Part shown: positions 1-64,000 of the stretch, one piece after another | Numbering within the stretch: the stretch's first letter is position 1 | How the letters are laid out: every line of letters begins with the position of its first letter | NCBI RefSeq assembly: GCF_030012525.1 | Contig: NZ_CP124855.1 | Coordinates: forward strand, 2,294,001 to 2,358,000 | Length of the DNA stretch: 64,000 bases | DNA from: Chryseobacterium gotjawalense | GTDB lineage: Bacteria > Bacteroidota > Bacteroidia > Flavobacteriales > Weeksellaceae | Direction of reading: 5' to 3' | The notes under the pieces: generated by a model | Told to the model about the DNA's origin: nothing | The model's input: the letters and a program-made list of their open reading frames with translations, nothing else | The model's database searches: none | Made by a program: the position numbers and the translations under genes

Positions 1-674
1 AACGTGCCGTAAGAGATTCTGCCCAGAAAGTAAATGCGAAAGAAGTCCGTTTGATTTATGAACCAATGGCTGCAGCAATCGGGGTAGGAATCGATGTGCA
101 GAAACCGGAAGGGAATATGATCATCGACATAGGTGGTGGTACGACAGAAATCGCGGTAGTTGCTCTTGGAGGAATCGTTTGTGATAAATCTGTGAAAATT
201 GCCGGAGATGTATTTACCAATGATATCGCCTATTATTTAAGAACACATCACAATTTATATATCGGTGAAAGAACTGCTGAAAGAATAAAAATCGAAGTGG
301 GTTCTGCCGTCGAAGATCTTGATGTTGATATTGAAGATATTCCGGTTCAAGGCCGTGATTTAATTACCGGTAAGCCAAAAGAAATTATGGTGAACTATAA
401 AGAAATCGCACGTGCTCTGGATAAATCGATTGTTAGAATTGAGGATGCCGTAATGGAAACTCTTTCACTGACTCCGCCGGAATTGGCAGCTGATATTTAC
501 AAAACCGGAATTTATCTTGCCGGAGGTGGTGCTTTGTTAAGAGGCCTTGCAGACAGACTTCATAAGAAAACTGGCCTGCCGGTTTTTGTTGCTGAAGATC
601 CGTTAAGAGCGGTAGTTCGCGGAACAGGAATCGCCTTGAAAAACATGGATAAATTCAACTTCCTAATTAAGTAA
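1..674 (+). CDS. mreB: Rod shape-determining protein MreB (5' truncated by window edge)
   Basis: This is the C-terminal part of the bacterial actin MreB, which polymerises under the inner membrane and positions the elongation machinery. The reading frame is open from base 3 and carries no start, so the gene begins before the window. The visible actin-fold ATP-binding motifs are the phosphate-2 loop IDIGGGTTEIAV and the adenosine motif AGGGALLRGLADRL near the end. About 224 codons are present of the usual roughly 340. It heads a mreB-mreC-mreD-mrdA-rodA cluster and is separated from mreC by 26 bases, so co-transcription is likely. Confidence 0.96.
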   Translation, partial: RAVRDSAQKVNAKEVRLIYEPMAAAIGVGIDVQKPEGNMIIDIGGGTTEIAVVALGGIVCDKSVKIAGDVFTNDIAYYLRTHHNLYIGERTAERIKIEVGSAVEDLDVDIEDIPVQGRDLITGKPKEIMVNYKEIARALDKSIVRIEDAVMETLSLTPPELAADIYKTGIYLAGGGALLRGLADRLHKKTGLPVFVAEDPLRAVVRGTGIALKNMDKFNFLIK

Positions 675-700
675 TAAATCATTTTTTACGAAACTAACAG

Positions 701-1552
701 ATGGGATTTTTGCTGAGATTATTTTCGAAGAACGGTTTATTCGTCTTCTTTATATTTCTGCAACTCACAGCTATCGTATTGATTTTCAGTAGAAACTCAA
801 TGCAACAGTCGTGGATTGCGGGGCAATCTGCTGCCTTTAATTCCTGGGTTTCGGGATATATCGATGAAGGGACTTCTTACCTGAAACTGAAACAAACCAA
901 TGATCAGCTGGTTACGCAAAATAAAAGTTTAATGATGCAGCTTTACGGCAAAGATGCAGGAGCAAATCCTGAATTCCGTAAAGTGCACGACACCGTCGGA
1001 AGTGGACAAATCTATACTTTTGTCGATGGCGAAATCGTATTTAACAGCATCAACCGAAAAGACAATTATTTTACCATTAACAGAGGAAAAAGAGATGGTG
1101 TGATGCCCAAAATGGGAGTTATGGCGCCCGGGGGAATTGCCGGAATCGTTATAAATACTACCGACTCTTATTCTTTGGTACAATCGATTTTAAGTTTAAA
1201 TAAAATTAAAATCAATGCGTCGCTGAAAAAATCCGGATATTTCGGGACACTCACCTGGCGCGGCGATGATTCCAGAATTATGCATCTGTCGGATATACCG
1301 AAATATGTTCCGCTTCAGGTTGGCGATACGATTGTAACCGACGGCAAATCTGCTATTTTCCCACAAGGTATTATGATCGGTAAAATTGCCGGTTATGAAG
1401 TCGATAACAAAACAGGCTTCTGGGATATCTCGGTGGAACTGAGTGAAAAGATGGGAAATCTGAGTAAAATATATGTGGTGAAAAATCTGAAAAAAGCAGA
1501 AGTCCGTAAGATTGAAGATACTTTGCAAGCGACCATAAAAAGAGAGAAATGA
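701..1552 (+). CDS. mreC: Rod shape-determining protein MreC
   Basis: MreC is a bitopic inner-membrane protein whose periplasmic part assembles with PBP2 and RodA to activate elongation. The 283-residue product has one N-terminal membrane segment (about residues 10-30, FVFFIFLQLTAIVLIF), then a stretch suited to a coiled coil and the beta-rich MreC domain (GVMAPGGIAGIV, then FPQGIMIGKI). Length fits the family. It lies directly after mreB, and its last four bases overlap the mreD start (ATGA), which suggests translational coupling. Confidence 0.93.
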   Translation: MGFLLRLFSKNGLFVFFIFLQLTAIVLIFSRNSMQQSWIAGQSAAFNSWVSGYIDEGTSYLKLKQTNDQLVTQNKSLMMQLYGKDAGANPEFRKVHDTVGSGQIYTFVDGEIVFNSINRKDNYFTINRGKRDGVMPKMGVMAPGGIAGIVINTTDSYSLVQSILSLNKIKINASLKKSGYFGTLTWRGDDSRIMHLSDIPKYVPLQVGDTIVTDGKSAIFPQGIMIGKIAGYEVDNKTGFWDISVELSEKMGNLSKIYVVKNLKKAEVRKIEDTLQATIKREK

Positions 1553-2055
1553 TAAGTAGAGCACTTTTTACAGATATCCTGATTATTGTTTTGCTTATCG
1601 CATTACAAATTTTTGTTCTTAACCGCATCACTCTTTTCGGAAAATATACGCCAGTGATATATCCGGTGTTCGTCATGTTTTATCCTTTCTTTCGAAATAA
1701 ATACCAGTTTTTGCTGTTGAGTTTTATTTTGGGATTAGGAATTGATGCTTTTTTGTACACCTGGGGAATCAATGCATTTGCAACAACGGTCATTGCTTAT
1801 TTCAGAACCCTTATTTTCAGAACTTCTACGGATACTTCTACGGATTTCTTTTCTTTCCATTCTTTGCAGTGGTCTCAGTTTTTTCTTTTTGTATTTATGA
1901 GTATCTTTATCCATCAGGCACTTGTTCAATATATTGAAATCTTTAAATTTAGTAGATTTTTCGATATCTTCCTTAATGTTTTGGCAACAAGTGGGATTTC
2001 ATTTATCTTTATCATTATTTATGCTTTAGCATTTAAAATCAAACAAAAAGTCTGA
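1549..2055 (+). CDS. mreD: Rod shape-determining protein MreD
   Basis: The product is a small polytopic membrane protein of 168 residues with about five hydrophobic segments, the usual size and profile of MreD. Sequence conservation in this family is weak, so the assignment rests on hydropathy plus position between mreC and the PBP2 gene. The ATG overlaps the mreC stop as ATGA. The stop codon TGA at 2053-2055 overlaps the likely CTG start of the next gene. Confidence 0.9.
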   Translation: MISRALFTDILIIVLLIALQIFVLNRITLFGKYTPVIYPVFVMFYPFFRNKYQFLLLSFILGLGIDAFLYTWGINAFATTVIAYFRTLIFRTSTDTSTDFFSFHSLQWSQFFLFVFMSIFIHQALVQYIEIFKFSRFFDIFLNVLATSGISFIFIIIYALAFKIKQKV

Positions 2056-4067
2056 AACCGCAATTTTTAAAAATCTCCATTGTTTTATCCTTAATTGCTA
2101 TAATTTTTATAGCAAGGCTTGCTTATTTGCAGTTGTTCACGGACCGGTATGCGCTGAACGCGGCCAATACCTCAATAAAAACCGAATACATTATTCCACA
2201 GCGCGGCGTTATATTTGACCGAAACGGGAAAATCATGGTTGGAAACCAGCCTGCTTATGAAATCTCTTTTACTGCAGCATTATTAAAACCGGACTTCGAT
2301 ACCATAGATTTTTGCAATTTGGTGAGAATCAGCAAAGCCGATTTCATCAAAAATGTTAATGCTATAAAAAAGGAAAAGTATTTTTCGAAATTAACTCCGA
2401 TGACTTTTATGAAGAATCTAAGTCGTGAGGAAATTGCCAGAATACAGGAAATCATTTTCAAATATCCGGCATTCAGTATTGTGTCAAGACCTCAGCGGCA
2501 GTATGAAGTTTCTACGTCCGGAAACCTTTTGGGGTATACGAATGAGGTCAATGAAAGAGAGCTGAAAAAAGATTCTGTCTATTATCTTCCGGGAGATTTC
2601 ATCGGGAAAACGGGAATTGAAAAATCTTATGAAAATGAACTTCGCGGCGTAAAAGGAGTTCAGTATATTCAAAAAGATATCCGCTTAAGGAATATCGGTT
2701 CTTATAAAAATGGAGCCTTAGACAAAGAGGTTGTTACCGGTAAAGACATCAAGCTCACGATTGATTACGATTTACAGCGTATGGCAGAAGAAATGCTGGT
2801 CAATAAGCAAGGTGCAATCGTGGCAATTGATCCCACCAACGGGGAGATTTTGGTGCTGGCCACGGGTCCGGATATTGATCCGAATCTTTTTTCGGGTTCT
2901 GAAAAAACAAAAAACCTGTATCGCTTACAAATGGATACCGTTTATAACAACCGCCCTACCTTTGACCGGTCTCTTCAGGCAGCTTATCCACCCGGATCTA
3001 CTTTTAAATTACTTACTGCTGCCGCTGCTATGCAAATGGGAGTGATGGATGAAAATACGGTTTTCCCGTGTGGAGGCGGATTTAACTATCGGGGTTTACG
3101 CGTAAAAGGTCATGGTGGAGCTGATCCATTAATTCCGGCTATTCAGGTCTCAAGCAACTGTTATTTTTCGTACGCTTTTATTGCTATTATGAATAAATAT
3201 CCAGGCGATCCAACACGGGGCGTGAATGAGTGGAAAAAAATAATGAGCAGTTTCGGTGTCGGGGAATTCCTTAATAATGACTTAGCAGTAGGATCTAAAG
3301 GAAGAATTCCGACCGGTGAATTTTACCAGAAGAGAAGTGGTGGCAAAAAAGACTGGAGTTCTGCCTACACCATGAATGGTTCTATTTTTAATGGAATGGG
3401 ACAGGGTGATGTTTTATTAACCCCTTTGCAAATGGCGAATTCTGTCGCTGCAATTGTTAATCGAGGTTGGTATTTCACGCCCCATATTGTAAAAGCAATT
3501 GACGGAAAACCCAATCCGGATCCAAGATTTAAAGTAAAACACAAAACGTTGGTAGATCCGAAATATTTCGACCCGATTATAAAAGGAATGGAAGCTGTGG
3601 TGCTGCGTGGAACAGCCCGAAGTTTAAAATCCAATGATTTTACCATGCTGGCGAAAACAGGAACCGCACAGGTGCCCCAAGGAAAAGACAATTCAATATT
3701 TGTTTTAGCAGCTCCTGCAGATCATCCTAAAATTGTAATTGCTGCTGTTATGGAACACGCAGGATTTGGTGGTACCTGGGCCGGCCCTGCAGCAGCAGTC
3801 ATTGCAGAGAAGTATTTAACCGGTGATTTAAAACGGGAACATCTTTATCAAAAATTAGTGAATGCGAGTTTTATGCCTGAGTACAAAAGACAATGGGACG
3901 TAGAACTTAAAAGAAAAGGGCTTTATAAAGAGCCGAATAAAGATTCCGTAAATCTAAAAAAAGTCGAAGAACGCTTGAGAATCACCAGAGATAATGAGCA
4001 GAAAAAGCAACTGCTTTATAAGAGGGATTCTATTCTACAGAAATTAAAAAACAGCGCAAAAAGATGA
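2052..4067 (+). CDS. mrdA: Penicillin-binding protein 2 (elongasome transpeptidase)
   Basis: PBP2 cross-links peptidoglycan during side-wall growth together with RodA. The pedestal domain starts at IPQRGVIFDRNGK. The transpeptidase domain shows the serine motif PPGSTFKLL, an SSN motif in QVSSNCYFSY and the KTG motif AKTGTAQV. Start choice: the first ATG/TTG-type codon (TTG at 2127) would delete the membrane anchor, yet the frame stays open upstream and encodes KISIVLSLIAIIFIARLAYL back to 2055. The only initiator-like codon between the in-frame stop at 2034 and this anchor is CTG at 2052, overlapping the mreD TGA. I therefore place the start there (about 671 residues). The 3' end overlaps rodA as ATGA. 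Confidence 0.92.
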   Translation: MKPQFLKISIVLSLIAIIFIARLAYLQLFTDRYALNAANTSIKTEYIIPQRGVIFDRNGKIMVGNQPAYEISFTAALLKPDFDTIDFCNLVRISKADFIKNVNAIKKEKYFSKLTPMTFMKNLSREEIARIQEIIFKYPAFSIVSRPQRQYEVSTSGNLLGYTNEVNERELKKDSVYYLPGDFIGKTGIEKSYENELRGVKGVQYIQKDIRLRNIGSYKNGALDKEVVTGKDIKLTIDYDLQRMAEEMLVNKQGAIVAIDPTNGEILVLATGPDIDPNLFSGSEKTKNLYRLQMDTVYNNRPTFDRSLQAAYPPGSTFKLLTAAAAMQMGVMDENTVFPCGGGFNYRGLRVKGHGGADPLIPAIQVSSNCYFSYAFIAIMNKYPGDPTRGVNEWKKIMSSFGVGEFLNNDLAVGSKGRIPTGEFYQKRSGGKKDWSSAYTMNGSIFNGMGQGDVLLTPLQMANSVAAIVNRGWYFTPHIVKAIDGKPNPDPRFKVKHKTLVDPKYFDPIIKGMEAVVLRGTARSLKSNDFTMLAKTGTAQVPQGKDNSIFVLAAPADHPKIVIAAVMEHAGFGGTWAGPAAAVIAEKYLTGDLKREHLYQKLVNASFMPEYKRQWDVELKRKGLYKEPNKDSVNLKKVEERLRITRDNEQKKQLLYKRDSILQKLKNSAKR

Positions 4068-5293
4068 AATGGGCACAGGGTATTGACAAATTAGGACTTT
4101 TTCTCTATTTTCTGCTTTGCGGTTTTGCGGTAGCAAATATTTATAGTGTGGAACCTGCGAGCGGAACAAGACAGGCCGTTTGGCTTGGAGTGTCTGTTTT
4201 CGTGGGGCTCATTATATTTATGACGAGAGCAAAATTCTTCGAAAATATGTCTGGCATCATCTATATCGGTGGTATCCTTTTACTCATTGGTCTATTCCCG
4301 TTTGGGACAGAAATTTTGGGACAGAAAAACTGGTATAAATTCGGTGCGGTGAGTTTACAGCCTGTTGAATTTTCAAAAATAGGTACTTCTTTAATGTTGG
4401 CCAACTATGTCTCCGGTCCCGATTTTAATTTAAAATATAAGAAATCGCTCTGGACTTCTTTAGCAATTATCGGAGTTCCAGCTGTGGTGGTTTTGGCAAT
4501 CCCAGATGTGGGTTCCCTATTGGTTTTTATCGCTTTTTTCATCGCCTTATTTCGGGAAGGAATGTCCGGATGGGTTTTTGGTGTGGGATTGATTTTCGCT
4601 GCTGTTTTTCTGGTCGCGCTTGCTATTGATCCTGTTTATGTTGTGGTTGCTATTATTGTAATAGCAGCCATTGTTCTCTTTTTAAATTCTTATAAAATTC
4701 ATTGGAATGTACTATCTGTAGCGGCGATCATTGGAGGCGTCGGAATCCTTTGCGGATTAGCGTATGGGGCTCCTTCTATTTTAGAGAAAATGCCCAAACA
4801 CCAAAGAGAAAGAATAGAAGTTTTATACAAGGGAGAAAGAGCTTTTCGGGATACGTCCGGTTATAATTTGCTCTATTCGAAAACGGCGATCGGTTCAGGC
4901 GGATTTTTCGGTAAAGGTTACCGTGAAGGTTCAGTAACGCAAGGCAAATTTGTTCCTGAGCAAAGTACGGATTATATTTTTTGTACCGTTGGTGAAGAGT
5001 GGGGATTTTTTGGCAGCGCAATGCTTGTGATCGCTTATTCTGTGTTTATAGGACGGATTTATTACCTGTCAGAGAAACAGAAATCCACTTTTAACCGGGT
5101 CTTTGGTTATTGTTTCGCTTCTATATTGCTGATGCACTTTTCGATTAATCTGGGAATGGTGATGGGGCTTTTTCCGACGGTGGGGATTCCGCTGCCATTT
5201 TTCAGTTATGGTGGGAGTTCTTTGCTGGCATTTTCCATGATGACCTTCATCTTCTTTAAACTGAATTATACCGACCGAAACAGTTTGGTTTAA
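4064..5293 (+). CDS. rodA: Rod shape-determining protein RodA (SEDS glycosyltransferase)
   Basis: RodA is the SEDS-family peptidoglycan glycosyltransferase that pairs with PBP2. The 409-residue protein is polytopic (about ten membrane segments). It has family landmarks QPVEFSKIGTSLMLANY, TDYIFCTVGEEWGFFGS and, near the end, FPTVGIPLPFFSYGGSS, the SEDS signature. The ATG overlaps the last codons of mrdA (ATGA). It is the last gene of the shape cluster; no clear terminator follows it. Confidence 0.95.
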   Translation: MKWAQGIDKLGLFLYFLLCGFAVANIYSVEPASGTRQAVWLGVSVFVGLIIFMTRAKFFENMSGIIYIGGILLLIGLFPFGTEILGQKNWYKFGAVSLQPVEFSKIGTSLMLANYVSGPDFNLKYKKSLWTSLAIIGVPAVVVLAIPDVGSLLVFIAFFIALFREGMSGWVFGVGLIFAAVFLVALAIDPVYVVVAIIVIAAIVLFLNSYKIHWNVLSVAAIIGGVGILCGLAYGAPSILEKMPKHQRERIEVLYKGERAFRDTSGYNLLYSKTAIGSGGFFGKGYREGSVTQGKFVPEQSTDYIFCTVGEEWGFFGSAMLVIAYSVFIGRIYYLSEKQKSTFNRVFGYCFASILLMHFSINLGMVMGLFPTVGIPLPFFSYGGSSLLAFSMMTFIFFKLNYTDRNSLV

Positions 5294-5686
5294 TTACAAT
5301 TTGCAAAATCAAAGGGTTTCCGTTTACATTCAGAGATCTATCTAATTTCCGGCATTTAAATCCTGGTTAAAAGCCTGAACTGTGTATTTCTGTTATTGTT
5401 CGGAAATGAACGGTTTTGAAATCGATCAAGAACAATTTTTTCTTTTTAATGTATATCCGTCTTTAATCACAATGAAAATTTTCAATCTCGTCGTGAATGA
5501 GACAAATATTTCATTTTTGCTGTTTTCTCACTTTTTTAAAGGCGCAAAGGTGTTACGCTTGGCAAGTAGCAGAATAAATATTTCTTTTTACTAATTACAG
5601 CTATACCTTTCTTTTTTTTGCTGACGGTTATTTCTACAAAATTCCGTTCGGAAAAGCTCTTGAAAAAGAATCCAACCAGTTATTCT

Positions 5687-5790
5687 AGCCCCGATGGGAG
5701 CGGCATCCCATGAATTCGCGACAGCGATGAATGGATACAGCGGACAGCGGGTCGGGATTGGTAAGAAGCGATCCATTCGTTGCTCCAAAT
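5687..5790. repeat. Structured intergenic repeat, copy A
   Basis: The element begins AGCCCCGATGGGAGCGG and continues ATCC...GGAT, then CAGCGGACAGCGGGTCGGG, ending GCTCCAAATAAA. CCCGA near the left end can pair with TCGGG at 5752-5756, and ATCC with GGAT inside, giving a long bulged hairpin. A second member with the same order of blocks is at 15865-15954. From memory, elements of this style are dispersed in many Chryseobacterium and Flavobacterium intergenic regions. It produces a misleading frame on the minus strand. Confidence 0.65.
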
Positions 5791-5799
5791 AAATAAAAA

Positions 5800-5824
5800 A
5801 ACCACCCTAAAAAGGTGGTTTTCT
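5800..5824 (-). terminator. Rho-independent terminator of the NlpC/P60 gene
   Basis: AACCACC pairs with GGTGGTT around a short A-rich loop. Read on the minus strand, the stem is followed by a run of T (plus-strand A run 5795-5801), about 20 bases beyond the stop of the NlpC/P60 gene. Confidence 0.85.
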
Positions 5825-5845
5825 TAAAAAATCAATTATCTATTT

Positions 5846-6532
5846 TTAATTATTTGCGACGTTGCTGTTGAAATCATCTTGTGATAATATTCTTTTGGCA
5901 AACCTATATTTAGGTCCCCAATAAGAATCATCAAGAGAAGAAATCATTACTCCTTTGGAGGTTGCGGCGTGAATGAATTTGACTGTACCATTTTCTGTCA
6001 CATTTTCCACGATTCCTACATGTGAAATTCTACCTTTGCCATGTGAAAAGAATACCAGGTCTCCTTTTTGAAGGTTGCTTTTTTCTACTTTCTCTCCTTC
6101 CTGTGCTTGGGAGGCTGCTACTCTAGGCAAACTCATGCCTGCAGTTGCACCGAAAACCGATAGAACGAAAGCTGAACAGTCAATTCCTTTTCTGGTCATC
6201 CCGCCATATCGATACGGAGTTCCTAAATAGGTTTCTGCTTCAGTTAGAATATCATCTATTTTTTGTGAGAACCGAACTGCTTTTGCAATTTCTTCGTTCT
6301 TCACAATGGCTTCTAAGTTTTTGGCTGCTACCAATTGCTCATCCTTGAAGCTGCTTAATAATTGTTCTTTTGCTACTGCAAGTTTCTTATTGTCTATCGC
6401 TGCCAGTTTGGCATTCGATTTGTATTCGTTAGCGTAAGTTGTTGGTGTAGAAACTACATAATTGGTTACACAAGACTGCATTGATAATGTAGTGAACACG
6501 GCAGCACAATAAAACAAAACTCTTTTCTTCAT
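5846..6532 (-). CDS. NlpC/P60 (C40) family lipoprotein, predicted peptidoglycan endopeptidase
   Basis: The product is a predicted exported lipoprotein that cleaves peptidoglycan stem peptides. The N-terminus MKKRVLFYCAAVFTTLSMQSC is a lipoprotein signal with the acylated cysteine at residue 21. A helical linker follows to about residue 95, then an NlpC/P60 domain. The catalytic cysteine is C119 (GIDCSAFV), the histidine is H171 (ISHVGIV) and the third polar residue is probably H188. It is 228 residues long and monocistronic, with a TAnnTTTG box about 50 bases upstream of the ATG and its own terminator. It neighbours the shape cluster but is transcribed in the opposite direction. Confidence 0.92.
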   Translation of the reverse strand: MKKRVLFYCAAVFTTLSMQSCVTNYVVSTPTTYANEYKSNAKLAAIDNKKLAVAKEQLLSSFKDEQLVAAKNLEAIVKNEEIAKAVRFSQKIDDILTEAETYLGTPYRYGGMTRKGIDCSAFVLSVFGATAGMSLPRVAASQAQEGEKVEKSNLQKGDLVFFSHGKGRISHVGIVENVTENGTVKFIHAATSKGVMISSLDDSYWGPKYRFAKRILSQDDFNSNVANN

Positions 6533-6583
6533 ATATATTTGATTACCTGTGTTAAAACTTATTATTTGTTTTTTAAAGCATTA

Positions 6584-6591
6584 CAAAAGTA
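6584..6591 (-). promoter_or_regulatory. Bacteroidota -7 promoter box for the NlpC/P60 gene
   Basis: Read on the minus strand the box is TACTTTTG, a perfect TAnnTTTG, giving a 5' leader of roughly 45 bases. No convincing -33 TTG is seen at ideal spacing. Confidence 0.6.
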
Positions 6592-6610
6592 AGTAATCGG
6601 GCAAAACCGA

Positions 6611-6720
6611 GGGTGAAAACACCCTAGTAGGAGTCCTGTTTTAACGCATTTTAACATTATTTTTCCTAATGTTAAAGGAATATTCTTCGCAATCCCTTTA
6701 TTTAAGGGGTTGCGTTTTTA
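6611..6720 (+). ncRNA. Candidate structured RNA with three hairpins
   Basis: Three stem-loops follow one another on the plus strand: GGGTG-aaaa-CACCC (6611-6624), a perfect ten-base stem TTTAACATTA/TAATGTTAAA (6650-6659 with 6667-6676), and GCAATCCCTT/AAGGGGTTGC (6689-6713) followed by GTTTTTATTT. The last has terminator form, yet no plus-strand gene lies upstream, so a small RNA is possible. No perfect promoter was found for it (an imperfect TATTATTTG occurs near 6562). It could also be unrelated stems. Confidence 0.3.
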
Positions 6721-6813
6721 TTTATATTATGATTCATTAACATTTATGTGTTTAATCTATTGCCTTTATTGTATTGCTCTATCATCGGAAAAAGGCAGTT
6801 TTGTAAACAGCAA

Positions 6814-6835
6814 AAAGCCCTATATATAGGGCTTT
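6814..6835 (-). terminator. Terminator of glutamine synthetase gene
   Basis: A perfect 22-base palindrome (AAAGCCC...GGGCTTT with a TA-rich centre) lies 21 bases past the glutamine synthetase stop. Its stem ends in A/T runs on both sides, so it may work in both directions. Confidence 0.75.
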
Positions 6836-6856
6836 AGCGTTGATTTAGAAGTTGTT

Positions 6857-9055
6857 TTATCTTGTAAACAAAAGTTCTCTGTATTTGGTCAGCGGCCATA
6901 ATTCGTCGTCAACCATCATTTCAAGCTCATCAGATGAGTTTCTGATTTTAGCAAAAAATGGGATAACTTCCTCACAAAAAGAATCGGCCATTTCCCTGGA
7001 ATTGCTTTTTGATTTTGCGTTTTCGATTGCCTCAAGCAGATTTTCCACTTCTACTTTAATGATGCTTACATGTCCTGAAATATCTCTGATGAGACTCATT
7101 TGTTCTTTAGCCAAAGTTTGATACTCGGCATCACCGAAGATTTCTTTTAATCCTTTCACGTTTTCAATGAGGCGGTTCTGATATTTAAGGGCGCAGGGAA
7201 TAATGTGGTTTCTTGCAATATCAGCGATTACTCTTGCTTCAATAGCGATTACTGATGAGTATTTCTCTAATTTAATTTCATTTCTCGCTTCCATTTCACG
7301 ATGGGTGTAAATGCCAAGCTCCTCATATAATGCAATAAATTTCGGATCCAACTCCCTACTCAGAGCCTGAGGCGTTGTTTTCAAGTTGTTCAGTCCTCTT
7401 TTGGCGGCTTCGATGGCCCATTCTTCTGAATAACCATCGCCTTCAAACATAATATTCTTAGAGTCTTTAATGTATTCTCTTAATACATTAAAAATCGCTT
7501 CGTCTTTTTTCAGGCCACTTTCAACCAAAGCATCGACTTCTATTTTGAAAGTTTTAAACTGTTTGGCGGCGATCGCGTTCATCACGGTCATCACTTCTGC
7601 GCAATTCGCAGAGGATCCAACCGCTCTTATTTCAAATTTGTTGCCGGTAAAGGCAAATGGAGAAGTTCTGTTTCTGTCGGTGTTGTCTAGTAAAATATTT
7701 GGAATTTTACCCACCACATTTAACTTAAGGTCTGTTTTTTCTTCAGGAGATAATTTTCCGTCTTTTACTTTTTCAAGCTCTTCTAAAACGCCAAATAACT
7801 GCGAACCGATAAAGGTTGAAATAATAGCAGGAGGCGCTTCATTGGCACCTAAACGGTGATCGTTGCCGGCAGAAGCAATACTCACTCTTAATAAGTCTGC
7901 GTAATCATGGACTGCTTTCAGTGTATTGACGAAGAAGGTCAAAAACTGAAGGTTCTTTTTAGGGTTTTTACCCGGGCTTAAAAGGTTTTCTCCGGTATCG
8001 GTGGCCAAACTCCAGTTGTTGTGTTTTCCGCTTCCATTCACTCCGGCGAACGGTTTTTCGTGGAATAAAATATGGAAATGGTGTTTGTGCGCAACTCTCG
8101 CCATTAAATCCATTAATAATGAATTGTGATCCACAGCGACATTTACTTCTTCAAACATCGGAGCTAATTCAAACTGGTTCGGGGCAACTTCGTTATGACG
8201 CGTCGTTACAGGAATTCCCAGTTGAATTGATTTGATTTCCAGTTCTTTCATGAAGTTCATTACCCGCGTAGGAATAGAACCGAAATAGTGATCGTCTAAC
8301 TGTTGGCCTTTTGCAGGAGAATGCCCCAAAAGTGTTTTTCCGGTAATGACCAGATCCGGCCTTGATTGATACAATGCAGAATCTACTAAGAAATATTCCT
8401 GCTCCCAGCCTAAAGTAGGAATCACTTTCGTTACATTTTTGTCAAAATAAGACCGGCAAATATCAGTCGCAGCTTCATCTACGGCATGTAATGCTCTAAG
8501 CAGAGGCGCTTTGTAATCTAAAGTCTCACCCGTATAAGAAATAAAAATGGAAGGAATGCATAAAGTTGTTCCCATGATGAACGCGGGCGAAGTTGGATCC
8601 CAGGCCGTATAACCACGTGCTTCAAAAGTGTTTCTAATTCCGCCGTTTGGAAAAGAGGAGGCATCTGGTTCTTGCTGAATCAACATTCCCCCGGAAAACC
8701 GGTCAATGGCGCGGTCACTTTCGAATGGAGTAAAAAAGGAGTCGTGCTTTTCTGCGGTAGATCCAGTCAAAGGTTGAAACCAGTGGGTGTAGTGGGTGGC
8801 TCCTTTGCTTATCGACCAGTCTTTCATGGCTACTGCGATTTGATCTGCGACGTCCCTTTGGATTTTCAGTCCGCTTTTAATGGCATTCTGAATGGACGTA
8901 AATGCTTCTTTGGTTAAGTATTCTCTCATCGTTTCTTCTGAGAAAACGTTTTCACAAAAAAGTGAAGATAATTTTGCAGGAACTTCCACTGCATTTTCTT
9001 TTCTGTAATCTTTCTGAGAAAGTAATTCTAGCGCTTTAAATCTTAAATTTGACAT
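6857..9055 (-). CDS. glnN: Glutamine synthetase type III
   Basis: The enzyme makes glutamine from glutamate, ammonia and ATP in the cytoplasm. At 732 residues it has the size of the type III family common in Bacteroidota rather than the 450 of type I. Motifs seen are THYTHWFQPLTG (about residue 87), GWEQEYFLVD (about 216), the ATP-site motif NGSGKHNNWSL (about 340) and AGNDHRLGANEAPPA. The gene is monocistronic with its own terminator. Upstream is an inverted repeat (9112-9128) that could be an operator. No GlnB-type regulator gene is adjacent. Gene naming (glnA or glnN) varies between species. Confidence 0.96.
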   Translation of the reverse strand: MSNLRFKALELLSQKDYRKENAVEVPAKLSSLFCENVFSEETMREYLTKEAFTSIQNAIKSGLKIQRDVADQIAVAMKDWSISKGATHYTHWFQPLTGSTAEKHDSFFTPFESDRAIDRFSGGMLIQQEPDASSFPNGGIRNTFEARGYTAWDPTSPAFIMGTTLCIPSIFISYTGETLDYKAPLLRALHAVDEAATDICRSYFDKNVTKVIPTLGWEQEYFLVDSALYQSRPDLVITGKTLLGHSPAKGQQLDDHYFGSIPTRVMNFMKELEIKSIQLGIPVTTRHNEVAPNQFELAPMFEEVNVAVDHNSLLMDLMARVAHKHHFHILFHEKPFAGVNGSGKHNNWSLATDTGENLLSPGKNPKKNLQFLTFFVNTLKAVHDYADLLRVSIASAGNDHRLGANEAPPAIISTFIGSQLFGVLEELEKVKDGKLSPEEKTDLKLNVVGKIPNILLDNTDRNRTSPFAFTGNKFEIRAVGSSANCAEVMTVMNAIAAKQFKTFKIEVDALVESGLKKDEAIFNVLREYIKDSKNIMFEGDGYSEEWAIEAAKRGLNNLKTTPQALSRELDPKFIALYEELGIYTHREMEARNEIKLEKYSSVIAIEARVIADIARNHIIPCALKYQNRLIENVKGLKEIFGDAEYQTLAKEQMSLIRDISGHVSIIKVEVENLLEAIENAKSKSNSREMADSFCEEVIPFFAKIRNSSDELEMMVDDELWPLTKYRELLFTR

Positions 9056-9111
9056 TTGGTGTGTTTTTGATAGGGTAAAATTACAAAAAATACATAAACA
9101 AAATAGATTTG

Positions 9112-9128
9112 CCCATAAATTTTATGGG
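9112..9128. repeat. Inverted repeat upstream of glutamine synthetase
   Basis: CCCATAAA and TTTATGGG are separated by a single base. The repeat sits 20 bases upstream of the imperfect promoter box of the glutamine synthetase gene, where an operator could lie. No regulator was identified. Confidence 0.35.
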
Positions 9129-9350
9129 GTCATTTTTAAAAATAGAGGATTTAATATTGAAACCATTCTTTTTAACTATAATGAATTAGGATGATTTTTT
9201 TAAAATCGTTGGAGGAAATAATTTGCAAATAATTACAGTCTGGCACGGTCGAATGAAAAAGATAAAGAAGCAGAAAGAATCTTATCGTCAACAAATCATT
9301 AACAATGAACAGAATCCATTGGGGGAGCGTAAAAATTAGAACTATTTCCT

Positions 9351-9358
9351 TATATTTG
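9351..9358 (+). promoter_or_regulatory. -7 promoter box for the DUF6909-like gene
   Basis: TATATTTG ends one base before the ATG at 9360. Transcription would therefore start at or after that ATG, which argues for the downstream ATG at 9375 as the true start. Confidence 0.6.
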
Positions 9359-9374
9359 TATGAAATTTTACACT

Positions 9375-11057
9375 ATGGTAAATTCACGAGCAAGAGAAAC
9401 CACTGAAGCAATCGAAAGACTTTATGTTTCTATGCGTCACTTATTCTATCGCGGTTTTTTCAAACCTGCCGGGATCTCCGGAGAAAGCCTCCGGTCACTA
9501 CTTATGATCATCAACCCGGAAATTTATGGAACAATGGGAGTTCCGAACAAAATAGAGTTAGACGGACTTCTGTATGTTTTAGACAGACTTCCGGAAGGGA
9601 TTGAGGAATGCTCATTCATTCATCTTACTTCTGATGAAGGTTTCGACAAAGGAAGCTTCGAAGTTATTGTTCCTAAAAAAAGAAGAAGAAACTGTTATCG
9701 TATCGACGAACATCAAATGAACATCGAAGTTCTTCTGGGTCGTTCTGAAATTTACGATATTCTCACTCACCTTACTTTCCTTTATATTGAAGCGGACAAA
9801 ATCCGCAAACTCGCCTTCCTTTCTGAACGCAGCGACAAACCAAGCAGAGCCTGGAAAATTATCGAAGAAGTTGCAACAGGCGATAAAAAAATGAGCAGAA
9901 AAGAGAAAGAAGTGGCACTGATTCACCTATCTTCATTGTTAGGACGAACCTTTGATGAAACTTTGAACGCTTATAACAGTTTCGGCGATGATAAAAATCC
10001 GGACCGTCTTTTCAAAATCATTTATCATTTAGGAAACGAAAGTTTTAATGATTATAAACAAATCAGAGAAAGAGAAGTTCATTTCTCGGCAATTCTCAGA
10101 GAAAGAGTAGGCCACCATTTCTTTGGCGAAAAATGGGCGAATAAAGTAAAACAGGTTTTAGCAGAAAATAATCTGCAGATGAGACCTTTACATATTATTT
10201 CTGCCAACATGCATTCTGTGAAAAATATGCTTTTTGCAAATGATGCTATCGGGAAAAAAGTGACTAAGAATGTGGACTATAAAATGTATGAAGAAATTTC
10301 CAACAAGAAAACCTTGCAGGAAAAAGTTCTCGTACATTCCCAAGATGCCGGTTTGATTTATATTCACGATCAAAGCGGAAGCAATATCGATGTTCAGATT
10401 ATCGATTTGGCAAAAACCGATTTGAAAAATACACCTTTTGCAGACCTAAATTATTCGGGAGACGATGTGATTATGGTTTTCGATTATGCATTCGGTGAGC
10501 AGGCTTACGAAGTAATGGACGAACTTTTACGTCCTTATGACTATAATGGCGAAATCTACACGATGAAGGTGAAGTCCATTTCGATAATGGGGAAAGCCGG
10601 AATTTTGATGGGCGGAAAAGGAGATATTATGATTCCTACTTCTCACGTATTTGAAGGAACCGCAGATAATTATCCGTTTGAAAATGCTTTGAAATTAGCA
10701 GATTTCGAAGATGACGAATTACGGGCATTCGAAGGCGGGATGGTTACCGTTTTGGGAACTTCTCTTCAGAATAAAGATATTCTCCGTTATTTTATGGACA
10801 CTTCCTGGAAAGCGATTGGGCTGGAAATGGAAGGTGCGCATTATCAGAAAGCCATTCAGGTTGCCTCGAAAATCCGCCACCATATTTCAGAAGATCTTTT
10901 CGTAATGTATGCGTATTATGCGTCTGATAATCCTCTGGAAACTGGTTCTACACTGTCTTCCGGTGGATTGGGACTGACGGGAGTTAAACCGACTTACCTG
11001 ATAACTTTAAGAATATTAGAGAAAATTTTAAAAAGCGGAATAGCTGCTAAGAAGTAA
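9375..11057 (+). CDS. DUF6909-like conserved protein with nucleoside-phosphorylase-like C-terminal half
   Basis: The function is unknown. The 560-residue protein begins MVNSRARETTEAIERLYVSM and belongs to a Bacteroidota family that I recall as DUF6909. It has no signal peptide or membrane segment, so it is probably cytosolic. The first third is helical. The C-terminal third shows GDIMIPTSHVFEGT, TVLGTSLQNKDIL and LEMEGAHYQKA, then YAYYASDNPLETG; the EMEGA and GDI-IPTS patterns resemble the PNP/UDP phosphorylase and nucleosidase superfamily. I infer a divergent nucleoside-binding domain, not an activity. A longer start at 9360 is possible but lies almost inside the promoter box. A strong terminator follows at 11079. 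Confidence 0.75.
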   Translation: MVNSRARETTEAIERLYVSMRHLFYRGFFKPAGISGESLRSLLMIINPEIYGTMGVPNKIELDGLLYVLDRLPEGIEECSFIHLTSDEGFDKGSFEVIVPKKRRRNCYRIDEHQMNIEVLLGRSEIYDILTHLTFLYIEADKIRKLAFLSERSDKPSRAWKIIEEVATGDKKMSRKEKEVALIHLSSLLGRTFDETLNAYNSFGDDKNPDRLFKIIYHLGNESFNDYKQIREREVHFSAILRERVGHHFFGEKWANKVKQVLAENNLQMRPLHIISANMHSVKNMLFANDAIGKKVTKNVDYKMYEEISNKKTLQEKVLVHSQDAGLIYIHDQSGSNIDVQIIDLAKTDLKNTPFADLNYSGDDVIMVFDYAFGEQAYEVMDELLRPYDYNGEIYTMKVKSISIMGKAGILMGGKGDIMIPTSHVFEGTADNYPFENALKLADFEDDELRAFEGGMVTVLGTSLQNKDILRYFMDTSWKAIGLEMEGAHYQKAIQVASKIRHHISEDLFVMYAYYASDNPLETGSTLSSGGLGLTGVKPTYLITLRILEKILKSGIAAKK

Positions 11058-11078
11058 TTTTTAATAAAATATAATAGC

Positions 11079-11118
11079 AACCCTTTCAGCGACTCAAAAT
11101 GCTGAAAGGGTTTTTTCT
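11079..11118 (+). terminator. Strong rho-independent terminator after the DUF6909-like gene
   Basis: A perfect 12-base stem AACCCTTTCAGC/GCTGAAAGGGTT with a 10-base loop is followed by a T-rich tail, 21 bases past the stop. Confidence 0.93.
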
Positions 11119-11181
11119 TTTCTTAATCCTTTCCATAAAATCAAAAATTCTTACCTTTCCATTTTTAAAATAAAAATCATC

Positions 11182-13026
11182 ATGAACAAAGGGTTTCTCA
11201 TTATTCTTACTTTATTTTTCGGATTATTATCAGCGCAGAAAAACGCTTATTATCAACAATACGCCAAATACAAAATGGATATTGATGTGGATGCGAAAAA
11301 CTTCACCTACAACGGAAATCAAACGTTGACGTACACCAACAATTCTCCGGATGAACTGGATGTGGTTTATTTTCACCTTTACTGGAATGCCTTTAAACCG
11401 GGTTCCATGATGGATCAAAGAATTGCGGGCCAAGGTAAAAATGGTGATTCGAGATTACAGAATAATGGCATTTCGCGTTTAGCTTCAATTCCGAAAGATG
11501 AAGAAGGCGCGCAAAATATCCATTGGATCAAGCAAAATGGGAAAAATCTGAAATTTGAAATCCAGGAAACGGTGATGAAAGTGTATCTGGATTCTCCGAT
11601 AAAAGCCAATTCGTCAACCACATTTACGATGGAATGGGACGCAGTGATTCCGATGCAGATTCGCCGTGCCGGAAGAAATAACCGCGAAGGAATCGACATG
11701 ACGGTCACACAGTGGTATCCGAAGATCGCAGAATACGATTATGACGGCTGGGCAACTTTTGATTATATCGGCAGGGAATTTCACGCCCCTTTTTCAGATT
11801 TTGAAGTCAATATTAAAATCGATAAAGAGTATGTAATTGGAGCGGGCGGAACTTTAGAAAACCCTTTAGAAGTAAAAGGTTATGATAAGAAAGCCACCAT
11901 TAAAGCTGATAAAAATAACAAAGCAACCTGGAAATGGACTGCCAAAAACATGTTGGATTTCGCATGGGCTGCAGACCGTGATTATACTGTAGATTCGTTT
12001 GTGGTTTTAGACGGACCGAAAGTTTATTTCGTTTATCAAAAATCAGAGAAGACCAAATACTGGGAACAGTCAAAACCGTATGTAACGAAGTTTTTCCAGA
12101 TAATGAATGCTACTTTCGGCAGATACGTTTATCCTTCGTACTCTTTTATTCAGGGTGGCGACGGCGGAATGGAATATGGAATGTGTACCATGATTCTGGG
12201 CGAAGCGAAAAGTTTAGACGGTCTCGTTGGTTTAATGGTTCACGAAGGCGGGCATTCCTGGAATCAGCAGATTATGGCTTACAACGAAAGCGTCCGGCCG
12301 TGGATGGATGAAGGTTTTACAAGTTATTATGATGATTCTGTGATGTACCAGTTATTTCCACCAAAAACACCACAGGCAAATCCGTTTACGGGAAGTTTAG
12401 ACCGGTACAGGAATTTTGTAAAAAGAGGAATTGAAGAACCTGCCGTGTGGTTAGGAGACCATCACGATAATGGAACCGCTTACTCTTTCGCAACTTATGT
12501 AAAAGGTGAACTCTTTTTGGTGCAGCTGGGCTATATTATGGGAGAACAAAACCTGGCTTTGGTTATGAAAGAATTTTATGATGAATGGCACTTGAAACAT
12601 CCAACCGATAGGGATTTCATGCATATTGCACAGAAAGTTTCGGGCATGGATTTGAAATGGTTCCTCAATTATTGGATTAATACCACCAAAACCATTGATT
12701 ACGGAATTAAAGAGGTGAAATATAACGAAAACTCAACCACCATTATTTTAGAAAATAAAGGAACAATTCCGATGCCTATTGATTTTTCAATTTTGACGAC
12801 CGATAAAAAAGTCGTGAATTACCAGATTCCTTTAAATATGACGCACACCTGGAAAACCAAAGATATTTACGGTGATTTCAAAACCGAAGCTTATTGGCCA
12901 TGGACTCAGAAAGAATATACGCTGACAATTCCTTATACCAAATCACAGATTTCTGCCTTGGGAATTGATTTTTCTCAACGGTTAGCAGATGTGAATCTGG
13001 AAGATAATTTGGTAGAAGTAAAATAA
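11182..13026 (+). CDS. M1 family metallopeptidase, exported
   Basis: This is a predicted zinc aminopeptidase of the M1 (gluzincin) family, exported to the periplasm or beyond by a signal peptide (MNKGFLIILTLFFGLLSAQ). The zinc site is H354-E355-x-x-H358 (VHEGGHSW), with the third ligand E377 in WMDEGFTSYY exactly 18 residues later. The upstream GGMEYGMCTMI replaces the classical GxMEN exopeptidase motif. At 614 residues it is shorter than the classical 850-residue enzymes, as is usual for the Bacteroidota secreted group. There is no T9SS C-terminal domain. An imperfect promoter box TACCTTTC lies at 11152-11159. Confidence 0.93.
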   Translation: MNKGFLIILTLFFGLLSAQKNAYYQQYAKYKMDIDVDAKNFTYNGNQTLTYTNNSPDELDVVYFHLYWNAFKPGSMMDQRIAGQGKNGDSRLQNNGISRLASIPKDEEGAQNIHWIKQNGKNLKFEIQETVMKVYLDSPIKANSSTTFTMEWDAVIPMQIRRAGRNNREGIDMTVTQWYPKIAEYDYDGWATFDYIGREFHAPFSDFEVNIKIDKEYVIGAGGTLENPLEVKGYDKKATIKADKNNKATWKWTAKNMLDFAWAADRDYTVDSFVVLDGPKVYFVYQKSEKTKYWEQSKPYVTKFFQIMNATFGRYVYPSYSFIQGGDGGMEYGMCTMILGEAKSLDGLVGLMVHEGGHSWNQQIMAYNESVRPWMDEGFTSYYDDSVMYQLFPPKTPQANPFTGSLDRYRNFVKRGIEEPAVWLGDHHDNGTAYSFATYVKGELFLVQLGYIMGEQNLALVMKEFYDEWHLKHPTDRDFMHIAQKVSGMDLKWFLNYWINTTKTIDYGIKEVKYNENSTTIILENKGTIPMPIDFSILTTDKKVVNYQIPLNMTHTWKTKDIYGDFKTEAYWPWTQKEYTLTIPYTKSQISALGIDFSQRLADVNLEDNLVEVK

Positions 13027-13087
13027 CGACGAAGAGAAACCAACGTTCAACAGAAAATCCGTGAAACTTGCGCGAAAATAAGAAGAA

Positions 13088-13849
13088 ATGAATTCCATCG
13101 TAATCAATATAGGAAACACCAACATCCGATTCGGACTTTTTAATGACGACAACTGCGATGTATCCTGGATTTTAAATACTAAACCGTACAGAACCAGCGA
13201 TGAAATGCAGATGCAGTTTATGATGATGTATCAAACGCATAGAATTGAAGCTGAAAATATCGACAAAATAATTATTGGATCGGTAGTTCCTCAACTCACT
13301 TACGATGTTTCAAGAGCGATTCAGAAAATTCACGGTAAAAAACCGACTGTTGTTGATCGAAATACTCCGTCAGAAGTTCAGCCAAAATCAAAACAAATGG
13401 GTACCGATATTTATGCCAACTTGGTCGCCGCACATCATCTTTATCCTGCCGGTAAAAAGAAAATTATTTTCGATTTCGGTACAGCATTAACGGCGAGCTG
13501 CATTAATGAAAGTGGAGAAACCCTCGGAGTGATTATCGCTCCGGGAATTATTACCGCACTAAACTCTTTAATTCACGATACCGCACAATTGCCTGAAATC
13601 GAATTGGTAAAACCGAAATCCGTTTTGGGCTTAGATACTGTTTCCTGCATGCAAAGCGGGATGGTTTATGGTTATTTAGGTATGGTTGAAGGATTTGTAG
13701 ACCGTATTAATGATGAGGTTGAAGATGAATGTTTCGTGATCGCAACCGGCGGAGTTTCCCATGTTTACAAACCTTTAACGGACAAAATTCAGATTGCGGA
13801 CCGACTGCATACTTTGAAAGGATTGTATTATTTGGGAAAAAATTTATAA
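13088..13849 (+). CDS. coaX: Type III pantothenate kinase
   Basis: CoaX phosphorylates pantothenate, the first step of coenzyme A synthesis. The 253-residue product has the acetate/sugar-kinase fold landmarks NIGNTNIRFGLF at the N-terminus, GTDIYANLVAAHHL, FDFGTALTASCI and ATGGVSHV. Length and motifs agree fully with the family. It follows the M1 peptidase gene by 61 bases, so read-through is possible, and no clear promoter is visible between them. Confidence 0.95.
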   Translation: MNSIVINIGNTNIRFGLFNDDNCDVSWILNTKPYRTSDEMQMQFMMMYQTHRIEAENIDKIIIGSVVPQLTYDVSRAIQKIHGKKPTVVDRNTPSEVQPKSKQMGTDIYANLVAAHHLYPAGKKKIIFDFGTALTASCINESGETLGVIIAPGIITALNSLIHDTAQLPEIELVKPKSVLGLDTVSCMQSGMVYGYLGMVEGFVDRINDEVEDECFVIATGGVSHVYKPLTDKIQIADRLHTLKGLYYLGKNL

Positions 13850-13851
13850 AT

Positions 13852-13897
13852 GTGAATAGCGAATCGCTTTAGGGTGAATAGTGAACAAAGTGAATTA
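13852..13897. repeat. Degenerate GTGAATAG-type short repeats
   Basis: GTGAATAG occurs at 13852-13859 and 13874-13881, followed by GTGAA at 13881 and GTGAATTA at 13890. An inverted ATTCACC lies further on near 13961. The segment between coaX and the deaminase gene is otherwise noncoding. Similar sequences are, from memory, frequent between Chryseobacterium genes. Confidence 0.4.
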
Positions 13898-13983
13898 TTC
13901 CAAAAGCAGTCGTGCGAGGAATCCACTCCATTGAAAATTTACCGAAAGAAATTGAGCTGAAAGAATTCACCCGAAGGGATTCT

Positions 13984-14415
13984 CTATCTTTTATTTTTAA
14001 AAAACTCTTTTACAATTACCGAACATTCATGTTCCATAACGCCTACAACAATTTCTGTTTTTGGATGCAGGTTTAAATGTTTATTGATAAAACCTCTCTG
14101 TTCATCTCTCGCACCAATCACGACTTTAGAAATCTGCGACCAGATTAAAGCTCCAGAGCACATGACACAGGGCTCGAGCGTCACATACATCGTACAGTTT
14201 TGCAGATATTTGCCGCCGAGGTAATTTGCTGCCGAGGTAATCGCCTGCATTTCCGCATGGGCAGTAACATCATTTAAAGTCTCTGTCAGATTGTGGGTTT
14301 TGGCCAATATCCGGTCATTGGAAACGATGACACAGCCAATAGGAACCTCCTCTTTTTCAAAAGCGATCTGCGCCTGCTGGAGCGCCATTTTCATATAGTA
14401 TTCGTCGGTAAACAT
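13984..14415 (-). CDS. tadA: Nucleoside deaminase, probable tRNA-specific adenosine deaminase TadA
   Basis: The product is a cytidine-deaminase-fold zinc enzyme of 143 residues. The zinc/catalytic motif is H53-A-E55 (TAHAEMQAI) with cysteines C83 and C86 in EPCVMCSGAL. The size and the motif context fit TadA, which makes inosine at the wobble position of tRNA-Arg, although guanine-deaminase-type relatives share these residues. It is a single gene on the minus strand; the terminator of the next gene lies just upstream of it. Confidence 0.85.
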   Translation of the reverse strand: MFTDEYYMKMALQQAQIAFEKEEVPIGCVIVSNDRILAKTHNLTETLNDVTAHAEMQAITSAANYLGGKYLQNCTMYVTLEPCVMCSGALIWSQISKVVIGARDEQRGFINKHLNLHPKTEIVVGVMEHECSVIVKEFFKNKR

Positions 14416-14471
14416 AATTAATAGATTGTTGATGGATTTCTGTTGTAAATTTAAAGGATACTTATAATCAA

Positions 14472-14502
14472 AAAAAGGTTCAGTACAAAACTAAACCTTT
14501 TT
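14472..14502 (-). terminator. Terminator of the small outer-membrane protein gene
   Basis: AAAAAGGTTcAGT pairs with ACTaAACCTTTTT around a five-base loop, 18 bases past the stop of the minus-strand gene. A/T runs on both sides would allow bidirectional action. Confidence 0.85.
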
Positions 14503-14520
14503 CTAAAAATATTGATCTTA

Positions 14521-15063
14521 CTAGAAACGATAACCAATTCCCAGCATTCCTTTTCCTGTAACCGGCGTATCAGAATATTCAGATTTCATCCCAAATCTCC
14601 TGGCAATTCCCATACTTGCTTCGAAAACAATATTTCTTCTGGCAACCCATTTTCCCCCAAAACCAATTCCGGCTCCTATGGTCGTATTCTTCTGATACGT
14701 GTAAGGAGAATAAACACCGGAACCAAAGTAAGTAGTGTACGCGGAATCATTTGATGTGGTGATCGGTATAAAACCTTCCACAAAAAATCCAGAAGCATAT
14801 CCTTTACCAAAATACATTCGGTAATAAGGTGAAATTTGAGATTGCAAACCATCTCCATTGTTTTTGTTATCTAAAAGAACCAAGGCATTAATACCGATAC
14901 CGGAATCTTTATTCAGCAGCCTTTCATAAGATAAATTCAAAGCCGGTCCTGCGATTAATTCAATCGGACTGATAATAATGTCATTTTGTCTTTGGTCAGC
15001 AGTATTTTGTGCCTGAACGCTAAGTGCAAAGAGGAGAGAGGCAATCAGTAAATAGTTTTTCAT
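14521..15063 (-). CDS. Predicted small outer-membrane beta-barrel protein
   Basis: I do not recognise a named family. The product is about 180 residues, starting with a signal peptide MKNYLLIASLLFALSVQAQ, then alternating hydrophobic strands (IELIAGPALNLSYERLL, FFVEGFIPITT, GAGIGFGGKWVARR) and ending in the aromatic residue of GMLGIGYRF. This is the pattern of an eight-strand outer-membrane barrel. The ATG at 15063 is chosen because a perfect promoter box lies 12 bases upstream of it, and the alternative start 33 bases further upstream would fall over that box. Confidence 0.7.
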   Translation of the reverse strand: MKNYLLIASLLFALSVQAQNTADQRQNDIIISPIELIAGPALNLSYERLLNKDSGIGINALVLLDNKNNGDGLQSQISPYYRMYFGKGYASGFFVEGFIPITTSNDSAYTTYFGSGVYSPYTYQKNTTIGAGIGFGGKWVARRNIVFEASMGIARRFGMKSEYSDTPVTGKGMLGIGYRF

Positions 15064-15075
15064 ATTTTTTTTTAT

Positions 15076-15083
15076 CAAATATA
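15076..15083 (-). promoter_or_regulatory. -7 promoter box for the small outer-membrane protein gene
   Basis: Read on the minus strand the box is TATATTTG. It lies 12 bases before the ATG at 15063 and excludes the longer in-frame start. Confidence 0.6.
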
Positions 15084-15128
15084 AAGTTAATTCCAATACG
15101 AAATGTTATTGCAATTAAATTTTTTAAG

Positions 15129-15752
15129 CTATTCGAAATTCATGGACAAAGGCAGTCTGAAACGGTATCGCACCGCTGTTCCATTAATAAAAGCCGGAGC
15201 AAATTTTTCCGGGAGAAGATAAAGTGCGATTTCGGCCTGGCGGTTAAAAGTGAAATTATCTCCTTCTGCTTTTACTGAAGTTATTGACCCATCTCTTTCA
15301 ACAATAAAGAGCAGTTCTGTTCTCATCATTTTATGGTCAGCTAAAACGGCATTGGTATAAAAATGCTCTGCGATCTGCTGGCGCATGATATTGAAACCGC
15401 CCGGGTAATCTGCATTGCTGCTTACTTTAGCTTTTTCCGGATTATTACCGGAAGATGGTGCCTGCTTTTGAAAATGGTTTAAATCTTCCCGTATTTTGAC
15501 CCTTACTAAAGCGTGAATCAAAGCGTTATTCTGAAGACTGTCGAGCTTCTGCATAAACTCGTGAAAATCCTTTTCAACCGTCATTTTATCGGCGGTGGTA
15601 ACTTCACTATCGAATCGTTTCCGGAATTCACTGTTCAGCATGGAACGCTGATAATCAAAATAGTTTTTCACCATTTTAAATTCTTCGTTCTGCTGAGCAG
15701 AAGAAAAAAAGAAAATCAGGAGAAAAAATAAACTTAGCCGTTTTGTGAGCAC
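15129..15752 (-). CDS. Exported protein with TonB C-terminal-like domain
   Basis: The protein of about 207 residues has a signal peptide (VLTKRLSLFFLLIFFFSSAQ when started at the GTG at 15752) and a central coiled region. Its C-terminal domain (LLFIVERDGSITSVKAEG ... RYRFRLPLSM) has the pattern of the TonB C-terminal fold found in many Bacteroidota periplasmic proteins. It lacks the Pro-rich membrane-spanning form of a true TonB. The longer frame to 15848 would put 32 poorly fitting residues before the signal peptide, so the GTG start is preferred. The real role is unknown. Confidence 0.6.
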   Translation of the reverse strand: MLTKRLSLFFLLIFFFSSAQQNEEFKMVKNYFDYQRSMLNSEFRKRFDSEVTTADKMTVEKDFHEFMQKLDSLQNNALIHALVRVKIREDLNHFQKQAPSSGNNPEKAKVSSNADYPGGFNIMRQQIAEHFYTNAVLADHKMMRTELLFIVERDGSITSVKAEGDNFTFNRQAEIALYLLPEKFAPAFINGTAVRYRFRLPLSMNFE

Positions 15753-15864
15753 AACAATTTTTTTTGTAAAGTAAAAATAATTAAAATAAATGAGAAGTTT
15801 TGTTATTGAAGTTAGAAACAGTTTTTCAAGGTAAGAAAGGTTTTTCAAGAAAACGCCAAATCCT

Positions 15865-15954
15865 GCAGCCCGACCTGAACGGAGCTCTTTTTCACAAAAC
15901 GGAGTGGCGTGAAAAAAGCGGGAGTGGAGGGCGGATTAAGCTGCCCAAATAAAA
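15865..15954. repeat. Structured intergenic repeat, copy B
   Basis: GCAGC at the left end pairs with GCTGC at 15940-15944. Between them CCCGACC/GGAGGGCGG partly pair, and a perfect eight-base stem TTTTTCAC/GTGAAAAA forms the tip (15888-15895 with 15909-15916). The layout and the right-end CCAAATAAA match copy A at 5687-5790. As there, it lies just past a minus-strand terminator (rplY). Confidence 0.65.
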
Positions 15955-15971
15955 CGGCTCATCAGAATTAT

Positions 15972-16005
15972 AAAAAAAGTCCCGCTCATTGCTGGGCGGG
16001 ACTTT
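15972..16005 (-). terminator. Terminator of rplY
   Basis: AAAGTCCCGC pairs perfectly with GCGGGACTTT (15976-15985 with 15996-16005). On the minus strand the stem runs into a T run. It lies about 20 bases beyond the rplY stop. Confidence 0.92.
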
Positions 16006-16023
16006 ATATCACTGGGTGTAGAT

Positions 16024-16659
16024 TTATTCTGCACTTGTTTCTTCCGTAGCTGGAACGTCTCCTGCTGGAGTTTCTTCTTCTTCATCTTCGTCAACAGACG
16101 CGCCACCTTTGGCTGCAGTTCTGGACATTTTAACAGCAACTACTACTGCGTTGGCAGGATGCATGAAAGTGAATCCTTCTGTTTTGATATCGCCAACATA
16201 AAGTTTGCTACCAATTTTAAGTGGAGTAACATCTACCACGATTTCGTCTGGCAAGTTTGCAGGGATTGCTTTCACTTTCAGTTTTCTGAAAGACTGTCTC
16301 ATTGCACCACCAGCAACAACACCTTTTGAACGTCCTATAAGTTTTACAGGAACTTCCATCACTACAGGTTTGTCATCCGACAACTGATAGAAATCAGCGT
16401 GTAGGATTTTGTCTGTCAGTGGGTGGAACTGAATGTCCTGAAGTACGGCAGGAATGGTTTTTCCGTCAACCTCAATAGATACCGTGTGTGCTTCAGGAGT
16501 ATATACCAAACCTTTGAAAGATTTTTCTTCTGCAGAAAAATTTAAAGTTTCGGCGCCTCCGTAAACAACACAAGGAACTAATTCAGCATCACGTAAGGCT
16601 TTAGTAGACTTCTTGCCTACGCTTTCTCTTTTTGTACCTTGAATTGTAATTGATTTCAT
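16024..16659 (-). CDS. rplY: 50S ribosomal protein L25/general stress protein Ctc
   Basis: L25 binds 5S rRNA in the large ribosomal subunit. The 211-residue product has the N-terminal L25 domain ([19 protein letters not shown]) plus the C-terminal TL5/Ctc domain, and ends in an acidic tail rich in Glu and Asp. That two-domain length is normal for the Ctc form. It follows prs by 49 bases, a conserved arrangement. It also has its own promoter box in that gap, and a strong terminator behind it. Confidence 0.95.
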
Positions 16660-16688
16660 TATAATTATATTAAAAAATTTTAAGGTTG

Positions 16689-16696
16689 CAAAGATA
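16689..16696 (-). promoter_or_regulatory. Internal -7 promoter box for rplY
   Basis: Read on the minus strand the box is TATCTTTG. It sits in the prs-rplY gap about 30 bases upstream of the rplY ATG, so rplY can be made independently of prs. Confidence 0.55.
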
Positions 16697-16708
16697 TAAA
16701 TTATTTTT

Positions 16709-17647
16709 TTAAATAATGAATTTATCGCTTATCGATTTGTGTTCATGAACCATTTTCATCACGTCTGCAAAGAGTTCTGCACAAGACAATACTTTTATTT
16801 TTGAAGATAATTCTGTTTTGATAGGAATTGTATCGGTAACAATCACTTCTAAAAGTTTGGAGTTCTCAATGTTTTCATAAGCTTTCCCCGAAAGGACACC
16901 GTGTGTTGCCATTGCCCGGACAGTTTTCGCTCCGTTAGCCATCAGAATATCTGCTGCTTTGCAGAGGGTTCCCGCCGTATCAATCATATCATCGATAAGG
17001 ATTACATTTCTTCCTTCTACGTGGCCAATCAAAAACATTTCTTCGATAACGTTGGCTTTCTTTCTTTCTTTGTAGGCGATTACCACATCTGCCCCAAGAT
17101 GACTTGCATAGTTTTTTGCTCTTTTTGCACCGCCCATATCTGGTGAAGCAATGGTAAGATTCTCCAACTTTAACTGCTGGATATACTCGATGAAAATCGT
17201 AGAGGCATAGAGATGATCTACCGGAATTTCAAAAAATCCCTGGATTTGGTCTGCGTGTAAATCCATGGTCATCACACGGGTTGCGCCAGCTGCGGTGAGT
17301 AGGTTTGCAACCAGTTTTGCGCCGATTGGAGCTCTTGGTTGGTCCTTTCGATCCTGTCTTGCCAGACCGTAATAAGGCAAAACTACCGTGACACTTTTTG
17401 CAGATGCTCTTTTGGCTGCATCAATCATGAGCAGTAACTCAAGAAGATTGTCTGCCGGTGGAAAAGTGGATCCAATCAAAAAAACCCGCCCACCACGAAC
17501 AGATTCATCCAATACGGGTTCGAATTCCCCATCACTAAATTCCTGGAAATTAATTTTCCCCATTTCTTGCCCATAAAATTGAGCAATTTTTTCCGCCAAA
17601 ACTTTGCTCGTTCTGGTAGAGAATAAATAACTTGCCTGATCAGCCAT
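16709..17647 (-). CDS. prs: Ribose-phosphate pyrophosphokinase
   Basis: The enzyme makes PRPP from ribose 5-phosphate and ATP, feeding purine, pyrimidine, histidine and tryptophan synthesis. At 312 residues it has the usual length. Motifs seen are [49 protein letters not shown] (with the catalytic His in the flexible region) and the PRPP-binding loop [14 protein letters not shown]. It has its own promoter box and is followed by rplY. Confidence 0.97.
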
Positions 17648-17668
17648 TTTTACTTTTTTTTAGATGTG

Positions 17669-17676
17669 CAAATTTA
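17669..17676 (-). promoter_or_regulatory. -7 promoter box for prs
   Basis: Read on the minus strand the box is TAAATTTG, 21 bases before the prs ATG and just after the terminator of the upstream operon. Confidence 0.6.
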
Positions 17677-17683
17677 AAAAAAT

Positions 17684-17712
17684 AAAACCACTCGAAGAAT
17701 TCAAGTGGTTTT
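17684..17712 (-). terminator. Terminator of the fadL-like/SGNH operon
   Basis: AAAACCACT pairs with AGTGGTTTT around an 11-base loop. It separates the upstream operon from the prs promoter. Confidence 0.85.
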
Positions 17713-17735
17713 AAGTTTAATGATTTTATTTTATT

Positions 17736-19271
17736 TTATTTTGGGAATGTTACTCCTTGATACCTATTCACCTCTACCATTGGCAAAGTGGATTTATATT
17801 TTTGGTTAATCATTTTCAAAAATTCATTGGCGACAATTGCATATCCTCTTCCTGTTAGGTGAACTCCATCCAGAGAGAAAGTTCCTCCTGTAACAAATTT
17901 TGCGGTATATTTCACGCCATCAAACTGAATCCCGGAAAGGCCGTTCAATTCATTCATTTTCGCATTTGCATCTACGAAAGCTAATCCATAGCTATCGGCG
18001 AGCGATTTTATGGAAGCGTTATATGCATCAACTGCTGCTTTTACTTTAGCTGCTTCTGCTGCTGTTAAAACATGTTGATTTTCCAAAGGATATGAGATAC
18101 CATAAACATTGATAGAAGCAGGTGCTCCCGATACCGTAGAACCAATTACTGATTTCGTAGGCAACAGGATATAATCCCCTCCGGTGCTTTGTCTTGCCTG
18201 ACCATAAATCTGACCAAACGCTGCTGCTGTTGCTGCTCCTAATGATGGAGTTAATGCAAGGGTAAGTTCCGCAGACAGATTAGTTAAAGACACATCTTTA
18301 ATTAAAACCGGGTTTGTAGAAGTAGAAGAAAGTAAATTAATTCTATTTCCAGCCCCAAAAGCGGTAAGCGCTTGTTTTAATGGGGTGTACAAGCTGGCAT
18401 TCAAAACACTCAGATTTGCTCCTAAAGCAGCCGGTGTTAGCGGATTGTAAGGAACAGTAGTAAAGTAAGGAATTGAAGTAACAGAAGGAATGTTTGCAAT
18501 AACTCCTTTGGTTGCGCCGGACATTTTAAAAGTTTCTAAAATAGTTTGAATTGACCCTGCAACAACGGCCGGATCAGAGATATCATTTGGACCATAAGTC
18601 GCTGGGTTGGTATTTCCTTTTTGGTCTGTACCCATTCCACCGGTTGTAGCGTAACTTAAAACGTCATTGTTTCCAATCCACAAAGAATAGAAAGTTGGTT
18701 TTTGAGCAATCGCATCATCCAACACTCTGGAGGTTGCGCTTGAAGAAAATCTTACATAATATGGATTTGCTGTTCCTGTTGAGACGCCTGCAATATTTCC
18801 GTATCCAGGAGTGACAAGGTGAAAGGATTTCGCACCAGGTATTCCCATATTGTTTAGTGAGCCTGTAATTTTTGTAGCAACATTGGTAGTTGGAGTCGCA
18901 TTTATATTTAAAATATCAGGAGCACCGTTTGTAAATGATTTAATATATAATTTGGTCGCCTGTATTACAGTACCGCCAAGTACCAGTCCACCATTGTTAT
19001 CCGCCATTAATGGTTGCACGAAAGCTCCGCCACCGGCAAGCTTCATTTGTTGGGCCATGATATTTGGGTAGGAATCGTTTTGTCCGTCAATATACAGAGC
19101 GTTGTTGCTGAATCCCGAAGTCAAAGAGTTTCCCAGTGAAACATATTTAGAAAAGTTTGCTTCTCCATTAGTAACCTGGATGCTGCTTACATCGGTATCA
19201 AAATCTGTTTCACAGCTTATTGTAAAAAATAATGCTGAAACAGCGATTGTTGAAATTAATATTTTTTTCAT
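17736..19271 (-). CDS. SGNH/GDSL hydrolase-family lipoprotein
   Basis: This is a predicted lipid-anchored esterase or lipase. The N-terminus MKKILISTIAVSALFFTISC is a lipoprotein signal with cysteine 20. The SGNH blocks are present: block I VSLGNSLTSGF (nucleophile S49), block III WIGNNDVL and block V LDGVHLTGRGY, which supplies Asp and His. At 511 residues it is longer than simple GDSL enzymes, with a Ser/Thr/Ala-rich insert in the middle. It lies 15 bases downstream of a FadL-type porin gene, so the two are very likely one operon. I infer a shared role in handling a hydrophobic or ester-linked substrate at the outer membrane. Confidence 0.88.
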   Translation of the reverse strand: MKKILISTIAVSALFFTISCETDFDTDVSSIQVTNGEANFSKYVSLGNSLTSGFSNNALYIDGQNDSYPNIMAQQMKLAGGGAFVQPLMADNNGGLVLGGTVIQATKLYIKSFTNGAPDILNINATPTTNVATKITGSLNNMGIPGAKSFHLVTPGYGNIAGVSTGTANPYYVRFSSSATSRVLDDAIAQKPTFYSLWIGNNDVLSYATTGGMGTDQKGNTNPATYGPNDISDPAVVAGSIQTILETFKMSGATKGVIANIPSVTSIPYFTTVPYNPLTPAALGANLSVLNASLYTPLKQALTAFGAGNRINLLSSTSTNPVLIKDVSLTNLSAELTLALTPSLGAATAAAFGQIYGQARQSTGGDYILLPTKSVIGSTVSGAPASINVYGISYPLENQHVLTAAEAAKVKAAVDAYNASIKSLADSYGLAFVDANAKMNELNGLSGIQFDGVKYTAKFVTGGTFSLDGVHLTGRGYAIVANEFLKMINQKYKSTLPMVEVNRYQGVTFPK

Positions 19272-19286
19272 AATTAAATTTAAATC

Positions 19287-20525
19287 TTAAAATACGTTAT
19301 ATGAGAGACCTAAACCGAAATAATACGCTTTCGCTTTCGCCTGTCCGAAGAAGTTGTTAAAAGAGTTTTTCACCTCTCTGCTTTTTGGAAATGCAATTGC
19401 TCCTGCGACATCTACTCCAAAGCCTTTAGCAAGGTTAAATCCTAAACCGGCAGTAATAATATTAGAGTCAAAAGATGGTGTTTCCGCCTGGAAATTCTCA
19501 TCCGTATATGGCGATTGATCATAATAATATCCAGCGCGTGCTGCAATCATATCATTGATTTTATATTGAGTTCCCACTCTCCAGGTCTGGGTGCTTTTGA
19601 AATTCTTCGGGCTTACCAAAACTGTTGGATCGTTGGGTTGATTTCCGATTGGTGCATTTGCAAAATCCAGAGTAAGCTGGCTGTATCGATCCCAACCACT
19701 GTAATTAAAGTCTGCAGAAACCAACCATTTCGGAGTCACTTTGTAAGTAACGCCTACGGTATATTCACTTACTAAAGGCAGGGTTGCTTTGAAAGAATCT
19801 GTTCCGGCAGCATCCAGACCTAAAGAAGGATATAAAGCCGGAGAAATGTCGAAGCTTACTTTTCCGTTTTTGGCTTCCATATCTATTGGTGAGCGGTAAG
19901 CTACGCTTATGTCCCATTTTTCATCAGGCTGAAAATAAAAACCGACGCCAAAACCGCTTCCAGACGCTTTATCATCTGTTAGATTGAGGGTTGCGCCTGG
20001 CTGAGTCACCGCTTTGTCCCAGTTTACACTTCCTTTTGCATAGATATAACTACCACCCACAGATGCCCAAGGCGCTAATTTAAATGAAATCATGGGTTGA
20101 AAATAAAAAGCTTTCAACTCCAAACGCTGTACGATTTCGCGGCCAGCCCAGTCAGCAGGCCATTCAATAGTGCTGCCGAACGGTGTAGATAAATTAAATC
20201 CAATAGAAACATTGTCTAAAACTTTATACGCGATCGCAGCATAAACCGGTGTTCCAAGAGGATTATTCGTCTCATAAGATTGAAGAGTAGATGAATTTTG
20301 GTACGTTACAATTGATTTGGCACCAAAACCACCAGCTGCAACACTTAATTTAGAAGGGATGAAAGACATTCCTGCAGGATTGAAAAATGTTACACTCGCA
20401 TCCTCCGCATGTGCACTTGTGTGAGCCATTGCTAATTGCTTTACACCTTGTAAAGAAACTCTAAAGCCTCCAGCGTGAGCAAGAACCCCAGCCAACAATG
20501 CTGTTGTTAAAACTATTTTTTTCAT
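19287..20525 (-). CDS. OmpP1/FadL family outer membrane transporter
   Basis: FadL-type 14-strand barrels bring hydrophobic compounds across the outer membrane. The 412-residue product has a signal peptide (MKKIVLTTALLAGVLAHAGG). Family features include AHTSAHAEDASVTFFNPAGM near the N-terminus (the conserved NPAGM hatch segment), SIGFNLSTPFGSTIEWP and a C-terminal aromatic (GLGLSYNVF). It is first in an operon with the SGNH lipoprotein and is preceded by a promoter box at 20545. A duplicated motif lies in the upstream region. Confidence 0.92.
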   Translation of the reverse strand: MKKIVLTTALLAGVLAHAGGFRVSLQGVKQLAMAHTSAHAEDASVTFFNPAGMSFIPSKLSVAAGGFGAKSIVTYQNSSTLQSYETNNPLGTPVYAAIAYKVLDNVSIGFNLSTPFGSTIEWPADWAGREIVQRLELKAFYFQPMISFKLAPWASVGGSYIYAKGSVNWDKAVTQPGATLNLTDDKASGSGFGVGFYFQPDEKWDISVAYRSPIDMEAKNGKVSFDISPALYPSLGLDAAGTDSFKATLPLVSEYTVGVTYKVTPKWLVSADFNYSGWDRYSQLTLDFANAPIGNQPNDPTVLVSPKNFKSTQTWRVGTQYKINDMIAARAGYYYDQSPYTDENFQAETPSFDSNIITAGLGFNLAKGFGVDVAGAIAFPKSREVKNSFNNFFGQAKAKAYYFGLGLSYNVF

Positions 20526-20544
20526 AAAATCATTATTAATGTTC

Positions 20545-20552
20545 CAAATATA
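20545..20552 (-). promoter_or_regulatory. -7 promoter box for the fadL-like/SGNH operon
   Basis: Read on the minus strand the box is TATATTTG, 19 bases upstream of the ATG. Confidence 0.6.
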
Positions 20553-20560
20553 AAATTAAT

Positions 20561-20604
20561 TTTTAAACAAATGTTAATTATTCTTAAATTATTTTAAACA
20601 AATG
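20561..20604. repeat. Direct repeat upstream of the porin promoter
   Basis: TTTTAAACAAATG occurs at 20561-20573 and again at 20592-20604, 31 bases apart (about three helical turns). It lies directly upstream of the minus-strand promoter box, a position suited to an activator or repressor site. Confidence 0.4.
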
Positions 20605-20883
20605 CTATTATATGCCTAATGTTTAATTTGGATCGTCATCTGTTGAAGCTTGAAAAGCCTTTATTAATAATGATTATTAAAATTATTTATCTATAAAAAT
20701 AGTTACTGTTTAATTTAAATGAAATCAATAATGGCGAAATTAATTTTAATTTTTAAATTATATTATTTGCATAGTATTTCAAGGAACATTAAGTAATTCA
20801 CAAAATACCGACTTATTTATGCGTAATTAAAAAATCTACACTGTTAAATTCACTCTCATTGAAATATACAAAAAAAAATATAG

Positions 20884-20891
20884 TAAATTTG
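20884..20891 (+). promoter_or_regulatory. -7 promoter box for ricT-gldH-PBP1A
   Basis: TAAATTTG lies 23 bases before the ricT ATG, with a TTG at 20859-20861 at acceptable -33 spacing. Confidence 0.6.
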
Positions 20892-20914
20892 CAACATATA
20901 ATAAAAATATAAAT

Positions 20915-22222
20915 ATGAGTTGTGGATGTAAAACATCCGGCGATTCGTCCCATTCATGCGGAACAAAATCCGCGAATGGCTGTGGAAGTGTAGATACTTG
21001 CGGGAATAGCTATAAATTAAGTGTTTTCGATTGGCTTTCGAATATTAACAATCCATCTCAATCTCAAACAGATTTTGTGGAAGTAAGATTCAAGAACGAT
21101 CGCAAATTTTTTTATAAAAACGTCAATAAATTACCGCTTCATATGGGAAGCGTTATCACAGTAGAATCTAGTCCGGGTCACGATATAGGTGTAGTAAGCC
21201 TTACAGGAGAATTGGTGAAAATTCAGATGAAAAAGAAAAATGTCTCTGAAGAAAACCCTCTGAAAATTTACCGCTTAGCCAACCAAAAAGACATTGAGGT
21301 TTGGCAAGATGCCCGTGGAAAAGAAGAAAGCGTAAAAATTCAAGCCAGAAAGATTGCTTATGCACTCAATCTAGAAATGAAAATCACCGATGTGGAATAC
21401 CAGGGTGACGGCACGAAAGTTACCTTCTTTTATACCGCAGAAACCCGCGTGGATTTCCGCCAGCTGATTAAAGAATTCGCTTCTTTATTCCGCGCCAAGA
21501 TTGATATGAAACAAATCGGTTTCCGGCAGGAAGCAGCAAAAGTCGGAGGCATCGGGTCTTGCGGAAGAGAATTGTGTTGTTCAACCTGGTTGACAGACTT
21601 CCGTTCTGTAAATACCAATGCAGCAAGGTATCAGCAACTGAGCATCAATCCTCAGAAATTAGCCGGCCAATGTGGAAAACTGAAATGTTGTCTTAACTAT
21701 GAACTCGACAGTTATTTGGATGCGCTAAGCGATTTCCCGCCATCGTCAACAACGATTGACACCGAAAAAGGAAAAGCGTTCTGTATTAAAATTGATGTTT
21801 TCAAAAAAAGAATGTGGTTCGCTTATGCGGATCATTCAATGGCATGGTATGATTTGGATGTTCAGGATGTGAAAAAAATGATCGCCAAAAATAAAAAAGG
21901 CGAGAAAGCACCACCTTTAGAAGACGTAAAAGTTCACGATATTCCTGTGAAATCAGTAGATTTAATCCAGGAAAATAATATGGACCGCTTCGAAAGAAGG
22001 AATAAAAACACAGGTAAAAATCAAAATAAAAGAAAGCCAAACAACCAGCAAAAGTCAGAGAACAAACCGGCGGTAAATCAAGGCGAAAAAAGAAAGAGAA
22101 TTTCTGAAAAACCAGCTGAAAAGCCTGTTAATAAACCAGCACAGCCAAATGCAAAGTCGCCTCAACAAAAGCCGAAAAACTTTAAAAAGAAGCCTCAGCC
22201 AAAACGTGATGACAATGCATAA
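20915..22222 (+). CDS. ricT: PSP1 domain protein, RicT/YaaT family
   Basis: This family includes Bacillus RicT (YaaT), part of an Fe-S-containing complex affecting RNA processing and development; its role in Bacteroidota is not established. The 435-residue protein has three parts. The N-terminus is rich in Cys (C3, C5, C15, C23, C29). The PSP1 core carries further cysteines in GSCGRELCCSTWL and CGKLKCCLNYEL, where the family is thought to bind metal. The tail from about residue 350 is low-complexity, rich in Lys, Asn, Pro and Gln. It is first in an apparent operon with gldH and the PBP1A gene and overlaps gldH by a few bases. Confidence 0.88.
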   Translation: MSCGCKTSGDSSHSCGTKSANGCGSVDTCGNSYKLSVFDWLSNINNPSQSQTDFVEVRFKNDRKFFYKNVNKLPLHMGSVITVESSPGHDIGVVSLTGELVKIQMKKKNVSEENPLKIYRLANQKDIEVWQDARGKEESVKIQARKIAYALNLEMKITDVEYQGDGTKVTFFYTAETRVDFRQLIKEFASLFRAKIDMKQIGFRQEAAKVGGIGSCGRELCCSTWLTDFRSVNTNAARYQQLSINPQKLAGQCGKLKCCLNYELDSYLDALSDFPPSSTTIDTEKGKAFCIKIDVFKKRMWFAYADHSMAWYDLDVQDVKKMIAKNKKGEKAPPLEDVKVHDIPVKSVDLIQENNMDRFERRNKNTGKNQNKRKPNNQQKSENKPAVNQGEKRKRISEKPAEKPVNKPAQPNAKSPQQKPKNFKKKPQPKRDDNA

Positions 22223-22679
22223 GATAATGGGTGCTTTTTTCGTTCTGTGTTTTCTTGCCAGTTGCAGTAAAGATTCTGAACAGGTGTTTGTGAATAATCT
22301 CAACGGAAAATGGGACAAAAAAGCAGAACAGAAATTTGACTTTAAAGTAACAGATGCTCAAAAAGCAAAAAATATTATATTTGTTGTAAGAAATAACAAC
22401 GATTATCCTTACAGCAATATCAGGTTGATTGTTAATTTCCTCGATGGGCAGACGAAAAAGAAGAGTACAGATACCCTGAATTATATTTTGGTAGAACCCA
22501 ACGGAAGGTGGATAGGAAAAGGTTTCGGCGATACCAAAGAAACCCTCTTTCAATATAAATTAGATTATAAATTTCCGGCCAATGGGGAGTATTCCATCGG
22601 GATTATTCAAGCGATGAGAAATGATAACCTGCCTGGAATTGAAGATATTGGCGTAAAAATAGAAACAGCACAACCGTAA
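22215..22679 (+). CDS. gldH: Gliding motility lipoprotein GldH
   Basis: GldH is a lipoprotein first defined by gliding mutants of Flavobacterium johnsoniae and retained in many non-gliding relatives. The product starts MHKIMGAFFVLCFLASC, a lipoprotein signal with the acylated Cys at residue 17, followed by a beta-rich domain of about 140 residues. ATG codons at 22209 and 22215 both overlap the ricT stop; the second gives the better signal peptide. A longer frame back to 22149 would only add ricT-overlapping basic residues. It is co-oriented and closely spaced with ricT and PBP1A. Confidence 0.88.
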   Translation: MHKIMGAFFVLCFLASCSKDSEQVFVNNLNGKWDKKAEQKFDFKVTDAQKAKNIIFVVRNNNDYPYSNIRLIVNFLDGQTKKKSTDTLNYILVEPNGRWIGKGFGDTKETLFQYKLDYKFPANGEYSIGIIQAMRNDNLPGIEDIGVKIETAQP

Positions 22680-22687
22680 ACTTATTT

Positions 22688-25069
22688 ATGGAAAACACAC
22701 AGAACAAAGGAAGTAAACCGCAACAAAAATTTCCGCTTCCTCCAAAAAAAGCCAAAAACACGGGCTGGAAAAAATGGGTGAAATTTGTTTGGACTGCACT
22801 CATTCTCCTCATCGTGGGAATCGCAGCAATATTTTTTGCCGTGTCGCAAGGTTTTCTTGGTGACATGCCCGATGTAAAAGAACTTGAGAATCCAGATATT
22901 TATGTGGCTTCTGAAATTTATTCTTCAGATGGACAAATGTTGGGTAAGTTTGAAAAAGAAAAAACCCAACCTATTACCTATAAGGAATTACCACCCTTTT
23001 TAATTTATGCCTTACAGGCAAAAGAAGATGAGCGATTCAAAGAGCACTCGGGAATTGATCTGCAATCGGTTGCCCGTGCGGTTGCCTTTGGCGGAAAACG
23101 CGGTGGTGGCTCCACCATTACCCAGCAATTGGCGAAACTCTTATTTACAGGAGCTGCATCGCAAAACAGTGTCCAAAGATCTTTTCAGAAGTTAAAGGAG
23201 TGGGTCGTAGCAGTAAGTTTAGAAAAGCGCTATACCAAAGAAGAAATTATTACCCTTTATTTCAACAAATTTGATTTTGTAAATAATGCCAACGGAATTG
23301 AAATGGCGTCCCGAATTTATTTTAATAAAAAAGCAAATCAACTCACTTTGCCGGAAGCTGCAATGTTTGTAGCAATGCTTGAAGCGCCGGTAGCAAATAA
23401 TCCCATGCGAAATCCGGAAAGGGCAAAACGCAGAAGAGATGTGGTGCTGGATCAAATGTTGAAAACAGGTTATCTCGATCAGGCAACCTATGAAAAAGCG
23501 GTGGCAACGCCTATCGATGTTGATTTTCATCCCGTTAAATCTATTGATGAAGGCTATTCGGCTTACTATAAGTATTATCTGAGAAAAGAAATCGAGAGCT
23601 ATATAAAAGATTACGAAAAGAATACCGGTAAAACTTTAAATTTATTTAAAGATGGTTTAAAAATTTACACCACGCTGGATTCGAAAATGCAAACCTATGC
23701 TGAAGAGGCGATTAAAGAACATTTAACCGATCTGCAAAGTAGATTTGATGCCGAACAGCGAGGCAGAAAACAAAGACCTTTCTATTTAATTAATGATACT
23801 CAGATCAACTCCATCATGCTCAGTGCGATGAAGCGGACCGGAAGATACAAGCAATTAAAGAATGCGGGTGTGCCGGAAGATTCAATTATGCTCGATTTTA
23901 AAAAGCCAATTAAAACTTCGAGATTTACTTGGGCTGGTGAAGAAGAAGTTGAAATGTCACCTTGGGATTCTATCCGTTATCATAAACAAATTGCACAGGC
24001 AGGGTTGATGTCGATGGTTCCCGCAACAGGTGAAATTAAAGCTTGGGTAGGAGGAATTAATTGGCAGCATTTTCAATACGACCACATTAAACAAGGTAAA
24101 AGACAGGTGGGATCAACCTTTAAACCGTTTGTTTATGCCACCGCAATTATGAAATTAGGAATGACGCCTTGTTCTACCGTTTCTAATGCTACTTACGTCA
24201 AAGGAAGTTGGAAAGTGCTGGGGTCAGGTGGGAATTTAACCTTACGAGATGCGATTGCGCATTCTAAAAACCCCGTAGCGGTTCGGTTAATTGAAATGAC
24301 GGGCGTTAAAAGTGTCATACAAACTGCCCGCGATCTGGGAGTAACCGAAGAAATTCCAAACGAATATGCGGTGGCATTAGGTTCTTCAGATATTACGATA
24401 TACGAAATGTTGGGCGCTTACAGTACTTTTGCCAATTACGGAAATTACATTAAACCCGAAATGATCTGGAGAATTGAAGATGCCAACGGAAGAGTCATTA
24501 AAGAAGTAAAACCTGTATCGAGGGAAGTGATGAACGAATTATACGCTTACACCATGATTGATTTGATGAAAGGCGTAACAGAATTCGGAACAGCTTCTGG
24601 AGAATTAGGGCGAAGAGGAGTTCCGAAAGGAATCGAAATCGCAGGTAAAACGGGAACAACGCAAAATAACTCCGATGGTTGGTTTATGGGAATCACCCCG
24701 AATCTGGCAACGGGCGTTTGGGTCGGCTGGGAAGACCGGGCGACGCATTTCCGGGGAACCGGTGAAGGACAGGGTGCTAAAATGGCCTTACCGATTTGGG
24801 CGATTTATATGAAAAAAGTTTGGGCAGATAAAGAATTGGGAATTTCTCCCGAAGATAAATTCGTGAAACCGTCTAACTGGACCGGAAACTGCGGCGATCT
24901 GAATGGACTTGGCGGCTATGGTGACGATGGCGGTTTGCAAACCATCGATGAAATCAAGAATCCAAAGACAGAAGAGCCGGTGAACAACACCAAAAAACCG
25001 TCGGCAAGAAAAGAAGATAACGTTAATGAAAATATCAATACCGGCGACGATATCGATTTTAACAAATAA
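22688..25069 (+). CDS. Penicillin-binding protein 1A (bifunctional glycosyltransferase/transpeptidase)
   Basis: A class A PBP that polymerises and cross-links peptidoglycan. It has a short cytosolic tail and one membrane segment (about residues 35-60). The GT51 domain carries the catalytic Glu motif EDERFKEHSGID and RGGGSTITQQLAKLLF. The transpeptidase domain has GSTFKPFVYATAI, HSKNPVAV and KTGTTQNNSDG. Length is 793 residues, typical for the family. It starts eight bases after gldH and is followed by a clear terminator, so it ends the ricT-gldH-PBP1A operon. Confidence 0.95.
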   Translation: MENTQNKGSKPQQKFPLPPKKAKNTGWKKWVKFVWTALILLIVGIAAIFFAVSQGFLGDMPDVKELENPDIYVASEIYSSDGQMLGKFEKEKTQPITYKELPPFLIYALQAKEDERFKEHSGIDLQSVARAVAFGGKRGGGSTITQQLAKLLFTGAASQNSVQRSFQKLKEWVVAVSLEKRYTKEEIITLYFNKFDFVNNANGIEMASRIYFNKKANQLTLPEAAMFVAMLEAPVANNPMRNPERAKRRRDVVLDQMLKTGYLDQATYEKAVATPIDVDFHPVKSIDEGYSAYYKYYLRKEIESYIKDYEKNTGKTLNLFKDGLKIYTTLDSKMQTYAEEAIKEHLTDLQSRFDAEQRGRKQRPFYLINDTQINSIMLSAMKRTGRYKQLKNAGVPEDSIMLDFKKPIKTSRFTWAGEEEVEMSPWDSIRYHKQIAQAGLMSMVPATGEIKAWVGGINWQHFQYDHIKQGKRQVGSTFKPFVYATAIMKLGMTPCSTVSNATYVKGSWKVLGSGGNLTLRDAIAHSKNPVAVRLIEMTGVKSVIQTARDLGVTEEIPNEYAVALGSSDITIYEMLGAYSTFANYGNYIKPEMIWRIEDANGRVIKEVKPVSREVMNELYAYTMIDLMKGVTEFGTASGELGRRGVPKGIEIAGKTGTTQNNSDGWFMGITPNLATGVWVGWEDRATHFRGTGEGQGAKMALPIWAIYMKKVWADKELGISPEDKFVKPSNWTGNCGDLNGLGGYGDDGGLQTIDEIKNPKTEEPVNNTKKPSARKEDNVNENINTGDDIDFNK

Positions 25070-25093
25070 CGACCATCTATACAATAAATGGAA

Positions 25094-25128
25094 AACATCC
25101 TTTCAATCTTTGGAAGGATGTTTTTTTT
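25094..25128 (+). terminator. Terminator of the ricT-gldH-PBP1A operon
   Basis: AACATCCTT pairs with AAGGATGTT, followed by a run of eight T, 24 bases beyond the PBP1A stop. Confidence 0.92.
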
Positions 25129-25143
25129 AACGAACTTTGAATC

Positions 25144-26688
25144 ATGAATTTAGATCAAATTACCCAACAATACTTAACGCTTTTTCCCGGTGATCTTTCT
25201 GGAAATCCCATGCAAAGGCAAACACCAAAAGCCGTATTTTCTACCGTAGAAATTGCCGGTTTTGAAAACCCTGAACTGATTATATTTAATGAAAAACTTG
25301 CCGTCGAAATCGGTTTAGAGAAAATTGAAAACCAAGCCGATGAAGATTTTTTAAACGCAAAATCTCTTCCCAGCGATATGAAAACTTACGCAACGGCATA
25401 CGCCGGGCATCAGTTCGGCAACTGGGCGGGACAATTGGGAGATGGCCGTGCTATTTTTGCTGGCGAGATTAAAAATGCCCAAGGTGAAAACACCGAAATA
25501 CAATGGAAAGGTGCCGGTGCAACTCCGTATTCCCGTCACGCAGACGGTCGGGCCGTTCTCCGTTCTTCCGTTAGGGAATATTTAATGAGCGAGGCGATGT
25601 ATCATTTGGGAATTCCGACAACACGTGCGTTATCCCTTTCTTTTAGCGGTGAACAAGTCATTCGGGACATGTTATATGATGGGAATGCCGCTTATGAAAA
25701 AGGAGCCGTCATGACCAGAACCGCGCCGAGTTTTTTAAGGTTTGGACATTTTGAATTGCTTTCTGCCCAAGGTGAAAATCAAACTTTGCAACAACTCGCT
25801 GATTTTGCGGTCGAAAATTACTTCCCTGAGATCGACAGCACCAGTCCGGAGAAATATGCCGAGTTCTTTAAAGCAGTCGCCCATAAAACTGCCGATATGA
25901 TTGTAGAATGGTATCGCGTAGGATTCGTTCACGGCGTGATGAACACCGACAATATGTCGATTATCGGCTTAACAACTGATTACGGTCCGTTTTCTTTCCT
26001 GGATGAATATGATTTGAATTTCACCCCAAATACGACGGATTTACCCGGTCGCAGATACGCTTTTGGAAATCAGGCAAAAATCGCACAGTGGAATCTTTGG
26101 CAACTGGCAAATGCGTTATTTCCTTTAATTAAAGATGAAAAGAAATTAGAAAAAACCCTGAATGATTTCAACAGGAACTTTTGGATCAAGCATGACGAAA
26201 TGATGGCCAGAAAATTCGGTCTTGATAAGCTGCAGCAAGGTGATGACGAATTATTCACCAAAGCACAACAACTCATGCAGGATTTAGAAATTGATTATAC
26301 TTTATTTTTTAAACAACTGGAAGCATACTCGGAAAATATTGATTTCAAAATCCACTTTAAGGAGGTTTTCTATTCAAAAACAACAGAAGAGCAATTTGAA
26401 AAATTAAAAGAATTCCTCAGTCTTTATCAAAGTCGGTTAGCGAAAAATTCAATTTCAAAAACGGAGTCTTTAATGATGATGAAAGAAACAAATCCTAAGT
26501 TCATCCTTAGAAATTATCTGCTTTTTGAATGCATCAATGAACTGAATGAAGGAAAAAAAGAATTACTGAACAAAATACTTACTGCCTTAGAAAATCCTTA
26601 CCAGGAAATCTACCCTGAGTTTTCTGTAAAACGACCGCCGCAATATGATGGACAAACCGGTTGTTCTACACTTTCCTGCAGTTCTTAA
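25144..26688 (+). CDS. selO: Protein adenylyltransferase SelO (YdiU family)
   Basis: SelO is a pseudokinase-fold enzyme that transfers AMP to proteins. The 514-residue product shows YAGHQFGNWAGQLGDGRA, the nucleotide-binding region QWKGAGATPYSRHADGRAV and VHGVMNTDNMSIIGLTTDY with the metal-binding Asn/Asp. The C-terminus ends GCSTLSCSS, with cysteine where some eukaryotic members have selenocysteine. It is shorter than some family members, which may be a lineage feature. An imperfect promoter box GAACTTTG at 25132-25139 lies just before the ATG, so the mRNA may be nearly leaderless. Confidence 0.94.
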   Translation: MNLDQITQQYLTLFPGDLSGNPMQRQTPKAVFSTVEIAGFENPELIIFNEKLAVEIGLEKIENQADEDFLNAKSLPSDMKTYATAYAGHQFGNWAGQLGDGRAIFAGEIKNAQGENTEIQWKGAGATPYSRHADGRAVLRSSVREYLMSEAMYHLGIPTTRALSLSFSGEQVIRDMLYDGNAAYEKGAVMTRTAPSFLRFGHFELLSAQGENQTLQQLADFAVENYFPEIDSTSPEKYAEFFKAVAHKTADMIVEWYRVGFVHGVMNTDNMSIIGLTTDYGPFSFLDEYDLNFTPNTTDLPGRRYAFGNQAKIAQWNLWQLANALFPLIKDEKKLEKTLNDFNRNFWIKHDEMMARKFGLDKLQQGDDELFTKAQQLMQDLEIDYTLFFKQLEAYSENIDFKIHFKEVFYSKTTEEQFEKLKEFLSLYQSRLAKNSISKTESLMMMKETNPKFILRNYLLFECINELNEGKKELLNKILTALENPYQEIYPEFSVKRPPQYDGQTGCSTLSCSS

Positions 26689-26695
26689 AATTTCT

Positions 26696-26703
26696 TACTT
26701 TTG
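26696..26703 (+). promoter_or_regulatory. -7 promoter box for the DUF6080-like membrane gene
   Basis: TACTTTTG lies eight bases after the selO stop and overlaps the earliest possible TTG codon of the next gene (26701), so that codon cannot be the start if this promoter is used. Confidence 0.55.
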
Positions 26704-26718
26704 CGCAAATTTATTACC

Positions 26719-27993
26719 TTGAATCTGAAACAAAAATTGACCGGTTTTCTGAAAACTGTTTTCCCGGAAACAAAATTCGAATTGTTTTTATTTCTACTGT
26801 TCCTTACAGCGTATGGGTTCTTAGGAACCACAATTGCTTTGAATTACCGAATTGTTTTTGATGACCGAATTCCCTGGGACGCTTATTTTAGTTTTGATAA
26901 CCGGGCAATTGTCATGACGGGTGGCGGATTTGAGAGACATCCGTTAGCAAACTATTTTTTCAACTGGATACGGGAGTTTGCATACTTGTTTTCTCATGGA
27001 AAGAAAGATGGAACCTTCCGACTGGTATTGGCGTGGTGCAGCAACTTTGCGGTGAGTTTAAGTTTAATTCAGATTTACAAATATTTAAAGAATATTATTG
27101 CGTTACCCAAAAAGATTTCTTTACTGATTCTTTTCTTTTTCTCTTTTTTCACCACTCCGATTTTACTTTCCTTCACCCCGGAAACCTACACCTACACGTT
27201 GTTGTTTCTGGTTTTGTTTAATTATTATGCCGCTTTAAAATTAAGAAAGGAAGAAAAAATTCCCGCTGCGGCTTTGGCTTTGGCAGGAGTTGCTATCGGT
27301 GGATTAACGGTAACGAATATAGTTAAAGTATATATTCCGCTTCTTTTTGAAAAGAAGGTTTTCCGGAACTGGCGAAAATTTGGAAATCTTGTTTTGCGCG
27401 TTGTAATTTCAGTTTCTGTATTTGTCTTATTGTTTTTGTACCGTTTGGATTTTAAGTTTTTAAACTTTTTAAATAAATCCGGTGAACAATACGAAAAGTT
27501 TTCTAACCCAAAAGTAACGCCGGTTTGGGACATGATGGTGTCCTGGTTTTTTGGCGGCAATATACTGTTCAGCAGTTTTGCTTTACGCGATTATCACAAT
27601 AAAAAGGGATTCCAGTACAAAGCGCTTTTTATGGATGTTTATTCCTCTGCGGTTCCGTATCTTTTTGTGGCAGCGATTTTAATACTTGTTTTATGGAGTT
27701 TTGCCAGAAACCTTAAAAATAAATTCGTTCAGATTCTGATGATTTCTTTTTTGGTGGATATTGTCATTCACTGTATTTTAAAATTCGGACTGCACACTTC
27801 CTATATATACGGTGGTCACTTTATATTTGTAATTCCGTTGCTTCTGGGCTGGCTGTTTTATGGTTATAAAGATTCGCCGAAAACGCTGTCGTTTTTGTAT
27901 GGTACTGTTTCTGTTCTGTTCTTTTACCTGATCATTAATAACATTTTCAGAATGGCTGAGTTTTTTGATTTTCTGGGAATGTATTATCGATAA
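26719..27993 (+). CDS. Multi-spanning membrane protein (DUF6080-like)
   Basis: The function is unknown. The product of about 424 residues has roughly ten hydrophobic segments. Conserved-looking loops are PWDAYFSFDNRAI, GGGFERHPLANYF and FTPETYTYTLLFLV. The arrangement, with acidic residues in the first large loop, resembles GT-C type glycosyltransferases or related polytopic families; I recall Chryseobacterium homologs labelled DUF6080. There is no ATG near the 5' end; TTG at 26719 (giving MNLKQKLTGFL) is the first initiator clear of the promoter box. It is monocistronic and ends before a bidirectional terminator. Confidence 0.72.
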   Translation: MNLKQKLTGFLKTVFPETKFELFLFLLFLTAYGFLGTTIALNYRIVFDDRIPWDAYFSFDNRAIVMTGGGFERHPLANYFFNWIREFAYLFSHGKKDGTFRLVLAWCSNFAVSLSLIQIYKYLKNIIALPKKISLLILFFFSFFTTPILLSFTPETYTYTLLFLVLFNYYAALKLRKEEKIPAAALALAGVAIGGLTVTNIVKVYIPLLFEKKVFRNWRKFGNLVLRVVISVSVFVLLFLYRLDFKFLNFLNKSGEQYEKFSNPKVTPVWDMMVSWFFGGNILFSSFALRDYHNKKGFQYKALFMDVYSSAVPYLFVAAILILVLWSFARNLKNKFVQILMISFLVDIVIHCILKFGLHTSYIYGGHFIFVIPLLLGWLFYGYKDSPKTLSFLYGTVSVLFFYLIINNIFRMAEFFDFLGMYYR

Positions 27994-28031
27994 TTCTATA
28001 GCCGTTTTTTCAGTTCAGTTTTAAAACAAAA

Positions 28032-28057
28032 AAAAACGCATTAAAAAATGCGTTTTT
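28032..28057. terminator. Bidirectional terminator between convergent genes
   Basis: AAAAACGCATT pairs perfectly with AATGCGTTTTT around a four-base loop. A and T runs on both sides suit the plus-strand membrane gene and the minus-strand TPR gene. Confidence 0.9.
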
Positions 28058-28076
28058 AATTTTATTTAAAAAAAAA

Positions 28077-29447
28077 TTATTTCTTTTTGGTTTTTACCTT
28101 ATCGACTTCCTCTTTAAGGAAAGGATATTTTTGCTGCATATCTTCCAGCAAATGAGGATCGAGATTTAAAGCGGTTGCCAATGCTTCCCTGCCTTTCTTC
28201 TGGCTGTTCAGCTGGAAATAACAGTTGCTTAACTGATAGAACAGTTCGGCTCTGATATGGGATTTTGTCGCTTCTACCAGGACATTTACGGCTTCTTCAA
28301 ATTCGCCAATCAGCATTAATACTTCTGAATAGGCATACCAATTATAGAAACGCTCTGGTTCCAAATCTACCAATCTTTTCAGGCAGACTAAACTTTCTTC
28401 AAACTTGCCACCTTCAATGTACAGAAAAGCCAGTCTTTTCTGATAATCCAAATTGGATTCGTTCAGGGAAACCGCTTCTTTTGCAAAATGCAGGGCTTCT
28501 TTCATTGCACCCATTTCTTCATAAACGTAGGATTGCTCCATCATCGAGAGGTAAAACTGGGGATCGTCCCGCAATGATTTCTGAAAAGAGTTCAAGGCCA
28601 AAACCGGTTGTTTGTTTTCTTTGTAGCACAGTCCAATTTTATAAAAAGTAAATGATTTCGTGTATTCCAACGCCAACATTTCCTCGTAAACCGAGATGGC
28701 TTTCGACCATTCGCCCATCGCTTCGAAACAGGCCGCTTTGTTGGCGTAAACACCCACGGACTGAGGATTGATTGCCAAAAGATAATCGAACCCTTTAATC
28801 GCTTCTTCGTAGTTTTTCCTGTTAAAGTAAAACTGTCCGTATTCGTACCAAGCGGTTTCTGAGAACGCAAATTTATCCAGATAACCGTTCAGAAACTCGA
28901 TGGCTTCATCGCTTCTTTTCAATTGGTTATAACAGGACATCACGTTTTCTAAGGAATACTCATCCTGCGGATCAAAATTCAGAGCCAGTTTATAATGTTT
29001 CAAGGCTTTAAACGGATCCTCCAAATTGACAAATTCATCGGCGATGAAATTATGCAGGAAATTTTCTTCTTCTTCCAGTTCCAGCCCTTTCTCGCAATAT
29101 TCTATCGAGCGTCTTGGATTACCAAGGTTGGAATAATATTTGGCGCAGCAAACCAGAAAGTCTGTATTATCCATGCAGGATTCCTTCAGTTCATTCATCA
29201 GTTCTTTGGCTTCAGGATATTTTTCCAGTTCCAAAAGAACCTCGAACTGTTTCACTTTTAAATCAAGGGAGTTCGGGTGAATTTTCAACCCATATTTCGT
29301 TGCCATATCGGCGAAGGAGATATCCCCCATTTCGAGGTAATAAATAATGATTTCTTCATACTCCTCGGTTTCGAAGTAGAATTCATCATTATTCTCAACC
29401 ATTGCTTCGAACTTTTCTACAAGTTCATTTTCAAAAAATTCTTCCAA
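28077..29447 (-). CDS. Tetratricopeptide repeat protein
   Basis: The 456-residue protein is made almost wholly of TPR-like helical repeats of about 34 residues, for example EEAIKGFDYLLAINPQSVGV, and AISVYEEMLAL. It has no signal peptide or membrane segment, so it is probably a cytosolic protein-interaction scaffold. The partner is unknown. The start is a TTG at 29447; the frame is closed by a stop seven codons upstream and no ATG or GTG lies between. It is very acidic near the N-terminus. Confidence 0.88.
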   Translation of the reverse strand: MEEFFENELVEKFEAMVENNDEFYFETEEYEEIIIYYLEMGDISFADMATKYGLKIHPNSLDLKVKQFEVLLELEKYPEAKELMNELKESCMDNTDFLVCCAKYYSNLGNPRRSIEYCEKGLELEEEENFLHNFIADEFVNLEDPFKALKHYKLALNFDPQDEYSLENVMSCYNQLKRSDEAIEFLNGYLDKFAFSETAWYEYGQFYFNRKNYEEAIKGFDYLLAINPQSVGVYANKAACFEAMGEWSKAISVYEEMLALEYTKSFTFYKIGLCYKENKQPVLALNSFQKSLRDDPQFYLSMMEQSYVYEEMGAMKEALHFAKEAVSLNESNLDYQKRLAFLYIEGGKFEESLVCLKRLVDLEPERFYNWYAYSEVLMLIGEFEEAVNVLVEATKSHIRAELFYQLSNCYFQLNSQKKGREALATALNLDPHLLEDMQQKYPFLKEEVDKVKTKKK

Positions 29448-29813
29448 AATATTTGTTATCTTTTTTCAATTGCTAAAATTACTTTGTAGTTTTTGAAAAA
29501 GTTTTTTCTTTTATTAATACTATCCTTTTTTATTTCTATAAATCTTCAAGAGCAATTTTTTGGGTTTCCCCTCTTTTTATCTCTTGTCTAGATTTTTTAA
29601 TTTTTTTACAAAATCTTTACCGTAAAATTCTCCATTCTCAACAAAATATACTCCGACAGCTTTAAGAACATTACTGATTTTTGACAATTTCTTTTTTGTT
29701 TTTCGGATCGATTGAGATGGTATTTTTTAAAATTTTAATAAAATTAATAATTTATATCTGAAAAATCAAAAATCTTCGGAAAACATCTTTCTTCGGACTT
29801 TATCTTTTCATTT
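29448..29813. other. Intergenic region with a possible gene remnant
   Basis: This 366-base AT-rich region lies between two minus-strand genes. On the minus strand a frame at 29577-29723 reads IPSQSIRKTKKKLSKISN... and ends KNLDKR. It has protein-like composition but only an ATA or an internal TTG (29687) as start. I treat it as a possible decayed gene. No terminator for glmM was recognised; a loose direct repeat of CTTCGGA occurs near 29775-29797. Confidence 0.45.
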
Positions 29814-31196
29814 TTAAATCAAACTTTTAATCTTTTCGATCATTTGATCTCCCAATTGATCGGCTTCTTCTTGTGAAAATGCCTCGGTATAAATCCTGAT
29901 AATCGGTTCTGTATTTGACTTTCTCAAATGTACCCAATTGTTTTCAAAATCGATCTTCACACCATCAATTGTTGAAAGTTCCTCATTTTGATACTCTTTT
30001 TCCACTTTAGTTAAAAGCTCGTCAACATTAATATCAGGAGTTAACTCGATTTTCTTTTTACCCATAAAATAACTTGGATAAGTCGCCCGGAGTTCTGAAA
30101 CCGTTTTGTTTTCTTTTGCCAAATGCGTCAAAAATAGAGCCACACCCACCAAAGAATCCCGGCCGTAATGAAGTTCAGGGTAAATAATTCCTCCATTTCC
30201 TTCGCCACCGATAACCGCATTTTTTTCTTTCATTAAAGTAACCACGTTGACTTCTCCCACAGCACTTGCGAAATATTCGGAACCCAACGTACGTGCGACG
30301 TCTCTTAAAGCGCGACTCGAAGAAAGATTAGAAACCGCCACACCTTTTTTATTTTTCAAAAGATAATCTGCAACGGCAACCAAAGTGTATTCTTCACCGA
30401 AAAGCTCACCGTTTTCATCCACCAAAGCCAAGCGGTCAACATCTGGGTCAACCACGATTCCGACATCGGCTTTCTCGGCTTTCATCAGTTCGCAAATGTC
30501 TCCTAAATGTTCTTTTAACGGTTCCGGATTGTGTGGAAAATGGCCGGTTGGTTCGCAGTATAATTTCACGACTTCACACCCGAAATGTTCTAACAACTGA
30601 GGAATGGCAATTCCGCCGGTAGAATTTACAGCGTCTACAACGACTTTGAATTTTTTAGCTTTAATGGCTTCGGCATCAACCATCGGCAAATCCAAAATCT
30701 TTTGAATATGAATATCGAAAGCATCGTCTCTGGTTTCGTATTTTCCTAAATCATCAACCTGGGCATACTCAAAATCCTGACTTTCCGCTAATGCTAAAAC
30801 TTCAGTGCCATTCTCACCGGTAATGAATTCGCCTTTCTCATTTAATAATTTCAGCGCGTTCCATTGTTTTGGATTGTGAGAAGCGGTTAAAATAATTCCA
30901 CCATCTGCGTTGAGTTCCGGAACCATTACCTCAACAGTTGGCGTTGTAGAAAGACCTAAATCAATTACGTGAATTCCCAACCCCTGTAAAGTTGCAGTAA
31001 CCAATGAATTCACCATTGCTCCGGAAATACGGGCATCACGACCAACGACTAAGGTTAAATCTTTTTTGTTTTTATTATTTTGAAGCCAAGTCCCAAAAGC
31101 TGACGTGAATTTTACCACATCAAGTGGAGTTAGATTTTCATCAACTTTCCCACCGATGGTTCCGCGGATTCCTGAGATCGATTTTATTAAAGACAT
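29814..31196 (-). CDS. glmM: Phosphoglucosamine mutase
   Basis: GlmM interconverts glucosamine 6-phosphate and 1-phosphate on the way to UDP-GlcNAc for peptidoglycan and LPS. The 460-residue alpha-phosphohexomutase has the phosphoserine motif TASHNPKQWNA (S106), the metal loop DPDVDRLALVDE, the sugar loop GGEGNGGIIYPE and the C-terminal phosphate-binding RKSNTEPIIRIY. GlmM is preferred over phosphomannomutase because of family-level similarity in Bacteroidota, but substrate cannot be proven from motifs. It has a promoter box at 31272 and a hairpin in its leader. Confidence 0.9.
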   Translation of the reverse strand: MSLIKSISGIRGTIGGKVDENLTPLDVVKFTSAFGTWLQNNKNKKDLTLVVGRDARISGAMVNSLVTATLQGLGIHVIDLGLSTTPTVEVMVPELNADGGIILTASHNPKQWNALKLLNEKGEFITGENGTEVLALAESQDFEYAQVDDLGKYETRDDAFDIHIQKILDLPMVDAEAIKAKKFKVVVDAVNSTGGIAIPQLLEHFGCEVVKLYCEPTGHFPHNPEPLKEHLGDICELMKAEKADVGIVVDPDVDRLALVDENGELFGEEYTLVAVADYLLKNKKGVAVSNLSSSRALRDVARTLGSEYFASAVGEVNVVTLMKEKNAVIGGEGNGGIIYPELHYGRDSLVGVALFLTHLAKENKTVSELRATYPSYFMGKKKIELTPDINVDELLTKVEKEYQNEELSTIDGVKIDFENNWVHLRKSNTEPIIRIYTEAFSQEEADQLGDQMIEKIKSLI

Positions 31197-31229
31197 ACGT
31201 TGAAATTATTTAATTGTGGTTCTTCATTT

Positions 31230-31259
31230 CAGCATTTTTAAGATGTCTGGAAAATGCTG
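31230..31259 (-). promoter_or_regulatory. Hairpin in the glmM 5' leader
   Basis: CAGCATTTT pairs perfectly with AAAATGCTG around a 12-base loop, between the promoter box (31272-31279) and the glmM ATG. It has no T run and so is not a plain terminator. Function unknown. Confidence 0.4.
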
Positions 31260-31271
31260 TTTAAAACTTTG

Positions 31272-31279
31272 CAAAAATA
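31272..31279 (-). promoter_or_regulatory. -7 promoter box for glmM
   Basis: Read on the minus strand the box is TATTTTTG, about 75 bases upstream of the ATG, giving a long leader that includes the hairpin at 31230-31259. Confidence 0.5.
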
Positions 31280-31347
31280 CGAAGATTTAACCACAGTTTT
31301 GCAAAATTTAAAATAACAGAAAACTGCGCCATTTTTGTTGCACGGCT

Positions 31348-31375
31348 ATAAAAAAAACGGACAAAAATGCCCGTT
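31348..31375 (-). terminator. Terminator of the 2-oxoglutarate oxygenase gene
   Basis: On the minus strand AACGGGC pairs with GTCCGTT (one G-U pair) and is followed by an eight-base T run, 23 bases past the stop. Confidence 0.85.
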
Positions 31376-31398
31376 CCTTAAATTAATAAAAGATTAAT

Positions 31399-32349
31399 TT
31401 ATTTTTTGATCAAACCGAGTTCAATCAATCTTTCTTGCAGAAATTCTCCTGCCGTAGTGTCTTCATACAATTTCGGGTTGTTCTCATCCACACAGTTTTC
31501 TAAAGCATTCAGCGGCATTTCGCTCACCGGATGCATAAAAAACGGAATGGAATAACGGGAAGTTCCCCACATTTCTCTCGGCGGATTTACCACTTGGTGA
31601 ATTGTAGATTTCAGTTTGTTATTGGTATGTCTTGACAACATATCGCCAACATTGATCATCAGTTCGTCTGGTTGTGCAATAGCATCGATCCACTCTCCAT
31701 CGTGATTCATCACCTGAAGTCCTTTTCCCTGAGCGCCCATCAAAAGCGTAATCAAATTGATGTCGCCGTGGGCAGCTGCTCGAACTGCATTGTCCGGCTC
31801 CTGCGTAATCGGCGGATAATGGATTGGTCTCAAAATAGAGTTTCCTTCAGCGACAAATTTGTCGAAATAAAACTCATCTAAACCAAGATACAAAGCCAAA
31901 GCCCGCAAAACATAAACGCCGGTTTTTTCCAACATTTGGTAAGCTTCTTTTCCAACAACATTGAATTTGGGATTTTCTGTAACTTCTACATTATCCGGAT
32001 ATTCAGCTGCGTATTTTGAGCCGTCTTCCAGATACTGTCCGAAATGCCAGAATTCTTTTAAATCTCCTTTTTTGAAACCTTTTGCGGTTTCTTTTCCGAA
32101 ACCTACATAACCACGCTGTCCGCCGATTCCGGGGATTTCGTATTTCTGTTTGGTTTCTACAGGCAGATCAAAGAATTTTTTTACTTCGCCATAAAGTTCA
32201 TCAACCAACCGGTCGTCTAAGAAGTGACCTTTTAGCGCAACGAAGCCAATTTCTTCGTATGCTTTTCCGATTTCATTTACAAATTTTTGTTTGCGTTCCG
32301 GTTCACCCGAAAGGAAATCACGCAAATCCACACTTGGGATCTGTTTCAT
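31399..32349 (-). CDS. 2-oxoglutarate/Fe(II) oxygenase, isopenicillin-N-synthase-like
   Basis: The 316-residue protein has the N-terminal DIOX_N-type region (IPSVDLRDFLSG ... YEEIGFVALKGH) and the double-stranded beta-helix core. The iron ligands are H194 and D196 (AAHGDINLITLL) and H251 (STIHQVVNPP), and the 2-oxoglutarate-binding R265-x-S267 (SRYSIPFFMHP). The family name reflects fold only; penicillin synthesis is not implied, and the substrate is unknown. It stands alone, with its own promoter box and terminator, divergent from menD. Confidence 0.9.
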   Translation of the reverse strand: MKQIPSVDLRDFLSGEPERKQKFVNEIGKAYEEIGFVALKGHFLDDRLVDELYGEVKKFFDLPVETKQKYEIPGIGGQRGYVGFGKETAKGFKKGDLKEFWHFGQYLEDGSKYAAEYPDNVEVTENPKFNVVGKEAYQMLEKTGVYVLRALALYLGLDEFYFDKFVAEGNSILRPIHYPPITQEPDNAVRAAAHGDINLITLLMGAQGKGLQVMNHDGEWIDAIAQPDELMINVGDMLSRHTNNKLKSTIHQVVNPPREMWGTSRYSIPFFMHPVSEMPLNALENCVDENNPKLYEDTTAGEFLQERLIELGLIKK

Positions 32350-32373
32350 TTTGTTTGATTAAGAATTCGTCTG

Positions 32374-32381
32374 CAAATTTA
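32374..32381 (-). promoter_or_regulatory. -7 promoter box for the 2-oxoglutarate oxygenase gene
   Basis: Read on the minus strand the box is TAAATTTG, 24 bases before the ATG. It forms a divergent promoter pair with the menD box 31 bases away. Confidence 0.6.
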
Positions 32382-32412
32382 AGTTTTTTTAGATTAAAAT
32401 TTTAATTATCAG

Positions 32413-32420
32413 TAAATTTG
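32413..32420 (+). promoter_or_regulatory. -7 promoter box for menD
   Basis: TAAATTTG lies 17 bases before the menD ATG. Confidence 0.6.
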
Positions 32421-32437
32421 CCACAATCCATTAGATT

Positions 32438-34105
32438 ATGAAACAATTCTCATCCAAACGAAGCATTCAGATACTTGCCTATTTATTAAAAGAATACGGA
32501 ATTTCCGATATCGTCATTTCCCCCGGATCACGGAATGCGCCGTTGGCCATTCACTTTTCAGAAATTGATGAATTGAACTGTTACAGTATTGTAGATGAGA
32601 GAAGTGCGGCTTTCGTGGGAATGGGAATGGCGAAAAGTGCAAAAAAACCCGTAGCAATAACCTGTACAAGTGGTTCTGCTGCAGCCAATTATTATCCGGC
32701 GATTACGGAAGCTTTTTATTCAAATACACCGCTTTTAATTTTGACAGCAGACCGCCCAGTTGATTTTGTAGATATATTCGATGGACAAACCATCCGTCAG
32801 AAAGATCTTTTCCGGCAACATTCCTACGGAGATTTTCAGTTGTTGGAAGATTCAGAAGAAAATGCCGGGGATTATAATTTCGCATTAATTAAAAAAGCCA
32901 TCGAGGTCTGTTTTGAAAAACAGGGGCCGGTTCATATCAATATTCCGCTGGAAGAACCTTTGTACAATGTGGTTTCGGAACTTCCGAATTTTCCACCGGT
33001 AGAAAAAACCATCCGCGAAACTACTTATGAATTGTCTTCAAATATTATCGCGGAATGGAATACTTCAAAAAGAATTATGATTCTGGTCGGAACAAGAGAC
33101 TACAGTGAAGAACTCGAAATGCAGTTGTCGCAATTGGTTAAAAATCATAGTGTTGTTATTTTAAAGGAAGCCAATTCCAATTTGAAGCACCATAAGTTTT
33201 TCGCGCATATCGACCGGTATATTTTTAATTTTAATGAGGCGGATTTCAAAACTTATGCACCGGATTTATTAATTACGGTCGGCCAAAATGTAGTTTCCAA
33301 AAAAGTAAAACAGTTTCTGCGAAAAGCGAATCCAAAATGTCACTGGCATATTGATGAGGTTTGGCACCCGGATACTTTCTTTGCACTGACTGAAAAAGTA
33401 AAAGCAACTCCTGAAAAATTCTTTGCTCAATTATTAAAATTCGTTTCACTGGAACCTAGTCCGTACTTCAATCTGTGGGATGTTCTGCGTGATAAAAGAG
33501 ATTTGAAACACGCACAATATTCTGAGCAAACAAGCTTTTCCGATTTTAAACTTTTTGAACTGCTTTCTGGAAAATTACCGGAAAAAATCAATCTGCATCT
33601 CAGTAATTCTTCGGCGATCCGGTATGCGCAACTTTTTGATTTTCAGAAAAATAACGTTTACTGCAACCGCGGAACCAGCGGAATCGACGGTTCGACTTCA
33701 ACCGCGATGGGTTTTGCAATGAAATCCCAAAAGCAAACTGTTCTGGTAACGGGAGATATAAGTTTCTTCTATGATATCAATGGTTTGTGGAACAATTATA
33801 TTCCGCCTTATACCAGAATTATCATCTTTAATAATGGCGGCGGAGATATTTTCAAAATTATTCCGGGACCAAGTTCTACAAACGCTTTGGACGAATTTAT
33901 TTTGACAAAGCATCACAAAAACGCAGAATATTTAGCGAAACATTTTGGATTTGCTTACACTAAAGTTGATGATGAGGACACGCTTTCGCGGGTTTTAGAT
34001 CATTTCTTTAAACAGGATGAGAAGCCGAAAATCCTGGAAGTTGACACTTCGAATATTGAAAATGCTGAGGTTTTAAAAGGCTATTTCGAATTTTTGAAAT
34101 CCTAA
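32438..34105 (+). CDS. menD: Menaquinone synthesis enzyme MenD (SEPHCHC synthase)
   Basis: MenD is a thiamine-diphosphate enzyme that joins isochorismate and 2-oxoglutarate in menaquinone synthesis. The 555-residue product has SPGSRNAPLAIHF at the N-terminus, VDERSAAFVGMGMAKSA with the catalytic Glu, and the diphosphate-binding segment VTGDISFFYDINGLWN...NNGGGDIF. Menaquinone is the expected electron donor of the Act complex encoded later in this window. No other men gene is adjacent. Its end lies five bases from the convergent pabC-like gene, with no terminator between. Confidence 0.96.
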   Translation: MKQFSSKRSIQILAYLLKEYGISDIVISPGSRNAPLAIHFSEIDELNCYSIVDERSAAFVGMGMAKSAKKPVAITCTSGSAAANYYPAITEAFYSNTPLLILTADRPVDFVDIFDGQTIRQKDLFRQHSYGDFQLLEDSEENAGDYNFALIKKAIEVCFEKQGPVHINIPLEEPLYNVVSELPNFPPVEKTIRETTYELSSNIIAEWNTSKRIMILVGTRDYSEELEMQLSQLVKNHSVVILKEANSNLKHHKFFAHIDRYIFNFNEADFKTYAPDLLITVGQNVVSKKVKQFLRKANPKCHWHIDEVWHPDTFFALTEKVKATPEKFFAQLLKFVSLEPSPYFNLWDVLRDKRDLKHAQYSEQTSFSDFKLFELLSGKLPEKINLHLSNSSAIRYAQLFDFQKNNVYCNRGTSGIDGSTSTAMGFAMKSQKQTVLVTGDISFFYDINGLWNNYIPPYTRIIIFNNGGGDIFKIIPGPSSTNALDEFILTKHHKNAEYLAKHFGFAYTKVDDEDTLSRVLDHFFKQDEKPKILEVDTSNIENAEVLKGYFEFLKS

Positions 34106-34110
34106 TGGAT

Positions 34111-34737
34111 TTACAGTTCGATTTGTTCAGACTGTTTGGGTAAATTCTTTATTTTTTCTATCGGATAGCTGCAATTGTCGTCCAGAGTATTCATTGCATT
34201 AATGATTTGAAAATGAGAATATTCGCTCAGATTTTGCAGGGTAATTTCCGCTTCTTTAATTTTCTTTGACTGGAGTAAGTTTTGTCTCTGAACTCCGTTT
34301 AATAAATAGGTTTTTGGCGTAAACCAGTCTTTCCCTTTTTTAAATAAAAGATTAGAATAAGAAGAATCGGTAATGTGATTGTTTTTTACAATGATAATTT
34401 CCGAGGCTTTCGATAAAATTTTCATTTTTTCGAGTTCTTTCCGGTCCTCAAATTTGAAGGAATAATCACAGGAATTATTTTCAACTAACTTGAAATCGGC
34501 AATTTCAGACATCGCATACGGAATCATCTGTGTTTTGTATTTGCCTGTTAGATCGTAAACGATTTTAAATTTATAGAGACCATCTTCATCATGTTCCAGG
34601 CTTTTATAGATCTCGTCTAAATTGATGGTGACTTCTTTGCCAAAATTAGAAAACGTATCATTGACGCGTTTCTGATGGTGATTTAGTAGGAAAATCTGCT
34701 TGTCTTCTACCTTAATGCTTTCAATGAATTGGGACAT
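34111..34737 (-). CDS. pabC: Class IV aminotransferase, probable 4-amino-4-deoxychorismate lyase
   Basis: PabC converts aminodeoxychorismate to 4-aminobenzoate for folate. The 208-residue product is short for the fold (usually about 270), but it keeps the class IV signature region HITDSSYSNLLF and the downstream LLNGVQRQNLL. Its start overlaps the end of the pabB-like gene by 17 bases, which supports the folate assignment over branched-chain or D-amino-acid transaminases. No pabA is present here; the amidotransferase may be shared with tryptophan synthesis elsewhere. Confidence 0.82.
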   Translation of the reverse strand: MSQFIESIKVEDKQIFLLNHHQKRVNDTFSNFGKEVTINLDEIYKSLEHDEDGLYKFKIVYDLTGKYKTQMIPYAMSEIADFKLVENNSCDYSFKFEDRKELEKMKILSKASEIIIVKNNHITDSSYSNLLFKKGKDWFTPKTYLLNGVQRQNLLQSKKIKEAEITLQNLSEYSHFQIINAMNTLDDNCSYPIEKIKNLPKQSEQIEL

Positions 34738-35698
34738 AAATTTTATTTTTCATTTCTTTGTATTCGTCTGCAAAATTACTCAAATGAGTGATTCCACCAC
34801 CGCTTTTGAAGTAAAGTTTTCCGTTTTCTTTTTCAATGAACCGAATCATCACACAGGAATCCAGGTTTTTACCGTCGAACCAGCCGCAAACGCCTGTGTA
34901 GAAACCTCTTTTGTGATTTTCTGCTTCCAGAATGATGCTTAAAGTTTTCGGTTTTGGCGCCCCGAGAATAGAGCCGGCAGGAAGTAATTTTTTCATGATG
35001 CTTCCTGTTTTGTTTTGAAATTCAGGTTTCAGTTTGCCTGAAATTTCTGAACTCATCGCGTACAAATCTTTATTATTGGTTTGAATGAAATGCATTCGTT
35101 GAAATTCATTCACTTTCACTTCATCAGCAACCATGCTCAGGTCATTCCGGAGTAAATCGACCACGGTATAATGTTCTGCTTTTTCTTTACGGTCGTTTTT
35201 CAAAACTTCAGCTGCATTTTCCGTGGAGGCATCAATTGTTCCTTTCATCGGATGTGTAAAGATTTCATTATCAATTATTTCAACAAAAGTTTCAGGAGAA
35301 AAACAGACGAACTGATCATGGTAAAGAACTTTGTATTTTGCTTTCGACCGATGAAAAATTTCCTCTAAACTGAGGTTGATTTCAATTTCAGTTTTACAGG
35401 TGTAATTGGTGAGATAAGAATTTCCCAATTTGAGATTTTGCAGGACTTTATCAAATCCTTTTTTATAAACCTCTTCACTTTCTGGAAATGATTTTAATTG
35501 AATATTGGTTTTGTTCTCTTGTTGATGAGGTGCGCCTGTATTGTTTTGGAAATCAATAAATAAGCTGTTTTTTTTTAATTCGTTTTCCGTAAAAACCAGA
35601 ACGTTTTCTACTAAAAAATCAACCATAAAAAAGAAGGGAACTTTCTGTTGGGAAAGTTCATCCATTTTATCAAAGTTGGGATGATTGTTTTTTAGCAT
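34721..35698 (-). CDS. pabB: Aminodeoxychorismate synthase component I
   Basis: This is a chorismate-binding enzyme. Motifs seen are LGNSYLTNYTCKTEI, FVCFSPETFVEI, HPMKGTIDAS, HYTVVDLLRNDLS, LPAGSILGAPKPKT and GFYTGVCGWFDG, which cover the whole catalytic core. At 325 residues it lacks the N-terminal tryptophan-binding region of full-length PabB/TrpE, a common short form in Bacteroidota. It is coupled to the pabC-like gene. The promoter box lies only four bases upstream of the ATG, so the mRNA is probably leaderless. Confidence 0.93.
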   Translation of the reverse strand: MLKNNHPNFDKMDELSQQKVPFFFMVDFLVENVLVFTENELKKNSLFIDFQNNTGAPHQQENKTNIQLKSFPESEEVYKKGFDKVLQNLKLGNSYLTNYTCKTEIEINLSLEEIFHRSKAKYKVLYHDQFVCFSPETFVEIIDNEIFTHPMKGTIDASTENAAEVLKNDRKEKAEHYTVVDLLRNDLSMVADEVKVNEFQRMHFIQTNNKDLYAMSSEISGKLKPEFQNKTGSIMKKLLPAGSILGAPKPKTLSIILEAENHKRGFYTGVCGWFDGKNLDSCVMIRFIEKENGKLYFKSGGGITHLSNFADEYKEMKNKIYVPIH

Positions 35699-35702
35699 TG
35701 GG

Positions 35703-35710
35703 CAAAAATA
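35703..35710 (-). promoter_or_regulatory. -7 promoter box for pabB-pabC, leaderless spacing
   Basis: Read on the minus strand the box is TATTTTTG, with four bases between it and the pabB ATG. Confidence 0.6.
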
Positions 35711-35742
35711 CTCTTTTTAGGAGTTAATCTTTAGGTTTTGCT

Positions 35743-35750
35743 TATTTTTG
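35743..35750 (+). promoter_or_regulatory. -7 promoter box for the first membrane protein, leaderless spacing
   Basis: TATTTTTG lies four bases before the ATG at 35755, mirroring the pabB box on the other strand. Confidence 0.6.
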
Positions 35751-35754
35751 CAGC

Positions 35755-36477
35755 ATGGAAAATAATTACCCTCAAAAGGTCAGCATACAGAAGATTTTAA
35801 AAACGGCATTTACGTACTGGAACAGCACTTTGTTTTACCAATTGTCGTTTAGCTTGCTGTACTTTTCACTGTTTTTTCTAGGATATTTTTATCTGTTCAG
35901 ATATTTCGGATTGTGGGATGAGGTAAGCCAATACAGTGAATTGATGAAAACCGATTTCCCAGCGTTTAATAAAAAGATGGAAGATATTGCAAAGTTACCG
36001 CAAACTCAAGGTTTTCTATTAGGAATTTTCTTTCTTTTTGCTTTGTTAAATCCTTTAAATGTCGGGTTTTATAAAATTTACAGAAAAATAGATCTGAAGG
36101 AAAAAGTAGGTTTGAATGATTTATTCGCAGGTTATCTGGGTTTTGATTTCTTCAAGTTTTTCGGATTTTACCTTTTTTGGATGATTGTCTTTTCATACGC
36201 GAACTCATTATTAATCCTTGGACTTGTCTGGATTATTCTTACTCTTTTCTCAATTCCGCTGATGTTTTTTATGAATGTAAATACCATTGAAGGAATTAAG
36301 TTAACCTTCAAAGGATTAAAGCAGGACTTCACAACAATTCTCATTTCGGTGATAATTGCCGTATTATTCAGCATATCCGGAATATTGCTGTTCGGATTTG
36401 GGTTTTTGCTCACCTTTCCTTTTTGGCATGCGATGATATATACTTTATATCAGCAGTTTTTTAAAGAAAATGAGTAG
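35755..36477 (+). CDS. Polytopic membrane protein, first of a tandem pair
   Basis: The function is unknown. The 240-residue protein has about five or six hydrophobic segments. It shares its layout with the next gene: a small loop before GLNDLFAGY, a central hydrophobic pair, then the segment EGIKLTFKGLKQDF and a final ISGILLFGFGFLLTFPF. Families of this shape have been mislabelled carotenoid oxygenases in databases (from memory); nothing here supports an enzyme of that kind. Confidence 0.7.
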   Translation: MENNYPQKVSIQKILKTAFTYWNSTLFYQLSFSLLYFSLFFLGYFYLFRYFGLWDEVSQYSELMKTDFPAFNKKMEDIAKLPQTQGFLLGIFFLFALLNPLNVGFYKIYRKIDLKEKVGLNDLFAGYLGFDFFKFFGFYLFWMIVFSYANSLLILGLVWIILTLFSIPLMFFMNVNTIEGIKLTFKGLKQDFTTILISVIIAVLFSISGILLFGFGFLLTFPFWHAMIYTLYQQFFKENE

Positions 36478-36516
36478 AATATTTTGCTAAATTTTGACCA
36501 TATAAATTTTTAATGA

Positions 36517-36524
36517 TAAATTTG
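36517..36524 (+). promoter_or_regulatory. -7 promoter box for the second membrane protein
   Basis: TAAATTTG overlaps the upstream in-frame ATG at 36513, so the ATG at 36546 is the likely start. Confidence 0.6.
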
Positions 36525-36545
36525 AGAACATTAAAAATAAAAACT

Positions 36546-37277
36546 ATGGATACTTTTGACGAATTTGATCAACCAACCGGACCCGAAAAATCGGCGGGAG
36601 CGATTATTTCCCATGCCTTTGAAATGTATAAAGGCGTATTTCTTTATGCAATTGCAGCGGTTCTGATTTCGTTTGCCGTTTCACTTCTGGTGCAGCCAGT
36701 TTCAGGCTTTAACTCCACAGATATGATGGAAGAAATAAAATCTTCGGGAGGTGGTTTTCCAAATTTATGGTCGATACCAAGATTTGGAATTTATTCTGGC
36801 CTTTCAGGTTTGGTAAGTTTGCTTTCTACACCGCTGTATGTAGGACTTATTTACATTACCAATAAATACAATCTGCAGGAATCAATAAGCTTCTCTGATT
36901 TGTTTATCGGATTCAGACAAAATTTTTTAAATATTATTTTATATTCTTTGATAACCAGCATTTTGATGTTCATTTCAGCGATGATGTGTTTCTTGCCGGT
37001 ATTTTTTATCCTGCCTTTTTTTCTGTTAGGTTATCCAATTTTATTATTTGAAAACGCCAGTTTTTCGCAGGCACTGGGCAAGTCATTTTCTATTGCAAAA
37101 GAGAATTACGGAACATTTTTGGGAGCCAGTTTTCTTGGACTCTTAATTAGTGTTGCGGGCATTTTTCTATGTGGAATCGGAATAATTTTCACGTTGCTGT
37201 TTTATCTGGTGGTCATGTATTCCGCTTATTGTGCTTTCTGTGGAAGACCGCGACCAATCGCTCAAAAATTAAATTAA
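36546..37277 (+). CDS. Polytopic membrane protein, second of a tandem pair
   Basis: The function is unknown. The product of 243 residues starts MDTFDEFDQPTGPEKSAGAI and has about six hydrophobic segments. Parts align by eye with the preceding protein: STPLYVGLIYITNKY with NPLNVGFYKIYRKID, SFSDLFIGFRQNF with GLNDLFAGYLGFD, and VAGIFLCGIGIIFTLLF with ISGILLFGFGFLLTFPF. It therefore looks like a diverged duplicate. The longer frame from 36513 is rejected because it runs through the promoter box. Confidence 0.72.
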   Translation: MDTFDEFDQPTGPEKSAGAIISHAFEMYKGVFLYAIAAVLISFAVSLLVQPVSGFNSTDMMEEIKSSGGGFPNLWSIPRFGIYSGLSGLVSLLSTPLYVGLIYITNKYNLQESISFSDLFIGFRQNFLNIILYSLITSILMFISAMMCFLPVFFILPFFLLGYPILLFENASFSQALGKSFSIAKENYGTFLGASFLGLLISVAGIFLCGIGIIFTLLFYLVVMYSAYCAFCGRPRPIAQKLN

Positions 37278-37302
37278 GCTTCGATATTTTAAATAATATC
37301 TG

Positions 37303-37310
37303 TACATTTG
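37303..37310 (+). promoter_or_regulatory. -7 promoter box for the AI-2E family gene
   Basis: TACATTTG directly abuts the hairpin that starts at 37311, so the transcript would begin with that hairpin. Confidence 0.5.
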
Positions 37311-37341
37311 AAAGCAATGGTTTGTAACCGTTGCTTTTTTT
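37311..37341 (+). terminator. Hairpin with T run between promoter box and the AI-2E family gene
   Basis: AAAGCAATGGTT pairs with AACCGTTGCTTT (one mismatch) around a three-base loop and is followed by a T run. It fits a terminator for the upstream membrane gene but also lies at the very start of the next predicted transcript. Confidence 0.75.
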
Positions 37342-37352
37342 AATACCGAATT

Positions 37353-38435
37353 ATGCCAAATAAAAAACATCAAATCAGTGAAGTGAAAATCAAGCAGTTT
37401 TTTTTGCTTGTGTTGATTGTTGTACTTGCGGGCTTGATCTGTTTTCATTTATCCTTATTCTTGCCGTCGCTTCTTGGTGCGATTACACTTTATGTCATTA
37501 CGAGAAAGTATAATGTATATTTACAGGAAAAGTTGAAGTGGAAACCCTGGGTAGCTTCTATGGTTATTATCATGGGGACGCTGTTGGTCCTGATTCTGCC
37601 CATCTATTTTATCGGCGGTTTGCTTATCGAAAAATTGGGGAATGCTTCCGTTTACATGCAGAAATTCAATATTTTCATCGATAAGATTCATGATTTTATT
37701 TATGCTAAAACCAATGTTGATATCCTGAGCAATGAAAATTTAACCAAACTTAAAGATAATGTTGCTAAATTTTCTACTTCCGCGCTAAGCGGGACATTCA
37801 ATACTTTAACGGTGGTCGCTTCAATGTATTTTATCCTGTATTTTATGTTGGAAAAGCCGCTTCTTTTTGAAAAATTATTGAAAAGTTCAGCGCCTTTAAA
37901 GAGAGCAAACGTGAATTTATTGGGTGAGAAAATTCAAAAAATGGTTATGGCTAACGCAATTGGGATTCCGGTTGTCGCGATTGGACAAGGTTTGATCGCC
38001 TTAGTTGGTTATCTGATTTTTGGTGCTCCAAGTGTGATTTTATTATTTGCATTGACTTGTGTGGCTTCTATGCTTCCGATTGTGGGAGCTGCAATTGTCT
38101 ATATACCGGTTTGTATTTTCATGATTGCCGAAGGCAATGTAGGCCCGGGTTTAGGATTGGCGGTGTACTGTTTGGTCATTGTCGGATTAACTGATAATTT
38201 GCTGAGATTTACATTATTAAAGAAGCTTGAAAATATTCATCCGCTTAATACCGTATTTGGAATTATTATGGGAATCAATCTTTTTGGTTTTATGGGCTTG
38301 ATTTTCGGGCCGATCTTAATTTCAATTACCATTTTATTAATCCAGGTTTACCGCGATGAGTTTTCAGAAAACGACCGCGAGATTATCATGCCTGAACCCA
38401 AAGAAATTGAAAAGAAAATCGATTTAAATATTTAA
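37353..38435 (+). CDS. AI-2E family transporter (PerM/YdiK-like permease)
   Basis: The product is a 360-residue inner-membrane protein with about seven or eight hydrophobic segments and the family's late segment GLTDNLLRFTLLKKLENIHPL, followed by GFMGLIFGPILIS. The family name comes from one proposed autoinducer exporter; most members have other or unknown roles, including Na+/H+ exchange. The N-terminal transmembrane pair and the long periplasmic region (about residues 95-150) fit the family. The downstream DUF3820 gene is 22 bases away. Confidence 0.9.
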   Translation: MPNKKHQISEVKIKQFFLLVLIVVLAGLICFHLSLFLPSLLGAITLYVITRKYNVYLQEKLKWKPWVASMVIIMGTLLVLILPIYFIGGLLIEKLGNASVYMQKFNIFIDKIHDFIYAKTNVDILSNENLTKLKDNVAKFSTSALSGTFNTLTVVASMYFILYFMLEKPLLFEKLLKSSAPLKRANVNLLGEKIQKMVMANAIGIPVVAIGQGLIALVGYLIFGAPSVILLFALTCVASMLPIVGAAIVYIPVCIFMIAEGNVGPGLGLAVYCLVIVGLTDNLLRFTLLKKLENIHPLNTVFGIIMGINLFGFMGLIFGPILISITILLIQVYRDEFSENDREIIMPEPKEIEKKIDLNI

Positions 38436-38457
38436 TAAATCTTTCTAAAATAAGATT

Positions 38458-38721
38458 ATGATTCCTGAACTCCGCCCCGAAATATTACAAGAAATCTGTA
38501 AAACCGAAATGCCTTTTGGAAAACATAAGGGAGTTCTGTTGGTAGATTTACCCATCAATTATTTAGAATGGTTTCAACGTCAGGGAATGCCACCCGGAAA
38601 GTTAGGAATGCAACTTTCAACCATTTACGAAATAAAAATGAATGGCCTGATGGATTTGCTAACGCCGTTGCGGGGTAAGCTTCCGCAAGCACCCACCAAG
38701 AAGAAAGTGTATAAATTCTAG
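38458..38721 (+). CDS. DUF3820 family protein
   Basis: This 87-residue protein of unknown function has the family pattern MPFGKHKGVLLVDLPINYLEW, which resembles the nucleic-acid-associated small domain seen beside exonucleases. It ends in a basic tail (PTKKKVYKF). The stop lies four bases from the convergent antiporter gene, with no terminator between. It is likely co-transcribed with the permease upstream. Confidence 0.82.
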   Translation: MIPELRPEILQEICKTEMPFGKHKGVLLVDLPINYLEWFQRQGMPPGKLGMQLSTIYEIKMNGLMDLLTPLRGKLPQAPTKKKVYKF

Positions 38722-38725
38722 CTTC

Positions 38726-40855
38726 CTATTTAAATAATTTTCCAACAATTTTCCCTATTTCTACGAAATCATTGGCATTACCGATATCCCGCGTGTCTTT
38801 TCGATATTCTATTTCATCCTCATGAGCCGGGAATATCAGCAGGAAATTCCGTTTGCGGAAATAAGTATTCAGGTAATCCGGAACCAGCTGCATTTCGGGT
38901 TGGTAAGAAACCATCGTGCGGTGTGCCATAAATAATATGAGAGCGTCATCGTCCTTCATTTTATTAAAGAGTTTCGGCAACTCATTCCAGTCATTGAAAA
39001 TAATAAAACTGGCATCGATATTTACTTTCTTTTTAATTTTCTCGAGCATCGCAATGGTTGCATCGTTTCCGTAAAATTCTATTTTGGAACCGGAATTTCG
39101 CGCCAGATTCCAAACCTTTAATAATGAATGAAAAAAATGGGGTTCCTTTACCGCATTTTCCGGAAATATAACCAGATATTTCTGAACGGTCGATGCAGGT
39201 TGTGTGGCCTGATAAATTAGAATATTGGTGGCATTGTTATTTAGGTATCCACTGTATAAGTTATAAATAAAACCCGGCGAGAACCCTTTTTCTTCATCGA
39301 TGCCGATCATTAAATCGGTGATCGAATATTCTTTAATCACATTGTTGGTTCCATCAATAACATCAGTGTCATAACGTGTTATGGGCGTTATTTTCACATC
39401 TGCAGAAGCACCGGTTTCGACCGTTTGGTTTAATAAAGTTTCCGCGTTTTTCTTCGAAGAGTCATTTTTTTCTTCATTGATAATATTTAAAGCGAATAGA
39501 TTTGCGGCCGTTTTTTTGGATTTAATCAACAGGGCAAGATTGGTCATCGGATCTACGGTATTGATATGATTTACCGCCAGTAAGATGTTTTCTGTTTCGG
39601 GATTGCTGTCTGAAATGGTGTTTTCGTTATCGGCTTTTACCAACTCTTCCGCGTGTTTCTGGGTTACGAAAGAGGAAATCGTACAGGAAATCAAGATGAG
39701 AAGAATACTTCCGTTGAGAACGCTTTCATCGAGTAATCTGATGGGTTCGCCTAAATCTGTTTCACCGATGATGATATTATAACCGACTGTTACTGTAGCT
39801 AAAGTAGCCGCCGCGGAAGCTGAACTTAGTCCGAAAATAATTCCACCTTCAGGTTTGGTAAAGGAGAAGGTTTTTTGAGTTGCAATGGAGGCCAGATACT
39901 TCCCGCCAATGGAGATGGTAATCATTAGCAGGGCGACTTTGATCGTTTCCAGGTCTTTGAAAAAGACGGTGACATCAATCAACATTCCTACGCTTATTAG
40001 AAAGAAAGGAATGAAAATCGCATTTCCGACAAATTCGACGCGGTTCATTAATGAAGAGGAATGAGGAATCAGTTTGTTGAGTGCCAGTCCCGCCAGAAAC
40101 GCGCCAATAATCGCTTCAATCCCCGCCAGCTCTGCCAGAAGTGCTGCGAAGTAAATCATGACCAATACGAAGATGTATTGTGATATTTTGTCGCTTACTT
40201 TTTTGAAAAACCACCGGCCAATCATTGGAAATCCTATTAAAACAATCAGTGCAAAAATGATGATACCCACAGAAAGTTTGGTCCAGAATGCGGCGTTTAC
40301 TTCTCCGGTTGTCATTCCCACTACAATTGCTAAAACCAAAAGGGCAAGAATATCTGTAATTACGGTTCCTCCAACGGTAATATTCACTGCCCGGTTTTTA
40401 ACAATTCCCAGTTTGCTGACCAAGGGATACGAAATAAGCGTGTGAGAAGAAAATATACTGGCAAACAGAAAGGAAGTGAGCCAGTTATATTCCATAATAA
40501 AATGTGCCGCGGCGATTCCGATGATAAAAGGGATGATAAATGTATAAGCACCAAAACCCATGCTTTTGTATTTGTTTTTTTTAAACTCTGCCAAATCAAT
40601 TTCCAGTCCGGCGAGAAACATAATGTACAGTAATCCGGTGGTTCCTGTGACCACAATGCTGCTGTCCCGCGTGAGGATATTAAAACCATTCGGGCCCACA
40701 ACTGCTCCTGCGATGATCAGTCCCAGAAGGTGAGGGACTTTGATTTTATTCAGTAAAAGAGGGGCCGAAAGAATGATGATTAAAACGACCAAAAACTTAA
40801 GAACCGGATCTTCTAACGGAAGATCGAATTGAGACACTTTTAAGAGAGTGAGCAT
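38726..40855 (-). CDS. Cation:proton antiporter (CPA2/Kef type) with C-terminal UspA-like domain
   Basis: The 709-residue product has an N-terminal exchanger domain of about 12-13 membrane segments (to about residue 400). It contains the motif LLGLIIAGAVVGPNGF and the central IEAIIGAFLAGLAL. The soluble C-terminal 300 residues resemble two universal-stress-protein-like halves rather than a TrkA-N/RCK domain. It is expected to exchange Na+ or K+ for H+ at the inner membrane. It precedes nothing on its strand; the lipoprotein gene lies four bases upstream, so they are probably co-transcribed. Confidence 0.9.
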   Translation of the reverse strand: MLTLLKVSQFDLPLEDPVLKFLVVLIIILSAPLLLNKIKVPHLLGLIIAGAVVGPNGFNILTRDSSIVVTGTTGLLYIMFLAGLEIDLAEFKKNKYKSMGFGAYTFIIPFIIGIAAAHFIMEYNWLTSFLFASIFSSHTLISYPLVSKLGIVKNRAVNITVGGTVITDILALLVLAIVVGMTTGEVNAAFWTKLSVGIIIFALIVLIGFPMIGRWFFKKVSDKISQYIFVLVMIYFAALLAELAGIEAIIGAFLAGLALNKLIPHSSSLMNRVEFVGNAIFIPFFLISVGMLIDVTVFFKDLETIKVALLMITISIGGKYLASIATQKTFSFTKPEGGIIFGLSSASAAATLATVTVGYNIIIGETDLGEPIRLLDESVLNGSILLILISCTISSFVTQKHAEELVKADNENTISDSNPETENILLAVNHINTVDPMTNLALLIKSKKTAANLFALNIINEEKNDSSKKNAETLLNQTVETGASADVKITPITRYDTDVIDGTNNVIKEYSITDLMIGIDEEKGFSPGFIYNLYSGYLNNNATNILIYQATQPASTVQKYLVIFPENAVKEPHFFHSLLKVWNLARNSGSKIEFYGNDATIAMLEKIKKKVNIDASFIIFNDWNELPKLFNKMKDDDALILFMAHRTMVSYQPEMQLVPDYLNTYFRKRNFLLIFPAHEDEIEYRKDTRDIGNANDFVEIGKIVGKLFK

Positions 40856-40858
40856 ATT

Positions 40859-41410
40859 TTAGTTTTTGATTTTTTCTAATTCTACGGAGAATTTCGAAGT
40901 GCAGTTATTACCGGTAAATTCACGGCTGCCTTTTATTCTGCCCGTCGTTTGACTGGAAAGCTGCAAAGTGATGACAGACTGGCTGGTGGACGCAGAATTG
41001 TTTTCTGAAGTTAATTTTAATTCGGAGCCATTGTATTTTCCGGTATATATTTTTTCACCGCCGCTTTTATTCGTAATTTTCAAATGTTCTGCGGTAAATT
41101 CCCAAAGGTCATTTCTTAGGTCTCCGATGACGTGTTCGGAGCAGTTAGACTCGGTGCAAATCATTTTGCCGTTCCACTTTCCGATGATATTTTCGGGAAT
41201 TTTTACTGGAATTATAGTGTCAGTTGGGAGGCGTTCCAAACTGTCGCGCATCATTTTCAAAGCTTCATAATCCTGTTCTTTCTCAGCAAATTTCTCCTCT
41301 TTGACAAGAAGGGCTGCTTCCCGCTCTTTTAACTGGTTTTCCTGTTCGGGATTATTACAGGAAGTCAGCATTAAAGTGAACGTTAACAAAAATAATATAA
41401 GGGATTTCAT
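40859..41410 (-). CDS. Predicted lipoprotein with coiled-coil N-terminal region
   Basis: I do not recognise the family. The 183-residue product has a lipoprotein signal (MKSLILFLLTFTLMLTSC, Cys 18), then a charged helical stretch (EREAALLVKEEKFAEKEQDY) suited to a coiled coil, and a beta-rich C-terminal domain containing IGKWNGKMICTESNC and GRIKGSREF. Two further cysteines in MICTESNC may form a disulfide. It precedes the antiporter gene by four bases. Confidence 0.75.
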   Translation of the reverse strand: MKSLILFLLTFTLMLTSCNNPEQENQLKEREAALLVKEEKFAEKEQDYEALKMMRDSLERLPTDTIIPVKIPENIIGKWNGKMICTESNCSEHVIGDLRNDLWEFTAEHLKITNKSGGEKIYTGKYNGSELKLTSENNSASTSQSVITLQLSSQTTGRIKGSREFTGNNCTSKFSVELEKIKN

Positions 41411-41416
41411 TTAGAA

Positions 41417-41424
41417 CAAATTTA
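41417..41424 (-). promoter_or_regulatory. -7 promoter box for the lipoprotein-antiporter pair
   Basis: Read on the minus strand the box is TAAATTTG, six bases before the lipoprotein ATG. Confidence 0.55.
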
Positions 41425-41443
41425 TGATTGACTTTAAAAGTAT

Positions 41444-41476
41444 AAAAAAAATCCCGAAATTAAAAATTCCGGGATG
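41444..41476 (-). terminator. Terminator of psd
   Basis: ATCCCG-AATT pairs with AATT-CGGGAT (one mismatch); on the minus strand it is followed by an eight-base T run, about 25 bases past the psd stop. Confidence 0.85.
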
Positions 41477-41500
41477 GTAGGTGGTGTCTTTTCTGGAGAA

Positions 41501-42154
41501 TTATTCTTTCATTTTTGCGATAACATCAATTCCTCCTTTTGTTTTATCGCCGATTTTACAGTTGATTTCTGTATCGATTGGCAAGAAGATATCCATTCGG
41601 GAACCGAACTTGATGAAACCGAACTCGTGGCCTGCTTTTGCCTGATCCCCTTCATTACAATAAAATACAATCCGTCTTGCCACATAACCTGCAATCTGGC
41701 GGAAAACCACGGTATGATCGGTTAAGCTTTTTATGGCTATGGTTGTTCTTTCGTTTTCTGTGGAGGATTTTTCATGCCAGGCGACTAAGTACTTTCCGGG
41801 ATGGTATTTCTTATAAATGACCTCGCCAGAAACGGGGTAGCGGCAAATATGAACATTCAAAGGTGACATAAAAATCGAGATCTGGATGGCTTTTCCTTTG
41901 ATGAATTCATCTTCATCTACTTCCTTGATCATCACAACTTTTCCGTCTACCGGAGCGATTACATTTTCTTTATGATTCAGGATATCCCGATGTGGAACGC
42001 GGAAAAACCAAAAGATCAATCCGTAAATAATCAGCAAAGGAATGATGATGGCCAAACTCCATATCTCTAAGAAATAAATGGACAGTAAACCAATAACTGC
42101 AAAAAGTAGACTCGCTACGATTATGGTTCCTTTGGATTCTTTGTGTAGTTTCAT
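41501..42154 (-). CDS. psd: Phosphatidylserine decarboxylase, short family
   Basis: The enzyme makes phosphatidylethanolamine from phosphatidylserine. The 217-residue product has two N-terminal membrane segments (about residues 10-50), then the catalytic region with VIAPVDGKVVMI, MSPLNVHICRYP, and the self-cleavage site FGSRMDIFLP, where the Ser becomes the pyruvoyl group. It is the compact archaetidylserine-decarboxylase-like form common in Bacteroidota. It starts one base after the cdsA stop, so the two form a lipid-synthesis operon. Confidence 0.94.
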   Translation of the reverse strand: MKLHKESKGTIIVASLLFAVIGLLSIYFLEIWSLAIIIPLLIIYGLIFWFFRVPHRDILNHKENVIAPVDGKVVMIKEVDEDEFIKGKAIQISIFMSPLNVHICRYPVSGEVIYKKYHPGKYLVAWHEKSSTENERTTIAIKSLTDHTVVFRQIAGYVARRIVFYCNEGDQAKAGHEFGFIKFGSRMDIFLPIDTEINCKIGDKTKGGIDVIAKMKE

Positions 42155-42155
42155 G

Positions 42156-43034
42156 TTATATTAATTTTTCTAAAATAAAGTACAAATATACGACAGGTAC
42201 GCAGATAATAAAACTGTCTAACCGGTCTAAAATACCGCCGTGCCCCGGAATTACATTTCCCGAATCCTTCACGCCGAAAGTGCGCTTTAATTGGCTTTCA
42301 ACCAAATCGCCTAAAGGACCAAAAACGGAAACTAAAAATCCGACGATGATATAATTCCCTCTTAAATCAGGGTAGTTCAATTCAATAAAATAGCCAAGAA
42401 TGATGGTGAAGAAAACGCCGCCAGCAAATCCTTCCCAGGTTTTTTTCGGTGAAATTTTTGGAGCCATTTTATGTTTTCCCAAAAATTTTCCTGTGAAATA
42501 GGCAAATGAGTCACTGCTCCAAATTAAGACGAACAGGAAAAACACTTCTAAAGTAAAGGTCTGTTCTACGGTAGAAAATTTGGGTAACCCTAGCGCGAAC
42601 CCGAACGGAAGTGCAGTGTAGATAACGGTAAAAATAAGTTTCCCGCTGTCATAATAAAGTTCTTTAGGAAAACGAAATAAGGTGACAACCGCAATAATTA
42701 TAAGTACGATGGCCAAAATTTCAGATAAATTAAAATTGAAATAAAAGCCGTGATTGAAATATCTTTTTGAAAATAACTGATAAAATACAAAAAGAATCAG
42801 TGGAAAAACTACCCATTTCTCCCAGCCTTTCGGATCGAATTTCATCATCCTCACGCATTCCCATGCGCCCATGAATAGGAAAAAAGTGATTAAACCGTAA
42901 TAAAGATTCTGTTGCTGAACAAGACCCGGCGAGAAACCATTAATGAATTCTGCACCCAGCGAGGTGGTACAGAGAACAACGACCAAGCCGTATAAAAGGC
43001 CACCGAAAAGTCGCAGCACTAAATTTTTATCCAA
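42156..43034 (-). CDS. cdsA: Phosphatidate cytidylyltransferase
   Basis: CdsA makes CDP-diacylglycerol, the precursor of all phospholipid head groups. The 292-residue polytopic protein has about eight membrane segments, SDSFAYFTGKFLGKHKMAPKI and SPKKTWEGFAGG in the middle. The family signature is FGVKDSGNVIPGHGGILDRL near the C-terminus. It is followed by psd and preceded by the LUD-domain gene, 61 bases away. Confidence 0.95.
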   Translation of the reverse strand: MDKNLVLRLFGGLLYGLVVVLCTTSLGAEFINGFSPGLVQQQNLYYGLITFFLFMGAWECVRMMKFDPKGWEKWVVFPLILFVFYQLFSKRYFNHGFYFNFNLSEILAIVLIIIAVVTLFRFPKELYYDSGKLIFTVIYTALPFGFALGLPKFSTVEQTFTLEVFFLFVLIWSSDSFAYFTGKFLGKHKMAPKISPKKTWEGFAGGVFFTIILGYFIELNYPDLRGNYIIVGFLVSVFGPLGDLVESQLKRTFGVKDSGNVIPGHGGILDRLDSFIICVPVVYLYFILEKLI

Positions 43035-43095
43035 AATTGATGTGATTAAATATTGATGAAAATATGCATTGTAAAAGATCCTTTATCTGAAGAGC

Positions 43096-43677
43096 TTAAT
43101 CTTCGAGCAAAAGTAAGAAAAGTTTTGTATTGTCTTTGTTCGGAGTGTCTAATTTAGAATTACTTCCACTGATCGAAGTAAGGTTTCTAATATTTCCGTT
43201 GCGTTTGATTTTGCTCATCGCGTCATTCAGGTTGGTCACAATTTGGGACACGTTCGCCATGATGATTACTTTTTCCGGTAACCGCGACGAGTGATAATGC
43301 AGAATGTTATTGTGCGAAAGCATGATCCGGCCATCATAAGCGATTAAATATTCGCAAGTGATAAAAGCGCAGTCATTAAAAAGTTCGAGTTCGGTAGTAT
43401 AAGGGGCATTAATTACATCAAGGAAATTTTTCAAATCATTGTCCCAGCAGAAAACAGATTTTACGCCTTCTATTTTGAGAATATGATTCAAAGTCTGCAG
43501 CGCCTCTGCTTCGTCTGCACAATAGTTGAAAAAACCACCGGAATGGGTGAATAATTGAGCAAACTTGTAGTCAAGGTCAGCGTTTTTCAACTGATCTCCA
43601 AGTTTAATCAAATCCTGCCCGTCATCCTCTTCAGGTTGATTCAGTATTTTTCCGACCAATTTTTTAAATAGACTCAA
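43096..43677 (-). CDS. LUD domain protein (LutC/YkgG-like)
   Basis: The 193-residue protein resembles a single LUD domain, the fold found in LutB and LutC of lactate utilisation. Supporting features are SVFCWDNDLKNFL and AYDGRIMLSHNNILHYHSSRLP. No lutA or lutB gene is adjacent, so a role in lactate use is not supported by context. The start is TTG at 43677, just after an in-frame TAA, with a purine-rich GAGGAA in front. It is likely co-transcribed with cdsA and psd. Confidence 0.78.
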   Translation of the reverse strand: MSLFKKLVGKILNQPEEDDGQDLIKLGDQLKNADLDYKFAQLFTHSGGFFNYCADEAEALQTLNHILKIEGVKSVFCWDNDLKNFLDVINAPYTTELELFNDCAFITCEYLIAYDGRIMLSHNNILHYHSSRLPEKVIIMANVSQIVTNLNDAMSKIKRNGNIRNLTSISGSNSKLDTPNKDNTKLFLLLLED

Positions 43678-43703
43678 TTCCTCTTAATTATGCGATTGTT
43701 CTA

Positions 43704-43711
43704 CAAAAATA
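43704..43711 (-). promoter_or_regulatory. -7 promoter box for the LUD-cdsA-psd run
   Basis: Read on the minus strand the box is TATTTTTG, 26 bases before the TTG start. Confidence 0.55.
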
Positions 43712-43745
43712 GAAAATATTTGTTTACTTAATCAATTAAATACAA

Positions 43746-43785
43746 AAATCCTGATTATTTATATGAATATAATTAATCAGGATTT
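43746..43785 (-). terminator. Terminator of rsfS-ftsH
   Basis: A perfect 12-base stem AAATCCTGATTA/TAATCAGGATTT lies directly before the ftsH stop region, with a minus-strand T-rich tail. Confidence 0.88.
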
Positions 43786-43792
43786 AATTTTA

Positions 43793-45790
43793 TTAAAGTT
43801 GCGTATTGGATTCCGGTGCGATAACCTCTGCATCCTCCGTAGGATTTACCGCCTTGTGGCTGTTGGAAACAGGATGTTCAGTTAACTCCGGATCCCATGC
43901 TCTCTGGCCGAATACTTCTTCTAAGTCTTCGCGGAATATCACTTCTTTCTCGAGAAGTTTTGTGGCAAGCGCATCCAACTTATCTTTATTATCTCTTAAA
44001 ATTTGTAATGCTCTTTGATACTGAGTCTCAATGATTTTAGAAATTTCTTCATCAATCATTTTCGCAGTCTGCTCTGAGTAAGGTTTTCCGAAACTGTATT
44101 CAGATTGCCCGGTACTGTCATAGTAGGAGATATTTCCGACTTTCTCATTCAGACCATAAATAGTTACCATTGCCTGTGCTTGCTTGGTTACTCTTTCCAG
44201 ATCAGAAAGCGCGCCTGTAGAAATGTTTCCGAAGATGGTCTGCTCGGCAGCTCTTCCGCCCAAAGTAGCGCACAGTTCATCGTTCATTTGCTCAGTGGTG
44301 GTCAATTGTCTTTCGTCCGGCAGATACCAGGCTGCGCCTAATGAACGGCCTCTCGGTACGATGGTGACTTTCAGCAATGGTGCTGCATGTTCTACCAGCC
44401 AGGAAATTGTTGCGTGTCCTGCTTCATGATAAGCGACTCTTCTTTTTTCTGATGGTTTAATCGCTTTGTTTTTCTTTTCCAGTCCACCGATGATTCTGTC
44501 AACAGCGTCTAAAAAATCTTGCTTGGTAACTGCTTCGTGTGAATTTCTTGCTGCAATTAATGCCGCTTCGTTACAAAGGTTTGCGATATCAGCGCCACTA
44601 AATCCGGGAGTTTGTTTTGCTAAAAACTCTCTGTCGATATTGGGTTCCAATTTTATTTTTGCCAAATGCACATCGAAAATTTCTCTTCTTTCATGTAATT
44701 CCGGTAAATCTACATAAATCGAACGGTCAAAACGACCTGCTCTCATCAATGCTTTATCCAGAATATCTGCTCTGTTGGTTGCCGCCATGATGATTACGTT
44801 GGTATCGGTTCCAAAACCATCCATTTCGGTAAGCAATTGGTTTAATGTGTTTTCTCTTTCATCATTTCCACCAGTCATGTTTCCTTTTCCTCTGGCTCTA
44901 CCAATGGCATCAATCTCATCAATGAAAATAATTGCCGGTGATTTCGCTTTTGCCTGAGCAAATAAATCTCTTACTCTGGACGCTCCAACTCCTACAAACA
45001 TTTCCACAAAATCAGATCCTGAAAGAGAGAAGAAAGGAACTTTCGCTTCCCCTGCAACAGCTTTTGCTAAAAGGGTTTTACCTGTTCCCGGAGGACCAAC
45101 TAACAATACTCCTTTTGGAATTTTACCACCTAATTTGGTGTATTTTTCAGAGTTCTTCAAGAAGTCTACCACTTCCTGAACTTCTTCTTTTGCGCCTTCT
45201 AAGCCTGCAACATCTTTAAATGAAACCTGCACTTTATCTTTTTCGTCGAAAAGTTTTGCTTTGGATTTTCCGATGGAGAAAATTTGGCCGCCGCCGCCAC
45301 CGCCACCGCCGCCCATCATTTTGCGGAAAATCACAAAATAGAAAAGCGCCATGATTGCGATCCAGAATATTGCGGTAAACAGTAACTCGGTCATCGGGTT
45401 TTTGCCGATGCCGTAGTCTTTTTTAGTTACAATCGCCGGGTTATCCTGTTTGATTTTATCGAATTTTTCCAGGAAAAGCTGTAAATCTCCGAAACTGATT
45501 GTATAGTCTGGTTTTGGAGAAAAGTCAAATGCTGAAAAAGGACTTCTTTCTTTTGCAACCTGCTTCGCATCTAATGCTTTTTTAGCTTCTGGTGTAAGAA
45601 AAACATCAGCTTTTTCGGTATCTTTATAAATGAGTACATTCTGAACTTTTCCTTCTGCCATTAAGGTATAGAACCCTTCTTCGTCTAATGAATTTGCTGA
45701 GGAATCCCCATTCATATTCGAAAAGAAAAAGAGTAAAATGGCTATAATCGCGATTGGGAAAAACCAGTTAAATCCTTTATTGTTGTTCAT
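43793..45790 (-). CDS. ftsH: ATP-dependent zinc metalloprotease FtsH
   Basis: FtsH is a hexameric membrane-bound AAA+ protease that degrades membrane and regulatory proteins. The 665-residue product has two membrane segments flanking a periplasmic domain, then a glycine tract of nine residues (GGGGGGGGG) before the AAA domain. Seen are Walker [14 protein letters not shown], Walker [12 protein letters not shown], the second region of homology [18 protein letters not shown], and the zinc motif [11 protein letters not shown]. It follows rsfS by 51 bases. Confidence 0.98.
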
Positions 45791-45841
45791 ATCTTTTTAT
45801 AAAAGTTTTGGCGAAAAATTGTTTTCGTCAACTATCCGTAA

Positions 45842-46204
45842 TTAATTTTCGATTTTGGTTATTTTTGCATCTCCCCAAAGTTCCTCTATATCATAGTATT
45901 CTCTGGTTTCCCGCTGGAATACATGCACCACGACGGAGACATAGTCCAGTAAAACCCAAAGTGAATTTTCACTTCCTTCTACATGCCAAGGACGGTCCTG
46001 TAAGTCATTCCGAACCTTTTTTTGGATATTTCCTGAAATAGCTGAAACCTGGGTATTAGAGTTTCCGGTGCAGATAACGAATGTTTGTGCTACCGAATTT
46101 TCGATGTTTGATAAGTCGAAGATCATAATGTCTTCCCCTTTTGTATCTTGTATTGCCTCTACAATTTTGTCGATTAGTAGCTGCTTTTCTGTGATTTTGT
46201 TCAT
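45842..46204 (-). CDS. rsfS: Ribosome silencing factor RsfS
   Basis: RsfS (RsfA/Iojap family) binds ribosomal protein L14 and blocks subunit joining in starvation. The 120-residue product shows the family segments DTKGEDIMIFDLSNI, FVICTGNSNTQVSAI and VEGSENSLWVLLDYVSVVVH. It has its own promoter box and precedes ftsH, the arrangement often seen in Bacteroidota. Confidence 0.95.
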   Translation of the reverse strand: MNKITEKQLLIDKIVEAIQDTKGEDIMIFDLSNIENSVAQTFVICTGNSNTQVSAISGNIQKKVRNDLQDRPWHVEGSENSLWVLLDYVSVVVHVFQRETREYYDIEELWGDAKITKIEN

Positions 46205-46225
46205 TAAAAATTTTGTATAATCTGC

Positions 46226-46233
46226 AAATTTAT
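46226..46233 (-). promoter_or_regulatory. -7 promoter box for rsfS-ftsH
   Basis: Read on the minus strand the box is TAAATTTG, 21 bases before the rsfS ATG. Confidence 0.6.
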
Positions 46234-46291
46234 TGTTTTTTTATTTAAATAGTCTCAAATTTACCAAATCTAACTCTTAAAGTTTTCATAA

Positions 46292-47008
46292 ATGATGTGC
46301 TTGTTGTACCTTAAAGAATGTTCTTCCACCCATGATGAAATTGAGAAATTTATTTCTGATGACACTCTAGATATACAAGCCGTTTACACTTTTAATCAAA
46401 CCAAAGGCAAGGGACAGTATGGTAATTCCTGGGAATCCGGCCACAATTTAAGTCTCGCTTATTCTGTTGCGGTTCCCGATGAACTCATTAAATTACCCAA
46501 TCATTTATTCAATTTTCATACCGCTGAAGTATTGGCTGATTTTCTTGCCATTCTGACAAAGCATACCGTTGAAATTAAATGGCCCAATGATATTATCATT
46601 AAAAACAAAAAGGTTTCCGGGATTTTAATTGAAAAGAAAATGATTAAAGGGAAATCCTATTTCCTGATCGGAATTGGCCTCAATATTTTGGGAGAAAACT
46701 TTAAACATCTTCCAAAAGCGGGCTCACTCCTCACTCAAACCGGAATTAAATTCGGTCTTGAAATGGTAACGGAAGCGCTTCATGAGTATTTTGTTGAAAA
46801 TTTAACAAAGGAAGTTTCCGAAGAATCGGTGCTGGAAAAGCTGAATGAAAGGTTATTCCGAAAGGATTTAATCTCTGTTTTTGAAATTGGTCAATCGAGA
46901 CAAAATGGCATCATTCGAATGGTCGATAAAGAGGGTTTTTTTTGGGTGGAGTTAGAAAATGATGGATTGCAGAAATTCTTCCATAAAGAGATTGCGCTTC
47001 TTTACTGA
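46292..47008 (+). CDS. birA: Biotin--[acetyl-CoA-carboxylase] ligase
   Basis: The enzyme attaches biotin to carboxylases through biotinyl-AMP. The 238-residue form lacks the N-terminal DNA-binding domain of E. coli BirA, so it should not act as a repressor. Motifs seen are the biotin-binding loop NQTKGKGQYGNSWES (the usual GRGRxGR is KGKGQYG here), IKWPNDIIIKNKKVSGIL and LIGIGLNI. Two ATGs start the frame (46292 and 46295). Its 3' end overlaps that of the convergent lptG-like gene by seven bases. Confidence 0.94.
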   Translation: MMCLLYLKECSSTHDEIEKFISDDTLDIQAVYTFNQTKGKGQYGNSWESGHNLSLAYSVAVPDELIKLPNHLFNFHTAEVLADFLAILTKHTVEIKWPNDIIIKNKKVSGILIEKKMIKGKSYFLIGIGLNILGENFKHLPKAGSLLTQTGIKFGLEMVTEALHEYFVENLTKEVSEESVLEKLNERLFRKDLISVFEIGQSRQNGIIRMVDKEGFFWVELENDGLQKFFHKEIALLY

Positions 47009-48096
47009 TTGGCTCTTTTGAAATAAAGGTATAAAGCAAGCGGTCCGAAGATCAGATTGGGCAGCCACATGGCAACCAATGGAGACAGTGTTTTATTCGC
47101 TGAAACGACCTTCAGTACTTCAAATGAAAATACAAACACAAAAGCCAGTGCAATTCCGATGGCGAGATTCATTCCCAGTCCTCCGCGTTTTTTTTGGGAG
47201 GCAAGTGCCAATCCTAAAACGGTGAGAATAATGACCGAAAACGGCATCGAAGTGCGTTGGTACAATTCATTCAGATAGTTATTGAGGTTCGCATTTCCTT
47301 TTTCTTTTTCCCGATTGATGAATTTGATGAGTTCCGGCGTTGTTTTGTTTTGGCCTAATAAAACATCAGGGAAAAGTTCTTCAGGTGTTTGCCCGAAATT
47401 TTTGGTCATTGAGTTTCCCTGGGCTAATTTTTCAGTGTCGTTTTTAAGAAAAGTTTTTTCAAGATAATTGTTCATCAAGAATTGCTTTTTATCTTTTTCC
47501 CAGTAAAAGTCTGCCGCATTCAGCTGATAAATTAACTTTCTGTCTTTATCGAATTTCTGGTAGAAAAAGCCAGAACCGCGTTTCTCTTTTTTATTATAGC
47601 TTTTAATAAAGATGTATTCTGTTTTGGAGAGTTGTGTGGCAACTTCTGCATTTCCTGTAAATTCTTCGCGGTTTTTCGCACTATAAGTATAAGGTTCTAA
47701 CTCATTCTTTTTAATGTTGGCCAGCGGTAATATAAAATGATTGATCAGCAACGCGGCAACCGCAATAATACCAGACGTTATAAAATAAGGTCGGGCAAAC
47801 CTATGAAAACTCGCTCCCGAACTAATTATGGCAACGATTTCTGTATTGTTGGCAATTTTTGAAGTAAAGAAAATGACGGAAATAAAAACCAGGATCGACA
47901 TGAATGTAATGATCAGATTGACAATCCAATAAGGGTAAAAATCTATCAGGAATTCAGTTACGGTAAATCCGTTAGACTCAATTCTTGGTGCTTTTGCCTG
48001 TACGTCGATGACCAAAATAATAATCGTTAATAACCCCAACATGAACCCAAAAGTTCCGAGGTATTTTTTGATGATATAGAGGTCGATTATTTTCAT
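47002..48096 (-). CDS. LptF/LptG family LPS-export permease
   Basis: The product is a YjgP/YjgQ-type permease that, with LptB, extracts LPS from the inner membrane. It starts MKIIDLYIIKKYLGTF, the usual LptG start, and has three membrane segments, a periplasmic beta-jellyroll (about residues 120-270) and three more segments at the C-terminus. A longer frame to 48159 would overlap the tgt stop region and is rejected. It follows tgt by about 20 bases in the same direction. Confidence 0.9.
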   Translation of the reverse strand: MKIIDLYIIKKYLGTFGFMLGLLTIIILVIDVQAKAPRIESNGFTVTEFLIDFYPYWIVNLIITFMSILVFISVIFFTSKIANNTEIVAIISSGASFHRFARPYFITSGIIAVAALLINHFILPLANIKKNELEPYTYSAKNREEFTGNAEVATQLSKTEYIFIKSYNKKEKRGSGFFYQKFDKDRKLIYQLNAADFYWEKDKKQFLMNNYLEKTFLKNDTEKLAQGNSMTKNFGQTPEELFPDVLLGQNKTTPELIKFINREKEKGNANLNNYLNELYQRTSMPFSVIILTVLGLALASQKKRGGLGMNLAIGIALAFVFVFSFEVLKVVSANKTLSPLVAMWLPNLIFGPLALYLYFKRANQ

Positions 48097-48116
48097 AAAT
48101 CCGGTGCGTATTTTTT

Positions 48117-49253
48117 TTAAAGTCGTTGTCTGAGGATAGGATCGATAGAAGTTTTCCATTCATAGAAATCACCAGCAATGATGTGTTGCCGGGCAACCCG
48201 AACCAGATCCAAATAGAAAGCCAGATTATGAATCGATGCAATTTGTTTTCCCAAATATTCTTTTGCTACAAATAAATGTCGGACATACGCTTTCGAATAA
48301 TGTGAATCTACATAGCTTGTTCCGAATTCATCCAAAGGCGAAAAATCACTTTCCCACTTTTTGTTTTTCATGTTCATCACGCCTTGCCAGGTGAATAACA
48401 TTGCGTTTCGGGCGTTTCTGGTAGGCATTACGCAATCCATCATGTCGATTCCCAAACCGATTGATTCTAAAATATTCCATGGTGTGCCGACGCCCATTAA
48501 ATATCTCGGTTTTTCTACGGGCAAAATATCGGTTACAATGTCGGTGATTCTGTACATTTCTTCTTCCGGCTCTCCTACAGAAAGTCCGCCAATTGCGTTT
48601 CCTACAGCGTTTTGTTCCGAAATAAATTCTGCGGATTTTTTTCTTAAATCAGCGTAAGTGGAACCTTGTACGATTGGGAAAAGGTGTTGTTTGTGCCCAT
48701 AAATTTCCGGGTTTTCGTCCGTCCATTTGATGCATCTTTTTAGCCAGCGGTGTGTCATTTCCATTGACTTTTTCGCTAAATTATATTCGCAGGGATAAGG
48801 AGTGCATTCATCAAAAGCCATGAAAATATCTGCGCCGATCTGTCGCTGGATTTCCATTGAAATTTCGGGAGAGATAAAATGAGCACTTCCGTCGATGTGG
48901 GATTTAAATTTCACACCGGCCTCATTTAATTTTCTTGATTTTGATAAAGAGAACACCTGATAACCGCCAGAATCGGTGAGAATGGGTAAGTCCCAGTTCA
49001 TGAATTTATGTAAACCGCCTGCCTGCTGCATGATGTCCATTTTCGGGCGAAGATTGAGGTGATAGGTATTTCCTAAAATAATCTGCGCTTTGATGTCATC
49101 TTTTAGTTCCCGCTGGTGAACGGTTTTTACGGAGGCGACTGTTCCTACCGGCATAAAAATCGGTGTTTCTATCGTGCCGTGGTCTGTTGTGATGGTGCCG
49201 GCTCTTGCTTTACCGGTCGTGGTATTGTTGATTTCGAAAAATGGGGACTTCAT
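48117..49253 (-). CDS. tgt: tRNA-guanine transglycosylase (queuine tRNA-ribosyltransferase)
   Basis: Tgt swaps guanine for preQ1 at the wobble position of GUN tRNAs. The product of 378 residues has TDSGGYQVFSLS (with the first catalytic Asp), FDECTPYPCEY, GGLSVGEPEEEM and MGVGTPWNILESIGLGIDMMDCV with the second Asp. Where zinc-binding enzymes have the CxCxxC set before the SRAYxHHL stretch, this one reads GTSYVDSHYSKAYVRHL, so all three cysteines are absent while the later His of SIHNLAFY remains. The start at 49253 is chosen because it follows the DUF4296 gene without overlap. Confidence 0.95.
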   Translation of the reverse strand: MKSPFFEINNTTTGKARAGTITTDHGTIETPIFMPVGTVASVKTVHQRELKDDIKAQIILGNTYHLNLRPKMDIMQQAGGLHKFMNWDLPILTDSGGYQVFSLSKSRKLNEAGVKFKSHIDGSAHFISPEISMEIQRQIGADIFMAFDECTPYPCEYNLAKKSMEMTHRWLKRCIKWTDENPEIYGHKQHLFPIVQGSTYADLRKKSAEFISEQNAVGNAIGGLSVGEPEEEMYRITDIVTDILPVEKPRYLMGVGTPWNILESIGLGIDMMDCVMPTRNARNAMLFTWQGVMNMKNKKWESDFSPLDEFGTSYVDSHYSKAYVRHLFVAKEYLGKQIASIHNLAFYLDLVRVARQHIIAGDFYEWKTSIDPILRQRL

Positions 49254-49254
49254 A

Positions 49255-49623
49255 TTATCTTGCAAATGCAGGTAAGTTTTTATTTTCTTTTAATTTCTTT
49301 TCGATATAGATTTTCGCGGCAGGATCTTTGTTTAAAACGATATCCTGAGCGTTGTCTACTATTTTTTCTATTTCTCCGGTGGCGGTGTAGTATTTATAGC
49401 TTTCAACAAAATCATTTCCTTTGATTTTCTTTTGTTGAAGCGCATAGCGTGTTGCGTTATCTAAATTAACATTTTCTGCAACTACACCCAGTTGCTCATT
49501 CATTGCAAATTCGGCCAGCAATTCGGCCATGGTATCTTTGGGCACAAGATTTTTCGGTTTGTCGATGAGTTCTGAACAAGCCATCATTAAAAATGAAAAA
49601 ATCACCACTATTCCTTTTCTCAT
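49255..49623 (-). CDS. DUF4296 family lipoprotein
   Basis: The function is unknown. The 122-residue product starts MRKGIVVIFSFLMMAC, a lipoprotein signal, followed by the family-like segment KDTMAELLAEFAMNEQLG and a helical region to KKLKENKNLPAFAR. The ATG at 49623 overlaps the glycosyltransferase stop as ATGA; an upstream frame start at 49647 is rejected for that reason and because it precedes the signal peptide with polar residues. Confidence 0.82.
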   Translation of the reverse strand: MRKGIVVIFSFLMMACSELIDKPKNLVPKDTMAELLAEFAMNEQLGVVAENVNLDNATRYALQQKKIKGNDFVESYKYYTATGEIEKIVDNAQDIVLNKDPAAKIYIEKKLKENKNLPAFAR

Positions 49624-50336
49624 AATTTGCCGATCATCGATTTCCACTTTAAATTTAAAACACCGAAAACGGCTTCATGGATAATTCCGCCATTCATCTT
49701 GCTTACGCCTAATTCTCTGTTGGTAAATGTGATAGGAACTTCTGTAACTTTAAATCCTTTTTTAACCGCACGGAATTTCATTTCAATCTGAAAGCCATAG
49801 CCTTTTAATTTGATTTTATCCAAACCAATTTCTTCCAATACTTTTCGCGAGAAGCAAACGAATCCCGCGGTGGTATCATGAATGGGAATTCCCAAAATCA
49901 TCCGAACGTATTTTGAGGCAAAATAGGAGAGCAGTACTCTTCCCATCGGCCAGTTGACGACATTTACCCCTTTTGAATATCTGGAGCCAATGCTCATGTC
50001 CGCATTTTTGCAGGCTTCAAACAATTTTTTTAGATCGGCCGGATTGTGAGAGAAATCGGCATCCATTTCGAAAATGTAATCATAGTTGTTTTGCAGAGCC
50101 CATTTGAATCCATGGATATAAGCTTTTCCCAGACCATCTTTTATTTTTCTTATGATTAAATGGAGTTGGTCGGGATAGGTGCTCTGCAGTTTTTTTACAA
50201 TTTCTGCCGTTCCGTCGGGTGATGAATCGTCTACAATCAAGACATGAAAATCCTCCTTCAGCGCAAAAACAGCAGAAATTATATTTTCAATATTTTCCTT
50301 CTCATTATAAGTTGGAATGATGACGAGTTTTTTCAT
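49620..50336 (-). CDS. Polyprenol monophosphomannose synthase-like glycosyltransferase (GT2)
   Basis: The 238-residue GT-A enzyme resembles dolichol-phosphate mannosyltransferases, which load a sugar onto a lipid carrier. Motifs seen are VIIPTYNEKENIENII, LIVDDSSPDGTAEIV, the metal-binding FEMDADFSHNPADL and DTTAGFVCFSRKVL. It has no C-terminal membrane domain. It is first in a run with the DUF4296 gene, tgt and the lptG-like gene, under a promoter box at 50353. Confidence 0.92.
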   Translation of the reverse strand: MKKLVIIPTYNEKENIENIISAVFALKEDFHVLIVDDSSPDGTAEIVKKLQSTYPDQLHLIIRKIKDGLGKAYIHGFKWALQNNYDYIFEMDADFSHNPADLKKLFEACKNADMSIGSRYSKGVNVVNWPMGRVLLSYFASKYVRMILGIPIHDTTAGFVCFSRKVLEEIGLDKIKLKGYGFQIEMKFRAVKKGFKVTEVPITFTNRELGVSKMNGGIIHEAVFGVLNLKWKSMIGKL

Positions 50337-50352
50337 CTTAAAATTTAAGGTG

Positions 50353-50360
50353 CAAAGATA
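50353..50360 (-). promoter_or_regulatory. -7 promoter box for the GT2-DUF4296-tgt-lptG-like run
   Basis: Read on the minus strand the box is TATCTTTG, 16 bases before the glycosyltransferase ATG. Confidence 0.6.
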
Positions 50361-50458
50361 AACTTTTCCGCCGTTATTATTAATGGCTGATTTACAGCAG
50401 CAAGATTAATTCCAAATTAAATCGGCTTAATTTTTCTGAACATCTCCTTTAATATTCT

Positions 50459-50482
50459 TATTTTTGCAAAAATTTACTTTTG
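50459..50482 (+). promoter_or_regulatory. Two overlapping-range -7 boxes for DUF4271-hemD
   Basis: TATTTTTG lies at 50459-50466 and TACTTTTG at 50475-50482. The second overlaps the TTG codon at 50480, which would favour the GTG at 50492 as start; the first box would allow either. Confidence 0.5.
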
Positions 50483-50491
50483 GTTAGAATT

Positions 50492-51121
50492 GTGCAACAA
50501 AACGATTGGGTGGTTTTTATCCTCGTCGGATGTATTTTACTTTATGTTTTCATGCTTTTATATCTTCACCGTGATTCTTCGGTGCGGGTTTTTTTGATGC
50601 AGAAATATGAAGATTCTTCTAATAATTTTTTGAGTTGGCTTATTATCAGTGTTGTTTTTACACTTTTGTTTGCTGTGCTGATATCGAGATCGGTTCCCAT
50701 TGTTCCGAAACGGATCAGCGATATTCATTTTTTTGGCTATGAACTGAATAAATTTGGATTCACCCTGTTTTCGATGATTGTATTTTATGGTCTTAAAAGT
50801 GCTTTATCCTATCTTTTTTATGCCGGTACCGGAAGTATGAAAAGATGGGCTCTTTTTCAGTTCACCGCATCGAAGTTTTATTTTACACTTTCATTTGTAT
50901 TAATGGCTTTGTGTGTTTATCAGTATTTTTATGAAGTGAATGATTTACAGTTGTTTGATTATTGTTTTACAGGTTTTATCGGTGTTTTTATATTTAAAAT
51001 TTTCTTTTACCTGCTCTCTCCCCGACATCTGTTACCGGAAAAGTGGTATTATAAATTTTTGTATATTTGCACCCTCCAATTCGCGCCTGTTTTGGTTCTA
51101 TGGAAAGTATTATTTTTTTAA
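50492..51121 (+). CDS. DUF4271 domain membrane protein
   Basis: The function is unknown. The product of about 209 residues has six or so hydrophobic segments, with conserved-looking YGLKSALSYLFYAGTGSM and a C-terminal LPEKWYYKFLYICTLQFAPV. It lies nine bases upstream of hemD, a pairing I remember from other Bacteroidota. There is no ATG start; GTG at 50492 or TTG at 50480 are the candidates, judged by the promoter boxes. Confidence 0.82.
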   Translation: MQQNDWVVFILVGCILLYVFMLLYLHRDSSVRVFLMQKYEDSSNNFLSWLIISVVFTLLFAVLISRSVPIVPKRISDIHFFGYELNKFGFTLFSMIVFYGLKSALSYLFYAGTGSMKRWALFQFTASKFYFTLSFVLMALCVYQYFYEVNDLQLFDYCFTGFIGVFIFKIFFYLLSPRHLLPEKWYYKFLYICTLQFAPVLVLWKVLFF

Positions 51122-51130
51122 GAAATTTTA

Positions 51131-51874
51131 ATGATGAAAATTAAATCTATATTGGTTTCACAGCCCGCACCAAATGAATCTTCTCCATATCTTGAAATTG
51201 CCCGAAAGGAAAAAATCAGAATAGATTTTAAGCCTTTTATTCATGTAGAAGGAGTAGATGCGAAAGAACTTAGAACGCAGAAAATTGATCTGTCGCAATA
51301 CACCGGTATAATTTTTACCAGTAAAAATGCGATCGACCATTATTTCCGTCTTGCGGAAGAGATGCGCTTTGCGGTGCCTGATTCTATGCGGTATATCTGC
51401 CAGTCTGAGGCAATTGCCAACTATCTGCAAAAACATATTGTTTACAGGAAAAGGAAAATTGCTTTTGGTGAGCGCAGTTTTGCCGACCTGCTGCCACTTT
51501 TCAAGAAGTTCCCGTCTGAGAAATATCTTTTGCCGGCTTCGGATATTCTGAGCCCCGACATTCAGAAGGTTTTAGAATCTTCTGGAATTGACTGGACCAA
51601 AGCCACCATGTACAAAACAGTAAGCAGTGATCTGGGTGAAACTAACATTGCCGATTACGACATGTTGGTCTTCTTCAGCCGCCAGGGAATCAAATCTTTA
51701 GGAGAAAACTTTAAAGATTTTAAACAAGATCAAACAAAAATTGCTGTTTTCGGTGCAACCACAGAGCAAGCAGCAAAAGACGCAGGATTAAGAGTTGATG
51801 TAATGGCGCCCAGCAAAGAAACGCCATCAATGACCATGGCAATTGAAAAATACATCAGAAATTTGGAGAAATAA
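51131..51874 (+). CDS. hemD: Uroporphyrinogen-III synthase
   Basis: HemD closes the tetrapyrrole ring in heme synthesis. The family is poorly conserved in sequence; the assignment rests on the two-lobed pattern IKSILVSQPAP ... ITFTSKNAIDHYF-type segment (TGIIFTSKNAIDHYF), LLPASDILSPDI and MLVFFSRQGIKSL, followed by VFGATTEQAAKDAGL. Length is 247 residues, typical for the family. It supplies heme needed by the Act cytochromes further on. Confidence 0.88.
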   Translation: MMKIKSILVSQPAPNESSPYLEIARKEKIRIDFKPFIHVEGVDAKELRTQKIDLSQYTGIIFTSKNAIDHYFRLAEEMRFAVPDSMRYICQSEAIANYLQKHIVYRKRKIAFGERSFADLLPLFKKFPSEKYLLPASDILSPDIQKVLESSGIDWTKATMYKTVSSDLGETNIADYDMLVFFSRQGIKSLGENFKDFKQDQTKIAVFGATTEQAAKDAGLRVDVMAPSKETPSMTMAIEKYIRNLEK

Positions 51875-51901
51875 TTTCTTCTGATTTAAATAACATAATC
51901 A

Positions 51902-51938
51902 AAAAACCGCCTTTTTCTAAGATTAAGTCGGTTTTTAT
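51902..51938 (+). terminator. Terminator of DUF4271-hemD
   Basis: AAAAACCG pairs with CGGTTTTT, extended inward by CTT/AAG, followed by a T-rich tail 28 bases past the hemD stop. Confidence 0.75.
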
Positions 51939-51957
51939 ATTTTAATGAAAACTTACG

Positions 51958-54054
51958 ATGAGCAATCCTGATCCTATCAATAAAGAACAAATCCCCGCAA
52001 GCAGGCTTCCTCCAAAAGCTAAAAAAATACCGAAAACTCTGGAAATCCATAATGACCTGAGAAACGATCCCTATTTTTGGCTGAACGAAAGAGAGAATCC
52101 CGAAGTGATACAGTATCTGGAAGAAGAGAATGCTTATGCTGATGCGGTGATGAAAGACACCGAAGATTTTCAGCAGCAGCTTTTTGATGAAATGAAAGCC
52201 AGATATAAAAAAGATGATGAATCGCTTCCTTATTTTTTTAATGAATACTGGTATATCGTAAGATATGAGAAAGGAAAAGAACATCCTTTGTTTACCAGAA
52301 AATTTCAGACTTTAGAAAATAAAGAAGAATTATTGCTGGATGTAAATGTTTTGGCAGAAGGTCAAAAATTTTTCGAAGTTGGCAGTGTAGCAGTTTCTCC
52401 GAATAATAAATTAATGAGTTATTCTTCTGACAATATGGGACGAAGAATTTATACTATTAATTTCAAAAATCTGGAAACTGGCGAAATCCTGCAGGATCAA
52501 ATTCCTAATACGACAGGAAAAGCAGTTTGGGCCAATGATAACGAGCATATTTTCTATATTAGAAAAGATGAGAGTTTGCGCGCTTTCCAGGTTTTTCTGC
52601 ATCAGTTGGGAACCGATTCTTCACAGGATGTGTTGATTTTTCACGAAGAAGATGACACTTTTGATGTGAATGTTTTTAAAACCAAATCTTTAGAATATAT
52701 TTTCATTTCCAGTTCAAGCACGATTTCTGATGAGCAGCGGTTTATTCCTGCAGATGATGTCATGGCTGATTGGCAGATTATTCAGCCGAGAATTGATGAT
52801 CTGGAATATTCGGTAGAACATTTTGAAGATGAGTTTTACATTATTACCAATGCAGATGAAGCAACCAACTTTAAAATTGTAAAAACTAAAGTTGCTCATC
52901 CGGGAATTGAAAACTGGATTGAAGTGATTCCGCATCGGGAAGAAGTTTTGCTGGAAGGTTTCGAGATTTTCAAAAACTATCTGGTTCTTGAAGAAAGGAT
53001 CGAAGGACTTTTGCAACTGAAAATTATCGATACCCATAATAATGATTTCCATTATCTGCCTTTTTCAGATCCTACTTATACGGCTTATATCGGGTTGAAT
53101 TTGGAATTCGATACCGAGAAACTGCGTTTTGGTTATACCTCTTTAACTCAGCCAAGTTCTACTTTCGAATATGATATGAAAGAAAAAACCACCAAACTCC
53201 TGAAACAGCAGGAAGTTTTGGGCGGTGATTTTTTACCGGAAAATTATATTTCAGAAAGAATTTGGGCACCTTCGAGAGACGGTAAAAAGGTTCCGATTTC
53301 TTTGGTTTATCATAAAGACACCGTGAAATCTTCAGAAACTCCCTTATTGCTTTACGGCTACGGAAGTTATGGACTTACCATCGATGCCAGCTTTTCAAAT
53401 GTGCGGCTTTCGCTTCTGAACCGTGGTTTTATCTATGCGATTGCCCACATCCGCGGTGGAGAATATATGGGTAGAGAGTGGTATGAAGACGGGAAAATGC
53501 TTCAAAAGAAAAATACATTTTTTGATTTTATCGATGCTGCGAAGTTTCTGGTGAAAGAAAATTATACCTCTGAAAAACATCTTTATGCGATGGGCGGCAG
53601 TGCCGGCGGACTTTTGATGGGAGCGGTCATCAATATGGAGCCGGAACTTTTCAACGGAATTGTGGCGCAGGTTCCATTTGTGGATGTGGTAACCACCATG
53701 TTAGATGAAACAATTCCTTTAACCACCGGTGAATTTGATGAATGGGGAAATCCAAAAGAGAAGGAATATTACCATTATATGAAATCGTATTCGCCTTATG
53801 ATAATATTGAGGCCAAGCAGTATCCCCATATTTTAATTACAACGGGTCTTCACGATTCGCAAGTTCAATATTGGGAACCTGCAAAATGGACGGCCAGACT
53901 TCGGGAACTGAAAACCGATGACAATATGCTGGTTTTCAAAACCGATATGAGTTCCGGTCACGGTGGAGCCAGCGGAAGGTTTGAATCTTTAAAAGAAGAC
54001 GCTTTTGAATATGCATTTTTAATGAAATTAGAAAATAAAATTGATGGAAAGTAA
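51958..54054 (+). CDS. Oligopeptidase B-like S9 family peptidase
   Basis: The 698-residue protein is a prolyl-oligopeptidase-fold serine peptidase, with an N-terminal beta-propeller and a C-terminal alpha/beta-hydrolase domain. The catalytic residues read as S548 (MGGSAGGLLMG), D633 (GLHDSQVQYWEP) and H668 (SSGHGGASGR). The sequence HDSQVQYWEPAKWTARLR and the DPYFWLNERENP start are typical of oligopeptidase B, which cleaves after basic residues. It has no signal peptide, so it is expected in the cytosol. Its 3' end overlaps the next gene. Confidence 0.94.
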   Translation: MSNPDPINKEQIPASRLPPKAKKIPKTLEIHNDLRNDPYFWLNERENPEVIQYLEEENAYADAVMKDTEDFQQQLFDEMKARYKKDDESLPYFFNEYWYIVRYEKGKEHPLFTRKFQTLENKEELLLDVNVLAEGQKFFEVGSVAVSPNNKLMSYSSDNMGRRIYTINFKNLETGEILQDQIPNTTGKAVWANDNEHIFYIRKDESLRAFQVFLHQLGTDSSQDVLIFHEEDDTFDVNVFKTKSLEYIFISSSSTISDEQRFIPADDVMADWQIIQPRIDDLEYSVEHFEDEFYIITNADEATNFKIVKTKVAHPGIENWIEVIPHREEVLLEGFEIFKNYLVLEERIEGLLQLKIIDTHNNDFHYLPFSDPTYTAYIGLNLEFDTEKLRFGYTSLTQPSSTFEYDMKEKTTKLLKQQEVLGGDFLPENYISERIWAPSRDGKKVPISLVYHKDTVKSSETPLLLYGYGSYGLTIDASFSNVRLSLLNRGFIYAIAHIRGGEYMGREWYEDGKMLQKKNTFFDFIDAAKFLVKENYTSEKHLYAMGGSAGGLLMGAVINMEPELFNGIVAQVPFVDVVTTMLDETIPLTTGEFDEWGNPKEKEYYHYMKSYSPYDNIEAKQYPHILITTGLHDSQVQYWEPAKWTARLRELKTDDNMLVFKTDMSSGHGGASGRFESLKEDAFEYAFLMKLENKIDGK

Positions 54055-54394
54055 ATCAGAGAGCCAGCTTTGGACAGAAGTCGAAGAGTTTTTCGTAAAA
54101 ACTTTCGATACCGATAAACATCCGCAGATCGACACGATTTTATTCTTGATCGGGGTTCAGGAATTGGGCAGCGGCCAGCAGAAATATACGAAAGATGATA
54201 AACTGAACATTCTGCATATAGCAGTTTGCCGTTTATTGGAGCCTTTTGGTTACTACAAGTTCAGGGATTATGACGATGATGGATATCCGCATTTCGATGA
54301 AGTTGCTCCGCTTCCCGACTTAAAACCGAATGAGCAACAGATCCTCATGAAGAAAGCGATTATTCAATATTTTATTGACGAAGAACTTTTTTAA
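54044..54394 (+). CDS. Conserved hypothetical protein
   Basis: I do not recognise a named family. The 116-residue acidic protein has the segments FDTDKHPQIDTILFLIGVQE and LNILHIAVCRLLEPFGYY, followed by a Pro/Asp-rich linker, and no signal peptide. Its ATG overlaps the peptidase gene by 11 bases, which suggests coupling. Good predicted helicity and codon use like the neighbours support a real gene. Confidence 0.75.
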   Translation: MESKSESQLWTEVEEFFVKTFDTDKHPQIDTILFLIGVQELGSGQQKYTKDDKLNILHIAVCRLLEPFGYYKFRDYDDDGYPHFDEVAPLPDLKPNEQQILMKKAIIQYFIDEELF

Positions 54395-54402
54395 AAAAAA
54401 TA

Positions 54403-54429
54403 AAAGACTGGTTTTTGAAATCAGTCTTT
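54403..54429. terminator. Bidirectional terminator between convergent genes
   Basis: AAAGACTG pairs with CAGTCTTT around an 11-base loop; the minus-strand stop codon of the SRPBCC gene lies within the stem. Confidence 0.82.
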
Positions 54430-54915
54430 CTTATTTAATAATTCTTCCAATTGGTGAAGTCCCATTTTAAAACCTTCTTCAAAACCCATTTCTAAAAGGG
54501 CTGCCATGTCTTTCGTGGTTTTAAAATGAATATTTACCGTTAATTTCGTTCCTTCTTCCACGCCGGTGAAACCGATTAACCAATTGCTTGGCGCGAAACT
54601 GCTGTTTACCGATCCATTTTCATCAGTAAAAAAAGCAGAATAGTCGAAGCAGCGGTGGAAATTTATTTCATGAAACTGCACTCCACTGAAGCTTTTTTCA
54701 TTTTCTGGACTGATCATCGCGTAGTTCCAAATTCCTTCCTGTTGAAAATTCATTTTCAAAGTTTTGCATTTCCAGGGTTTTGGCGCCCACCATTGATCGA
54801 GTAATTCGGCCTGCGTAAAGTGATTCCAGACTTTATCAACAGATGTATGAAAAATCTTCATGATATAAATGGAAGCAGAATTGTCATCTTTATTAAAAAT
54901 TATTTTCGTTTTCAT
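54421..54915 (-). CDS. SRPBCC/AHSA1-family (START-like) protein
   Basis: This 164-residue protein has the activator-of-Hsp90 homolog-1 fold, a ligand-binding helix-grip. Supporting segments are IFHTSVDKVWNHFTQAELLDQWW, which is typical of the family's N-terminal strand and helix, AFFTDENGSVNSSF and EGTKLTVNIHFKTTK. Ligand and role are unknown; in other bacteria such genes often sit beside ArsR regulators, but none is here. A palindrome overlaps its promoter box. Confidence 0.85.
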   Translation of the reverse strand: MKTKIIFNKDDNSASIYIMKIFHTSVDKVWNHFTQAELLDQWWAPKPWKCKTLKMNFQQEGIWNYAMISPENEKSFSGVQFHEINFHRCFDYSAFFTDENGSVNSSFAPSNWLIGFTGVEEGTKLTVNIHFKTTKDMAALLEMGFEEGFKMGLHQLEELLNKKD

Positions 54916-54916
54916 T

Positions 54917-54937
54917 ATTTGATTTTTATCAAATATA
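54917..54937 (-). promoter_or_regulatory. Promoter box with overlapping palindrome, SRPBCC gene
   Basis: The minus-strand box TATATTTG lies at 54930-54937. An inverted repeat ATTTGAT-tttt-ATCAAAT spans 54917-54934, overlapping the box and the expected transcription start, where a repressor site would be expected. Confidence 0.45.
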
Positions 54938-55102
54938 TTGTTTTTTAATAGAAAAGCCGTGAAATGGAATAGAAAACAGCGGATTCAGTATATTTCGTTA
55001 AATAAAAGTGTTTTGTGAAATTAAACACAATATTTTGGCCTTTCTTTTGTTATTATATTCATAAAATGACTAATTTTAACAATTCATTTTTAAAAAGAAA
55101 TA

Positions 55103-56653
55103 ATGAACAATAAGTTTATTCCATTCATATCTGTATTGATGACCATTTCGATGATCGTCTTCGTCACTTTGCAATTGTATTGGATCAAGGAATTATACAG
55201 CGCGCTCAATCAGGATTTTTCCAATAAGGTATATTCTTCTTTGGAATCTTCTGCCTTAAAAGTTTCGCAGCTTGAAGTAGATAAATATCTGAACCAGGAT
55301 TTTAAAAATTTCGGTAAAAATGTTGTTGACAGTAGCAATCAGCCTACCCAAACCTATATTCAGCAGAACTCTGATTCTGCCAATACGTCAACTCTTACAT
55401 TTCAGAAAAGCATTGTAGAAAATCAAAACTTTCCCATTTCGCAGAAAGGCGACAGTTTGAAATTAACGAAACTGTACACCGATGAAGGGATTCTGAAAAT
55501 CAATAAAGGGCCGAACAGCTCAGAGCCGCTCACGGCGCAGATGAGCAAGGATATTAATAATAATACGTACGCTTTACGGGAATTTGCAAAACTGAGTGCC
55601 TCGAATCTGCCGATTGATAAAAGGGTTGATGCAAAAACCTTAGACTCTGTTTTGGCCAAAGAGTTGAAATTAAATGGTCTCGATACGAGTTTTGGATTTG
55701 CGGTGATGGATCGAAACAATAAAATGACAAAAGTTGTCAATGCTACTTTCGCTGATCAAAAAGAAAAAAACAATTATACCTATCCACTTTTTACGGATAG
55801 TAAGGAAAGGCCGTTATATACTTTGGCAGTAGTTTTCCCGCGGAAAGACTATTCCCTGGCGAAAAATAATTTACCCATGCTGTTGGGGACCTTTATGTCC
55901 TTGCTGACGATTTTGGGGATTTATATTATCTCTATTAATTATATGATGCGGCAGAAAAAAATTGCAGATATCAAAACTGACTTTATTAATAATATGTCGC
56001 ATGAGTTCAAAACTCCTTTGGCAACAATCTCTGTGGCGACTGATTCTTTGGCGAACGATAAAATTGCGACCAATCCCGATAAAGTAAAATACTATTCCGG
56101 TCTGATCAAGCAAGAAAATCTGCGGATGAAAAAGCAGGTCGAGAACGTTTTGAATATGTCGAAACTGGAACGGAATGAAGTCAATTTATTTTTAAAGGAG
56201 ACTGATGTCCGGGCCTTAATCAAGAGAACAACAGAGTCTTTTGGTTTGATCGTGGCTCAGAGACACGGAACCTTAACCCAGGAATTTAATGCCGAACGGT
56301 ACAAGTTCAGAATTGATGAGTTTCATATCTCCAATGCGCTGGTCAATTTATTAGATAATGCCAATAAATATTCGCCTGATGCTCCTGAGATTAAAGTAAT
56401 GACCAGAAATGAGGGCAACTGGTACGTGATTGAAATTTCTGATAAAGGAATGGGAATGGAAACGGAGAATAAGTTGCGGATTTTCGAAAAATTCTTTCGG
56501 GAAGAAACCGGCAATATTCATAATGTGAAAGGGCAGGGGCTTGGCCTCTCCTACGTGAAAAAAATAGTGGAATTACACAAAGGCCTTGTTATCGTAGATT
56601 CTCAAAAAGATAAGGGAAGTACCTTTACGATAAAACTGCCGATGAATGTTTAA
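55103..56653 (+). CDS. Sensor histidine kinase
   Basis: The 516-residue membrane kinase has one membrane segment at about residues 8-28, a periplasmic sensor region to about 255, and a second segment at about 258-281. The HisKA phosphoacceptor is H300 (NMSHEFKTPLATIS). The catalytic domain has the N box NALVNLLDNANKYSPDAPEI, the G1 motif ISDKGMGM and G2 motif VKGQGLGLSYVKKIVELHKG. No HAMP domain is evident. The cognate response regulator follows 77 bases downstream. The input signal is unknown. Confidence 0.95.
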   Translation: MNNKFIPFISVLMTISMIVFVTLQLYWIKELYSALNQDFSNKVYSSLESSALKVSQLEVDKYLNQDFKNFGKNVVDSSNQPTQTYIQQNSDSANTSTLTFQKSIVENQNFPISQKGDSLKLTKLYTDEGILKINKGPNSSEPLTAQMSKDINNNTYALREFAKLSASNLPIDKRVDAKTLDSVLAKELKLNGLDTSFGFAVMDRNNKMTKVVNATFADQKEKNNYTYPLFTDSKERPLYTLAVVFPRKDYSLAKNNLPMLLGTFMSLLTILGIYIISINYMMRQKKIADIKTDFINNMSHEFKTPLATISVATDSLANDKIATNPDKVKYYSGLIKQENLRMKKQVENVLNMSKLERNEVNLFLKETDVRALIKRTTESFGLIVAQRHGTLTQEFNAERYKFRIDEFHISNALVNLLDNANKYSPDAPEIKVMTRNEGNWYVIEISDKGMGMETENKLRIFEKFFREETGNIHNVKGQGLGLSYVKKIVELHKGLVIVDSQKDKGSTFTIKLPMNV

Positions 56654-56730
56654 AATACATATAAACTCAGCAGGATATTCTTAAAAAAAAAATTGAGGTG
56701 AGAACCTTAGAACAGTAAATACAAAAAATT

Positions 56731-57417
56731 ATGAGCAACAGAATCTTATTAGTAGAAGACGACCAAAGTTTTGGTGCGGTTTTAAAAGATTATTTATCGA
56801 TAAATAATTTTGAAGTAACCTTGGCTACAGATGGCGAACAGGGTCTAAAGGAATTTACGGAAAACGAATTCGATATTTGTATTTTCGATGTGATGATGCC
56901 GAAGAAAGATGGATTTAGTTTGGCAGAAGATGTCAAAAGAATCGATAAAAACATACCGATTATTTTCCTTACCGCAAGAAATATGCGTGAAGATATTTTG
57001 AAAGGATATCAGTTGGGCGCTGATGATTATATCACGAAGCCATTTGATACAGAGCTTTTATTATATAAAATCAAAGCGATTCTGCAGAGAAGTGCTACGG
57101 CAGAAAATGATGAGCAGGAACAGTTTAAGATCAGTAATATTTTCTTCGATTCGATGTTGCGTCAATTAAGAGTGAATGACAATGAGTACAAGCTTTCGCC
57201 AAAAGAAAACGAACTGTTGAAATTGCTTTGTCAGCACAGAAATGATTTTATGCCGAGAGATTTGGCTTTAAGAAAAATCTGGAAGAAAGAAAATTATTTC
57301 ACCGCCAGAAGTATGGATGTTTACATTGCCAAACTTAGAAAATTGCTGAAAGAAGACGATGGTTTAGAAATCATCAACGTACACGGAGAAGGATTCCGTT
57401 TGTTGGTGAAGAACTAA
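56731..57417 (+). CDS. OmpR/PhoB-type response regulator
   Basis: The 228-residue regulator has a receiver domain with the acidic pair at D10/D11, the phosphorylated D53 (IFDVMMPKKDGFS), and the lysine of DYITKPFDTELL. The C-terminal winged-helix domain carries LSPKENELLKLLCQHR and GEGFRLLVKN, typical of transcription activation. It is expected to be controlled by the kinase encoded just upstream. A strong bidirectional terminator follows. Confidence 0.96.
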   Translation: MSNRILLVEDDQSFGAVLKDYLSINNFEVTLATDGEQGLKEFTENEFDICIFDVMMPKKDGFSLAEDVKRIDKNIPIIFLTARNMREDILKGYQLGADDYITKPFDTELLLYKIKAILQRSATAENDEQEQFKISNIFFDSMLRQLRVNDNEYKLSPKENELLKLLCQHRNDFMPRDLALRKIWKKENYFTARSMDVYIAKLRKLLKEDDGLEIINVHGEGFRLLVKN

Positions 57418-57454
57418 ATACAAACACCGGACTGGTGTGAAAACCTTTCTAAAT

Positions 57455-57492
57455 AAAAAAAGCCGCTTTCTCTATTGAAAGCGGCTTTTTTT
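57455..57492. terminator. Strong bidirectional terminator
   Basis: A perfect 16-base stem, AAAAAAAGCCGCTTTC with its complement, and a six-base loop lies between the response regulator and the convergent SPOR gene. Confidence 0.95.
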
Positions 57493-57504
57493 ATTGTAAT
57501 CATG

Positions 57505-58053
57505 TTATTTTGCTTCTACACAGAAAACGCGGTACTGAACCGCTACTGCGTCTTTGAAAAACTTTTTGATCTGTGCCAGATCACCGGCGGCACTTTGTCT
57601 AGTGAAATAACTTCCGGCAAGCACCTTATAGTTTGGTCGTAAAGAAGCATCTGTTTCCACTTTCATATTCGGGAATCTTCTTCTGAAAAACATTCCGACT
57701 TCTCTGGCTTCTTCATTGCTTTTCACGACTGCGAGCTGAATTTTGAAACCCATGATTCTTGGGTTTTTACGGCAGATTTCTGCGTTGGTAAGCTCCTTTT
57801 CGGGTACCGCTATTTTTGGAATTGTTGTTTTTCCAGAATTATCGGAGTAATCGTTTTCCGAATTTGTCGGGGATGCGCTTGTATTGGTGGTGCACTTATC
57901 TTCAACACTTCGCAATAAATCACTTACTTTCTGGTCCATCATGATGGAAAGGGGTGTTCCGGAGATGGTATCTTTGGTCACAACTTGCTGTGCTTCAAAG
58001 ATGTTTGTTGACAATAAGGTAAAGAGCGCAATTATTTTAAAAAATGATTTCAT
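57505..58053 (-). CDS. Exported SPOR domain protein
   Basis: The 182-residue protein has a signal peptide (MKSFFKIIALFTLLSTNIFEAQ) and a C-terminal SPOR domain (MGFKIQLAVVKSNEEAREVG ... NYKVLAGSYFTRQSAAGDL), which binds denuded peptidoglycan glycan strands at septa. A spacer rich in Ser, Thr and Asn separates the two. The function is inferred from the domain only. It has a promoter box 16 bases before the ATG. Confidence 0.9.
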   Translation of the reverse strand: MKSFFKIIALFTLLSTNIFEAQQVVTKDTISGTPLSIMMDQKVSDLLRSVEDKCTTNTSASPTNSENDYSDNSGKTTIPKIAVPEKELTNAEICRKNPRIMGFKIQLAVVKSNEEAREVGMFFRRRFPNMKVETDASLRPNYKVLAGSYFTRQSAAGDLAQIKKFFKDAVAVQYRVFCVEAK

Positions 58054-58069
58054 TAAATATTATTTTCAG

Positions 58070-58077
58070 CAAATTTA
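58070..58077 (-). promoter_or_regulatory. -7 promoter box for the SPOR gene
   Basis: Read on the minus strand the box is TAAATTTG, 16 bases before the ATG. Confidence 0.6.
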
Positions 58078-58182
58078 AAACAAATAAAAATTATACCAAC
58101 ATTTGTTATTTAGAAGCATTACAAATTAGACAAAATGACATAATGGCAATTACAACGGCTGTTAAATTTATCTTAAAAACCT

Positions 58183-58190
58183 TATTTTTG
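58183..58190 (+). promoter_or_regulatory. -7 promoter box for the act operon
   Basis: TATTTTTG gives a leader of about 40 bases before the actA ATG. Confidence 0.6.
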
Positions 58191-58239
58191 CCAAGTTGAA
58201 AGTAAACTCAATATAATTTACTAACCCAAGATTTTATAA

Positions 58240-59607
58240 ATGATTAGTTGGAGAAAGCATTACAAAAGAGGTCTCATCGCAATAGGTCTATTGCTGTCGA
58301 CCAGTGCTTCTATTTACGCTCAAGGAGATGCTAAGAATGGTGAAAAGCTTTTTAAAGCAAATTGTACCGCCTGTCACGCACTGGACAAACAGCTTGTTGG
58401 TCCGGCTTTAGGAGGTATAGTAGACTTGATTAAAAAGGAGCAGAATTTAGACACTGATTGGCTACATAAGTGGATTAAAGACAATAAAGCTTTAAGAGCA
58501 TCAGGCGATAAGTACGCAAACGAAATTTTCGAAAAATTCAATAAAACTGAAATGACAGCATTTCCTAATCTGACGGATCAGGAAATTGATGATATTTTAG
58601 CGTATACCTCAAATCCAACGGCGCCGGAACCAGCAGCAGAAGCGACTGGAGCAGGAGCGGTAGATACCAATTCGGTTGCTGCTTTAGAGGCGGCAAAAAT
58701 GCAGTCGATGAATTCAAAAATTATTCTGCTTTCCCTTTTGGCGATTGGCGGTCTTTTGATTTGGCTGCTTTTGAAACTGAAACAATTAGTTAAGCTGCAA
58801 CAAACAGACGAATTAACAGGATTGAATGCGACCCGTGCGGTTTCTTTCGGGGATCTCTACAGAAAATATGATTACATCGGTAAAGGAATCTTAGTGCTTT
58901 TAGGCATATTTGCTGCATACGGATTGTGGAACTGGTTGATGTGGATTGGTGTTTACAAAGGGTATAAACCGGAACAACCGATTTATTTCTCTCACAAAAT
59001 CCATGCAGGTGAAAACAAAATTGACTGTCAGCTTTGTCACTCTTCCGCGAAATACGGTAAGGTTTCCGAAATTCCTTCTATGAATGTGTGTATGAACTGT
59101 CACCGAACGATTTCCGAATATAACGGAAAGTATATGGAGCCAGGAAAAGACAAAGCGTTCTACGATGGAGAGATACAGAAAATCTACGCCGCGACCGGAT
59201 GGGATCCTTCTTCGCAGAAATATACCGGTAAAACACAGCCTGTAGAATGGACGAGAATTCACAATATGCCGGACTTTGTTTACTTTAACCACGCTCAACA
59301 CGTGGTGGTAGGAGAACAAGCCATCCTTAATTCTTACAACCAGAAAAATCCTAATGCGAAAATAGATATCGTTTGTAAAGCTTGTCACGGACAGGTTGAT
59401 ACCATGAATGTGGTGCAGATGGCCAATGATTTCACCATGGGATGGTGTATAGAATGTCACAGAACTACGGAGGTAGATATGAACAATGGTTATAATAAAG
59501 AGTACTTCAAAAATCTACATGACAAACTGAAAAAACAGTATGGGTCAGGTGCGAAAATCACTGTAGATGCAATTGGAGGTCTTGAGTGTGGTAAATGTCA
59601 TTATTAA
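58240..59607 (+). CDS. actA: Alternative complex III subunit ActA with an added monoheme cytochrome c domain
   Basis: ActA is the multiheme cytochrome of the quinol:electron-acceptor oxidoreductase (alternative complex III). The 455-residue product has a signal-like N-terminus (to about residue 28). A monoheme domain follows with CTACH at 42-46 and a likely axial Met near residue 105 (EMTAFPNLTD). Two membrane segments (about 160-180 and 212-238) come next, and then a five-heme domain with CQLCH, CMNCH, CKACH, CIECH and CGKCH. Six heme motifs are thus present, where the classical ActA is pentaheme. It is the first gene of the operon. Confidence 0.93.
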   Translation: MISWRKHYKRGLIAIGLLLSTSASIYAQGDAKNGEKLFKANCTACHALDKQLVGPALGGIVDLIKKEQNLDTDWLHKWIKDNKALRASGDKYANEIFEKFNKTEMTAFPNLTDQEIDDILAYTSNPTAPEPAAEATGAGAVDTNSVAALEAAKMQSMNSKIILLSLLAIGGLLIWLLLKLKQLVKLQQTDELTGLNATRAVSFGDLYRKYDYIGKGILVLLGIFAAYGLWNWLMWIGVYKGYKPEQPIYFSHKIHAGENKIDCQLCHSSAKYGKVSEIPSMNVCMNCHRTISEYNGKYMEPGKDKAFYDGEIQKIYAATGWDPSSQKYTGKTQPVEWTRIHNMPDFVYFNHAQHVVVGEQAILNSYNQKNPNAKIDIVCKACHGQVDTMNVVQMANDFTMGWCIECHRTTEVDMNNGYNKEYFKNLHDKLKKQYGSGAKITVDAIGGLECGKCHY

Positions 59608-59628
59608 TAACAAAAATTAGAAGTATCA

Positions 59629-62600
59629 ATGGCTTCAAATAAAATACAATTCAGAAGTATTCAAGAACTGAAGGATCCGAGTTTAAACGGTAAGTTGGCT
59701 CGAAAAGAATTTCAGACTGAAATTCCGGTGGGTGAAAAGCCGGGCGGAAATCAATCAACTGAATCAGGACCTTCAAGACGGGATTTCTTAAAGCTTTTAG
59801 GATTCTCTACGGCGGCGGTAACATTAGCAGCTTGTGAAGCGCCGGTAATTAAAACGATTCCTTATGTGGTAAAGCCACACGAAATTATTCCGGGGGTTCC
59901 TAATTATTATGCCTCCACTTATTTCGACGGTTTCGATTTTGCCAGTGTTTTAGTTAAAACCAGAGAAGGCCGGCCAATTAAAATTGAACCGAATCCGTCT
60001 GCAAAAGATTTAGGTAAAACAAGTGCAAGAGCTCAGGCTGCAATTCTTTCATTATATGATAACGATAAAGTTAAACAGCCAAAATTTGACGGTAAAGATG
60101 AGACTTTCGATAAAGTTGATGAGTTCGTTTTAAAGGGTTTAACTGAAGCGCAAGCGGGAGGAAAGAAAATCGTTGTTTTATCGCATTCATTCCCTTCACC
60201 AACTTTCAAAAAGTTATTTGGTGATTTCAAAGCAAAATATCCAACGGCAGAACTCGTAACGTACGATGCGATTCCACACAGTGCGGCTTTAGATGCAGCG
60301 CAGGAAGTATTCGGACAGAGAACTTTGCCGGTATATGATTTATCGAAAACCCAATTGGTGGTTTCTTTCCAGGCGGATTTCTTAGGTGAATTTAATGGAG
60401 GTTCTTTAGAAACTTCTTACGCCGCAGCAAGAAAACCAGGTCCGGATATGTTGAGACACATTCAGGTGGAGTCCAACATGACTTTGACCGGAGCCAATGC
60501 TGATACAAGAGTTCGATTAAAGCCAAGTGCTGTAAATAAAGTTTTAGTAGAAGTTTATAACGGACTTAATGGTGGTAGCGTAAGCAAAGAAGCTGGAGAG
60601 ATTGTAAAAGAATTACAGGCAAAAGGAAGCAACGCTGTTGTTTTTGCTGACGGTTCCAAAGCAGCTCATGTTTTAGCCAATTTAATTAATCAAAAATTAG
60701 CTTCCAATGCTTTCACCGGAAAAGCGAACTTCTTAAAAGAGTTTGACGGTGCAAGATATCAGGAGTTTTTAGGATGGATGAATTCGGGACAGGTTGGTGT
60801 ATTGATCGCCAATAATGTAAACCCGATTTATTCTAATATTAAGGGAGAAGAATTCAGAAAATCTCTGGAAAAAGTACCTTATGTTATCGCAGTAGCCGAT
60901 AAGAAGAACGAAATGTACAAAGCAGCGAAAGCTGTTATTCCTGTAGCAAACTGGTTGGAAAGCTGGGGAGATATGGCACCTCAAACAGGTGTTTATACTT
61001 TGATGCAGCCGACTATTCAAAAAATCTTTAAATCAAGACAGATTGAAGAATCTCTATTGGTTTGGATGAATGGAAAAGACAGCCCGGACAATAATTATTA
61101 TGACTATTTGAAGGCAAATGCCGCTACTTTAATTGGCGGTACTCCTTTCAATAAAGCGCTTTATAGCGGTGTTGTCGATGGCGGCAATACCACAACGCTT
61201 TCTTATGCAGGCGGAGACGCTGCAAAAGCAATTTCTGAATTGACTGGTTTCAAAGCCTCTGATTTAGAATTGGTATTATACACCAAAACAGCAATAGGAG
61301 ACGGAACTCAGGCGAACAACCCTTGGTTACAGGAGTTGCCTGACCCGATTACCCGAATGACCTGGGATAATTACTTAACCATTTCCCCAAAAGACGCTGC
61401 AAGATTAGGAATCAAAAACGATCTTAACGGAAGAATGCAGCTGGATGGTTCGGTGGTCAACCTTACTGTAAACGGTGTTACCATTAAAGATGTTCCTGTG
61501 TATATCCAACCGGGTCAGGCTGATGGAGCAGTGGGACTTGCATTAGGATACGGTAAAAAGAATTCAGGAAAAGTTGCCGAAACCGGTGTAAATGCATATC
61601 CTATATTTGACGGTTCCAACTTAATTTTATCAGATGTTAAAATTGAGAAAACTGGCAAAGAGCATGAGTTTGCAGGAATGCAGCTTCAAAATACCCTGAT
61701 GGGTCGTTATGAAATCGCGAGAGAGGTTCTTTTGGATACTTTCTTAAACGTAAAATTTGATGACGAAAAACTAGGATGGAACAAACCATTGGAATATCAT
61801 ACCATCGGAGGAGAAGCTACAGCTGCCGGTAAAATTGACCTTTGGGATGCTTTTGATGATACCGATGGACCTCACTTTAATTTATCAGTCGACTTAAACT
61901 CCTGTACGGGTTGTGGTGCATGTATTATCGCCTGTCAGGCAGAAAATAACGTACCTGTTGTTGGTAAAGATGAAGTAAGAATGTCTAGAGATATGTTCTG
62001 GTTAAGAATTGACCGTTACTATACGACTGATATTCCTGCTCATATTGATTTAAATAAAGACGGTAAACTTTCTCAGGAAGAAGCTGTTACTGCAGACCTT
62101 AACGTACCGGGAATGTATGGTCATTTCATGGACAAAGAAAGTGGAATATTAAACCATCCTGCTACTAATCCAGATGTAATTTTCCAGCCGGTAATGTGTC
62201 AGCACTGTAACCATGCTCCATGTGAAACTGTTTGCCCTGTGGCAGCAACTTCTCACGGTAAGCAGGGACAGAACCAAATGGCTTATAACAGATGTATCGG
62301 TACAAGATATTGTGCCAACAACTGTCCTTATAAAGTAAGAAGATTCAACTGGTTTACTTATAACCTCAATGATAAATTCGACTTTAATCAAAATAATGAT
62401 TTAGGAAGAATGGTTTTGAACCCAGATGTTGTTGTCAGAACAAGAGGGGTTATGGAGAAATGTTCTATGTGTATTCAAATGACACAGAATGTGATTCTGG
62501 AAGCTAAGAAAGAAGGAAGAGTCATCAGAGACGGTGAATTCTCTACCGCTTGTGTGGATGCATGTTCTACAGGAGCAATGAAATTTGGTGATATGAATGA

Positions 62601-62727
62601 TAAGAGTTCTGAAGTAAGAGCGCTTTTCAGCACCAACAGAAGATATACTTTGCTGGAAGAAATTGGTACTAAACCAAACGTATTCTACCATACCAAAGTG
62701 AGAAATAGAAAAGAAAATATTGTTTAA
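59629..62727 (+). CDS. actB: Alternative complex III subunit ActB (molybdopterin-like/Fe-S fusion)
   Basis: ActB is the large extracytoplasmic subunit that carries iron-sulfur clusters next to ActC. The 1032-residue product has a twin-arginine motif SRRDFLKLLGF (R50-R51) and a lipobox LAAC with C69. A molybdopterin-oxidoreductase-like part without a visible cofactor ligand extends to about residue 740, and the ferredoxin-like part has cysteines in NSCTGCGACIIACQAENN, CQHCNHAPCETVCP, CIGTRYCANNCPYKVRRFNW, CSMC and CVDACSTGA. The segment HIDLNKDGKLSQEEA (residues 805-819) is a perfect EF-hand-type calcium loop between the first two clusters' ligands. It follows actA by 21 bases. Confidence 0.96.
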   Translation: MASNKIQFRSIQELKDPSLNGKLARKEFQTEIPVGEKPGGNQSTESGPSRRDFLKLLGFSTAAVTLAACEAPVIKTIPYVVKPHEIIPGVPNYYASTYFDGFDFASVLVKTREGRPIKIEPNPSAKDLGKTSARAQAAILSLYDNDKVKQPKFDGKDETFDKVDEFVLKGLTEAQAGGKKIVVLSHSFPSPTFKKLFGDFKAKYPTAELVTYDAIPHSAALDAAQEVFGQRTLPVYDLSKTQLVVSFQADFLGEFNGGSLETSYAAARKPGPDMLRHIQVESNMTLTGANADTRVRLKPSAVNKVLVEVYNGLNGGSVSKEAGEIVKELQAKGSNAVVFADGSKAAHVLANLINQKLASNAFTGKANFLKEFDGARYQEFLGWMNSGQVGVLIANNVNPIYSNIKGEEFRKSLEKVPYVIAVADKKNEMYKAAKAVIPVANWLESWGDMAPQTGVYTLMQPTIQKIFKSRQIEESLLVWMNGKDSPDNNYYDYLKANAATLIGGTPFNKALYSGVVDGGNTTTLSYAGGDAAKAISELTGFKASDLELVLYTKTAIGDGTQANNPWLQELPDPITRMTWDNYLTISPKDAARLGIKNDLNGRMQLDGSVVNLTVNGVTIKDVPVYIQPGQADGAVGLALGYGKKNSGKVAETGVNAYPIFDGSNLILSDVKIEKTGKEHEFAGMQLQNTLMGRYEIAREVLLDTFLNVKFDDEKLGWNKPLEYHTIGGEATAAGKIDLWDAFDDTDGPHFNLSVDLNSCTGCGACIIACQAENNVPVVGKDEVRMSRDMFWLRIDRYYTTDIPAHIDLNKDGKLSQEEAVTADLNVPGMYGHFMDKESGILNHPATNPDVIFQPVMCQHCNHAPCETVCPVAATSHGKQGQNQMAYNRCIGTRYCANNCPYKVRRFNWFTYNLNDKFDFNQNNDLGRMVLNPDVVVRTRGVMEKCSMCIQMTQNVILEAKKEGRVIRDGEFSTACVDACSTGAMKFGDMNDKSSEVRALFSTNRRYTLLEEIGTKPNVFYHTKVRNRKENIV
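62047..62082 (+). other. EF-hand-like loop within actB
   Basis: Codons for DLNKDGKLSQEE (ActB residues 807-818). Acidic or polar ligands fall at loop positions 1, 3, 5 and 12, glycine at 6 and a hydrophobic residue at 8, as in a canonical calcium-binding EF-hand. Confidence 0.7.
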
Positions 62728-62745
62728 ATAATAAATAGGTAAAAA

Positions 62746-64000
62746 ATGTCAGGACATTACGAAGCTCCGATAAGGGAACCTTTAATAATTGGTCACAAGA
62801 CTTATCATGATATCTCAAACGATATCGCGCGACCTATAGAAGAAAGAGCAGGAAAACTATGGTGGGTTTCTTTCTGGATCGCACTTGCTCTATTCATTTA
62901 TGGATTCGGCTGTATCGCGTACACCATCGGTACCGGTATTGGTGCTTGGGGTCTAAACAGAACTAACAACTGGGGTTGGGATATCACCAATTTCGTATGG
63001 TGGGTAGGGATCGGTCACGCCGGTACTCTTATTTCTGCGGTACTCTTATTATTTAGACAAAGATGGAGAATGTCTGTTAACCGTTCTGCTGAGGCGATGA
63101 CCATTTTCGCGGTAGTTCAGGCAGCCATCTTCCCGGTTATTCACATGGGTAGAGTTTGGGTAGGATATTGGGTATTCCCTTTACCAAACCAGTTCGGTTC
63201 ACTTTGGACCAACTTTAACTCGCCGCTTCTTTGGGATGTATTTGCAATTTCCACTTATTTCTCAGTATCCAGTGTATTCTGGTTTATGGGATTGATTCCG
63301 GATTTTGCGATGATCAGAGACCGGGCAAAAACACCCTGGACCAAAAGAATCTATACTTTCCTTTCCTTCGGTTGGGGTGGAAAAGCAAAACACTGGCAGC
63401 GATTTGAAGAATTATCTTTGGTTTTGGCAGGTTTAGCAACACCACTGGTATTCTCGGTACACACAACGGTATCCTTTGACTTTGCTACTTCAGTAATTAA
63501 AGGATGGCACTCAACTATTTATCCACCGTACTTCGTTGCAGGAGCAATTTTCTCCGGATTTGCAATGGTTCAGACGCTCTTATTGGTAGCAAGAAAAGTG
63601 GCTCACCTTGAAGATTATATTACCATGTATCATATCGAAATTATGAACATTGTAATTATCGTAACAGGTGGTATGGTAACGGTAGCTTATGCAACTGAAT
63701 ATTTCATCGCATGGTATTCCGGTTCAAGATATGAAGACTTTACATATCTTTCTCCAGGAGCAGCAACTGGTCCGTACTGGTGGGCATTCTGGGCATTGAT
63801 TATTTGTAACTTAGTAGTACCGGCATTATTCTGGTTCAAGAAAGTGAGAACAAATATTATGGCAACTTTTATCATTGCTTTAATTATTAATATCGGAATG
63901 TGGTTTGAACGATTTGATATTATCGTTATCAACATCGCGAGAGATTACCTGCCAAGTTCATGGACTATGTTTAAACCAAGCATCATTGATGTAGGTGTTT
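62746..64000 (+). CDS. actC: Alternative complex III subunit ActC (NrfD-like membrane subunit), 3' truncated
   Basis: ActC is the polytopic quinol-binding subunit of the NrfD/PsrC family. The frame runs from the ATG at 62746 (MSGHYEAPIREPLIIGHKTY) through the window edge, about 418 codons, and at least nine hydrophobic segments are visible (for example WWVSFWIALALFIYGFGCIA, with IGHAGTLISAVLLLFRQRW). It begins 18 bases after actB, so the operon continues beyond the window, where the remaining act genes are expected. Confidence 0.95.
   Translation, partial: MSGHYEAPIREPLIIGHKTYHDISNDIARPIEERAGKLWWVSFWIALALFIYGFGCIAYTIGTGIGAWGLNRTNNWGWDITNFVWWVGIGHAGTLISAVLLLFRQRWRMSVNRSAEAMTIFAVVQAAIFPVIHMGRVWVGYWVFPLPNQFGSLWTNFNSPLLWDVFAISTYFSVSSVFWFMGLIPDFAMIRDRAKTPWTKRIYTFLSFGWGGKAKHWQRFEELSLVLAGLATPLVFSVHTTVSFDFATSVIKGWHSTIYPPYFVAGAIFSGFAMVQTLLLVARKVAHLEDYITMYHIEIMNIVIIVTGGMVTVAYATEYFIAWYSGSRYEDFTYLSPGAATGPYWWAFWALIICNLVVPALFWFKKVRTNIMATFIIALIINIGMWFERFDIIVINIARDYLPSSWTMFKPSIIDVGV

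Follow-up and report, generated by a model that had tools for sequence, protein, structure and literature searches.

DUF6909 of flavobacteria, a predicted PNP-superfamily protein that probably stands in for AMP nucleosidase

The closest described systems to the protein analysed here are AMP nucleosidase (Amn), which we compared in its short Bacteroidota type (NCBIfam PRK07115/TIGR01721) and its E. coli type (TIGR01717), the trimeric PNP-I (PNPH), and the group of uridine phosphorylase (UP), DeoD and MTAN. For Amn, a published study names only M404, E405 and D428 as active-site residues conserved across PNP relatives, and places R381 and W383 at the phosphate and the base (PMC9584410). The window, a 64,000-nucleotide stretch of the Chryseobacterium gotjawalense chromosome, contains a gene for a DUF6909 protein. 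Like Amn, this protein has a predicted PNP fold, with the Met-Glu pair, the catalytic Asp, and the G[KH].G.L and GD...L stretches in the same order, and like the long Amn it has an extra N-terminal domain. Unlike Amn, it shows no pairwise BLAST similarity (BLASTP against E. coli Amn gave no match), lacks counterparts of Arg381 and Trp383, has an N-terminal domain without detectable kinship to that of Amn, and is encoded at a different genomic position. With PNP-I it shares the predicted fold and alignable GD.MI..H and G...[EQ] stretches, but Gln465 replaces the Glu of GPxFET, and PNP-I co-occurs with DUF6909. UP, DeoD and MTAN are its nearest PDB folds, at Z 18-19 and tied with Amn, whereas their identity is about 10-15% and they are without the N-terminal domain; DeoD and a UP-like protein sit beside DUF6909 in the window's genome.

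The gene occupies positions 9375..11057 of the window (+ strand, stop codon included) and encodes 560 amino acids. Two in-frame ATGs open the reading frame, at 9360 and 9375, and since homologs begin at the second, 9375 is the better start; the reading frame that the first-pass annotation had placed there is real, and its start is this better one. Directly 5' of the ATG at 9360, the stretch TATATTTG (9351-9358) fits the Bacteroidota -7 element, TAnnTTTG; read in this way, transcription would begin past 9360, which again favours the 9375 start. The window protein matches Pfam DUF6909 (PF21850) at E 1.9e-59, with 201.9 bits against a curated cut-off of 27, an entry whose function is given as unknown, and no NCBIfam model matched it. 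In the open-access literature we found no paper naming DUF6909, and among the papers listed on AMP nucleosidase in Flavobacteria, Flavobacterium or Bacteroides, or on its displacement, none dealt with this family. A hairpin resembling an intrinsic terminator, with a 13-bp stem followed by a T tract, lies at 11079..11112 (+), and judging from it the transcript appears to stop right after this gene. The gene is flanked by a type III glutamine synthetase gene (GSIII_N, Gln-synt_C; window 6857-9055, - strand) in divergent orientation and, downstream, by an M1-peptidase gene. A cluster of 37 ORFs with a beginning like that of this synthetase was met in the DNA flanking the loci fetched.

The first-pass annotation had described the C-terminal half as nucleoside-phosphorylase-like, and the structural evidence bears this out. 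An AlphaFold2 model built with 48 homologs (pLDDT 85.9, pTM 0.80) gave, by Foldseek against the PDB, 328 matches at E <= 0.001 with a best E of 4e-7; the best 50 of these 328 were all nucleoside phosphorylases or nucleosidases, and the top rows were uridine phosphorylase, MTAN and Amn. Residues 252-558 (10128..11048, +) were delimited from the model, Foldseek and VIA as a PNP/UDP-phosphorylase-like catalytic domain, and over about 200-243 residues of this region VIA-align returned Z 17.9-19.4 among the matches listed, with Amn structures at 18.3 (2guw_B) and 18.2 (1t8r_A). The region is thus unambiguously PNP-like in the model (Z 18-19), the comparison gave no unrelated fold, and a PNP fold for the C-terminal half is, as a model-based assignment, almost certain. 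Uridine phosphorylase, DeoD, MTAN, futalosine hydrolase and Amn were practically tied in Z, so that the substrate cannot be told from the fold alone.

At the sequence level, DUF6909 scores in Pfam as only a remote relative of the PNP_UDP_1 family (PF01048). Weak PF01048 matches were found in 23 of 48 DUF6909 homologs (best E 0.0044), which made it the second most often matched of 24736 Pfam families, the next unrelated family reaching 3/48; the window protein itself had no PF01048 match at E 10. A PF01048 scan of 41 genomes gave two weak matches inside DUF6909 ORFs (G123, E 0.0098; G119, E 0.03), both below the cut-off of 25.1 bits (16.6 and 15 bits). Direct sequence search of the PDB found nothing real (best E 0.14), and a profile search reached a best E of 0.41. 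Profile-profile comparison, which the first-pass annotation had proposed, was made with hhalign. Against 24 Amn sequences, the C-terminal half aligned over 109 columns with every motif in register (GKAGIL/GHCGGL, GDIMIP/GDYVLA, LEMEG/IDMES, SDNPL/SDKPL) and a score of 21.95, compared with 12.2-20.4 for 15 decoy families and 14.6 for reversed Amn; the decoys were 15 of 16 neighbour clusters, the remaining cluster being DUF6909 itself. The PNP-I profile, made from 6 of 31 fetched loci by a strict motif filter, scored 25.4, above the Amn profile, and paired GDIMIPTSH with ADVMIINDH and GTSLQN with GPTFET, while a four-sequence DeoD/UP profile scored 14.1, at decoy level. The registers match the fold and the known sites, but the hhalign values are low in absolute terms (probability 1-3%, E 0.014-0.055); the single E-values are marginal, and the weight of this comparison lies in the agreement of the registers with fold and sites.

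Three motifs had been reported to follow each other in PNP-superfamily order, and all three are present and conserved beyond chance. We counted conservation over 173 distinct homologs, an earlier 155-row alignment having included near-copies. The first motif, GDIMIPTSHVFEGT (residues 416-429; 10620..10661, +), aligns with GDLILP... of Amn and ADVMIINDH of PNP-I; the second, TVLGTSLQNKDIL (residues 458-470; 10746..10784, +), places Gln465 on the Glu of PNP-I GPxFET; and the third, LEMEGAHYQKA (residues 483-493; 10821..10853, +), contains Met485-Glu486, the predicted ribose-binding pair. The conservation of the EMEGA and GDI-IP segments, on which the earlier reading depended, holds among the homologs. 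A fourth motif, SDNPL (residues 517-521; 10923..10937, +), lies at the expected place after LEMEGAHYQKA and aligns its Asp518 with the catalytic Asp428 of Amn, and GKAGIL (residues 406-411; 10590..10607, +) aligns with Amn GKCGGL. Invariant in 173/173 were R103, R105, R109, D111, H132, G246 and H248 ahead of the catalytic domain, N278, D370 and G374-Q376 in the first part of the catalytic domain, and further on K407, K415, D417, E427, D431, N432, G461-N466, E484-G487 (including M485 and E486), K492, R501 and S517-L521 (including D518). The counterparts of Amn M404, E405 and D428, namely M485, E486 and D518, are therefore all kept. In the remote alignment, Amn R381 and W383 fall on Gln465 and a gap, and the aligned stretch reads GTSLQN in all 173 homologs, with no Arg or Trp. 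Two further sites may have Amn counterparts: the invariant His248 of a GHH..GE motif (10116..10118, +) may correspond to the RHYTG phosphate motif, and Asn278 of SAN.HS, after the first core strand (10206..10208, +), to Asn205. H248, N278 and the Gly-rich loop after SDNPL come in the same order as Amn His188/Tyr189, Asn205 and Lys436, although the profile alignment stops short of them.

The N-terminal domain (residues 1-245; 9375..10109, +) is helical with short strands and has many invariant basic residues, among them those of the nearly invariant KRRRNCYRID (residues 102-111; 9678..9707, +), in which R103, R105, R109 and D111 occur in every homolog. It had been described as unrelated and helical; helices do predominate and there was no significant structural or profile match, but four short strands are also present. 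With this domain alone as query, nothing matched in Foldseek at E 0.001, and none of the VIA rows exceeded Z 3.7. Several of the weak VIA rows were PNP-fold chains, and the Amn rows among them (7uwq and 2guw) align through their catalytic part, which we took as chance. Descent from the Amn N-terminal domain was considered and, given these searches, found no support. A Foldseek row of 493 columns (2guw_C, rmsd 21.7) had hinted at such kinship, which the follow-up did not bear out. Using hhalign, the domain scored 18.5 against the N-terminal domain of long Amn, with decoys up to 21.7, and PF10423 stayed below its cut-off in all 118 genomes scanned, though some hold long Amn. The domain is accordingly one with no detected relative, and these searches do not prove a new fold. 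Our guess is that it may serve as a regulatory (allosteric) or lid domain.

DUF6909 was found in 97 of the 100 genomes of the window's family, in 53/345 genomes of a phylum sample and 32/395 of a class sample, and in none of 14 control genomes, the sample that bears on the restriction to Bacteroidota suggested by the first-pass annotation; the named hits among the best 80 of 564 include Chryseobacterium, Elizabethkingia, Riemerella, Bergeyella, Polaribacter and Tenacibaculum. Its tree shows 6 changes over 6 groups (minimum 5), thus following family boundaries with few exceptions (f98 inside f2; G805 of f8 with f54), so that its inheritance is mostly vertical and transfer only occasional.

DUF6909 and Amn, the latter assigned here by homology, exclude each other in nearly all genomes sampled. 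In each of the three samples compared (phylum, class and family f8), genomes with both genes were looked for by eye among the matches listed. We used a profile (A3) built from 15 Bacteroidota sequences, two tested members of which pass an NCBIfam Amn cut-off; three Amn proteins scored 370-837 bits against whichever Amn model fitted them best. Among the 395 genomes of the class sample, 260 have Amn, 32 DUF6909, none both and 103 neither, with 21 co-occurrences expected against 0 seen (hypergeometric P 8e-17, a value that ignores relatedness). The absence of both genes from 103/395 genomes implies that the activity is dispensable in many. In the phylum sample of 345 genomes, a strong Amn match was present in 133, DUF6909 in 53 and both in 0; 141 genomes match Amn at E 0.001, but 8 of them, in which even the best match is weak (E 1e-14 to 3e-4), were not counted as Amn genomes, and three of these 8 (G200, G295 and G341) carry DUF6909.

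Four families (f5, f8, f54 and f98) contain both DUF6909 and Amn genomes, divided by genus. For family f8, sampled as 62 genomes with one per genus, 31 genomes have DUF6909 only, 27 Amn only, 1 both and 3 neither (totals 32 and 28; Fisher P 5e-13). The sole genome in which both occur, G828, has a completeness of 82% and a contamination of 5%; the DUF6909 in it is a 71-aa fragment cut off by the edge of a 4.4-kb contig and was omitted from the 173-sequence alignment. In an rpoB tree covering 59 of the 62 genomes (G798 and G821 had no match, G799 a partial one), DUF6909 changes 11 times and Amn 12 times. Over 500 random pairings on the best tree, the 11 independent pairs had Amn changing in the opposite direction in 8-10 cases and in the same direction in 0 (sign test, P 0.002-0.008). 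When only well-supported branches were kept, 3-4 pairs were left, with 2-4 opposite, which puts P 0.05 out of reach, and one pairing in 200 had one pair changing the same way. As a control, PF01048 at 145 bits or more was present, among the matches listed, in 30/32 DUF6909 genomes and 22/28 Amn genomes of f8; the exclusion is specific to Amn, because other PNP-fold enzymes co-occur freely with DUF6909.

Since DUF6909 almost never shares a genome with Amn, it probably does Amn's job. We propose that it is a PNP-superfamily N-glycosidase standing in for Amn, a reading that we consider probable, in which AMP would be cleaved to adenine and ribose 5-phosphate and hydrolysis would be the reaction type. 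In this form DUF6909 is probably a divergent two-domain nucleotide nucleosidase of predicted fold, with AMP as its likeliest substrate. The nucleotide-binding or nucleosidase function suggested by the first-pass annotation gains support here, and the exclusion data narrow it to replacement of AMP nucleosidase. Judged by sequence, DUF6909 falls outside the Amn family, and its Amn-like working is what we infer. Mechanistically, the catalytic half would hold the nucleotide, Met485-Glu486 would grip the ribose, Asp518 would protonate the leaving base, and some of H248, K407, K415, K492 and R501 may hold the phosphate, over which the N-terminal domain may close unless it regulates activity. In human PNP, the wild type uses 6-oxopurines and the Glu201Gln:Asn243Asp variant cleaves adenosine-based substrates (PMC2799393). 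In DUF6909, Gln465 of the GTSLQN loop would read the 6-amino purine. Six bacterial PNP-I rows already carry Asp, by motif match, at the second position of the double mutant, which presumably equals human Asn243, which leaves the Glu to Gln change as the informative one for Gln465. It is also possible, if on balance doubtful, that nucleotide nucleosidases evolved separately a second time within the PNP superfamily, in the form of DUF6909, whose allosteric or lid domain would be new, and that DUF6909 and Amn replaced one another many times in Bacteroidota; the protein might then act on, or be gated by, a nucleotide other than AMP or ATP.

Several other explanations have to be weighed against replacement of Amn. 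DUF6909 might act, as an N-glycosidase or phosphorylase of the PNP superfamily, on a substrate other than AMP (adenosine, MTA/SAH, GMP/IMP, or a pyrimidine or modified nucleotide) and in doing so merely make Amn unnecessary. The fold is equally close to UP, DeoD, MTAN and Amn, Amn Arg381 and Trp383 are unmatched, the N-terminal domain is unique, and the genome of the window encodes PNP-I, DeoD and a uridine-phosphorylase-like protein, none of them identified as MTAN, all of which would suit such an enzyme; the exclusion, however, concerns Amn specifically and not other PNP-fold enzymes, and we regard this explanation as unlikely.

That the PNP fold is catalytically dead or serves as a sensor, binding a nucleotide and regulating something through the N-terminal domain, is clearly less probable still. 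The large, invariant N-terminal domain with no detected relative and the lack of a constant neighbour gene suggesting a pathway would agree with it, but all 173 homologs keep M485, E486, D518 and the residues around them unchanged, as in an enzyme, and exclusion with an enzyme would be left unexplained. That the exclusion is an accident of lineage, with DUF6909 a gene of Flavobacteriales and Amn the gene of the others, seems very improbable: although DUF6909 is near-universal in the window's family and its tree is mostly vertical, f5, f8, f54 and f98 each mix DUF6909 and Amn genomes, and among the 62 genera of f8, which divide 31 to 27, the rpoB tree has about 11 switches.

Replacement of Amn by DUF6909 would give a concrete, testable enzymatic role to a domain present in almost every genome sampled from the window's family and in many other flavobacteria, and would explain how these genomes manage without Amn. 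It looks as though proteins of equal function were exchanged repeatedly within a single fold superfamily, unnoticed by sequence annotation, and a model of purine metabolism drawn from current annotation would miss an AMP-cleaving step in these bacteria.

An in-place gene swap was considered and rejected, as the neighbour cluster c3 is present in 7/10 Amn loci versus 0/8 DUF6909 loci, and around the DUF6909 loci we found no constant neighbour gene giving a pathway. Cluster c3 is a recurrent small protein beside Amn (145 aa in L307), divergently oriented in seven loci (L294, L295, L297, L299, L302, L307 and L308). In the window, a ribose-phosphate pyrophosphokinase gene (16709-17647, -) adjoins a ribosomal L25 gene and lies 5.6 kb from the DUF6909 gene, with no shared operon; PRPP would be required for adenine salvage. 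Two window proteins, at 14521-15096 and 15129-15848 (both -), had no Pfam match. In another genome, a PNP_UDP_1 match (G127:C1:541550-542275) lies within a 1036-aa open frame, possibly a fusion protein.
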